From a virus, in the IMG/VR virus record IMGVR_UViG_3300044675_004173, positions 1 to 34,779 of that record: a DNA stretch of 34,779 nucleotides. One strand, given 5' to 3'. The notes beneath the pieces were generated by a model. It did no database searches. It had not been told where the DNA came from and saw only the letters and a program-made list of their open reading frames with translations. Made by a program: the position numbers and the translations under genes. Shown here in pieces: positions 1 to 34,779 of this stretch. The first letter of the stretch is position 1, and each line of letters starts with the position of its first letter.

Positions 1-102
1 CTCAAAACGGTTCATCGTGGCGTTCAGCTGCTCGCACCACTTGTCGGCCATCGCCTGGGTGCAGATGCCGGATGCGACAAGCTCTTCTTTACTGACTTCC
101 AT
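1..102 (-). CDS. Endolysin, 5' partial copy in the terminal repeat
   Basis: The first 34 codons of the GH19 endolysin, in frame up to base 1. This is the same gene as 34143..34754, seen again because the circular sequence is written with a 127-bp overlap. It is not a second or truncated gene. Confidence 0.95.
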   Translation of the reverse strand, partial: MEVSKEELVASGICTQAMADKWCEQLNATMNRFE

Positions 103-127
103 TTCCTTTCCCCTGTGAGGTTGATTT
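1..127. repeat. Left copy of 127-bp terminal direct repeat
   Basis: Bases 1-127 are identical to 34653-34779. The repeat covers the start of the endolysin gene and the end of the holin gene, and the endolysin reading frame is complete only at the right end. Seen directly. An exact 127-bp end overlap is what a de Bruijn assembler using k=127 leaves on a circular molecule, so the simplest reading is a circular or circularly permuted genome and not a biological terminal repeat. Confidence 0.97.
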
Positions 128-511
128 TATGTCGATGATTTTTTCCAGCGTGCGACCGCCGAAGTAGAAAGACATGATCAACATGCCCCACTGGCCAAGG
201 AGCTCGACGTAGGCCTTGTTTGTGTCGATGTCGAAGGCCGACATCATTGCGAAGGTGAAATAACCGCCCAGGATCGCGATTAGCGTCATAGGGCGAATAT
301 TCTTGCTCAACCAGGAGTCCGACTTCATGTCGTTTTCCTGGCGCTTGGTGAGCTCTTGCTGCTCCTGCATGTCGGCCTGCATCTTGGCCAGCTCGCCGCT
401 TTGCTGCAGCTCAAGGAGCTTGAGTTTTGCCGCCTCGGCAGCGGTCGCGTCGGGGAAGATCTTGTCAATGATCTTGGAGCCGATGTTTAGGATGTCGAGT
501 ATTGGGAGCAT
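89..511 (-). CDS. Holin, 3TM family (GTA-like holin)
   Basis: 140 aa. The order of features matches the Holin_3TMs family: an N-terminal hydrophobic helix (MLPILDILNIGSKIIDKIF), an Ala/Lys/Gln-rich amphipathic stretch (about 20-60), the motif DSWLSKNIRPMTL, then two hydrophobic segments (about 76-92 and 104-118) ending in FYFGGRTLEKI. The family permeabilises the inner membrane at the programmed lysis time so that the endolysin can reach the wall. The 3' end overlaps the endolysin start, so the two are probably translationally coupled. The upstream neighbours are also small membrane proteins, forming a lysis cassette. No Rz/Rz1 spanin pair is recognised nearby. Confidence 0.88.
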   Translation of the reverse strand: MLPILDILNIGSKIIDKIFPDATAAEAAKLKLLELQQSGELAKMQADMQEQQELTKRQENDMKSDSWLSKNIRPMTLIAILGGYFTFAMMSAFDIDTNKAYVELLGQWGMLIMSFYFGGRTLEKIIDIKSTSQGKGNGSQ

Positions 512-518
512 GCTTATC

Positions 519-1136
519 TCACTTGATTAAAGCTCTGGCCGCGACGGTCAGGATGTCGTGAACAAAATCTAAGTCGTCTGGTTTTGATTTCCAGCCGAGC
601 GTGATCTGTCCGATGAATTGATTGATCTCTGGCGGTACGCTGATGCGGCATGTGTAGGTGATGCCCTTGTACATGTACCAAAGCCCAATCTCTGACTGGG
701 GGCGCTTGTACTCACTGCACGGCACCTTGCTGGCGATCAGATCGATGACGTCGATGTTGTTGGCGCTGTTTGATGTGAACAGCCCAACATCGATACCCTC
801 GACCTTTGCTTCCCTACCACCCTCGCGCTGATACGCACGCACGCTCACGCGTTTGTTGAGCATTGCGTCGACGGCAAAGATGGCGACGACCTCGGCCTTA
901 AGCTCTTTCATCAAGAGCGCCGAGACGTCATCGAAGCGCGACTCGTTGAGCTTGGGGAGTTCGCGCTGCTTCATGTAGACGCTCAAGAACACGCCCTGAT
1001 TGACGTATGCGAAGTGGCCGATAAATCCGACCACAGCCAGAAGTAAAACGACCAGGAGCTTGAAGGGGCTGTCGATGTAGGTCAGGACGCGCATTACAGC
1101 GTCTTGATTCACTGAGCCGCCTTGTTGCCTCTTCAC
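519..1136 (-). CDS. Single-pass membrane protein of the lysis region, unknown function
   Basis: 205 aa, not recognised. There is one strong hydrophobic segment near residues 25-45 (KLLVVLLLAVVGFIGHFAYV), followed by a soluble C-terminal region of about 150 aa with two cysteines that would lie outside the cytoplasm if the N-terminus is inside. The GTG start overlaps the previous stop (GTGA), which suggests coupling. A second GTG at codon 9 (1112) has a better ribosome site (AAGGCGG) and may be the true start. The position directly before the holin suggests a lysis or envelope role, but nothing in the sequence proves it. It lacks the coiled coil expected of an i-spanin. Confidence 0.75.
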   Translation of the reverse strand: MKRQQGGSVNQDAVMRVLTYIDSPFKLLVVLLLAVVGFIGHFAYVNQGVFLSVYMKQRELPKLNESRFDDVSALLMKELKAEVVAIFAVDAMLNKRVSVRAYQREGGREAKVEGIDVGLFTSNSANNIDVIDLIASKVPCSEYKRPQSEIGLWYMYKGITYTCRISVPPEINQFIGQITLGWKSKPDDLDFVHDILTVAARALIK

Positions 1137-1384
1137 TTGCCGGTTGCCACTTTGGAGACAATGCCAGCCCAGACGGCCGCAGCTAGTGCTACGACGCAGA
1201 CGGCAACAAACGCGAGGAAGCCGTGGTCAGCTGCCTTGCGCATCTTGCGTCCGAAGCGAAGGTCTTCTCTGAAGTCTTCGACTGACTCGGGCTTGTCAAT
1301 GTCAACGCCGAGAATCGCGAACACTTTCTTGACCGCTCTATCTGCTGCGTCCTGACATGTTGGGTTGTTGTCGCATGTGCTCAT
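1133..1384 (-). CDS. Small membrane protein of the lysis region
   Basis: 83 aa. A soluble N-terminal half with two Cys (MSTCDNNPTCQDAADRAV) is followed by a basic stretch (FREDLRFGRKMRKAADH) and one C-terminal transmembrane helix (about 56-78). The positive residues before the helix predict the N-terminus inside. ATG at 1384 is chosen over the GTG one codon upstream because AAAGG sits 5-6 nt before it. The next gene starts within its stop codon. Small one-TM proteins beside holins can be holin partners or antiholins, but that is inference only. Confidence 0.78.
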   Translation of the reverse strand: MSTCDNNPTCQDAADRAVKKVFAILGVDIDKPESVEDFREDLRFGRKMRKAADHGFLAFVAVCVVALAAAVWAGIVSKVATGK

Positions 1385-1428
1385 CACCGCCTTTCCTATT
1401 CACGTTTCTCAATCAGTTGCTGTTTTCT

Positions 1429-1848
1429 CTATGCCGTAGGCGTAGGGAATGGCAACCACTCCTGAGCGGGATCGTCCCAGATGTATTGGTTGCCATCATC
1501 GGGGTAAGGGATCGGCGGCGCCCATTCCCAAGAAGGACCTGAAAGCGTCCAGCTATTAAACGGTCCGTACTGATTTTCAGGACGCGGAGCATAGAAGACG
1601 TCATTAACCGCGTCGTATGTATACCCGATGCCGGCATAGTTAGCTCGCAAAGCTTTTGATTGATCTGGCGAGCGAGTCTGGCTATTTAGGTCGTAATGAA
1701 CCCCGCCGCGTGTGTTGTACGAAGTCTTAATCCACTGGAATGGATCGCCCAATGCGCCAGACTGAATGAATGCTGCATCAGCTGTCACTACTTCTTCGAC
1801 AATTCCTTTGCCGTCTGTGATTGTCGGCACTTTTGCATAGTGGCCCAT
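1429..1848 (-). CDS. Phage structural-type protein of a cyanophage/pelagiphage-like family
   Basis: 139 aa, start supported by AGGAG 7 nt upstream. The sequence has the hallmarks of a protein recurrent in aquatic phages: an N-terminal 'GHYAKV' with a VVTAD strand, WIKTSYNTRGGVH in the middle, LRANYAGIGYTYD, then a Trp/Pro-rich tail in which short WxxxxP and PYPDDGNQYIWDD units repeat. I recognise the family by pattern from marine and freshwater myo- and podoviruses, where it is uncharacterised. Its place directly after the fibre genes suggests a tail-fibre accessory or decoration role (inference). No enzymatic motif is visible. Confidence 0.78.
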   Translation of the reverse strand: MGHYAKVPTITDGKGIVEEVVTADAAFIQSGALGDPFQWIKTSYNTRGGVHYDLNSQTRSPDQSKALRANYAGIGYTYDAVNDVFYAPRPENQYGPFNSWTLSGPSWEWAPPIPYPDDGNQYIWDDPAQEWLPFPTPTA

Positions 1849-1861
1849 TTGCTTCTCCTAA

Positions 1862-2797
1862 TTAACTAACCGTGAACGTGCCAGATGAGGTGAACGAGTG
1901 AACCCAGTACGTTTGACCGTTAATTGTCGAAGAGGTCACTGTCCCGCCAGTGGCTTGCTGAGTCGCGCTTGTGTAAGAAAATATGACGACGCCAGAACCA
2001 CCGCTTCCCGCCGCTCTATTTATCGCTCCGTTCAAGCCTCCGCCGCCACCCCCGCCGGTGTTCGCCAAGCCGTTTTGACTTGCTTGGTTATATCCACCTC
2101 CGCCACCTTCTCCGCCGTTTCCAGGGCCCGACTGGTTGGTATCCGCACCACCTCCACCTCCACCGGCGTAGTAGGCGCCAGTGCCAGTGATATTGCTATA
2201 AAGCCCTCGTCCGCCACTCCCAGCGGCGTTTGCTCCATTGTTCCCACCGCCTTGCCCGCCCGCCCCTCCGCCTGCCGCATAACCGTATGAAGCAGAACCG
2301 TCAGTAGAGCCGCCGTTGTAGCCTTGTCGTGGTGGGCCTGCAGTGCCAGAACCTCCGGTTCCCGTCCATGCGCCTCCCCCAGATCCACCCGAGTTTCCGT
2401 TCCCGCCGCCACCACCACCGCCTCCAACGCAAGTGATCGTGGTTATTCCTGTGCCAGAGATGGTTGTATTGGACCCGTTGTTCTTGCCTGCAGCGCCGCC
2501 TCCACCAATAGTGACCGTATATGAAGCGCCGGGGGTCAGAGAAATAATGTTGGTGAGAAGACCACCCGCACCACCACCCGACGCACTACCGCCTCCGCCA
2601 CCTGCAACGGCAAGAAAGTTTGCGTTCAATGAGCCACCACCCCCGAGATCTTTCCAGGATGAGCTCGCTGCGTCGTAATACTCTGGCTTATTGGTTGTTG
2701 AGTTTGCGCGGATCATCCCGGCCGCACCTGTAGGACGTTCTGCCGTCGTGCCTACAGGAATGGTGAGCGCCTGCGGTCCTAGTGTTGTCTGAGCCAT
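1862..2797 (-). CDS. Glycine-rich tail fibre / receptor-binding tip protein
   Basis: 311 aa. Residues 1-51 form a small head domain (PQALTIPVGTTAERP...YYDAASSSWKDL), also encoded alone by the next gene upstream. Residues from about 52 to 275 are dominated by runs of 3-8 glycines separated by short polar loops, as in polyglycine-II-type phage adhesin tips. The C-terminus (SGVVIFSYTS...HSFTSSGTFTV) is the typical closing strand of glycine-rich phage tip proteins. It probably contacts the host receptor, and the loops between Gly runs would set specificity (family knowledge applied by inference). Ribosome site GGAAA lies 6-7 nt before ATG. The opposite strand has long proline-rich open frames that are artefacts of the Gly codons. 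Confidence 0.85.
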   Translation of the reverse strand: MAQTTLGPQALTIPVGTTAERPTGAAGMIRANSTTNKPEYYDAASSSWKDLGGGGSLNANFLAVAGGGGGSASGGGAGGLLTNIISLTPGASYTVTIGGGGAAGKNNGSNTTISGTGITTITCVGGGGGGGGNGNSGGSGGGAWTGTGGSGTAGPPRQGYNGGSTDGSASYGYAAGGGAGGQGGGNNGANAAGSGGRGLYSNITGTGAYYAGGGGGGADTNQSGPGNGGEGGGGGYNQASQNGLANTGGGGGGGLNGAINRAAGSGGSGVVIFSYTSATQQATGGTVTSSTINGQTYWVHSFTSSGTFTVS

Positions 2798-2809
2798 TTC
2801 AATTTCCTT

Positions 2810-2965
2810 TTACAAGTTCTTCCAAGTCGCGCTGACCGAGTCGTACCACTCGACTTTGCCCGTCGTTGAGTTGTATCGAATCATTCCAAAGGCGCCCGCT
2901 GGTCTTTCTGCGGTTGTGCCTACTGGAAGATTCAATGCCTGTGGTGCAAGAGTCGTTGCGGCCAT
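2810..2965 (-). CDS. 51-aa fibre head-domain minigene, paralogue of the N-terminus of the next gene
   Basis: A complete 51-aa frame, ATG to TAA, with GGGAGAG 4 nt before the ATG, starting one base after the stop of the fibre gene. It aligns end to end with residues 1-51 of the glycine-rich tip protein: both have MA-TTL-PQAL--PVGTTAERP-GA-GMIR-NSTT, then a Tyr-Asp pair and a final W-K-(D/N)-L. So it is the head domain alone, without the glycine-rich body. Possible roles are a capping or assembly partner of the tip trimer, or the remnant of a swapped fibre gene. The clean ribosome site and intact frame argue that it is expressed. Confidence 0.8.
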   Translation of the reverse strand: MAATTLAPQALNLPVGTTAERPAGAFGMIRYNSTTGKVEWYDSVSATWKNL

Positions 2966-2966
2966 G

Positions 2967-3926
2967 TCACTCTCCCTTGAGTGCCTTCACTTCAGCACGC
3001 AATTCCTTGATCGCTTCGATGATCGGAGCGACCAACCGGTCATAGCGAACCGTTAGATATTGAGCATCAATTGGGGCGGCAACGACAAGCTCCGGGAATA
3101 CGGCCTGGACTGATTGAGCCGACACGCCGACCTCACGCTCTGCTTTGTAGCCAAGTGCCTGAGCGGTCTCGTTAGCCTCGTAATAGAAAGTATCTATCGC
3201 GCAAATCTTGTCGAGTGCGCTCTCAAGGTTGCCGAGCTTGGTTTTTAAGCGCTCGTCCGAGTAGTTCGCAACGATATTTCCGGTTGCGCGTACTTCGCCG
3301 CCGTTTGTGATGCGCAGGCGCTCGGTAGGCCCAGCGCCACCGTCAGGCGTCGTCGCAAACGCGAGCCCTGTCGGCATATCGTTGGTGCCAGGAGTCGCCT
3401 CAATCGAGGCGTATATGGCAGCGCCTTGGAGATAGGCTGCGCCGTCGTAGCCCCGGAAGGCAACAGTCCCAAGAATGTCGTTGTTCTGAACGACTGCACC
3501 CGCGCGATCCTTGTCTAGCAAGACATAGCTTGCGTTTGCGTCGCCTGTCTTGTTGCGGTTGATCATTTGCGGGTAGTAGGCAGTACTTGAAGTGACGCTG
3601 AACGTGTTAGCCGTCACATCCACGCCGCTAGAGGTAATGCGCATTTTCTGCGTGCCTAAAACGGCAAACGAGTAATCGCCAGCACCAGTGCGGTATAAGC
3701 CGCTGCCAGTCTCATTCACAAATGCAAGACCTGGAGCGCTGACTGTGCCGTCAACGACGCGCAGAGCTGCGGTCATGCCGCCTTCGCCATCACGCGAGAG
3801 CGAGTCGGTCATCGCGCTGGCAAGGTCGCCAAGCGTGTCGTTAGCCCATGTGGACTCGATTAGGGTGCCGGTTACTACTGGGTTTCCAGCTGGCAGTGTG
3901 TAGGTGCCTGATGCGTTGCGTGGCAT
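2967..3926 (-). CDS. Tail fibre protein with C-terminal S74 intramolecular chaperone
   Basis: 319 aa. The N-terminus (MPRNASGTYTLPAGNPVVTGTLI...STWANDTL) is a common virion-attachment start of podovirus fibres. The middle is beta-rich and repetitive (GLAFVNETGSGLYRTG, MRITSSGVDV), consistent with a trimeric beta-helix or prism. The last 97 residues from S223 (SDERLKTKLGNLESALDKI...FYYEANETAQALGYKA...GVSAQSVQAVFPELV...YLTVRYDRLVAPIIEAI) are a peptidase S74 (endosialidase-type) chaperone. The family trimerises the fibre and then cuts itself off ahead of the Ser of the S-D/N-x-RLK motif. A second S74 protein lies at 8140..9657. Confidence 0.9.
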   Translation of the reverse strand: MPRNASGTYTLPAGNPVVTGTLIESTWANDTLGDLASAMTDSLSRDGEGGMTAALRVVDGTVSAPGLAFVNETGSGLYRTGAGDYSFAVLGTQKMRITSSGVDVTANTFSVTSSTAYYPQMINRNKTGDANASYVLLDKDRAGAVVQNNDILGTVAFRGYDGAAYLQGAAIYASIEATPGTNDMPTGLAFATTPDGGAGPTERLRITNGGEVRATGNIVANYSDERLKTKLGNLESALDKICAIDTFYYEANETAQALGYKAEREVGVSAQSVQAVFPELVVAAPIDAQYLTVRYDRLVAPIIEAIKELRAEVKALKGE

Positions 3927-3938
3927 TTCGTTTCTCCT

Positions 3939-5729
3939 TTAATTTCCAACCGACATGCCGAAGTTGCGAAGCGCCGGCACAAGATATTGACTTCCGTATT
4001 GACGTATTCCTGCTTGACCAGGTAGGTCGCCCATCAAAAAGCGCTGCCCGGTTTTTGTACCAAGTAATGCAGTAGCGCCCATGTCACCGAGGATCATGGG
4101 ACCCCCGAATCCAATAAAGGGAGCAAGCTTTTCTGCAGTACCTGGTCCGACATCTGGCAAGCGATTCCCGAGAACACGCTCGGCACGCAGAACCTCTGCT
4201 TGGTTCAGCGCGTTGCCGCCTGAGAATGCAGATTTGTTTGGTGTGCGATCACCTGCTTTGATTGAGTTAAGCATTTGCCCTGGGGAAACCATCTCGGCCT
4301 TCTGAGCTCCCAGGCTGGCATTAGCACGCTGCAGCTGGATGAAGCTTGCATAGGCCTTATTAATGTCTGCAGCCTGATCAGCAACCTCGGGCGGCAAGCC
4401 GCGCATACGCAGCTGTTCAATCGAACTGCGCAGATCCTTGAGGGCTTCTGCTGCCTCGGCATCGCCGCGGCCATACGCTGTCTTAATGCGTGTATCGAGC
4501 ACATCGATCGCTTGCTTAACCGACTCTGGCCGCGTGGCGGCATGACCAAGCTGAGTGTTTACAAACGGCTGACCGGACGCGTTACTGATTGGGCTGAGTG
4601 ACGTTGTTGTCTCTGTGCCCTTGCGAAGGATGTCGTCTGCCTGTCTAAAAGCCGCTTCGACATCGTCTGCTATGCGCGGGAAGTAATTTTTAGTGCTCTC
4701 CAGAATGTTTGCTGTCTGGTTTGCATAGACGTCATCAACTGGGATCCCGCGCCCCTTGTAAAGCGCGTCGTAGGCATCATTAAAACGGCCGCGTAGGCCG
4801 TTAATAGCGTCCGAGCCAGAAAGCTTCACAGGGCTGTTTTCCCAGCGCAGCACGTTGCCGACGTCATCAAGCACAGGCTTGGGCGGTGTTGCAATTTCAG
4901 CCAGGCGTTTGTTAAAGCTTTCAAATGCCGAGCGCTCTTGCCCGCGAATGATGTCGCCAGCGATCGGGAGAACTTTGGCTCGCTCGGACAAATTGCGCAC
5001 AAGGCCGCTGTCGGTGCCTTTCCACATCGGAACGAAGACACCGTCGTCCATCAGATGGCGGGCGTCAGGCGTAACCCTATTGGAAATCATGCCACCTAGA
5101 GTTTTTGTCAACGCTCGCCCCGCGACGTCACCAATGGCACCGCCTGCAGCACCGGCTATTGCACCGCCTACGCGATCGTCAGGCGTGGTAAGGGCGTTAA
5201 TGGCACCGCCGCTAATCGCAGCCGCTCCGGTTGTGCTGCTTGGGATGAATCCAAGAGCTCGAGGCAACATGCGACCGCCAGCCTGAACGGTCTGCATACC
5301 CTTTGCACCAGGCACCAAGGTCAAGCCAACCTCGCCGGCGATATCTCCAGCAGTGCCCCAGCCGCCTGCTTCTTTGACAAAGGCGCGACCTTGCGCGACA
5401 TCGTCAGCCATCTGCTTGTTTGATGGCAGTGTCAGTCCAGTAAACTTGGCTATTGAACTGTCGTTGATGTAATCGCGAACACCGTCGGGCAGGATGTCAG
5501 GCACCAACGACCCTACGCCGTAGGCTGCACGGTCAAAGGCGCTCTTGGCGCCCCCGAGCACCTTCATGACGGGGTTCATCTCTTTGACGTTGTCGCCGCC
5601 TGCGAACTGCGCAGCTTTGGCTGCTTGTGGGTTGGCATTCAGAAGCTCTAACAAAGCGGGATCGGTTACGGCCCCGCCGCCTCCGTTGAGCTGCTCGAGC
5701 AATGCTGGATCGGTTACGGGTCTAACCAT
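3939..5729 (-). CDS. Internal virion / DNA ejection protein
   Basis: 596 aa. It is rich in Ala/Gly helices with moderately hydrophobic glycine stretches (about 155-205, GAAAISGGAINAL and GGAIAGAAGGAIGDVAG) that could insert in membranes. The rest is helical and charged, with further hydrophobic patches near the C-terminus (FIGFGGPMILGDMGATALLG). Composition and the position after the lysozyme-bearing virion protein match podovirus ejection proteins (P22 gp20/gp16 and T7 gp15/gp16 position). Residues 4-15 and 20-31 repeat the unit VTDPALLE(Q/L)LN, a short N-terminal motif I also associate with other ejection-type phage proteins. Function is inferred from context. Confidence 0.72.
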   Translation of the reverse strand: MVRPVTDPALLEQLNGGGGAVTDPALLELLNANPQAAKAAQFAGGDNVKEMNPVMKVLGGAKSAFDRAAYGVGSLVPDILPDGVRDYINDSSIAKFTGLTLPSNKQMADDVAQGRAFVKEAGGWGTAGDIAGEVGLTLVPGAKGMQTVQAGGRMLPRALGFIPSSTTGAAAISGGAINALTTPDDRVGGAIAGAAGGAIGDVAGRALTKTLGGMISNRVTPDARHLMDDGVFVPMWKGTDSGLVRNLSERAKVLPIAGDIIRGQERSAFESFNKRLAEIATPPKPVLDDVGNVLRWENSPVKLSGSDAINGLRGRFNDAYDALYKGRGIPVDDVYANQTANILESTKNYFPRIADDVEAAFRQADDILRKGTETTTSLSPISNASGQPFVNTQLGHAATRPESVKQAIDVLDTRIKTAYGRGDAEAAEALKDLRSSIEQLRMRGLPPEVADQAADINKAYASFIQLQRANASLGAQKAEMVSPGQMLNSIKAGDRTPNKSAFSGGNALNQAEVLRAERVLGNRLPDVGPGTAEKLAPFIGFGGPMILGDMGATALLGTKTGQRFLMGDLPGQAGIRQYGSQYLVPALRNFGMSVGN

Positions 5730-5732
5730 GCT

Positions 5733-7679
5733 TCACTCCTCGTACCACTGGCCACCACGATTAACGTAGTTCTTGCCGTTGATCGTTTTGCGTGTCTCGC
5801 CGCCAGCTGCGGGAGCTTGTGGTCCTGATTGAGGCGTCGGCATTGCCGATCGCCCTTGTGCGTCGCGAAGGACTCCAGAACCGTAGTTCTGTGTCGTGGA
5901 ATGAGCCCAGTCGCGAGCCGCCTTGAGCTTTTGAATGACAACCTGTGGAGGGTCATCCTGGTTGGGGATGAATGTGTTGGCGCGGGCCTGTTCGCCAAGC
6001 GAAAGCGCTGCACCGTAGAGGCTGCTGATTTCTTGCGCTGCCGAGCGCAATACGTCTGTGCGAGCCTTCATCGTCTCAGGTGGCAACAAGATCTCTGCTG
6101 CACGACCTTGTGCAAATTGTGGAAGCCGCGAGACGCCCTGGGCAACCATGCCAAAGGCTTCAGGGTTCTTTTCTACCTGCGCAAGAATCGCATCAGAGCG
6201 TCTTACCGAGCCAAGCGCATCCTGCACGGCCTGCACGTTCTTGTCGTAGGTGCCGGTCGGGATAATGTTTTGACTGTAAGGCGTGTAGCTTGGCCCGTTC
6301 GGACCACTCTCAACGACGTAGGTCTGGCCGGTGCGATTGCTTACAACGGGCTTTCCTTCTGGCGTTCGACCAGCTTGCGTGAACGTATTCTCTGTGGCCA
6401 GTCGACGCAAAGCCTGCGTGTTCGATGTCTGCAGCGCCAGGTTGAGCGCCGTGTCTTTTCGACGTTGATCGCTTTCTTCTTCCTGGAACGGATCTTTGAT
6501 GACTGTGCCGTCCTCGGTGATCCACCCAGCGTTGCCCAGGCGTTGCGGGCCGCGTGCTTTCATCGCGTCCTCCGCTAGTGCGCTACCCATCCCAGAGACG
6601 CGTTTGTCGCCGGCAAGCGAAGCTGCCAGAGCCATCGGGAGCATGCCAGCACGCTGCTGACGATCAGCCATCAGCATTTGCTTCTGCTCGGGCGTCAGCT
6701 GCTGGACCGGCACGTTTTGCTGGTTAGCTGTAATGAAGTTGTACACACTCACCGGGTCTTCGGGGTTGTAGAGTCCTCGAGCATTCGGGAGCGCCGACTG
6801 GGGTGGCTGAGTTGTATTCATTGCTGTAGTTCCTTGCGACTGCTGCGGCCGTGGAGTCGACGGCACGTTTCCGGGTCTGTTCTGTGCTTGCTTGTAAAAT
6901 TTTTCAAAGTCATATGGATCGTCTTCAGAGTCAAAGACTCTTCCATCGCTCAGTACATTTGCTTGATTGGCGCGAATCAAAAAGTCATTCACCGCATAGC
7001 CCGAAGGATTTGCGTTTATTCGATTTGGTCTTGCTGCGAAATCCTGTCTCAATTCATTGAGGCCACCTGCACGACTTAATAGCCACCCAGCAACACCTTC
7101 AGGCAAATATCCACCGTCAAAAGGCGCTATTGGCACTTGTGATTTGAAACTTGTAGGGCGTGATTGCCCTACATTGGGCGGCAAGGTTCCTGCCTGCGCC
7201 GCTGGAATCATCTTGCTGACTAAAGAATCAATAAAACCTTGACTCTGTTTGGGTTGAGGGTAGGTGCTTGACGGCAAGCTTGCCCACACGCTGCCAGTCT
7301 TATTAACCGCTGTCTTAAAGTCCCCCTTCTGCAAGTCAGGAAGCACGCCGCGCTGATGAAGCAGATACAGGGCGCCCAGATCTTGGCTCTCTGGTCCAAA
7401 GTCAGACAGCCCCAAGGCCTTGGCGGTCTCATCCCAAGTGTTGGATAAGAATTGGTACTTTCCTGCCGCACTTGTGTAATTAGTCTTGCCGTCTGTTTGT
7501 TTGAACGGCTTCAGATAGCGTGGATGATCCGTAATATCGTCAAGTCGACCGCCACCAAACGCGGTGTAGTAACCGTGCTGAGTGGTGCCTTCGGCGCCAG
7601 GGATCACAACATCAAGAAAATGCCTGACGTTGGGATCTTGTCCGTATGCCCGAAGTTGATCGACAAGCGCTTGGTTCAT
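5733..7679 (-). CDS. Virion-associated peptidoglycan hydrolase / internal protein (GH104-like N-terminus)
   Basis: 648 aa. Residues 20-150 carry a lysozyme-superfamily domain: GAEGT places the catalytic Glu at about E30, followed by GYYTAFGGGR (36-45), TSAAGKYQFLSNTWD (69-83) and a WASLPSSxYPQ closing motif (132-142). This pattern is GH104-like. The remaining 500 residues are Gln/Pro/Ala-rich and helical with low-complexity linkers, as in large internal virion proteins. It is probably carried in the virion and ejected to open the wall during entry, separate from the GH19 endolysin used at exit. ATG follows the previous stop directly (TAAATG). Confidence 0.82.
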   Translation of the reverse strand: MNQALVDQLRAYGQDPNVRHFLDVVIPGAEGTTQHGYYTAFGGGRLDDITDHPRYLKPFKQTDGKTNYTSAAGKYQFLSNTWDETAKALGLSDFGPESQDLGALYLLHQRGVLPDLQKGDFKTAVNKTGSVWASLPSSTYPQPKQSQGFIDSLVSKMIPAAQAGTLPPNVGQSRPTSFKSQVPIAPFDGGYLPEGVAGWLLSRAGGLNELRQDFAARPNRINANPSGYAVNDFLIRANQANVLSDGRVFDSEDDPYDFEKFYKQAQNRPGNVPSTPRPQQSQGTTAMNTTQPPQSALPNARGLYNPEDPVSVYNFITANQQNVPVQQLTPEQKQMLMADRQQRAGMLPMALAASLAGDKRVSGMGSALAEDAMKARGPQRLGNAGWITEDGTVIKDPFQEEESDQRRKDTALNLALQTSNTQALRRLATENTFTQAGRTPEGKPVVSNRTGQTYVVESGPNGPSYTPYSQNIIPTGTYDKNVQAVQDALGSVRRSDAILAQVEKNPEAFGMVAQGVSRLPQFAQGRAAEILLPPETMKARTDVLRSAAQEISSLYGAALSLGEQARANTFIPNQDDPPQVVIQKLKAARDWAHSTTQNYGSGVLRDAQGRSAMPTPQSGPQAPAAGGETRKTINGKNYVNRGGQWYEE

Positions 7680-8138
7680 TTAATACCCGCCGTAGTAGTC
7701 AATTTCGTGTGGCGTATACGAGGTCATAGGAGCCGTGACAGGTGGGCTTTGCGGAGTGACTGGGTAAGACTGAGCAACACCTGGTGTTGCGGCACCCGCC
7801 GCAGGCGCTCTGCGCAAAGCTTCTGCAATCATCTTTGCCGTGTTCATGCGCTGCTGGTTGTTTGCGTCCATGATTGAACCGTACTTGTCCATAAGACTCT
7901 TGTTCATGTACGCGCCAGCGAGCTGCGATCCCATCTGAGCCAGGCCTTCCATCGGATCGGTACGACCAACCACGCGGCCGTTGCTGCGCTCTTTGATCTG
8001 ATTCATCTGGGGCAGCATGTTTGCAAAGCGCTGCATGCCGCCCAGTGTGTTCATGCGCTCGCCTGGATCCTCAATGCCGGCCATCGCTGCAGCCTGCTCG
8101 GGTGTTAAATAGCCATTCATTGGAATTGCGCCGGCCAT
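7680..8138 (-). CDS. Small Met/Ala/Gln-rich virion-region protein, unknown
   Basis: 152 aa, not recognised. It is Met- and Gln-rich with helical segments (about 14-110), then a Pro/Ala-rich linker and a short Tyr/Gly end (HEIDYYGGY). A strong ribosome site (GGAGG, 6 nt spacing) precedes ATG. It sits between the S74-bearing virion protein and the lysozyme-bearing virion protein with almost no gaps, so it is probably an internal virion or assembly component, in the position of the small P22 ejection protein gp7 or gp14 (positional inference). Confidence 0.7.
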   Translation of the reverse strand: MAGAIPMNGYLTPEQAAAMAGIEDPGERMNTLGGMQRFANMLPQMNQIKERSNGRVVGRTDPMEGLAQMGSQLAGAYMNKSLMDKYGSIMDANNQQRMNTAKMIAEALRRAPAAGAATPGVAQSYPVTPQSPPVTAPMTSYTPHEIDYYGGY

Positions 8139-8139
8139 A

Positions 8140-9657
8140 TCAAGCCTCCATCAGTAGTTTGTAATTAACCATCAAGTAGCCGTTCTGATGGCGCTTGACC
8201 AAGTCAGGACGAATCTTCTGCACTTCTTGAGCGATTGGGCCGATGTGCTCGGTGTTGCTGCCCAGGTACTTAAACAAATAGAGCGGAATGCCTTGCGCTT
8301 CGCCAACGCGCTTGATGATTTTCTTCAAGCGTGAGTCAGAGAATGCGAACATCGCGGCGCTACCAAGTGAACCGCCAAGACCAAATAGACCGCTTGTGAA
8401 GCTGTTCGCGCTTTGGTTCTGCGCGTTGAACGCATCCAGCTGTGCCTGTCCCTGCAGCTGTGCCGCCGGGAGATATTGCGTTGGCTGTGAGGCCGCTGCG
8501 CCGTTGAATTGCGGCATGCTTGGCATCTGCACTTGCTGCCCGCTCAAGAGCGCATTCATCTCATTGAGAGACATCTGGCGCTGCATCATCTGCTCTGTGA
8601 TTGCTTGCTGGCGAAGCTTGTTCTGGTACTCAGATATGGTCATATCCTGACCAAATCTATCCTTCGAGACGTTGTTGTTAAAGCCGGTCGTGTTGATGTC
8701 CATGCCCTGCTGGTTTTGCCGCGCAGTATTCTCAAACTGTCCTTCTGCGATCTGCATATTGAGCAGGCGCTGCATCTCGTTGCCGCCCATCTCCAGAGCG
8801 TTGAAACGCTCGCGCGATTGCTGATCACCGAGACGCTGTGATGCGCGGTTGTAGGCCTCCGATCCAGCCGTGATGCCCATGTTTGCAAGCTTGGCGTCTA
8901 GAGCTGTTTGCTGCTGATCGTGAATCGGACGCATACGATCAAACAGTGCATTCTCGATGCGCATGCGCTCTGCAGGATTTGCTGACATATCGAGGTCAGT
9001 CTGCAGGCGCGGAGCTGTGCCAACACGATCAAACTGTGTAGCTTCTAGTGATTTACCTTTGTCTGGTAACCCTGACCAATCAAACGGCTTGGACATGTCG
9101 CCCTGCACCCGATCCATGAAGCTGCGTGCAAGCTCGCTTCTGTCTCCCTGGAGCGCGATCTGAGAGTCAAGTGCTCGCTGCGCTTCTGGATTCAGGGTCG
9201 TGGTCTGAGTCCAATTGTCCTGTCCCTCAAATTTGCTGCGATCGGGCATTGCCATGCCGTAGGAGCCCTCGGTGCCGGGCGTATAGATATCGGACCCGCC
9301 CGAATCACCGCCACCACCGTAACTCCAGCTTCCTGGGGTTGCAGGCTTGTAAGACGCCTTGTAATCGGCCATTGCCTTGTCATACCCAGCCTGGTCGAAC
9401 GTCTTGTTATTCGTCCAGGTTTGGCTTCCCCAGGGCGTGTACTGATTGGGTCGGTTGGCCGCTGTCTGAGCTCGAATGGCCTCAAGCGAGGACTGCCCTT
9501 GCTTCTCAGCTGCAGCCGTATAGTCAGGAGCTGGGGGCGCTGAACCTTTGCCACCACCGCCGCAGATGTAGCCGCCGCCGAGCTTTCGCTGGGTAGCGCA
9601 GTCACCAAAGGGTTCGCCGTGAGCGTAGAGCTCTCTACGCGACCATTCTTTCTTCAT
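8140..9657 (-). CDS. Internal or tail virion protein with C-terminal S74 chaperone domain
   Basis: 505 aa. The N-terminal part is Gly-rich and low complexity (about 27-140). The middle is helical and Gln/Met-rich (about 150-430), resembling podovirus internal proteins. The C-terminal 66 residues from S440 (SDSRLKKIIKRVGEAQGIPLY... EHIGPIAQEVQKIRPDLV... GYLMVNYKLL) are a short peptidase S74-type auto-processing chaperone. An S74 domain on a helical, Gln-rich protein and not a beta-helix fibre is less usual. Overlaps the preceding acetyltransferase-like gene by 23 nt; ribosome site GGAGAACG lies before ATG. It may be a tail-hub or internal core protein (inference). Confidence 0.8.
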   Translation of the reverse strand: MKKEWSRRELYAHGEPFGDCATQRKLGGGYICGGGGKGSAPPAPDYTAAAEKQGQSSLEAIRAQTAANRPNQYTPWGSQTWTNNKTFDQAGYDKAMADYKASYKPATPGSWSYGGGGDSGGSDIYTPGTEGSYGMAMPDRSKFEGQDNWTQTTTLNPEAQRALDSQIALQGDRSELARSFMDRVQGDMSKPFDWSGLPDKGKSLEATQFDRVGTAPRLQTDLDMSANPAERMRIENALFDRMRPIHDQQQTALDAKLANMGITAGSEAYNRASQRLGDQQSRERFNALEMGGNEMQRLLNMQIAEGQFENTARQNQQGMDINTTGFNNNVSKDRFGQDMTISEYQNKLRQQAITEQMMQRQMSLNEMNALLSGQQVQMPSMPQFNGAAASQPTQYLPAAQLQGQAQLDAFNAQNQSANSFTSGLFGLGGSLGSAAMFAFSDSRLKKIIKRVGEAQGIPLYLFKYLGSNTEHIGPIAQEVQKIRPDLVKRHQNGYLMVNYKLLMEA

Positions 9658-10084
9658 GCTCGTTCTCCTGTATCCAGCGGCACTCGTCTTTGTCCATTGC
9701 GAAGACGACTAGATCGCCGCCGTTTTCATGCTGACCTTCAAGTCGCAAAAGCTCTTTAAAACCCAAATGGCGATCAAATTTCATCGCCTGCCCGTTCTTG
9801 CTGTTGACGATGCCAAGCACCGTCTGCAAACGAAGCTGGTTGAATGGATAGTCAAACGCAGCCCACAACAGCTTGCGAGGAGCTCTACGCGTTACTAAGT
9901 TCACAACGTGCATCTGACAAGTTTTGCCAACGAAACCCGTGTATCCGACAACCCATTCAACCTGCTGTTCATCATTGATCCAGACCAGCGCCTGCATATC
10001 TGCACATGGCTGCACGCCGGCCTTTTCAAACAAGATGCCGGCTGCTGTCCTGCGTTCTGCGTCGGTGCGTGCGCTAACCAGCAT
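9635..10084 (-). CDS. GNAT-fold acetyltransferase-like protein of the virion gene block
   Basis: 149 aa from ATG at 10084, whose TGATG overlap with the previous stop decides the start. A longer reading up to 10201 would lie inside the nozzle gene and is not needed. The central part shows GNAT character: strand-rich WVVGYTGF and MHVVNLV, a helix, then LQTVLGIVNSKNGQAMKFDRHLGFKELLRLEG, the typical 'N..A...Y/F...GF' end of GNAT folds. Podovirus genomes often place a GNAT-like gene between tail nozzle and internal proteins. Whether it acetylates anything or is a structural relic is unknown; the acetyl-CoA loop Q/RxxGxG/A is not obvious, which leans towards a degenerate fold. Confidence 0.72.
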   Translation of the reverse strand: MLVSARTDAERRTAAGILFEKAGVQPCADMQALVWINDEQQVEWVVGYTGFVGKTCQMHVVNLVTRRAPRKLLWAAFDYPFNQLRLQTVLGIVNSKNGQAMKFDRHLGFKELLRLEGQHENGGDLVVFAMDKDECRWIQENEHEERMVA

Positions 10085-11676
10085 CACATCACCCCGCCAG
10101 TCTGATACATCACATTGCTCGATACATAGACGGTCCCTGGGTCGCCTTTTACCGACAAACGCAGCGAGCCGTAGTAGCCCATGTTCTGCACGCCAACCCA
10201 AGCGGCATAAGTATTCATTGAGCCTGACCAGGAAGCCTCATCCCATACACCCTCATCCCAGTTGGCTCCCACTGTCGCGTTAAAGCTTGGAGAGGAATAA
10301 ATCGGGTTGAAGCTGTACTCGACGTTCATTTGAGCCTGGACGGCAGGTGGGTTAGCGCCGATCAGGATCGGGCGAGCCATGCCAAAAATCTTCAGGTTCG
10401 CCGGGGCCCCAAATGCGTTAAAGCCGCCCTGGCACTGGCCGACAACATACGTTCCACCGACGCCATTGATGTCCATGCCGTCGCGCTTTACGTTTAGTCC
10501 AAGCTGGACATTTCCGTCTTCATCTCCGAAGTACAGCTGGCCGTTGAAGGTCTTGCTGCAGTTAATCGGCATGCCGGTGAACGTGCTCCAGGCGCCGGTC
10601 TGAATAAACATGACGTACTGCGTGTAATTGCTTGAGTCTCGCGGAACCTTAACCATCAAGACATCGTTGTCCTCGATGAGACCGAGCTCCCAAATTGGCT
10701 CGTCGATCAATCGCGAAACAAGAGGAGAAAGAACTGGAGCAATTGGCGCCGACAATACGTTGTAGGTATTGGCGACTTGGCCGTTGACCATCTTCGATAA
10801 TGGCAACAACCCGAGCTCAGTCAGAATGAATAATTCGCCGCCGTATTCGGTGAAGAATCGATCACCTAAGGGTGGCCGTCCGATGTACCAAATGCCCTTG
10901 AGCTGAAAAGTAGCTGGATCATCTGGGTCGGTTCCCTGGTAGACGATGACGTCACCCTGCGAGCCAAAAAAGACCAAGTAATCATCGATGTCGATGCCGG
11001 CGTTGTATGTCCAATTGACCATTGCTACGATCGAGCCACCACGCTGCATCAATGGTCCAAGATCGAGCTCAGTGGCCGCGCCCTGGAGTGCGTTAGGAGC
11101 AAGGTAGTAGACCTTGGCCGTGCCGTTTGCACCAAACCAAAGGCGGCGCTTCCATGCTGCAATCGATCCAAAGGTGCCAGTTAGGCCGGTTACAGCTGCA
11201 GCGCGATCAGTCCATCCAGTTGTCGAGTCGTATGTCCAGTAGCCGCCCGATGGGCTGGTCATGCAAAGATAGTTCTCGGTAGCACCCGAGAACATCAACG
11301 AGCTCCAGATTCCATCGGTAGAGGTTGTTGTCTCTTCGGGCAATGGGGAATCGACAGCTGTCGTGACGTCAAATATCTCAGCGCCAACGGCTGCAAATAG
11401 CTTGCTGTTGAGCGGGTTCTGAGCAAGATACGGCATCAACGACGCAACCGCACCGCCAAGCCCGATTGCATGCTTCTGGTAGCCACCGCGCAGCTGTACA
11501 CCAGTAGGCCGCGCAACAAAGTTATTCAGGACTACAGCGTCCTTCGGATCCAGCGTAATAAACGAGTCGCGATAGTTCAGCCCCTGGGTAGGAGCGAGCA
11601 AGGCCGCGACCTGGTGGTTGCGAGCTTGCGCCGCACGCCGTGGCGTCTTGTACATTGCGAGAGGTACAAGAGGCAT
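10084..11676 (-). CDS. Tail nozzle / DNA stabilisation protein (P22 gp10- or T7 gp12-type)
   Basis: 530 aa, beta-rich throughout with repeated W/G-containing blades (WSSLMFSGATENYLCM, WKRRLWFGANG, YLVFFGSQGDVIVYQG, ELFILTELGLLPLS, GQLYFGDEDGNVQLGL), consistent with a beta-propeller nozzle. The family forms a hexamer at the tip of the short tail and plugs or extends the channel. The start (TGATG, sharing one base with the upstream stop) indicates tight coupling with the adaptor gene. Order adaptor-nozzle directly after capsid genes is the podovirus arrangement. Which named family it belongs to would need a profile search. Confidence 0.82.
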   Translation of the reverse strand: MPLVPLAMYKTPRRAAQARNHQVAALLAPTQGLNYRDSFITLDPKDAVVLNNFVARPTGVQLRGGYQKHAIGLGGAVASLMPYLAQNPLNSKLFAAVGAEIFDVTTAVDSPLPEETTTSTDGIWSSLMFSGATENYLCMTSPSGGYWTYDSTTGWTDRAAAVTGLTGTFGSIAAWKRRLWFGANGTAKVYYLAPNALQGAATELDLGPLMQRGGSIVAMVNWTYNAGIDIDDYLVFFGSQGDVIVYQGTDPDDPATFQLKGIWYIGRPPLGDRFFTEYGGELFILTELGLLPLSKMVNGQVANTYNVLSAPIAPVLSPLVSRLIDEPIWELGLIEDNDVLMVKVPRDSSNYTQYVMFIQTGAWSTFTGMPINCSKTFNGQLYFGDEDGNVQLGLNVKRDGMDINGVGGTYVVGQCQGGFNAFGAPANLKIFGMARPILIGANPPAVQAQMNVEYSFNPIYSSPSFNATVGANWDEGVWDEASWSGSMNTYAAWVGVQNMGYYGSLRLSVKGDPGTVYVSSNVMYQTGGVM

Positions 11677-12437
11677 CAGTAGCCCACTCCACCGTAGCCC
11701 GTGTCAGGAGCATTAGTTGCTGTATTCAAATACGGGAAGGCCAGCGTCTGGGCCATGTTCAGCACCTGAGCGCCGACGTCATTGCCCTTGCGGTTCTCGT
11801 AGTTGACCTGGAAGTCACGCATAGCGACCGCAGAGTCAAAGCCTTTCATCTCAAGCCATTTCACTCGAGTGAGAAGCTTCATCAAGTAGCCGTCCATCAA
11901 GATGGTGTCGCCGTTCTTGTTGGCGTAGTTCTTGTAGTCGGTGGGGTCGTCAGCGTCCTGCACCCAGCCGTTCGACTGGTAATAGAACGAGAGCTTTTGC
12001 GAGCTTGATGGCGGCGCCTGAATCCAAAGCTTGCTGTCGCGGATCTGCCATAGAAATGTCAGTACGACCTTTGGCATACGGATGCGCAGTTGCTGCCAGG
12101 CTTGTGGGGAGATCGGGCCGATCGCAGGTAGGCGCGTGTCGACGTTCCACTGGGTCTGGTCGATGAACTGCCAGAAGTCGGCCGGAAGCTCAAACGAGCG
12201 TTCGAGCTGACCAGGGTACTCAGCAACGATGTCGATCTCGTAAAGCTTCGACAGCCGCTGCCATCCGTACAGGTTGAGCATGTCCTCGCCCGACATATTC
12301 AGGGCCTCGACCATTTGTTGCACGGCAGGATCTGTACTGCCTGCGGGGTCAACCGCGACTGGATAGCCAACCATCTTGCAGACAGACTGAATGATCGTCT
12401 GCAGCGTCAGGTAATTTTGCGTTTGATAAGTTGGCAT
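11676..12437 (-). CDS. Head-tail adaptor (P22 gp4 / T7 gp11-type)
   Basis: 253 aa. N-terminal helices (LQTIIQSVCKMVGYPV...AVQQMVEALNMSGEDMLNLYGWQRL, 12-61) are followed by beta strands (YEIDIVAEYPGQLERSFELPADF). This layout of helical bundle, GW motif, then strands is typical of podovirus adaptor proteins that bind below the portal as a dodecamer. The second half (KLWIQAPPSSSQKLSFYYQSNGWVQD; FDSAVAMRDFQVNYENRKGND) also fits the family. Ribosome site AAAGGAAA lies upstream of ATG. It is followed by the nozzle gene with a one-base overlap. Confidence 0.8.
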   Translation of the reverse strand: MPTYQTQNYLTLQTIIQSVCKMVGYPVAVDPAGSTDPAVQQMVEALNMSGEDMLNLYGWQRLSKLYEIDIVAEYPGQLERSFELPADFWQFIDQTQWNVDTRLPAIGPISPQAWQQLRIRMPKVVLTFLWQIRDSKLWIQAPPSSSQKLSFYYQSNGWVQDADDPTDYKNYANKNGDTILMDGYLMKLLTRVKWLEMKGFDSAVAMRDFQVNYENRKGNDVGAQVLNMAQTLAFPYLNTATNAPDTGYGGVGY

Positions 12438-12448
12438 CCAGGTTTCCT

Positions 12449-13117
12449 TTACTCAGCTGTCACAGCTTTCTTGCTGGACTTCTGCTGCGAGAGCTCCATC
12501 AAGCGCTGATTCATTTGATTCATCTGTTCCATCATGGCGCTGATCTGGTTGTCCTTTTCCTCAAGCGATTGCTGCATCTGAAGGATTGGGGCGTTACCTG
12601 CCGCCATTTGCAGGTAGGCGTTGGCTTTCTGCTTGTCGCCGTTAAACCCCATAATTGCCTGGGCAGCGCTTGAGCCATCGGCCGCTGCGGCGAGCTGCTC
12701 TGCGGTGACGATGTTGAAGAACTTGTATTCCTCGGCTTTTGATGCCGACATGAACGGCAACGAGGTGAGCGGAGTGCCAGATTGCTGATCGGCCCTGCCT
12801 TCTTTGTACGCAGCCCATTGCCGCGAAAAGCGGCGCGTATCGAGATTACGCACCAAGCGATCGATCACGCTGTGCTTATCGCCAGGGACCATGATTTCAA
12901 CAAAATCAACTTCTTCGTAGATCGGGCGTCCTGCTTCACGCGACTTCGCCGCGTTCATTTCGGGCCGTGCATAAAAGCGCACATGCAGTTTCTTGTCGTT
13001 CTGGAAACGCGCGTCATCTTCTGAACGCACGCCGCCGGCAAGACCAGAGTCATTGCGGGAGAACGGATCGTTAAGCAGGTCGTCAAGACGTACTTCTCGC
13101 TGGGTGGTATTCATCAT
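12449..13117 (-). CDS. Virion-block protein with C-terminal coiled coil, unknown
   Basis: 222 aa, not recognised by name. The N-terminal two-thirds is a compact mixed domain (HVRFYARPEMN..., EEVDFVEIMVPGDKHSVIDRLV, TRRFSRQWAAYKEG, EYKFFNIVTAEQLA). The last 45 residues are a Met/Gln-rich heptad region (ILQMQQSLEEKDNQISAMME...) likely to form a coiled coil. It lies between the capsid and adaptor genes. The start is MM; both ATGs follow AAAGGAAAATCC, the same leader as the scaffold gene. Possible roles are head completion or assembly. Confidence 0.75.
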   Translation of the reverse strand: MMNTTQREVRLDDLLNDPFSRNDSGLAGGVRSEDDARFQNDKKLHVRFYARPEMNAAKSREAGRPIYEEVDFVEIMVPGDKHSVIDRLVRNLDTRRFSRQWAAYKEGRADQQSGTPLTSLPFMSASKAEEYKFFNIVTAEQLAAAADGSSAAQAIMGFNGDKQKANAYLQMAAGNAPILQMQQSLEEKDNQISAMMEQMNQMNQRLMELSQQKSSKKAVTAE

Positions 13118-13147
13118 GGATTTTCCTTTTTTATGTGTAAACAGAGC

Positions 13148-13165
13148 GAGGGGCCGCAGCCCCTC
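13148..13165. other. Intergenic hairpin GAGGGGC-CGCA-GCCCCTC
   Basis: A perfect 7-bp stem with a 4-nt loop lies in the gap between the 65-aa gene and the 222-aa gene. No T-run follows on either strand, so it is not an obvious intrinsic terminator. It could be an mRNA processing or stability element that separates capsid-level from tail-level expression (inference). Confidence 0.5.
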
Positions 13166-13174
13166 TAATTGCTA

Positions 13175-13372
13175 TTAAGCAGGTACTACTTCCGTCGGGT
13201 TCAGGACCGTCAAGTTGAATGCCGTGCCACCAATGCGTGAATCTGCAATGGCATCGCCGGTTGACGCATCAGCTGCTGGGTAACCGATGCCTGTAGACAG
13301 GGCCCCCGTAGCTTGCGATGCGGTCGCGTCGTACACGAAATTCGCAAGGGATGAAGAGAATGTTGCTGCCAT
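13175..13372 (-). CDS. Small 65-aa protein downstream of the capsid gene
   Basis: 65 aa, Ala/Ser/Thr/Gly-rich, beta-like (FVYDATASQATGALSTGIGYPAAD... GGTAFNLTVLNPTEVVPA), not recognised. GGAG 7 nt before ATG supports expression. Size, composition and position immediately after the major capsid gene suggest a decoration or head-surface protein (inference only). Flanked on both sides by hairpins. Confidence 0.65.
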   Translation of the reverse strand: MAATFSSSLANFVYDATASQATGALSTGIGYPAADASTGDAIADSRIGGTAFNLTVLNPTEVVPA

Positions 13373-13383
13373 TTCGTATCTCC

Positions 13384-13425
13384 AAAAAGCGCACAGCCCC
13401 TACGAGTGATCGAAGAAGGCTGTGC
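13384..13425 (-). terminator. Terminator-like hairpin after the major capsid gene
   Basis: Read on the minus strand: stem GCACAGCC, 19-nt loop, stem GGCTGTGC, then GC and TTTTT (plus-strand coordinates 13418-13425, 13391-13398 and 13384-13388). Perfect 8-bp stem and short U-run. It lies 30-70 nt after the capsid stop and before the next gene in the same direction, so it may be a leaky terminator that gives high capsid but lower downstream expression. Confidence 0.5.
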
Positions 13426-13456
13426 TAAGGATGCTCACCACCTGGAGAGCTTCTTG

Positions 13457-14446
13457 TTAGGCCGTGGTGTCAAACAAGCGACCCTGGAACTGCGCACCAC
13501 TACATGTCAAATTGCCAGCCCACGCTAAGATCTGAACCTCGGCGTCCTGGTTGATGGAGTAGCGACGATCAGGTGACAGCGGAACCATGTTGCGGTCACG
13601 GTGAGGGCGCCAGGAGATGTACTTGGTGTTCAAGAAGAACGCAGTCTTTGCAGGACATGCGCCGCCGATACCGCCGTCGAGCACAACGTCAGCGTCCATG
13701 AACTTAATCGTGGGGAAGCCGAGGTTTGCAGAAGCAGGATCAGTAAAGCGCTGCTGTGGCTGCAACGAACCCATGTAGTACGACCACATGACGTTGTCCA
13801 TGACGATCAGGTCAGGACGATCGCTGCCGCGAACCAGCTTGGCCCACAGTGCGTTCATGTATGTCTGGATGTTGCTTGAGGAGATCGCTGCGCCGCCATC
13901 GGTAGCTGCATCGAACTTGCCTGAGCGCCAGAAGGACCAGGTTGCACGGTTGATTCCACCGTAGGTGCCTGTGGCTGGATTGGTGGGCACAGCAGCGTCG
14001 AGTCCGGTTACTTCCTTGCCACCGTCGCCGGTGCCGTCGGAGTAGATCGAGGTCGAGAGTTGGTTAGCCATCGTGCTTTCAGCGACGTTGATGCGTGCTT
14101 CCATCAAGTCGATCATCTGCTCGCGTCCAGCGTTCTGCAGCTGCTCGAGGCCGCTGATTACGACAGGCACTGCGAACTGCTTGATCTGGTACTCGGCTGC
14201 GCTGATAACGTCAGCTGCGGCAACAGGCAACAGGTCGTAGCCGCTGTAAAAGCCAGCGTTTGGGTTCTCGGCAAACGAGAGTTCTTCGAGGATGACGTTA
14301 CCGCCAGAGAACGTGCGAACTTTGCCGCGCTGATTCAGGCGCTGAAGGATGGCGTTGTTCTTGGTGACGTTGTCTGCGATTTGACGCGAACGGGACTGAA
14401 TGGTCGTTGCGACGATGTCGCTAACTGAGGGATTGGCAAATGCCAT
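13457..14446 (-). CDS. Major capsid protein, HK97-fold
   Basis: 329 aa with AGGAG 7 nt before ATG. The N-terminal arm (SDIVATTIQSRSRQIADNVTKNNAILQRLNQRG) leads to an E-loop-like region (FAENPNAGFYSGYDLL), a long spine-helix region (NAGREQMIDLMEARINVAESTMANQLSTSIY) and A-domain strands (RPDLIVMDNVMWSYYMGSLQPQ; PTIKFMDADVVLDG; YSINQDAEVQILAWAGNLTC). This layout, size and position after the scaffold are those of podovirus coat proteins. No N-terminal protease-cleaved delta domain is needed because a separate scaffold gene exists. Upstream promoter and downstream hairpin suggest separately boosted expression. Confidence 0.9.
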   Translation of the reverse strand: MAFANPSVSDIVATTIQSRSRQIADNVTKNNAILQRLNQRGKVRTFSGGNVILEELSFAENPNAGFYSGYDLLPVAAADVISAAEYQIKQFAVPVVISGLEQLQNAGREQMIDLMEARINVAESTMANQLSTSIYSDGTGDGGKEVTGLDAAVPTNPATGTYGGINRATWSFWRSGKFDAATDGGAAISSSNIQTYMNALWAKLVRGSDRPDLIVMDNVMWSYYMGSLQPQQRFTDPASANLGFPTIKFMDADVVLDGGIGGACPAKTAFFLNTKYISWRPHRDRNMVPLSPDRRYSINQDAEVQILAWAGNLTCSGAQFQGRLFDTTA

Positions 14447-14630
14447 TTTGGAACTCCTAATGAATTAGACAAAAAGGGATTGGCTTGACGCCGGTCTCTT
14501 TGGCTGTCTTTCTCTGGAGTCCGTCGCTGGTGGCTCTATGGAGTCCTGCGTTGCGGTGGCTCACTGCCGACAACCGCTTACTACTCAAAGCATCACTGTG
14601 GATGGCCCGTAGGTTCGCATCAGTGCGTAT

Positions 14631-14646
14631 TGATGTTTTAACATCA
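14631..14646. repeat. Dyad TGATGTT-TT-AACATCA
   Basis: A perfect 7-bp inverted repeat with a 2-nt centre in the scaffold-capsid gap. It overlaps the -10 of the candidate capsid promoter, where an operator or activator site would be expected. Seen directly; regulatory role inferred. Confidence 0.45.
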
Positions 14647-14663
14647 GGTATAGATAGTGACAA
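14635..14663 (-). promoter_or_regulatory. Candidate capsid promoter
   Basis: On the minus strand, TTGTCA (14663-14658) and TAAAAC (14640-14635) are separated by 17 bp, near sigma70 consensus (5/6 and about 4/6). It would start RNA about 180 nt before the capsid ATG, inside a 244-bp gap unusual in this tightly packed late block. Late podovirus coat genes often need extra expression. The 200 nt between it and the capsid ATG show no credible gene. Confidence 0.35.
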
Positions 14664-14684
14664 CGCGAGGGAATTACCCTCGCG
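14664..14684. other. Hairpin after the scaffold gene
   Basis: CGCGAGGG-AATTA-CCCTCGCG, perfect 8-bp stem with a 5-nt loop, beginning 6 nt after the scaffold stop on the minus strand. No clear U-run follows in that direction. It may be a 3'-end protector or a factor-dependent terminator of the scaffold message. Confidence 0.5.
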
Positions 14685-14690
14685 CGTTTA

Positions 14691-15803
14691 TTAACGCCCG
14701 TTCTGTGCCCAGGCGCTTTCTAACGCCGACCGAAGATCTGCCGCACTAGAGCTATTAGACCCACCGGACGGAGCTCCTGAGACGCTGACTGAGGCGGCTC
14801 TGGCTCTTTGCGCGACCTGGTTGGTGCTCTGGGCTTGCGTGGCTTTGTCACGGTTGGCAAGGATTTTGCCGATTGACGGGTGCGACCTACAGGCTTTGTC
14901 ATAAGCCTCCTCCAGTGAGAGTTCTCGGCCACGTTTGTGAGCCATTTCGATTAAGTCGGCCATGTCGTCTTTGACGTCCATCGCAAACTCATGGTTTGCT
15001 AGAAAACCTTGCACTTCATTGCCGGCCTGCCCTTGCATCTGCTGCTCTTGCATTTGTTGCATTTGCTGGAACTGGTTCATGAACTGCTTAACCGGAGCAA
15101 TTTCCTGCTCAAGCTTTTGTCGCATCATCACTTCACGAGGGTCTTCCTGTGGAGTTTGCCCAACGAGAGCATGGTCTAGCGTCTCGATGAATCCTTTGCC
15201 AAAGCGGCCAACGCCGTACTGGTTGATGATTTGTGAAACTAGTCCTGCGAGCTCGGGTGCCGTGCTGGTGCGCAGCCTGGCCGCTGTGGCCATCAGGTTG
15301 TCGATGGCCTGGAATGGATTGCTGTTCTCTGCACGAATGAAATGCTCGTAGGGGGCGATGGTGCGCTGAAAGGCCTCAGCCATCTTGCGCGACTCGGCCG
15401 TCTCCTGCATCACTCGAGTGAACTCACCTTCGCGGCGAGCGATTTCGCCACGGACCTCAGCCGGCAATGACTGCCAGTGTTGGCGTGTCTCTGGCTTCCA
15501 GGACTGCGGAGCACGCTCCTCGCGATTTGCCTTGGGCTCAGACTTCGGGCCAGGCTGGATGCCTTCCTCAGGCTTCTTTGCAAACTTGCCAGAGGGATCG
15601 CGTTCGCGACTTTCCCGAGGAGTTTCCCCCTCGGGTGCCGCTGTCTCACTCTCCTGGGCCGCTGCCGGCGCAGGATCACTGCTCACCGTTTGGGACGGTT
15701 CGGGTGCAGCAGAGGTTTCAAGCTGCGAGTCGTTCTGCGCGGGCGCTTCTGATTCGCCCATCGCTTCTTCTAAGCTCTCGCGTAGTGAGGTGGTGTTTTC
15801 CAT
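14691..15803 (-). CDS. Scaffolding protein
   Basis: 370 aa. Residues 1-110 are low complexity, Glu/Ser/Ala/Pro-rich and charged (NTTSLRESLEEAMGESEAPAQN). The middle is helical (about 115-260) with a Gln/Met run (FQQMQQMQEQQMQGQ), and a C-terminal helix-rich region (SLEEAYDKACRSHPSIGKIL) precedes a Ser/Gly/Ala tail. This composition and the position directly before the major capsid gene are those of phage scaffolds, which nucleate procapsid assembly and leave before DNA packaging. The ATG follows AAGGAAAATCC. A hairpin follows the stop. Confidence 0.82.
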   Translation of the reverse strand: MENTTSLRESLEEAMGESEAPAQNDSQLETSAAPEPSQTVSSDPAPAAAQESETAAPEGETPRESRERDPSGKFAKKPEEGIQPGPKSEPKANREERAPQSWKPETRQHWQSLPAEVRGEIARREGEFTRVMQETAESRKMAEAFQRTIAPYEHFIRAENSNPFQAIDNLMATAARLRTSTAPELAGLVSQIINQYGVGRFGKGFIETLDHALVGQTPQEDPREVMMRQKLEQEIAPVKQFMNQFQQMQQMQEQQMQGQAGNEVQGFLANHEFAMDVKDDMADLIEMAHKRGRELSLEEAYDKACRSHPSIGKILANRDKATQAQSTNQVAQRARAASVSVSGAPSGGSNSSSAADLRSALESAWAQNGR

Positions 15804-15823
15804 AGGATTTTCCTTTTTTTTGT

Positions 15824-17371
15824 TTACGGCATTACTTCAAGTTCGTTGTCCTGGTTGGCACCAATGCCAACGCCAGCTCCGACGCCCATCAACGGTTTTT
15901 TGCCGCGTAGGAAGTCAGCCAGGACTTGCTGATACGTTTCGTTTCGCTTGCCAGCCGTGTCGATGATGCGATCCTCAACGGCCTGCATGAACGTGCGTGG
16001 AGCTGTGCGCAGACCAGCCTCGGATCCAGAGCCATACCATGCGACGGCCTGGCCTTCAGCTGGCGCCATGCCACGCTTGGCTGCGATCTTTCTGTAGAAA
16101 TCTTCAAAGGCTCCGTACTCGGCACCTTTGGGCGCAGCCTCCCAGAATCCTGGGCGATTAAGCGCTTCCTTCATCGTCATCTCGCCGTTCTCAAACATCT
16201 CTCGAGGGCGGTACGTCGTTACAACGCCGGCTGGGTTCTTTTCTCGTAACTGAGTGGCGAGCCATTGGGGATCTTTGGTCGCCATGATCGGGCCACGCAA
16301 CGCCATGACATCAACGGTTACAGGGTCAAGGTTGCCCATCAAGTTTTGATAAAAGCGGCCAAGCTTTTTGGTTTCGTCCAGGCCTTCGCCAGCGGCAATC
16401 TCGTAAGCGCGTTTGATAATGTCTTTCTGCGCGAGCGAGCCATAGCCCTTTTCAAATTTGAAGTCGGGCGCGTCAGGCGTGAGTAAGCCTTGTTTGTCGG
16501 CGACCCAAGTAGCCGAGCCGCGCTTGATCTGACCGGGCACAGGGCTGCGCTGAGATGCGCTTGAGAGGTGCTGCATCATGCGAGCAAACTCATCGGGCGT
16601 CTGGCCGGCGTCCATTGCTGCCTCGTAGAGGGGGCGGGTGCCATACCACTCGCGCATACCCATTGCGTCACCGCGCATCATGTTGCGCTCGACAGCGCGT
16701 CGTGCTGCGGGGTTGTCAAGCAGCTCTTCGGTGCGCTCGTTGTAGACGTACTCACCGCCTTTCTTACGAGGGTTCTGCCGCTCTGGCAGGAACTGCTCTG
16801 TCTCGATGTATGGCGACTCGGTCTTGGGCAGGATCTTGAGGTCTTCTGCTTTGTTGACCACATAGCCTTTACCGCCGGCCGCTTTTGATGCAGCGATTTG
16901 CGCTTCTGCGTCCTCGATTGCCTGGCGAACTGAGGTCAATCCTTTCTTGCCTGGCGCGACTGCAAAGCTTGGCGCGACCGGCTCAAGCACTTTGGCCAGT
17001 GGCCCAGTGCCTTCGACCATCGCGTTGTCGATTTGCTTTGCAGCTGCTTTGGCCAAGGGCTTGATGCCAGCTTTTGCAAGCTGTCCAGCGCCCAATGCGT
17101 CCATGCCCAGGAAGGCCATGTCCAGCGTCTCGGGCTTGAGCTGTGTTGTCCAGCCACTGCCGCGAGTGAGCGGCATGTCATACGCAAGGTTCTCAAAGCC
17201 CTCGGGCGCCTTGCCCATCAGGATCTCGCCTGCACCCATGCCGCCCAAGAGCGGGACCGCCTCTGGAACGCGTGCGTTATCCGCAAAGTCTCGCGCTTTT
17301 CTCAATGCTTCAGACACTTTCAGAGCCCAGTCACGCTTGACTGGTGTCGCTTTGATCTCTGCTTCGGCCAT
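15824..17371 (-). CDS. 515-aa phage protein, DUF7178-like central region, unknown function
   Basis: 515 aa. I do not recognise a named function. The N-terminal 130 residues are Ala/Gly-rich and helical. The central region (about 330-385) has YGSLAQKDIIKRAYEIAAG and KLGRFYQNLMGNLDPVTVDVMALRGP, a motif shared by uncharacterised phage proteins (DUF7178, recalled from memory) and faintly like the helix-hairpin-helix/catalytic-Asp region of DNA glycosylases. That likeness is speculative. The C-terminal part has AVAWYGSGSEAGLRTAPRTFMQAVEDRI and ends in a hydrophobic Gly-rich tail. Located between portal-associated genes and scaffold, so it may be packaged in the virion. It starts one base after the previous stop. 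Confidence 0.72.
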   Translation of the reverse strand: MAEAEIKATPVKRDWALKVSEALRKARDFADNARVPEAVPLLGGMGAGEILMGKAPEGFENLAYDMPLTRGSGWTTQLKPETLDMAFLGMDALGAGQLAKAGIKPLAKAAAKQIDNAMVEGTGPLAKVLEPVAPSFAVAPGKKGLTSVRQAIEDAEAQIAASKAAGGKGYVVNKAEDLKILPKTESPYIETEQFLPERQNPRKKGGEYVYNERTEELLDNPAARRAVERNMMRGDAMGMREWYGTRPLYEAAMDAGQTPDEFARMMQHLSSASQRSPVPGQIKRGSATWVADKQGLLTPDAPDFKFEKGYGSLAQKDIIKRAYEIAAGEGLDETKKLGRFYQNLMGNLDPVTVDVMALRGPIMATKDPQWLATQLREKNPAGVVTTYRPREMFENGEMTMKEALNRPGFWEAAPKGAEYGAFEDFYRKIAAKRGMAPAEGQAVAWYGSGSEAGLRTAPRTFMQAVEDRIIDTAGKRNETYQQVLADFLRGKKPLMGVGAGVGIGANQDNELEVMP

Positions 17372-17372
17372 C

Positions 17373-17693
17373 TCAGTACCCTTTCAATCTCGCGATGGCT
17401 TGAGCGACGTCTTGTCGCGACACGGTGCCACCGTTGCGTTGATAGTTCTCTCGAGCTTCTTTTGCCCGAGACCATTCGCTCTTGAAATCGTCGGTGGTAG
17501 CTAGTCCTGTGGCCTTTAAATAGGCTCTGTGTTTTGCACGGCTTGAGAGGTCTTCACCGTTCGGGCCGGTCGTGTTTGCATAGTGGGAATCCCCCCATAA
17601 TGCTGAATCACCAACACGACTGTCAGGCACAAAGTCGTCGGTTACTTCGATGAGCTCCAACGTGTTTTTGTCCTGGATGTAACGACGCTTCAT
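17373..17693 (-). CDS. Conserved-type small phage protein, unknown
   Basis: 106 aa, charged, predicted helical in the C-terminal half (SSRAKHRAYLKATGLATTDDFKSEWSRAKEARENYQRNG). The ATGA start overlaps the upstream stop. Podoviruses commonly carry a protein of this size and character near portal or scaffold genes, but its role is unknown. No catalytic motif is seen. Confidence 0.72.
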   Translation of the reverse strand: MKRRYIQDKNTLELIEVTDDFVPDSRVGDSALWGDSHYANTTGPNGEDLSSRAKHRAYLKATGLATTDDFKSEWSRAKEARENYQRNGGTVSRQDVAQAIARLKGY

Positions 17694-17911
17694 TTCTTCT
17701 TGCCTTCCATCTTTTCTTCTTTCGCTTCAGGCATGCCTTTCTTGCTCATGGCCTTGGGCATGATCCCAGCGTGGTACTCGCCCATCTCATCGCCTTCTTC
17801 CTCAATCTCTTGCTGAACAAAGCGGCCAAGCTTGGCAGGGTCACGCAAGGCCTTGATTAGCGCTTCTTGCATTGCGTTCTTTGGTGCGGGTAATTCAATT
17901 TTTTCTTTCAA
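17690..17911 (-). CDS. Small charged protein with TTG start
   Basis: 73 aa, very rich in Lys and Glu (EEMEGKKK-type C-terminus, with MPKAMSKKGMP in the middle), not recognised. The start is TTG: GGAG lies 6 nt upstream of it, while the first internal ATG (codon 14) lacks a ribosome site. The ATGA overlap with the next gene shows coupling. Possibly an assembly chaperone or DNA/portal-associated protein (inference). Confidence 0.65.
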   Translation of the reverse strand: MKEKIELPAPKNAMQEALIKALRDPAKLGRFVQQEIEEEGDEMGEYHAGIMPKAMSKKGMPEAKEEKMEGKKK

Positions 17912-17924
17912 GGTCTTCTCCTGC

Positions 17925-18410
17925 TTATAGGTTCATGAGAATTGACTCAAGGTCGTCCTCGTCGGTGCTGACCACTTGTGGACCGCGCATCATGATTTCG
18001 ATCATCCTGGCCACCGTCGGATCGATCGGTAGGGGCTGCGGGATAAATTCAGGCTCAAGCTCGACTTCAATCTCAAGCTCATCGACTGGCACCTCGGGCT
18101 CGGGCTCCCAGTCGCGGCGGTAATGGAATTGCGGAGCCCAGCCGCCGCGATAGGCGTACTTGACGTTGATGACGTTGTAGACAACGTCTTCGCCCTCGGT
18201 GATCGTGCCAATGAAGACGTCTTGAATGTCGATGGCACTATCAACGGTGTCACTGGCTTCGGTGATGTTTGCCTGCAGACTGATTACTTGGGCAATTTGA
18301 CTCGAGGTGCTATCAGGGCCCTCGTCAATGTCGCCAGATACTTGCTGAACAAGAGTGTCCCATCGGCTGTCGCCAAATACTCCCTCGTCCCAGCGAGCAC
18401 TTATCGTCAT
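17925..18410 (-). CDS. Acidic structural-block protein, unknown
   Basis: 161 aa. The N-terminus begins with RWDEGVFGDSRWDTL, a W-D-E-G-V-F/W-D motif also seen in the nozzle protein (WDEGVWDEASWSGS, about residues 474-487). The middle is strand-like and the C-terminal half is strongly acidic (WEPEPEVPVDELEIEVELEPEF). The ATGA start overlaps the previous gene. Probably a structural or head-tail accessory component by position. Confidence 0.68.
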   Translation of the reverse strand: MTISARWDEGVFGDSRWDTLVQQVSGDIDEGPDSTSSQIAQVISLQANITEASDTVDSAIDIQDVFIGTITEGEDVVYNVINVKYAYRGGWAPQFHYRRDWEPEPEVPVDELEIEVELEPEFIPQPLPIDPTVARMIEIMMRGPQVVSTDEDDLESILMNL

Positions 18411-18793
18411 GGATTGCCCTCAGTAATCGAGAGCGTGACAACGTCGAGAATCATGCCGGTGAGTAAATTCACATCGGTCAAACGAATCTCGCCCGAGCCG
18501 CTCAGGTTCGACACCGTGAAGTCACCGACCCATGCGTCGCTAGAGTCGACGATTCGCGCCCAAACGGCCGTGCCGTTTGCGACCACTGCAACATCTGGTG
18601 GGTCAGTAAACGTGAGCACACCAGCAGAGACGGTGCCGGCCGGTGTTTGAAGGTCAAACGAACCAAGCACGGTTGTACCGGCGCCGCCAGGCGCGGGCTT
18701 GGGTCCCGTGTACAGCAAGAGAGAGCCGCCAGATGCAGCGGTGTTAACGATCTCCATCCGATCGTTTCGGATGTCGGTGGTGTAATCAGGCAT
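18407..18793 (-). CDS. Small beta-rich structural-type protein
   Basis: 128 aa, strand-rich (GGSLLLYTGPKPAPGG, VLGSFDLQTPAGTVSAGVLTFTDPPDVAVVANGTAVWARIVDSS). The N-terminal 'RNDRMEIVN...GGSLLLYTG' layout recurs in uncharacterised phage head proteins, often near portal genes, and suggests a small beta-sandwich. Overlaps the portal C-terminus by 8 nt, with ribosome site GCAGGAG lying in the portal coding end. A decoration or head-completion role is plausible but unproven. Confidence 0.7.
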   Translation of the reverse strand: MPDYTTDIRNDRMEIVNTAASGGSLLLYTGPKPAPGGAGTTVLGSFDLQTPAGTVSAGVLTFTDPPDVAVVANGTAVWARIVDSSDAWVGDFTVSNLSGSGEIRLTDVNLLTGMILDVVTLSITEGNP

Positions 18794-21071
18794 TGGGTGC
18801 TCCTGCAGGTAATGGGGGTTGAGGCATCGGTGCTTGTGCAGGCATTCCCTGCGCAGGCATTTGAGGTAATGCCGGTGCCACTCCGACCACCTTGCCTGTT
18901 TGATCTCGGACTACTTTCTTGGGCGCAGACATCATCGCGGCCAGCTGATCAATCCGCTGGGACAGCTGCCCAACGGGTGAAGGCTGCTGGATAGGTGCCG
19001 CTGGCTGCATAGGAGGCGCCTGGGGAGGCGTTTGACCCTGCACTGGCTCCACGCCTATAACCTTGCCTATTTGATCGCGCACGACGCGTTTTGGCGCGGC
19101 TACACCCATCGCAAGCTGCTCGAGCTTGCCCATGAGGTTCTGAACAGTCTCGCCACCGGCGCCCATGAGGCCACCGTCGACAATCGTCTCGAGCGGAATA
19201 GGAAGAGGCATGCCGATCATGGCCATCTTCTCCATTGCATCGGCTAGATCCTTGACGGCGCCCGCGCGTTTCTCCATCGAGGCCGAGCGCTTCTCTTCGA
19301 CGTCGGCCATTTGCTCGGGGCTTGGGGGCGCTGGAGGCTCTTTGCTCTTTTGCTCGAGCGACGAGATTGCCTGGTCGAGGATGCCCTCGATTTGCTGGCT
19401 ACCCTTGAAGGCAGACATGCCCCACTGGATCATGCGCAAGAGGAAAGGCGCCGAGCCTGGCATTGCCTGAGCCATCGGCATGGCGGCATTCAGGAATGCG
19501 CCCAGGCCGTTTAAGAACTCCATGCGGGACTCGCGCTCCGCTGCCCAGTCAATCGCCGCCATCGAGTCAGACTGAACGACTACGCGGTAGCGGCTGGCCA
19601 CTGGCTCTTTAAGGAGCTGAACGGCCTGCGGTGCCAATGCTTTGTCGGGGCTGAACTGCACATTCGAGCGCATGAGAATCGTCTCAGGCGTGAAGTGCTT
19701 CATGATGATTTCGGCTTTGATCTGCAACGCCGTCTGGATGAACTGCGCAACGAAGAACTGCTTGAGCTGCAAGCGGGTCGAGCCAAACGAGGCCTTGATC
19801 TGCTGCGCAGCTGCGGTCTCGGACGCCTTACTTGCTCCGCGCATGATGTCGGAGATGCCTAGCACCTCGTAGATCTGTTGGACTTTGTCCGAGCGATACA
19901 CGCGCAGGTGATCAATCGCGTTTGTGATCTGATCTAGCGGCACCCAATCGATCTTGCCTTTGACCCCACCCGACTCAGCAAACATCGCCCAGTTATCAAC
20001 GGGGATGAGCTGATTTTCTGCGGCCTGCTGGAACATGCGACCGACAGAGTCGCCGGCTGCTTTGTCGTAGACGCCGACAATCTTCGCGGCACGGGTCAGG
20101 TACTTGATGCGGGTGTTGATCTCATCAAGTTCGTCGAACTGGTCCTGCGCCATGATGAAATCAGCGCGGGCGATGAGGTTGGCCGTCGTGAGGTTGGCCA
20201 TGAGAGGCTGGCCACACGGGAAAAAGTTCTCGAGACCAAGGGGATCGGGACGCTCATCGAGCAGCTTGTCCATTCCCTTGGAGAGCCAGTAAACGTGCTT
20301 GCTCTCTTTGCACCAGATTTCCCAGACTTCGCCCTTTTGCCAGGGGTCGTTCTTGACTTCGTTGCTGTAGCCCTTCTTGGTCGTCTTCTGCGAGACCAAT
20401 GGAACAGCATTTCCGATTTCCTCGCCAAACCTCGCAACCAGGGCGTCGCGCGTCATGTAAACACGCCGTGCGACCCAGCGCACTTCCTCCCAGACGCGAG
20501 CCGGGGAGTAGAGAAAATCGTCGTAGGAGACCCACTCGGTGATCGCGTCTTCGTGCAAGAGCCGCTCGAACTGCTGCTCGGGCTCGAGCTCATTGCCCAT
20601 CTCATCAAATGTCGCCGGGACCGTCTCGGTCTGGGTGTTGGCCTCGTAGCGGTTCCAGAGCTGGCCTTCGCCAACGATCAAATAGTCTTGAATCGCGTGT
20701 CGGGCGCTTGCATCGAAATCGCTGCCGTCTTGCTCGATCTCGTTGTTGAGAATTCGCTGCAGCATTTCGCTAGCAACGCGACCGACGTCGTCGTCGGGGT
20801 CCTTGTATAAGCGCGAAACGTCAGCCTTTGGTGGCCGTGAATAGACGGTAGCCAGGACGACCTGAATCGTTGACCAAAAAATGTTGACTCGGCTCTCGCC
20901 CTCTTCGTTTGCATCACGCTTATCGAGGTAACGCCGGTTGATTCTCTTGGCGTCTTTAAGAAATTTCTCGATGTCCTTTTCAGCCGCCTGAATTTCGGTG
21001 AGCCAAAGGCGTTGCTTGCCCGATGGCTCGTCGCCAAACTGGCTTGCCTTCTCTATCTTGTCTTCAGCCAT
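18786..21071 (-). CDS. Portal protein
   Basis: 761 aa from ATG at 21071 (GAGG 7 nt upstream; a GTG one codon earlier has worse spacing). P22-class portal size. An N-terminal charged helix region (KASQFGDEPSGKQRLWLTEI) is followed by VNIFWSTIQVVLATVYSRPPKADVSRLYKDPDD and a wing/clip-type middle (TEWVSYDDFLYSPARVWEEVRWVARRVYMTRDAL), the usual portal order. After residue 600 it is a helical, Ala/Gln/Pro-rich barrel-like tail. Two near copies of APK(R/K)VVRDQ(I/T)GKV(I/V)GV occur near the C-terminus (DNA about 18884-18926 and 19055-19098). Follows TerL by 25 nt. It forms the dodecameric DNA gate of the head. Confidence 0.88.
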   Translation of the reverse strand: MAEDKIEKASQFGDEPSGKQRLWLTEIQAAEKDIEKFLKDAKRINRRYLDKRDANEEGESRVNIFWSTIQVVLATVYSRPPKADVSRLYKDPDDDVGRVASEMLQRILNNEIEQDGSDFDASARHAIQDYLIVGEGQLWNRYEANTQTETVPATFDEMGNELEPEQQFERLLHEDAITEWVSYDDFLYSPARVWEEVRWVARRVYMTRDALVARFGEEIGNAVPLVSQKTTKKGYSNEVKNDPWQKGEVWEIWCKESKHVYWLSKGMDKLLDERPDPLGLENFFPCGQPLMANLTTANLIARADFIMAQDQFDELDEINTRIKYLTRAAKIVGVYDKAAGDSVGRMFQQAAENQLIPVDNWAMFAESGGVKGKIDWVPLDQITNAIDHLRVYRSDKVQQIYEVLGISDIMRGASKASETAAAQQIKASFGSTRLQLKQFFVAQFIQTALQIKAEIIMKHFTPETILMRSNVQFSPDKALAPQAVQLLKEPVASRYRVVVQSDSMAAIDWAAERESRMEFLNGLGAFLNAAMPMAQAMPGSAPFLLRMIQWGMSAFKGSQQIEGILDQAISSLEQKSKEPPAPPSPEQMADVEEKRSASMEKRAGAVKDLADAMEKMAMIGMPLPIPLETIVDGGLMGAGGETVQNLMGKLEQLAMGVAAPKRVVRDQIGKVIGVEPVQGQTPPQAPPMQPAAPIQQPSPVGQLSQRIDQLAAMMSAPKKVVRDQTGKVVGVAPALPQMPAQGMPAQAPMPQPPLPAGAPNA

Positions 21072-21096
21072 CACGCGGCCTCATGTAAATGGTGTG

Positions 21097-22440
21097 TCAT
21101 CCGATTCGGGTGCTCTTGATGGGGGCGCAGTCCCAGATGTCTTCCAACGAGAAGGCGTAATGAGCCCCTTGTGTCTGTTGTGGTTTTAACCCGCTACTTG
21201 CTTTTCCGTCAACGCGTTGGGAATTTCGCCTCACTGTGGACAAAGCTAAGTAGCGAAACGCATCTGCAGCATGCGAGTGCTGGTCGTGCTTGGGTCTGCT
21301 TCTGTAGATCTGGTTCTTTTCGTCCCACTCGCGGGAGTAACCCCGCAAGTGCTCGATGCCGTCGTAGCACTTCTCCTGGTCGAACCAGGTGTATTGCAAG
21401 GTCTGGCGTGCTGCTTCGATGCCGTCGAGCACACTGAGCTCGGGCACAAGCTTGGGGATGATGCCGTTGGAGATAAATGTCTCGATCATCGACTTGCCGG
21501 TCTGCAAGGACTTCGCGCGTGCGTCGTGCGGCAGAAAAACGTCTTTGACTTTGCCCAGAGACCGGATCCAGTCGATGTAATGGCCGATCGGTCTTGAGTC
21601 CGCTTCGTAGAAGTCGACCACCGCGATGCCGTTTGGTCTGTCTTGCCACACCCACCAGCTGCAGGAGTCGGTGAAACCTAAGTCGCCCACGACGTTGACC
21701 GGCATCTCGGGGTCGCGCTCCATGTAGGCGATGCGTCCTTCGTCCTGAGCTTTGTCCAAGTCTTTGGCGTAGAAGGCGCCAGGCACGGCGGCCGTGAAAT
21801 CGCACTCGAATTCGACGCGGTAGCTGTCTTCGGTCATTGCCGCGCGGGCATCGGCTAGTTCTTGCTCATCGAGGATGCCTGTCTTGGAGGCCGGGAGCTC
21901 GAGCAAGAGGTGCGTCTTGGGGTTAAGCCGTGCCTCTTCGCGCATGTTCCAGAAAAAGTTGCGCCCAGCCGGTGTCCCCGCAAAGATGGCCCAGCCCTTC
22001 CTGTCGGATAAGGCCGGTCTCAAAACGGAGTACCAGGTGCTGGGTCTGATCTGACCGGTTTCGTCGAGCACCACGGCGTCCAGGTACAGGCCGCGCATGC
22101 TGTCTGGGTTGTCCGCGCCGCCCACGAAGATGGTCGATTCATCTCCGCGTGCGTTGTGGATCGTTATCTTGAGCTCGGTCTCGTTGGGCTTCTTGCTTTG
22201 GTATTCCTTGGTGAGGAGCTTGAGATACTCCCATGCTACTTTCTTCGCTTGCTCGCGGAACGGTGCGAGGTAGGCAACTTGCGGCCTGGGGTGCGGGCAG
22301 TCGAGTGCCGTGATAACCAGGTCGACGCACATGCCGACGGTCTTCCCGGCGCGTCGGTGGGCGACCACCACTGCCCAGCGCTTGTCGCGATTATGTAGTG
22401 GAAGAAAGCAGCTTCGGGGGACATATTCGGAAAGCTTCAA
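21097..22440 (-). CDS. Terminase large subunit
   Basis: 447 aa. ATPase: Walker A AHRRAGKT (27-34), Walker B AVVLDE (122-127), coupling motif AIFAGTPAGRN (151-161). Nuclease: GDLG with D253, FLPHDA with D306, and HSHAADAFRYL with D393, the three acidic positions of the RNase H-like domain. It packages DNA into the procapsid through the portal. The start is TTG at 22440, overlapping the DUF3310 stop in a TTGA; the first in-frame ATG (codon 37) lies beyond Walker A and cannot be the start. Headful or cos-type cutting cannot be decided from the protein. Confidence 0.95.
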   Translation of the reverse strand: MKLSEYVPRSCFLPLHNRDKRWAVVVAHRRAGKTVGMCVDLVITALDCPHPRPQVAYLAPFREQAKKVAWEYLKLLTKEYQSKKPNETELKITIHNARGDESTIFVGGADNPDSMRGLYLDAVVLDETGQIRPSTWYSVLRPALSDRKGWAIFAGTPAGRNFFWNMREEARLNPKTHLLLELPASKTGILDEQELADARAAMTEDSYRVEFECDFTAAVPGAFYAKDLDKAQDEGRIAYMERDPEMPVNVVGDLGFTDSCSWWVWQDRPNGIAVVDFYEADSRPIGHYIDWIRSLGKVKDVFLPHDARAKSLQTGKSMIETFISNGIIPKLVPELSVLDGIEAARQTLQYTWFDQEKCYDGIEHLRGYSREWDEKNQIYRSRPKHDQHSHAADAFRYLALSTVRRNSQRVDGKASSGLKPQQTQGAHYAFSLEDIWDCAPIKSTRIG

Positions 22441-22790
22441 AGCCCTTTGCCCTCAAACTCGATGAGCATGTCGATCACATGCTTGGCCTTGTGCAGATCT
22501 GCAATGCCGCCCTTGTCGCGAAAGCGCGTGATGTACTTGATCGCCGTGTGCTGGCACGCGTCCAGGTTGTTGGCCATGCTGTACTCCATCGGCTGGATCT
22601 TGAGCTTCTTGTAGTGATCGCCGCCGACCTGTGTGGCCAAGGCGCTCGCGGGCGGTGCCTCAAAGCCTGGGATGTTTGTTTGTGGGGTGTTTCGCAACGT
22701 CTCTCGAATCTCTTCGATCATTCGAGTGCAGGCGCCTGTGCATGGAGTTGACGGGTGGTTACATCCTGGGATTGCGCATGAGGTGGTCAT
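22437..22790 (-). CDS. DUF3310 (SaV-like) protein between the terminase genes
   Basis: 117 aa from ATG at 22790, with CAGGAA 9 nt upstream. An N-terminal Cys-rich segment (MTTSCAIPGCNHPSTPCTGAC) precedes the DUF3310 core: QVGGDHYKKLKIQPMEYSMANN...QHTAIKYITRFRDKGGIADLHKAKHVIDMLI. DUF3310 proteins are small phage proteins often called nucleotide-kinase-like, with function unproven. Usually they sit among early nucleotide-metabolism genes; here it is between small and large terminase and coupled to TerL by TTGA. The four closely spaced N-terminal Cys suggest metal binding. A longer reading upstream (to 22949) is only a proline/cysteine artefact of the G/C-run region. Confidence 0.82.
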   Translation of the reverse strand: MTTSCAIPGCNHPSTPCTGACTRMIEEIRETLRNTPQTNIPGFEAPPASALATQVGGDHYKKLKIQPMEYSMANNLDACQHTAIKYITRFRDKGGIADLHKAKHVIDMLIEFEGKGL

Positions 22791-22833
22791 TGTGTTGAGA
22801 TTCCTGAAACACTTTTCTTGGGGTATTGGATAC

Positions 22834-22895
22834 GGGGGGAGGGGGACCCAGTGCCAGCCCCCGCCCCCCACCTGCCGATCGAGGGGGGGTGGGGG
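22834..22895. repeat. G/C-run hairpin and G tracts between terminase genes
   Basis: GGGGGGAGGGGG (22834-22845) faces CCCCCGCCCCCC (22858-22869) across a 12-nt loop, an 11/12-matched inverted repeat. It is followed by GGGGGGGTGGGGG (22883-22895) and, farther on, tandem GGGCAC hexamers (22915-22932). No other part of the genome looks like this. It could fold as a long hairpin or a G-quadruplex. The position beside the terminase genes makes a packaging (pac/cos) signal or a translational/transcriptional block worth testing. Confidence 0.6.
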
Positions 22896-22967
22896 TCGAA
22901 AGTCCGGAGCCCGAGGGCACGGGCACGGGCAGCACGCATGGCCAGGCACAGGGCCAGAGCTCGAGGC

Positions 22968-23447
22968 TTACTCACCTGCTCTCACCTGGTTGACGCCTGG
23001 CATGCCGCCGGCGATAGGTGCTTCGGATTGAAAATCCGTAGCCAGCCGCGCCGTTGCTTGCTCTCCGCTCGTTTGTGTAGCTGGTGTGATGTCAATGACA
23101 TCGCCGCCTATCTTTCGGCCGGCCAACCAGCCGAGGTCGACCTTGACTGCGCCGCCTCCCTCGCCGGTGATCTCGATGGGGATAACACGCGAGACAACCG
23201 CCGCGTAGATCTTCCTGTCCTCGATGCCGCCCAGGGCTCGCTCTATGAGCCAGCCAGCCAGCCCGTCTGGGTGGCACTTGCCTGGTTCGATCGAGTCCAT
23301 GACGGCCTGCCGTATCGATCGCGTGACCTTGTTGGGCGTGCCAGGCGGTCGACCTCGCGCCGTCAGGTTTGCCAAGGACGCGGGAGAGGATCCTTTCCCT
23401 TTTTTTTCCTTGCCCTCCCTTTCCAGGGTACTCACGCCCTCTTGCAT
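22968..23447 (-). CDS. Probable terminase small subunit / DNA-packaging protein
   Basis: 159 aa from ATG at 23447 (GGTGAGATTGAG upstream). An earlier GTG at 23507 would enter the operator-like motif and lacks a ribosome site. Residues 30-60 contain ARGRPPGTPNKVTRSIRQAVMDSIEPG, the AT-hook-like GRPPG plus helix-turn-helix start seen in DUF5681-type small terminases. A helical centre (LAGWLIERALGGIEDRKIYAAVVSRVIPIEITGEGGG) follows and a disordered tail ends the protein. It lies upstream of TerL in the normal terminase order, though separated by DUF3310. The call rests on motif and position. Confidence 0.68.
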   Translation of the reverse strand: MQEGVSTLEREGKEKKGKGSSPASLANLTARGRPPGTPNKVTRSIRQAVMDSIEPGKCHPDGLAGWLIERALGGIEDRKIYAAVVSRVIPIEITGEGGGAVKVDLGWLAGRKIGGDVIDITPATQTSGEQATARLATDFQSEAPIAGGMPGVNQVRAGE

Positions 23448-23501
23448 CTCAATCTCACCCCAATTTTTAATTGATAAGACATTCTCACCACACCTTGCAC
23501 T

Positions 23502-23519
23502 TTCCACAACATGCGGGAA
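23502..23519. promoter_or_regulatory. Operator-like motif, site A
   Basis: TTCCAC-AACA-TGCGGGAA. It shares both halves with 25862..25880 and 26172..26186 and has dyad character (TTCC facing GGAA). It lies about 55 bp upstream of the start of the late block, next to the presumed origin. Probable binding site for a phage regulator such as the CI-like or Cro-like protein (inference). Confidence 0.5.
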
Positions 23520-23520
23520 A

Positions 23521-23628
23521 AGCTAACGACCTGCTCCAACCAAACTCACCAACCCATAAGCCCAACTCAAAGCCACCATCGCCAACCCAACCACCACCAA
23601 GTAAACCTTCACCCCAAACCAACCCGAC
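23521..23628. other. G-poor, C/A-rich tract flanking the iteron array
   Basis: Only about 8 G in 108 bases on the plus strand; the minus strand is thus G/T-rich with many GG/GGG pairs. No credible gene. Strong strand asymmetry next to repeat arrays is common at replication origins or primer-RNA/R-loop sites, and the minus strand could form two-tetrad G-quadruplexes. Confidence 0.5.
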
Positions 23629-23767
23629 CGTGACATGGGGTCAAGGCGTGACAGACATGTGTTTTATATACACATGTCACGTTTGTCACGCTTTCCCTGG
23701 TCCCCTGCGTGACACGTTTGTCACGTTTGTCACGCCTGTCACGCTCAATGTCACGCTTCATGTCACG
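23629..23767. other. Iteron array, probable replication origin
   Basis: TGTCACG occurs seven times in direct orientation (starting at 23675, 23684, 23719, 23728, 23737, 23749, 23761) and three times inverted (23629, 23647, 23708), all exact. Start-to-start spacings are 9, 35, 9, 9, 12, 12. Inside is a palindrome GACATGTGT-TTTATAT-ACACATGTC (23654-23678) with an A/T-only loop that could open easily. The array touches the stop of the primase-helicase gene. An iteron array plus an AT-rich palindrome beside a replication gene is the classic initiator-dependent origin layout. It could alternatively be a repressor-binding cluster for the late promoter. Confidence 0.7.
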
Positions 23768-25715
23768 CCTCTGGATGGTCGCTTTTCTGCACCAACTGGC
23801 CCATGTAACGTCTCCAGTCCCGATTAAATGCCTGCCTCTTGGCCTCAGCATTGCCCGTATGCATCTCGTAATACTTCAACCGAACATCCTCTCGATTGCC
23901 TGTCTCGGACGCCAACAGAGCAGCCTGCAAGATTCCGGTGTTCTTAGATACGACAGGCTTTTGGGGTTGCTCATCGGTCTCCTCAATTACGCAGCTGGTC
24001 AGGCGCTCATGCTCCTCGGCATCCGAATCGAAGTCGGACATCGCGCCCAGGTCGATGGTCTTCAGCTTGAAGTTGTACAGGTCGTAGTAGTCGCGCCCTT
24101 CCTTTTGCTTCTCGATGCGGAAGGTTCTGATGTCGTCGTTGCGGATGATGCTGATCTCGGCATCCATCGCGCCCTTAAGACTTGAGTGGCCCCTGGATCC
24201 CTTGGTCTCGTCCTTGCCTGAGTGATGGATAAACATCACGGCGCACTGGAACTGCTCTTCTATCTTCTTGGCGTTGCTGATCACGGCGCCCATATCTTCG
24301 GACGCGTTCTCGTTGCCGCCTGGCATCACCCGGTTAAGCGTGTCGACGATCACTAGCGCGAGCTCCTCGCCCACGCTGTCTGTCACCAATTGCATGGTCT
24401 CAAGCAGGTCGTCCATGTCCTGGTGCGGGTCAAGCATGTTGACGGCCCTTTGCATGATGAGCAGGTTCTCGAGCTCGTCCTCGGCTAGGTTGTTCTCGCG
24501 GATGTAGGCCATCGTCCTGGACGTCAGGTCGCCCTCGGCCGCGATGATGAGCACCAGTCCCTTCTTGACTCTCTTGCCGCGATACTTATTGCCTCTGGCA
24601 ATCGCTGCGCCAATGTCGAACGCGGCGAATGACTTCCCTGAGCCTGGAGCGCCCCACATCACGACCAGGCCTCGCCTGGGGATTACATCCAGGACACGCC
24701 AGCCAACGCGCTGCTCACGCATCAAGTCAGCTGCGCGTAAGAACCTGAACCGCCCCCGACGCTCCTCGGCTTGGACCTGGATCTTTTCCTGGTGCTTGTG
24801 AATCAAGATGCTGTGGTCCACATTCGGGACCTTGGACTGCTCGCCCCTGACCTGGTTGTGCTCGAGGTCTAGCGCTTGGGTGAACGCGTGTTGTGGCCGC
24901 GTCCTGCAGTGGTCATGCAAGCAAGTGAAGTTGCCGAAGTCAAAGCCGTTGAACTTGGGCAGCGTGTAGACGGTGGCCGTCTCACTTTCGCTCGGTCCCG
25001 AGTGCTCATCGGCGCATGGGCAATGCACAGCAAAGCGCCCCCCGCCCAGGTCACGCTTAACCATGCTGCGTGCCAGCAGCTCACGCAGGACAGGGTCGGT
25101 GCTCGATATCTGCGCCAGGTTCTTGGCCGTGCTTGCGCCCTCAGGCTTGAGCTCAGGCGCCTCGGCCAGCATGGTGTCTACGTCGATCGGCTCACCCTCA
25201 AAGAAGTAATCGGTCGACGTAAACATCGGCGTAAAAAAAGGCTGTTCGCCGCGATACACACTTGCATCAAATTTGATGCCTTGTATGTCGCGCTCAATCC
25301 TGGCTTGAACAGCCATGCACACACGGATCCTCTCTTCCCTGGTCATCTCTCTGGATGCCTCAAGGATGGCTCGCGCCCTGGGGGATTCTGGGGTGTGACT
25401 AGAGGTGGTGTAAGCAAATGCTGAATACGGGATCAACCAGGTGCGCAGTTCTATGAATGCTTCCTCACCTGGCATCCCATCGAAATCCATCGGGATGAAT
25501 CGCGAGGGCTCTACGCTCTCTTTGGAGCGCTGGCCATTACTGAATGGTGCCGAGATATAGGTGTAGCCCTTGACGGCCGCTCGCTTGGACAAAACCTCGG
25601 TTTGAAACGCTTGAAAGTCTGCAGCCTGGCACTGCTTAGGCGTCGCATCGAACCGGCTCACGCCAAGCGAATATCTGATCACTGGGGATGGTTCCTCGTG
25701 GAGTACCGCAGACAT
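23763..25715 (-). CDS. Fused AEP-type primase and RecA-like replicative helicase
   Basis: 650 aa. N-terminal primase-like part: PMDFDG gives an hDhD motif (D77, D79), TSSHTP an sxH motif (S105-H107), and IKFD the third acidic residue (D150), the archaeo-eukaryotic primase pattern. A Cys/His cluster (HCPC at 231-234; CLHDHC at 265-270) may bind zinc. C-terminal RepA/AAA_25-type ATPase: Walker A GAPGSGKS (355-362), Walker B LALVIVDTLNR (D458), and FIHHSGKDETKGSRGHSSLKGAMD (496-518). It would prime and unwind phage DNA. ATG follows GGAGAG by 7 nt. Its 3' end runs into the iteron array, a natural target for it. Confidence 0.88.
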   Translation of the reverse strand: MSAVLHEEPSPVIRYSLGVSRFDATPKQCQAADFQAFQTEVLSKRAAVKGYTYISAPFSNGQRSKESVEPSRFIPMDFDGMPGEEAFIELRTWLIPYSAFAYTTSSHTPESPRARAILEASREMTREERIRVCMAVQARIERDIQGIKFDASVYRGEQPFFTPMFTSTDYFFEGEPIDVDTMLAEAPELKPEGASTAKNLAQISSTDPVLRELLARSMVKRDLGGGRFAVHCPCADEHSGPSESETATVYTLPKFNGFDFGNFTCLHDHCRTRPQHAFTQALDLEHNQVRGEQSKVPNVDHSILIHKHQEKIQVQAEERRGRFRFLRAADLMREQRVGWRVLDVIPRRGLVVMWGAPGSGKSFAAFDIGAAIARGNKYRGKRVKKGLVLIIAAEGDLTSRTMAYIRENNLAEDELENLLIMQRAVNMLDPHQDMDDLLETMQLVTDSVGEELALVIVDTLNRVMPGGNENASEDMGAVISNAKKIEEQFQCAVMFIHHSGKDETKGSRGHSSLKGAMDAEISIIRNDDIRTFRIEKQKEGRDYYDLYNFKLKTIDLGAMSDFDSDAEEHERLTSCVIEETDEQPQKPVVSKNTGILQAALLASETGNREDVRLKYYEMHTGNAEAKRQAFNRDWRRYMGQLVQKSDHPEA

Positions 25716-25764
25716 TGATCACTCTCCTTTGTTCTTTGCACTTGTTCTCCCATCTACTTAAGGT

Positions 25765-25834
25765 GGCGGTCGGCTCGGGGAGGGAGAGTGAAGACCCAGC
25801 TCAGTGCATGATCAGTGCGTGAGTGCCGACCGCC
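25765..25834. repeat. Perfect 10-bp inverted repeat upstream of the primase gene
   Basis: GGCGGTCGGC (25765-25774) and GCCGACCGCC (25825-25834) enclose 50 nt that contain a direct repeat AGTGC(A/G)TGA twice at 11-bp spacing. The region lies between the Cro-like gene and the primase ATG. It could be an attenuator, a regulator site, or a second origin element. The rest of the 25716..25882 gap shows no gene. Confidence 0.45.
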
Positions 25835-25861
25835 GTTGCAATTTTCTTATTAACTTGATAT

Positions 25862-25880
25862 TTTCACAACGGTGCGGGAA
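25862..25880. promoter_or_regulatory. Operator-like motif, site B
   Basis: TTTCAC-AACGG-TGCGGGAA. It matches sites A (23502) and C (26172), and the match to A extends outwards (CACAAC before, CCTG after). Located at the end of the Cro-like gene and upstream of the primase gene. Also framed by TTAACTT (25850-25856) and AAGTTAA (25880-25886). Confidence 0.5.
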
Positions 25881-25882
25881 AG

Positions 25883-26116
25883 TTAAATGCCTGCGAGATC
25901 ACGCACGCTCAACTTGATCTTCCGTTTCTTGGCTGTTGCCAGAAGCAGCGGCCAGTACTTTTGGGGCACCAGGCCGTTCGTTCCTTTGTTTGCTTTGTCA
26001 TAGCCCCACCGAGTGATCGTTGACTTGGATACGTCCAGGATGCGGGAGACCTCTGCATTGGACCCAAATGCGTCAATTACGGCCTGGGCAGGAGACTTTT
26101 CTTCTCTCTTTGACAT
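25883..26116 (-). CDS. Cro-like HTH regulator
   Basis: 77 aa. A single helix-turn-helix unit: AQAVIDAFGSNAEVSRILDVSKSTITRWGYDKANKG, with ILDVSKSTITRWG as the turn and recognition helix, then a basic tail (KKRKIKLSVRDL). It is small, without a second domain, and divergent from the CI-like repressor, the usual Cro position. No ribosome site precedes ATG. A candidate promoter TTGAGA-17-TAAAAC reads straight into the ATG, so the message may be leaderless. It could also activate or time the primase gene downstream. Confidence 0.8.
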   Translation of the reverse strand: MSKREEKSPAQAVIDAFGSNAEVSRILDVSKSTITRWGYDKANKGTNGLVPQKYWPLLLATAKKRKIKLSVRDLAGI

Positions 26117-26125
26117 GGTTTTATC

Positions 26126-26137
26126 TAACAGTTGTTA
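26126..26137. repeat. Dyad TAACA-GT-TGTTA in the divergent control region
   Basis: Perfect 5-bp inverted repeat between the Cro-like and CI-like genes. It overlaps the -35 of the candidate repressor promoter. Probable operator half-sites (inference). Confidence 0.4.
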
Positions 26138-26160
26138 ATATCTCAATAGGATAGTAAAAT
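26132..26160 (+). promoter_or_regulatory. Candidate repressor promoter (PRM-like)
   Basis: TTGTTA (26132-26137), 17-bp spacer, TAAAAT (26155-26160): a good sigma70 match. The start of transcription would fall near 26167, giving a short leader before the repressor ATG at 26186 or 26207. The inverted repeat TAGGA...TCCTA (26147-26167) spans the -10 and start point. Confidence 0.55.
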
Positions 26161-26171
26161 TGTCCTAGAAC

Positions 26172-26186
26172 TTCCACCTGCGGGAA
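26172..26186. promoter_or_regulatory. Operator-like motif, site C
   Basis: TTCCAC-C-TGCGGGAA, ending on the first base of the ATG at 26186. It is the third copy of the motif at 23502 and 25862, with the shortest spacer. Binding here would repress or autoregulate the repressor gene (inference). Confidence 0.45.
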
Positions 26187-26815
26187 TGTTAAACACGAAC
26201 GAGATCATGAATACGAAACCTAATACTGAATTCAACAAACAGTGGTTTGTTAGCCGGCTACAAGCGATCAAATTGTCGCAACGACGCCTGGCGAAGATGA
26301 TTGATCTCGACCCCTCGGCCGTGACTCTGATGTTGAGCGGACGCAGAAAGATTACAACCGGCGAGGTCCACAAAATCGCGAACATCTTAAACGTCTCTGT
26401 CGCAGAAATAATGCGCCATGCAGGCATTGATGTCACTGATGATGTGCGCAAGGTAAAAATCAAAGGTTTCATAGGGGAAAAGTCGCGCGTCACCTTTTTT
26501 GAAGACGGCTCATTTGACTGGGCCATCGCTCCTGCCGATGTCCCCAACGACTCATTCTGTTTGCAAGTGCGTCAGCCCGGATCGACCAACGATGGCTGGC
26601 TGATTTTTGTATCTGGCGAAAAGACAACAAGCCAAAACCTTGTTGACCGCCCAGCTCTAGTCGAGCTTGCTGACGGCACACAGATGACTTGCTTGGTGCG
26701 CCGTGGGTACAAGGCCAACACAGCAAACATCTACCCCCTGCACGGCGCTGGCGATACCCTCGAGAATCAAACCATTGCCTGGGCAAGCCCAGTGCTTTGG
26801 ATCCGTCCCGCTTAG
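26186..26815 (+). CDS. CI-like repressor with degenerate S24-type C-terminal domain
   Basis: 209 aa. N-terminal XRE HTH at about 27-55 (AIKLSQRRLAKMIDLDPSAVTLMLSGRR), continuing into EVHKIANILNVSVAEIM. The C-terminal 100 residues are a beta-domain like the LexA/S24 fold (SFCLQVRQPGSTNDGWLIFVSG... VELADGTQMTCLVRRGYKANTANIYPLHG... PVLWI). The S24 catalytic Ser-Met of 'GDSM' is not present at the expected point and no clear Ala-Gly cleavage site is seen, so RecA-driven self-cleavage is doubtful. An internal ATG at 26207 is an alternative start, since 26186 overlaps operator site C. Maintains lysogeny (inference). Confidence 0.82.
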   Translation: MLNTNEIMNTKPNTEFNKQWFVSRLQAIKLSQRRLAKMIDLDPSAVTLMLSGRRKITTGEVHKIANILNVSVAEIMRHAGIDVTDDVRKVKIKGFIGEKSRVTFFEDGSFDWAIAPADVPNDSFCLQVRQPGSTNDGWLIFVSGEKTTSQNLVDRPALVELADGTQMTCLVRRGYKANTANIYPLHGAGDTLENQTIAWASPVLWIRPA

Positions 26816-26830
26816 TTGTTTTTACCCTCA

Positions 26831-26859
26831 TTTGCATTTCGTTTTAGTGTTGCTATAAT
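26831..26859 (+). promoter_or_regulatory. Early plus-strand promoter with extended -10
   Basis: TTTGCA (26831-26836), 17-bp spacer, TATAAT (26854-26859) with TGC directly before it, a consensus extended -10. It is the best promoter in this part of the genome and precedes the first gene of the long plus-strand operon by about 30 nt. The start site is expected near 26866. Confidence 0.7.
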
Positions 26860-26890
26860 CTCAACGCGTTATTAAAAACAGGAGATATTC

Positions 26891-27097
26891 ATGCAGAAAA
26901 ATGGAAACTGGGCTTACCTCCCGGACTACTCTTCCCAGCATCACACCCTCAAGTTTGTCAGACAGTCACGCAGCCGTGACACCTACCACTCCCTCCAGGA
27001 CGAAGAAAAAATCCCTCCAGGTGCGTATGTTGGGGGGATTGGCTTTTTGTTTTCGATCGTAGTGTTGTTATTAATCGGACATGATGCGGGTTTCTAA
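26891..27097 (+). CDS. Small membrane protein, first gene of early operon
   Basis: 68 aa with AGGAGA before ATG. A polar, basic N-terminal part (HTLKFVRQSRSRDTYHS) is followed by one hydrophobic helix (about 45-63: YVGGIGFLFSIVVLLLIGH). Not recognised. Small early membrane proteins of temperate phages can mediate superinfection exclusion or modify the host envelope, but no evidence here decides it. Confidence 0.68.
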   Translation: MQKNGNWAYLPDYSSQHHTLKFVRQSRSRDTYHSLQDEEKIPPGAYVGGIGFLFSIVVLLLIGHDAGF

Positions 27098-27224
27098 ACA
27101 TTTCAATTCCACAATGTTTTTTGGGCTATTGATCTTTGCAAGTGACTTTAGTTTTTTTATCTTTGAAGTGGCCCTCTCTTCTGCTTATCCAGATCGGCTG
27201 GCTATAAAAAATCTTGATACATAA
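27081..27224 (+). CDS. Possible 47-aa membrane protein overlapping the previous gene
   Basis: Frame starts with two ATGs (27081, 27084) and runs to TAA at 27224. MMRVSKHFNSTMFFG is followed by a Phe-rich hydrophobic stretch (LLIFASDFSFFIFEVAL) and a polar end (PDRLAIKNLDT). It overlaps the preceding gene by 17 nt and fills a gap otherwise lacking a gene. The ribosome site is weak (CGGAC), so it may be expressed only by coupling. Confidence 0.42.
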   Translation: MMRVSKHFNSTMFFGLLIFASDFSFFIFEVALSSAYPDRLAIKNLDT

Positions 27225-27239
27225 ACGAGGAAACAAAAA

Positions 27240-27587
27240 ATGACGTTAAAGGAATTATCGACTGAGCTAATTGCCGCCAAGAAGTTAGAGACAGAGGCAA
27301 AAGCGAAAAGAATAGAAATAGAAAGAATGATTTTTGATTTGGTCGGTGCCGATGTTGGCGCGGATTTTCAAGTCAGCAGTTTGTACTCCTACCAGGCCGA
27401 CCCGGCCTCCTTGATGTTGGCCACCATGAGTTGGCCAGCAGAGTTGCAGCCCGCATACCTGTCACCCAGGATTGATGAGACGAGGCTTGGCAAAATTAAG
27501 AATGAGATGCCCGCGCTGTGGAAGCAAATCGCGCATCTCATCGATATCCAATACAAACAGATTAATCTGTCCGTTTTAGTTGACTAG
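27240..27587 (+). CDS. Early protein, paralogue of 28122..28505
   Basis: 115 aa, GAGGAAAC before ATG. A helical N-terminus (LKELSTELIAAKKLETEAKAKRIEIERMI) is followed by a strand region and a conserved C-terminus (SWPAELQP...IDETRLGKIKNEMPALWKQIA). The same frame of residues (AAK, SWP, DETRLxKI, PALWxQIA) occurs in the 127-aa protein at 28122, so the two arose by duplication. Function unknown. The association of such a protein with a Sak4-like ATPase gene suggests a recombination or replication role (inference). Confidence 0.75.
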   Translation: MTLKELSTELIAAKKLETEAKAKRIEIERMIFDLVGADVGADFQVSSLYSYQADPASLMLATMSWPAELQPAYLSPRIDETRLGKIKNEMPALWKQIAHLIDIQYKQINLSVLVD

Positions 27588-27666
27588 AGTGAATTTGCAG
27601 ATGAGGTCAATTTGCCTCAGCTGCAAATATCACAGAAAGGTTTGTTGTAAATATTCGGGAGGTTCT

Positions 27667-27918
27667 ATGAGATACGAGCACATCATTGAGCTCGACACGC
27701 AAGACTCGCAGGACATGATCAATGTCTTCGACCAGGAAGGCCGCGAGGAATTCTTGAACGAGATGCGGCTGTATCACCTAAGTGGCCACCACCATGTCCT
27801 GGACGATTTCGAGCTAGTCGATTGCATCTACGGCCAAATGATGATTGATGGCCCCTACGTTGCATGGCTTGACCGAGACCGTCTGGTTGTAGGCATCGCC
27901 TGCGCAATCCTTCATTGA
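27667..27918 (+). CDS. Early protein, unknown
   Basis: 83 aa from ATG at 27667, chosen because GGGAGG lies 6 nt upstream. A longer frame beginning with TTG at 27580 has no ribosome site. Acidic protein with a His cluster (LYHLSGHHHVLDDFELVDCIYGQMMIDG). No family recognised. Lies between the two paralogous genes, possibly part of a small duplicated block. Confidence 0.65.
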   Translation: MRYEHIIELDTQDSQDMINVFDQEGREEFLNEMRLYHLSGHHHVLDDFELVDCIYGQMMIDGPYVAWLDRDRLVVGIACAILH

Positions 27919-27926
27919 GAAAAACT

Positions 27927-28106
27927 ATGAGAACACTTATTCGTTTCCTTATGCAGTCCTTGCTGGTGCTTGTGATTGCCGCTGGGATCCTGATGGCAGT
28001 CGATGCCGTCGCTCAGACCTGCACCACCTACTACGACCAGAACACAGGCCGCTTTTGCCGTGTGTGCCCTGGACCTGGTGGCGTCGGCACCGTGATTTGT
28101 TATTGA
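27927..28106 (+). CDS. Small secreted Cys-containing peptide
   Basis: 59 aa from ATG at 27927 (a TTG at 27915 overlaps the previous stop but is less likely). A clear Sec signal: MRTLIRF, a hydrophobic core (LLVLVIAAGILMAV), and cleavage expected after DAVAQ-type residues near 32-33. The mature peptide of about 30 residues has four Cys (QTCTTYYDQNTGRFC, VCPGPGG, VICY), suggesting disulfides in the periplasm. Similar tiny secreted peptides occur in many proteobacterial prophages, uncharacterised. It is odd for a recombination operon. Confidence 0.65.
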   Translation: MRTLIRFLMQSLLVLVIAAGILMAVDAVAQTCTTYYDQNTGRFCRVCPGPGGVGTVICY

Positions 28107-28121
28107 TGGAGTGTTGAGATT

Positions 28122-28505
28122 ATGGCAACAGTTAAAGAACTTACCAATGATTGGCTGGCAGCAAAAACCGATGAGCGCCTGGCAAACCTGCGCCGCATCG
28201 CGGTCGAAGAGGCGTTGATCAAGCTCGTCAACACTAAGGAAGAAGGCTCTGTCACGACTGACATTGGCGACGGCATCAAGATCACCACAGTCGGCAAGCT
28301 TTCCTACAAGGTCGACCGAGTCACGCTCGATGAGCTCACCGAGAGCTGGCCCGAGGACATTCGTCCACTACGCCTCGAGCTCAAGGTCGACGAGACGCGC
28401 CTTAAAAAAATCCGCTCAGAGCAACCCGCGCTCTGGTCCCAAATCGCCCGCGCTATTGAGGTCAAGCCTCAGAAGACTGGCGTCTCTATTGAAATTGAGG
28501 AGTGA
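28122..28505 (+). CDS. Early protein, paralogue of 27240..27587
   Basis: 127 aa with GGAG before ATG. A helical N-terminus (KELTNDWLAAKTDERLANLRRIAVEEALI), a strand region (GIKITTVGKLSYKVD), then SWPEDIRPLRLELKVDETRL and EQPALWSQIARAI as in its paralogue. It directly precedes the Sak4-like ATPase, an arrangement I associate with many proteobacterial phages. Probably an accessory of that recombination module. No catalytic motif seen. Confidence 0.78.
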   Translation: MATVKELTNDWLAAKTDERLANLRRIAVEEALIKLVNTKEEGSVTTDIGDGIKITTVGKLSYKVDRVTLDELTESWPEDIRPLRLELKVDETRLKKIRSEQPALWSQIARAIEVKPQKTGVSIEIEE

Positions 28506-28509
28506 AGCA

Positions 28510-29259
28510 ATGGCGTTCGATTTAAGCAGTATCAGCAAGACCAAGCGCATGGAGGCGCCAAAGATCCTCCTGGCCGGCGAGCCCAAGATTGGCAAGTCAA
28601 CCTTCGCCGCGATGGCGCCGAACTCGATCGGCATATTGACCGAAGACGGCATGAGCGGCATTGACGCCGACGCATTCCCGATTGCTCAGTCTTTAGACGA
28701 CATCTATTCCGCGATCGGCACGCTACTAAATGACGATCACAAGTTCGAGAACGTCTTTCTCGACAGCCTCGACTGGTGTGAGCCACTGATCCAGGCGCAT
28801 GTCTGCAAGGCCAACGGCTGGAAGGACATCGAGACGCCAGGCTTTGGCAAGGGCTATGTCGCGGCAGCAGCCGAGTGGAAAAACCTGCTCGATGGGCTTG
28901 AGGCTTTACGCCGCGAGCGTGGCATGGGCGTGATCCTGATCTGTCACGTTAAGCAGCAGCGCATCGAGTCGCCCACGCATGAGGGTTATGACGCCTGGGT
29001 GCTCAAGCTGCACAACCGCGCCTCTGCCCTGGTGGAAGAGTGGGCCGACATCGTTGGCTTTGCTGCCCACCGTATTGCGATCAAGAAAACAGATGCAGGG
29101 TTTGGCAACAAAGAAACCAAAGCGCTGAAGACTGGCGAACGCATGCTGTACCTCGAGGCGCACCCAGCGTACCCGAGTGGTAATCGATTTGGTCTGGAGG
29201 ACTGCCCACTTTCGTGGGACGCATTTTCAGAGCAATTGTCCGCGCGTCTAAGCGCCTAA
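28510..29259 (+). CDS. Sak4-like RecA-fold ATPase (AAA_24), single-strand annealing
   Basis: 249 aa from ATG at 28510, immediately after the previous stop; a longer frame lies within the preceding gene. Walker A GEPKIGKST (23-31), Walker B NVFLDSLD (81-88), then LEALRRERGMGVILICHVKQQ with the sensor His. Short RecA-core proteins of this kind in phage operons are the Sak4 family, which anneal or pair ssDNA with help from a phage SSB. The following gene is a DUF669 ssDNA-binding-like protein, which matches the known Sak4-SSB pairing. The C-terminus (LEAHPAYPSGNRFGLEDCPLSWDAF) is typical of the family. Confidence 0.85.
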   Translation: MAFDLSSISKTKRMEAPKILLAGEPKIGKSTFAAMAPNSIGILTEDGMSGIDADAFPIAQSLDDIYSAIGTLLNDDHKFENVFLDSLDWCEPLIQAHVCKANGWKDIETPGFGKGYVAAAAEWKNLLDGLEALRRERGMGVILICHVKQQRIESPTHEGYDAWVLKLHNRASALVEEWADIVGFAAHRIAIKKTDAGFGNKETKALKTGERMLYLEAHPAYPSGNRFGLEDCPLSWDAFSEQLSARLSA

Positions 29260-29284
29260 CTTTAAACACGAAGAGGAAACTTAA

Positions 29285-29767
29285 ATGGCAAAACTTGGAT
29301 TCACATACGGCGGCGACGTCGAAGAGCTCAACAGCAACGACTTCGATCGCAAGCCCTTACCCGATGGCGAGTACGACGCGACGATCACCGACGCCGACTA
29401 CCGCGAAACAAAGACCGGCACTGGCTACTACGTTTCGGTGGAGTACTTGATTACTGGTGGTGAGTACGCCGATCGAAAAGTCTGGGCCAATTACAACCTG
29501 GTCAATTCAAACCCGAAGGCCCAGGAGATCGGTGAGCAGCAGTTTGCCAAGCTCTGCCTGGCGACATTGGGCAAGCCCAGCTGCGGCGACACGGACGAGC
29601 TGATTGGCTCGTCGCTTGTGATCGGTGTGGGCCTTGAGAAGAACGACCCGACGCGCAATCGCGTCAAGTACACCTCGTCGCTCAAGACCATCGCGGCACC
29701 TGCGCGTGCAGCGCTTGCTGCTCCACCAGCTGCGGCCGCGCCTCGCAAGAACGCCTGGCAGAAGTGA
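29285..29767 (+). CDS. DUF669 protein, probable ssDNA-binding partner
   Basis: 160 aa, start preceded by GAGGAAAC. The core (PLPDGEYDATITDADYRETKTGTGYYVSVEYLITGGEYADRKVWANYNL, then LVIGVGLEKND) is the beta-barrel pattern of DUF669/SSB-like phage proteins. The Ala/Pro-rich acidic-poor tail ends in NAWQK, possibly an interaction tail. It presumably coats ssDNA for the Sak4-like protein and nuclease encoded beside it. The gap after it (29768-29820) shows no further gene. Confidence 0.82.
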   Translation: MAKLGFTYGGDVEELNSNDFDRKPLPDGEYDATITDADYRETKTGTGYYVSVEYLITGGEYADRKVWANYNLVNSNPKAQEIGEQQFAKLCLATLGKPSCGDTDELIGSSLVIGVGLEKNDPTRNRVKYTSSLKTIAAPARAALAAPPAAAAPRKNAWQK

Positions 29768-29820
29768 TAAGCAAGGGGGGAAAGCCGCCAGGCTAGTACC
29801 CCAACCATCGCGGAGACAAC

Positions 29821-30006
29821 ATGACATCTAAGCCTGTACCACCCAACATGATTGAAAGGGTCAATCGCCCTCATCTTTCAATTGCTCACTTCTTCAACAT
29901 CGTTCCACGCCCTGGTTCTCTCGACGCATTGAAAGAACCCAGCAACATCGGCGGCAAGCTTTATTACCCCGAGGTCAAGCTTGATCGCGCGAAGGCAAAA
30001 AAATGA
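29821..30006 (+). CDS. Small early protein, unknown
   Basis: 61 aa, GGAG before ATG, Pro- and Lys-rich (PVPPNMIERVNRP...YYPEVKLDRAKAKK). No recognised domain. The next gene starts in an ATGA overlap, so it is part of the coupled early operon. Possibly a small regulator or nuclease accessory. Confidence 0.6.
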   Translation: MTSKPVPPNMIERVNRPHLSIAHFFNIVPRPGSLDALKEPSNIGGKLYYPEVKLDRAKAKK

Positions 30007-30212
30007 AAACGCACATAAGAAGAGCGCTGGCGCTCCTGCAAACCGGCCATGACTTAAACGTGCCCACTGCTATCGAAATTTTAAAAATTGCATTGGAGTC
30101 CGATCCTGTCGCCTGGCGCTTTCGGCACCGAAACGAATGGCACTACATGGGCAAGGATGACCCGTTCCCTTCTGATGGCTGGGAACCGTTGTATGCGGAG
30201 ATAACAGAATGA
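30003..30212 (+). CDS. Small early protein, unknown
   Basis: 69 aa, ATGA overlap with the previous gene. N-terminal helices (THIRRALALLQTGHDLNVPTA), then PVAWRFRHRNEWHYMGKDD...GWEPLYAE, a Trp/Tyr-rich C-terminus reminiscent of small phage proteins with a 'VAWR...PLY' ending. Function unknown. Confidence 0.62.
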   Translation: MKTHIRRALALLQTGHDLNVPTAIEILKIALESDPVAWRFRHRNEWHYMGKDDPFPSDGWEPLYAEITE

Positions 30213-30412
30213 CAGAAGACGAATCTTGGGAAGAGCTAGAGCAGAGACTAAAGAGACAAAACCTCACCCAGTACTTGCAACGTGCTTACGCAGAGGCCTC
30301 TCGCTTTATTGAAGAAAACAAGAACGACCTTGGCACCATGACTTTGCGCAAGGCCTTTGAAATCGGATACAGGTACGGATACAGCGATGGCACAAATCCC
30401 AGAACCAAGTAA
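30209..30412 (+). CDS. Small early helical protein, unknown
   Basis: 67 aa, acidic and helical (WEELEQRLKRQNLTQYLQRA; ASRFIEENKN), ending in a Tyr-rich stretch (FEIGYRYGYSDGTNPRTK). ATGA-type overlap upstream and overlap with the nuclease gene start downstream. Function unknown. Confidence 0.62.
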   Translation: MTEDESWEELEQRLKRQNLTQYLQRAYAEASRFIEENKNDLGTMTLRKAFEIGYRYGYSDGTNPRTK

Positions 30413-31547
30413 GAGCACGGCGCGAAAGATTCACTGGCTATATGAGCAGAAGAAAGAAGACCCACGCCCCCACATGGGCTGCTCGGTCATCGGCCACAGC
30501 TGCGACAAGTACATCTGGCTTACCTGGCGCTGGGCGCTTGAGTCCAAATTCCCAGGTCGCATCAGGCGCATTTTTGATACCGGCAAGCGCGAGGAAGAGA
30601 GGCTTGTGTCCGATTTGCGTGCGCTTGGCATTGAGCTTTACACCACTGATGAAGAAAGCGGCAAGCAGATTTCTGTAAACGCACACGACGGCCACTTTTC
30701 CGGGTCGGTCGATGGCATAGGGCGCGGCTTTGAAGAGGGCCCAAAGAGCTGGGCGGTGCTCGAGTGCAAAACACACAACACCAAAAGCTTTGCCGATCTG
30801 CAAAAGAAAGGCGTGCGCGAGTCCAAGCCACAGCACTACGCGCAGATGCAGTGCTACATGGGGCTGCTTGAAATTGATCGCGCGATGTATCTGTCCCAGT
30901 GCAAGGACAGCGACGACCTCTACTCGGAGTGGGTTCACTTTGATCAAGACGTCTTTGACAACTACATGGATCGCGCTGGCCGCTTGATCAAGTCAAGCAC
31001 CGCGCCGGTCAAGATTTCGCAAGACCCGAGCTGGTATGAGTGCAAGTGGTGCGACTTCTACGAGCATTGCCACGGCGAGCAAATTGCACAGGCTAATTGC
31101 CGCACCTGCTGCCACGCAACGCCTGAGAAGAACGCGGCTTGGCATTGCGAGGCGCACGGCAAGAAAATCACATTCCAGGACCAGATCAAGGGCTGCGCCC
31201 AGCACCTCTACATCCCAGACCTGGTGCCGTTTGCCAAACCCGTCGATGGCAGCGCCACGCACATTGCCTACAAGAAAGAGGACGGGACCGAGTTTGTGAA
31301 TGGCTCGCTGCCTGGTCAGTTCAAGAGCACTGAGCTCGCAAGCATTGACCCGGCCATGCTTGGCGACAAGTTCGTCCAGGAGATCAAGGAGATTTTCGGT
31401 GCGGAAGTCGGACCCAGCATTGCCGACATGAAGGATGACCTGGAGCTCGTCTATAGCGAGGACAACTCCCCCGAAGGCAAGAAGTTCAAGGCGCAAATTG
31501 AAAAGAACAAAGCGACCATAAATGCACTCAAGGCGATGACACGATGA
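30387..31547 (+). CDS. PD-(D/E)XK exonuclease with Cys cluster (Cas4/AddB-like)
   Basis: 386 aa from ATG at 30387 (an upstream TTG adds 10 residues of the neighbouring frame). Nuclease motifs: GSVDGI with D109, AVLECKT with E126 and K128, and HYAQMQCY (150-157) as the motif IV helix. One Cys near the N-terminus (C32 or C39) and CKWCDFYEHC (C219, C222, C228) match the 1+3 spacing of Fe-S cluster Cas4/AddB-type nucleases. A second Cys-rich stretch (CRTCC, 238-242; C254; C270) may hold zinc. It probably resects DNA ends for the Sak4-like annealing protein. C-terminus is helical and charged. Confidence 0.82.
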   Translation: MAQIPEPSKSTARKIHWLYEQKKEDPRPHMGCSVIGHSCDKYIWLTWRWALESKFPGRIRRIFDTGKREEERLVSDLRALGIELYTTDEESGKQISVNAHDGHFSGSVDGIGRGFEEGPKSWAVLECKTHNTKSFADLQKKGVRESKPQHYAQMQCYMGLLEIDRAMYLSQCKDSDDLYSEWVHFDQDVFDNYMDRAGRLIKSSTAPVKISQDPSWYECKWCDFYEHCHGEQIAQANCRTCCHATPEKNAAWHCEAHGKKITFQDQIKGCAQHLYIPDLVPFAKPVDGSATHIAYKKEDGTEFVNGSLPGQFKSTELASIDPAMLGDKFVQEIKEIFGAEVGPSIADMKDDLELVYSEDNSPEGKKFKAQIEKNKATINALKAMTR

Positions 31548-31888
31548 TGAGGACTGCGATGGCAATAGATCCAATTGAGCACTGGCTGCAGTGCATGCTT
31601 GGCCAAATCCAGGCGCCAAAGGTACGGGGGCACCGTCGGTATGTTGACGGCACCTACGTCCCGGCCGATGAGGCATCGCGCAAGGTTGTCCACGAAATCG
31701 TCAAGGAACATGGGGAGATTTGCGCCCAGGACATTTTGAAGCTTTCAGGCTTTCAGAAGACGACGATCTACCGAGCTCTAGAGCAGCTGGTTCATGCCGA
31801 GATCCTAGACACCGTTAAGTCAAAGACACCGACAAAGAACGGTCGATACCTAAAGAACTACATCATCAAGAAGAGAACATCGCTATGA
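31544..31888 (+). CDS. Winged-helix DNA-binding protein
   Basis: 114 aa, ATGATGA overlap with the nuclease gene; ATG at 31559 is an alternative. The second half is a winged helix: ASRKVVHEIVKEHGEICAQDILKLSGFQKTTIYRALEQLVHAEILDTVK, with a basic end (GRYLKNYIIKKRTS). Its target is unknown. It could be a late-gene or recombination regulator, and a resolvase-coupled accessory is also possible. Confidence 0.75.
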   Translation: MMRTAMAIDPIEHWLQCMLGQIQAPKVRGHRRYVDGTYVPADEASRKVVHEIVKEHGEICAQDILKLSGFQKTTIYRALEQLVHAEILDTVKSKTPTKNGRYLKNYIIKKRTSL

Positions 31889-32364
31889 GCTACACAATCG
31901 GATTTGACCCAGGCCTGGACGGCGCCTTCACCGTCCTGGACGACAACGCACAGATAGTCCAGACCTTTGACATGCCGACCGTCGAGGTCAAGGTGGGCTC
32001 GAGCATGAAGCGCAAGGTCGCCCCCCAGGCGATTGTCGCGGAGCTCCAGCTGTTTACCCGCGAGCCCTGCTTTGCCGTGGTCGAGAGCGTGTCTGCGAGG
32101 CCTGGGCAGGGTGTGACCTCAATGTTTGGCTTTGGTCGCTCCCTGGGCGTCCTAGAGGGGCTTCTGGCGGGTCTGATGATCCCTTATCAGCTGGTGCCGC
32201 CTCAGACCTGGTCCAAGGCCATGAAGCTTGCGCCTGGCAAGGGGGCCAGCCGGCAGCGGGCGATGGAGCTCTGGCCGGCCCACGCCAGTGAGTTCAAGCG
32301 AGTTAAAGACGACGGGAGAGCGGATTCAGCCCTGCTCGCCCTTTATGCCATCCTGCACCGTTGA
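31885..32364 (+). CDS. RuvC-like Holliday junction resolvase
   Basis: 159 aa. RNase H-fold acidic residues: D8 in IGFDPGLDGA, E67 in AVVESV, and D142/D143 with D147 in VKDDGRADSALLALYA. It also has FGFGRSLGVLEGLL and VPPQTWSKAMKL, which match the phage/poxvirus-type RuvC family. It would resolve branched replication or recombination intermediates before packaging. Overlaps the winged-helix gene by 4 nt. Near its end begins the integrase-region promoter. Confidence 0.88.
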   Translation: MSYTIGFDPGLDGAFTVLDDNAQIVQTFDMPTVEVKVGSSMKRKVAPQAIVAELQLFTREPCFAVVESVSARPGQGVTSMFGFGRSLGVLEGLLAGLMIPYQLVPPQTWSKAMKLAPGKGASRQRAMELWPAHASEFKRVKDDGRADSALLALYAILHR

Positions 32365-32368
32365 GAAT

Positions 32369-32398
32369 TTGACAACATATCATGCTTAAAACTATACT
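32369..32398 (+). promoter_or_regulatory. Strong promoter inside the excisionase-like gene start (pI-like)
   Basis: TTGACA (32369-32374), 18-bp spacer, TATACT (32393-32398): 6/6 and 5/6 to consensus. The ATG of the excisionase-like gene (32382) lies between the two boxes, so RNA starting near 32405 lacks that start codon but contains the whole integrase gene. In lambda, pI lies likewise inside xis and yields integrase alone. Confidence 0.65.
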
Positions 32399-32702
32399 GG
32401 AAACAGCAGTCGAGCTTGGAGTATCAAGCTCAACTGTGCGTCGATTGATCGACAAGGGCCAGCTGCCTGCCTACCGGATCGGAGGCGCATGGCGGCTGGA
32501 TTTAAACGAAACCAAGGAAGCACTTAAACACAAACCCAAGGAACACGAACCATGTCTATATTTAAACGAGGGGACGTCTGGCACATCCACATCCAGACAG
32601 ATCACCACACAATTAGAAGATCGGCTAAGACAAGCTCGCGAAAAGCTGCGCAAGAGCTCCACGACAAAATCAAGGCTGATCTGTGGGAGCAGGAGCGCTT
32701 AG
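32382..32702 (+). CDS. Excisionase-like HTH protein (MerR/Xis-type fold)
   Basis: 106 aa. Residues 5-50 form a helix-turn-helix with a wing: ETAVELGVSSSTVRRLIDKGQLPAYRIGGAWRLDLNETKEAL, as in excisionase/DNA-binding families. The second half, from codon 57 on, is read out of frame through the start of the integrase gene (151-nt overlap), is polar and Ser/Thr/Arg-rich, and ends in CGSRSA. No ribosome site is obvious, and the -35/-10 of the strong promoter flank the ATG. Probably controls excision, or represses integrase, or both. Confidence 0.72.
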   Translation: MLKTILETAVELGVSSSTVRRLIDKGQLPAYRIGGAWRLDLNETKEALKHKPKEHEPCLYLNEGTSGTSTSRQITTQLEDRLRQAREKLRKSSTTKSRLICGSRSA

Positions 32703-33538
32703 GCGTCAAGCCCAAGTACACCTTCGAGCAGGCCGCAGTCCGCTGGCTTGATGAGAAGGACCACAAGCGCTCGATTCGCGACGATATTGCGAAGCTTGAG
32801 TACTTCCGTATTCACCTGGCCAAGCTGACGTTAGACAGCATCACCCGCGACCAGGTTGTCGAGCTTCTTGCTGGATTTGAAACGCCTGCGACCAAAAATC
32901 GCTACGTCGCATTGCTGCGTGCAATCTTCAGGCGTGCTCGCGATGTTTGGGAGTGGGTCGATCGCGTCCCAGCCTTCCAGACTTACGTTGAGCAGAACTC
33001 TCGAGTGTCGTACCTAACACCTGCCCAATTTAACGGCCTGGTGGATGCGTTGCCGGAGGCTCACAAGGCTCCTGCAGTGCTTGCCGTCTCCACGGGCTTG
33101 CGCAAGTCAAACATCTACGGCTTGCGCTGGGACCAGGTTGATCTCGAGAAGCGTATGGCGTGGATCAATCCCGAGGAGGCCAAGGCGGGACGCGCGATTC
33201 CTGTACCTTTGAATGATGACGCTTACAAGGCGATCAAAGCTCAAGAGGGCAAGAGCGATGTCTTTGTCTTTACGTGTGAGCAGATTAGTTGGAAGGCATG
33301 GCAGGCGGCGCTTAAAAAAGCTGACTTGCCGCAGACCATGAGATTCCACGATCTGCGGCATACCTTTGCCAGCTGGCATGCAATGGCCGGGACGCCAATG
33401 CATGTCATCCAGGAGTTAGGGGGCTGGAGATCAGCTTCAATGCTCCAGCGGTATGCACACCTATCCCAAAAACACCTGATCGAACAGGCCAAGAACATCA
33501 ACATCAGTTCGAGGCCAAATCTAAGGGCTGTTGCTTAA
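32552..33538 (+). CDS. Tyrosine recombinase integrase
   Basis: 328 aa. The N-terminal SIFKRGDVWHIHIQTDHHTIRRSAKTSS is the arm-binding start of phage integrases. The catalytic domain has R184 (TGLRKSN), K211, H266-x-x-R269 (FHDLRHTF), W292 (GGWR, in the H/W position) and nucleophile Y301 (MLQRYAHLS). It inserts phage DNA at the tRNA-Asn site held at 33976..34023. The start ATG lies inside the excisionase-like frame. A strong terminator follows within 6 nt. Confidence 0.93.
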   Translation: MSIFKRGDVWHIHIQTDHHTIRRSAKTSSRKAAQELHDKIKADLWEQERLGVKPKYTFEQAAVRWLDEKDHKRSIRDDIAKLEYFRIHLAKLTLDSITRDQVVELLAGFETPATKNRYVALLRAIFRRARDVWEWVDRVPAFQTYVEQNSRVSYLTPAQFNGLVDALPEAHKAPAVLAVSTGLRKSNIYGLRWDQVDLEKRMAWINPEEAKAGRAIPVPLNDDAYKAIKAQEGKSDVFVFTCEQISWKAWQAALKKADLPQTMRFHDLRHTFASWHAMAGTPMHVIQELGGWRSASMLQRYAHLSQKHLIEQAKNINISSRPNLRAVA

Positions 33539-33543
33539 CTACC

Positions 33544-33566
33544 AAAGGGGCTTCGGCCCCTTTTTT
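33544..33566 (+). terminator. Integrase operon terminator
   Basis: AAAGGGGC-TTCG-GCCCCTTT then TTT, an ideal 8-bp stem with a stable UUCG loop and U-run (stems 33544-33551 and 33556-33563). The stop codon of the convergent lipoprotein gene (33565) lies in the U-run, so it separates the two convergent units. Confidence 0.9.
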
Positions 33567-33894
33567 ATTGTGGAACTTTGCAGGCAATCAGCATGCTGCG
33601 TTCACTGGTTTGCCCAATAAACCCGCCGCTGGATGCTGTACCGCTTGTCCTGGTCATATTCGCGTTGCTGCCGAAACTTCCGACCACCATACTTTCACCG
33701 CTGCGGTCCAGGATGTCGTAGCCGGCTTTGCCACAAATCTCGCCTGCAGAGGTCAAGCATTTATCCCATCCACGGGCAGCGCCGCTGCAATTCAAAGAGT
33801 AGGATTTTCTGCCGTCGGGACCGTAGCTTTCACGTACAGTCGCACAGCCTGTTAGAAGGGAGAGTCCGAACACAAAAACAAGTAAATGCTTCAT
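33565..33894 (-). CDS. Outer-membrane-type lipoprotein next to attP (moron candidate)
   Basis: 109 aa. Signal peptide II: MKHLLVFVFGLSLLTGC with lipobox LLTGC and acylated C17. Mature part about 92 residues: YGPDGRKSYSLNCSGAARGWDKCLTSAGEICGKAGYDIL and GESMVVGSFGSNANMTRTSGTASSGG, four further Cys, resembling small lipoproteins of betaproteobacterial chromosomes. It is transcribed opposite to the integrase and sits at the prophage edge, the usual place for lysogenic conversion genes. Role could be superinfection exclusion or a host-fitness effect (inference). Confidence 0.8.
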   Translation of the reverse strand: MKHLLVFVFGLSLLTGCATVRESYGPDGRKSYSLNCSGAARGWDKCLTSAGEICGKAGYDILDRSGESMVVGSFGSNANMTRTSGTASSGGFIGQTSERSMLIACKVPQ

Positions 33895-33908
33895 GTGAAA
33901 TTCGCCTT

Positions 33909-33927
33909 ACTACACATTTACTACACA
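33909..33927. other. Left arm-type integrase sites (candidate)
   Basis: ACTACACA at 33909-33916 and 33920-33927, a direct pair spaced 11 bp, within TTACTACACA units. It lies about 50 bp from the attP core. The same spacing recurs on the other side at 34117-34135. Confidence 0.5.
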
Positions 33928-33975
33928 AAGCGCTTTAGCTAGAACTTCAAAAATCGGCTAAAGCCTTGATTTTAT

Positions 33976-34023
33976 TGGCTCCCCGAGCTGGACTCGAACC
34001 AGCGACCTGCGGATTAACAGTCC
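33976..34023 (-). other. attP core: 3' half of tRNA-Asn(GTT)
   Basis: 48 bp. On the minus strand it starts in the anticodon stem, includes the loop with GTT, the T arm (GCTGG-TTCGAGT-CCAGC), acceptor strand TCGGGGA, discriminator G and CCA. No 5' half is present, so it is not a complete tRNA gene but the phage copy of the tRNA 3' end, which restores the host tRNA after integration. Only one copy occurs in the window, as expected for excised phage DNA. The TCGGGGA acceptor strand is of Burkholderiales type (inference from family knowledge). Confidence 0.85.
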
Positions 34024-34057
34024 TATCGATAATTGCCTAAGTAATTGATTTGTATGT

Positions 34058-34129
34058 GTTTTTGTGTTGTTTTGTGTGTCAAAAATAGCCAGATTTATGC
34101 ACATTTTTGCTCAGTTACAACACAAAAAC
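34058..34129. repeat. 13-bp inverted repeat in the right attP arm
   Basis: GTTTTTGTGTTGT (34058-34070) and ACAACACAAAAAC (34117-34129) are exact inverted copies 46 bp apart. The half shared with arm sites is TGTGTTGT/ACAACACA. Suggests further integrase, excisionase or IHF-like architecture in this arm. Confidence 0.5.
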
Positions 34130-34135
34130 TACACA
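34117..34135. other. Right arm-type integrase sites (candidate)
   Basis: ACAACACA (34117-34124) and ACTACACA (34128-34135), again spaced 11 bp and in the same orientation as the left pair. The gap 34024-34142 has no gene; it is A/T-rich and fits an attP arm. Confidence 0.5.
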
Positions 34136-34142
34136 CGATTTT

Positions 34143-34754
34143 CTAAGCAAAAACTGACATCGCTCCCGCGTACAGCTGCTGCCGGTGATCGATGCCGTGC
34201 GTGCCGCCGTTGATGCGCTTGGTCATGGCAACGATGTCGTTTGCGTCGGCCAAGGCGTTGAGCCCGTTCCTGGACCAAAACCACCCGGCAGACTCAGCGG
34301 CCAGCGCCGGCTCCGCGACCAGGTTGGGATCCACCAGGGCCTCGTTGTTGCACTGAAGCGAGAAGGCCGCGTAGTTGTCCTTGCCGGTCAATTGGATGAG
34401 GCCACGGCCGCGATACGTCCAGCCATCGCCGCTTGCCTCGTCGCCGTTGCCCATGCGGTCGCAATAGGCGCGGTTGGCAATCTTCTCAGGGTTCCTGGCG
34501 TAGGCGGCAGCGATATCTGGCGGGAATCGGCTTGGCCAGACACGGGAGAGCGCCTCGGCGGTGTAGTTCAGGTTTTCGACCACAAACTGGAATCCGCCAG
34601 ATTCGTGCGATACCTGGGCGAGGAACCCAGCGACCCGGTACGGCGTATTGATCTCAAAACGGTTCATCGTGGCGTTCAGCTGCTCGCACCACTTGTCGGC
34701 CATCGCCTGGGTGCAGATGCCGGATGCGACAAGCTCTTCTTTACTGACTTCCAT
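34143..34754 (-). CDS. Endolysin, GH19 chitinase-like
   Basis: 203 aa, probable peptidoglycan-degrading endolysin released at lysis. The glycoside hydrolase family 19 pattern is clear: HESGGF at residues 50-55 places the general acid at E51, a second conserved Glu lies near E60, and GDGWTYRGRGLIQLTG (109-124) is the substrate-binding signature shared by GH19 phage lysins. There is no signal peptide or membrane segment, so export should depend on the holin encoded just upstream. The ATG has a strong purine-rich ribosome site (GGGGAAAGGAA) and overlaps the holin stop by 14 nt across the circular join. It is the last gene of the late block, and attP follows within about 120 bp. Confidence 0.93.
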   Translation of the reverse strand: MEVSKEELVASGICTQAMADKWCEQLNATMNRFEINTPYRVAGFLAQVSHESGGFQFVVENLNYTAEALSRVWPSRFPPDIAAAYARNPEKIANRAYCDRMGNGDEASGDGWTYRGRGLIQLTGKDNYAAFSLQCNNEALVDPNLVAEPALAAESAGWFWSRNGLNALADANDIVAMTKRINGGTHGIDHRQQLYAGAMSVFA

Positions 34755-34779
34755 TTCCTTTCCCCTGTGAGGTTGATTT
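34653..34779. repeat. Right copy of 127-bp terminal direct repeat
   Basis: Exact copy of bases 1-127. When the ends are joined, the endolysin ATG (102, equal to 34754) overlaps the end of the holin gene by 14 nt, which gives an ordinary holin-endolysin junction. This supports joining the ends into a circle of about 34,652 bp. Confidence 0.97.

Follow-up and report, generated by a model that had tools for sequence, protein, structure and literature searches.

The window analysed here is the whole of a viral record (IMG/VR IMGVR_UViG_3300044675_004173), 34,779 nucleotides long. Near its right end it carries a predicted excisionase gene, xis, that runs out of frame into an integrase gene, int, with a promoter-like sequence at the xis start and a probable attachment site beyond int:

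32369–32398, plus strand: putative pI-like σ70 promoter, TTGACA-N18-TATACT, from sequence match
32382–32702, plus strand: xis, 106 aa, predicted excisionase with an HTH_17 domain, P22 Xis family, from profile matches
32538–32542: SD-like AAGGA of int
32552–32702, plus strand: out-of-frame overlap of 151 nt, encoding the last 50 residues of Xis and the beginning of Int
32552–33538, plus strand: int, tyrosine integrase, 328 aa (PF00589, 1.7e-31; phrog_1, 3e-60)
33544–33563, plus strand: intrinsic terminator directly 3ʹ of int
33976–34023, minus strand: tRNA-Asn(GTT)-like gene, 3ʹ part only, the probable attP core downstream of int, from inspection

A P22-type module in a lambdoid genome

The predicted Xis has matches to HTH_17 (1.5e-9) and to two excisionase families, phrog_66 and phrog_2907 (2e-6 for the latter, over positions 8–116 of a 117-position profile). 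P22 Xis itself falls in phrog_2907 (3.8e-52), and family membership thus places the window's protein among HTH excisionases of the P22 Xis type. Int is 37–40% identical to the integrases of P22-type phages. As in those phages, a tRNA 3ʹ end lies downstream of int; inspection of this piece reveals a T-arm (GCTGG-TTCGAGT-CCAGC) and a GTT anticodon. Neither ARAGORN nor Rfam called a tRNA in the 33976–34023 fragment, and in the att region Rfam returned only a hit to a Brucella sRNA, which was terminator-like, fell well short of the gathering score and is a chance match.

The genome as a whole has the lambdoid order cro, cI, pL operon, xis, int, att. The early regulatory region comprises:

25883–26116, minus strand: cro-like gene, with weak similarity to P22_Cro, below the cut-off
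26186–26815, plus strand: cI-like repressor gene (Cro/C1-type HTH)
26831–26859: pL-like promoter

Recombination genes (Sak4-like, SSB-like, Cas4-type exonuclease and RuvC-like) separate pL from xis, and an endolysin gene follows the tRNA-Asn-like piece. An earlier note on this DNA had considered the arrangement apparently unrelated to that of lambda. This view does not hold: the lambdoid gene order, the phrog_2907 Xis and the P22-like frame of the overlap all relate the window to lambda and P22. At the window ends (89 and 34754) lie a small membrane-protein-like gene on the left and the endolysin gene on the right, both on the minus strand. The record seems to be a circularly permuted, near-complete genome, and one relative (G007) is permuted differently.

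The xis–int overlap

The int and xis starts are offset by 170 nt (mod 3 = 2), which puts the two genes in different frames, and the 151-nt overlap is where the earlier note had placed it. Overlaps of about 90–150 nt with an offset of 2 (mod 3) are typical of P22-type modules. Is the C-terminal half of Xis functional, or is its frame merely open through the codons of Int, with only the HTH half of the protein mattering? For the window alone, the second possibility looks adequate, since synonymous codon resampling of int keeps the overlap frame open with P = 0.61. Across the family, however, it becomes very unlikely. The frame is open for at least 91 nt in all 15 dereplicated representatives that carry xis (null probabilities 0.09–0.61), whereas in 16 integrases that lack an upstream xis the opening in the same frame ranges from 4 to 466 nt. 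Moreover, divergence at fourfold sites of int is 0.305 within the overlap and 0.549 elsewhere, a difference seen in 67/67 pairs, although the pairs are not independent. No such constraint is seen in integrases without xis (0.397 versus 0.394). Third positions of int are second positions of xis, and a halving of silent divergence is therefore what selection on Xis predicts. Hence, the family-wide constraint on silent sites indicates that full-length Xis is conserved and that the large overlap is genuine dual coding. The earlier note had left it undecided whether the 106-aa protein or only its HTH half is maintained, and had raised the prospect that relatives interrupt the frame; the comparison favours the full-length protein, and the frame is intact in every xis-bearing representative.

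The window's own clade is not decisive on this point. Its fourfold divergence is 0.078 in the overlap and 0.243 elsewhere, but the low stretch reaches past the overlap, and recent recombination is therefore possible. Int codons 21–60 (32552–32850, in L001–L007) have no fourfold change in this clade, compared with 0.24 for the rest of the gene. A group of related integrases with 43–47% identity (L018–L038, L051 and L065) lacks an HTH ORF upstream in the frame used by P22.

A promoter-like sequence and an operator-like palindrome at the xis start

The promoter-like sequence consists of a −35 hexamer TTGACA (32369–32374), an 18-nt spacer and a −10 hexamer TATACT (32393–32398). The xis ATG (32382) is inside the spacer, which places the −35 at −13 relative to the ATG and the −10 at +11. 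This is the near-perfect match described in the earlier note, and it is the only site in the window that matches the σ70 consensus at 11/12 positions. The likeness to lambda pI that the note perceived is also borne out: counted from the xis ATG, the lambda CII site starts at −26 and there is a −10-like hexamer at +8, and thus the pI elements bracket the start codon there too. The predicted RNA start is at about 32405, some 20 nt inside xis, and the next in-frame start-like codon is a GTG (32436) within the HTH. Judged by position, then, this is a promoter within the xis start whose RNA, initiating downstream of the ATG, should be unable to give functional Xis and would yield Int alone.

A lambda-type CII site (TTGCN6TTGC, scanned as TTGCN6TTGY) was not found near the promoter. 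The −35 is a perfect consensus, in contrast to the poor −35 of the CII-dependent lambda promoter. Given near-consensus hexamers and no CII site, the window's pI should fire unaided.

The promoter sequence is kept in 7/7 close relatives, but the pI region is near-identical in those genomes, such that its conservation is no evidence in itself. A DNA-level search of a phage collection with the window returned no match, and a search with the Xis protein returned the same seven close relatives and no more distant ones.

Overlying the −35 is a 17-bp palindrome, which we refer to as O_I and which the earlier note had missed. The palindrome belongs to a set of operator-like sites with no assigned strand:

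32360–32376: O_I, GTTGAGAATTTGACAAC, covering the int promoter −35, from motif and matrix
26131–26147: O_R, GTTGTTAATATCTCAAT, between the cro-like and cI-like genes, over a pRM-like −35
26849–26865: O_L, GTTGCTATAATCTCAAC, which includes the pL-like −10
28113–28129: S4, GTTGAGATTATGGCAAC, across the ORF 28122 start and a minus-strand promoter-like −10

Visual inspection first revealed the motif at three of the four sites, pI among them, and the site at 28113 came later; a repeat finder run on promoter regions missed the operators, and the sites found by eye were then checked by pattern and matrix. O_I is an exact match, at 13 positions, to the motif common to the pR/pRM, pL and 28113 sites, GTTGNNANNNTCTCAAC, which also fits the sites at 26849 and 28113 and, with one mismatch, that at 26131. 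With a matrix trained without the pI site, O_I ranks fourth genome-wide with a score of 21.5, the next site scoring 16.6, and none of 60 random genomes gave a comparable result.

Relatives with a repressor 80–82% identical to that of the window support the reading of these sites as operators. In these genomes, O_R is identical at 17/17 positions while only 14–28 of 40 flanking bases match, the O_L palindrome is kept amid largely unrelated flanks, and 15–16 of the 17 positions of S4 are retained. Thus, the same palindrome stands at pR/pRM and pL and persists while its surroundings diverge. All seven close relatives have the same O_I sequence, but they also match the window almost throughout the surrounding DNA, and the conservation of O_I is therefore not evidence. 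Exact 17-mer scans of viral contigs with O_I and O_R recovered the known relatives and a few others, about the number expected by chance from a hand estimate.

There are two further observations on the motif. A weaker member, CTTGATATTTTCACAAC (25854–25870), lies between the cro-like gene and a primase/helicase gene and is the fifth best genome-wide. S4 lies within the pL operon, and the minus-strand −10 that it covers reads CATAAT; S4 may mark an antisense promoter or a roadblock.

Could the promoter match and the palindrome be accidents in an ordinary P22-type xis/int module, with int transcribed only from pL? At least one 11/12 σ70 match occurs somewhere in 26/200 order-1 random genomes, or about one genome in eight, and among the P22-type relatives that we examined outside the window's own clade, none has a comparable near-consensus promoter at the xis ATG. 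Nonetheless, local composition predicts only ~0.0012 such sites per 100 bp at this particular spot, the operator motif, defined independently, falls exactly on the −35, and the elements are arranged much as in lambda pI. We therefore regard coincidence as unlikely.

The position of O_I suggests control by a repressor rather than by CII. An operator common to pR/pRM and pL covers the pI −35, and so the repressor or Cro should switch pI off. The protein that binds O_I could be the product of the cI-like gene or, alternatively, of the cro-like gene, or it could be another protein. An opposite reading, that during establishment either the repressor itself or a CII-like protein activates pI through the palindrome, as CII does in lambda, strikes us as improbable. 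The palindrome is indeed placed much like the lambda CII site relative to the xis ATG, with its centre near −37 from the predicted RNA start. However, the same motif holds the pL −10 and the pRM −35, places suited to repression; the pI −35 is already a perfect consensus; and no gene resembling cII was seen next to cro.

Proposed control of integration and comparison with known systems

Our understanding of how temperate phages time the production of Int without Xis comes mainly from lambda, in which CII is the activator. We propose that the window probably carries a P22-type xis/int pair with an int-only promoter under direct control of the repressor or Cro. The module closes the lambdoid pL operon, and transcription running on from pL would provide full-length Xis of 106 aa, together with Int made from its own ribosome site; this would be the excision mode. 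RNA from pI would provide Int alone, with no need for CII, until the repressor (or Cro), once made, shuts pI through the 17-bp operator on its −35.

A more elaborate version, also without CII, would have graded repressor occupancy set the order of events: O_L, bound tightly, would shut pL and hence Xis first, and O_I, bound more loosely, would shut pI last. That O_I is the looser site is a guess from its lower matrix score, and we consider this version possible but doubtful. If true, it would create a short int-only interval during establishment, and the immunity repressor itself would time integration.

Overlapping excisionase/integrase pairs of the P22 type are well known, and that of P22 was reportedly described in the 1980s. 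In P22 (BK000583), epsilon34, mEpX2, HK639 and Aaphi23, as in the window, xis is directly upstream of int, with attP/tRNA downstream. The P22 overlap is 124 nt, with an offset of 227 and the same relative frame as in the window; the overlaps in epsilon34 (145 nt), mEpX2 (124 nt), Aaphi23 (127 nt) and HK639 (124 nt) likewise have an offset of 2 (mod 3). In HK639 (NC_016158), the overlapping P22-type xis is not annotated (L014:1789–2124). These phages share the Xis PHROG family of the window, Aaphi23 weakly. Unlike the window, they lack a near-consensus promoter around the xis ATG, and no phage operator has been identified there.

Lambda pI lies within xis and its RNA makes int without xis (PMC2951348), but it needs CII and has TTGCN6TTGC where the window has near-consensus −35 and −10 hexamers and an operator-like palindrome. 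The lambda overlap is only 23 nt (mod 3 = 1), and lambda Xis belongs to a different family, phrog_629. Mycobacteriophage BPs resembles the window in having repressor sites at several promoters across the genome; its repressor and site are unrelated to those of the window, and its int and repressor genes share a transcript (PMC4557955). The intS promoter of KplE1 is a precedent for an integrase promoter that is directly repressed, as we propose here, but there Int and the RDF, acting at attL, take the place of an immunity repressor, and int and the RDF gene are uncoupled (PMC2951348). Our literature search found no report of direct CI control of an int promoter, although absence there is no proof.

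The gene arrangement and the dual coding in the window are of the P22 type and known from annotated records. What looks new, from the sequence, is an apparently self-sufficient pI whose operator-like palindrome sits where lambda has an activator site. If our proposal is correct, a P22-type module whose int promoter fires unaided and is governed by an operator of the phage itself would be a simpler solution than CII.
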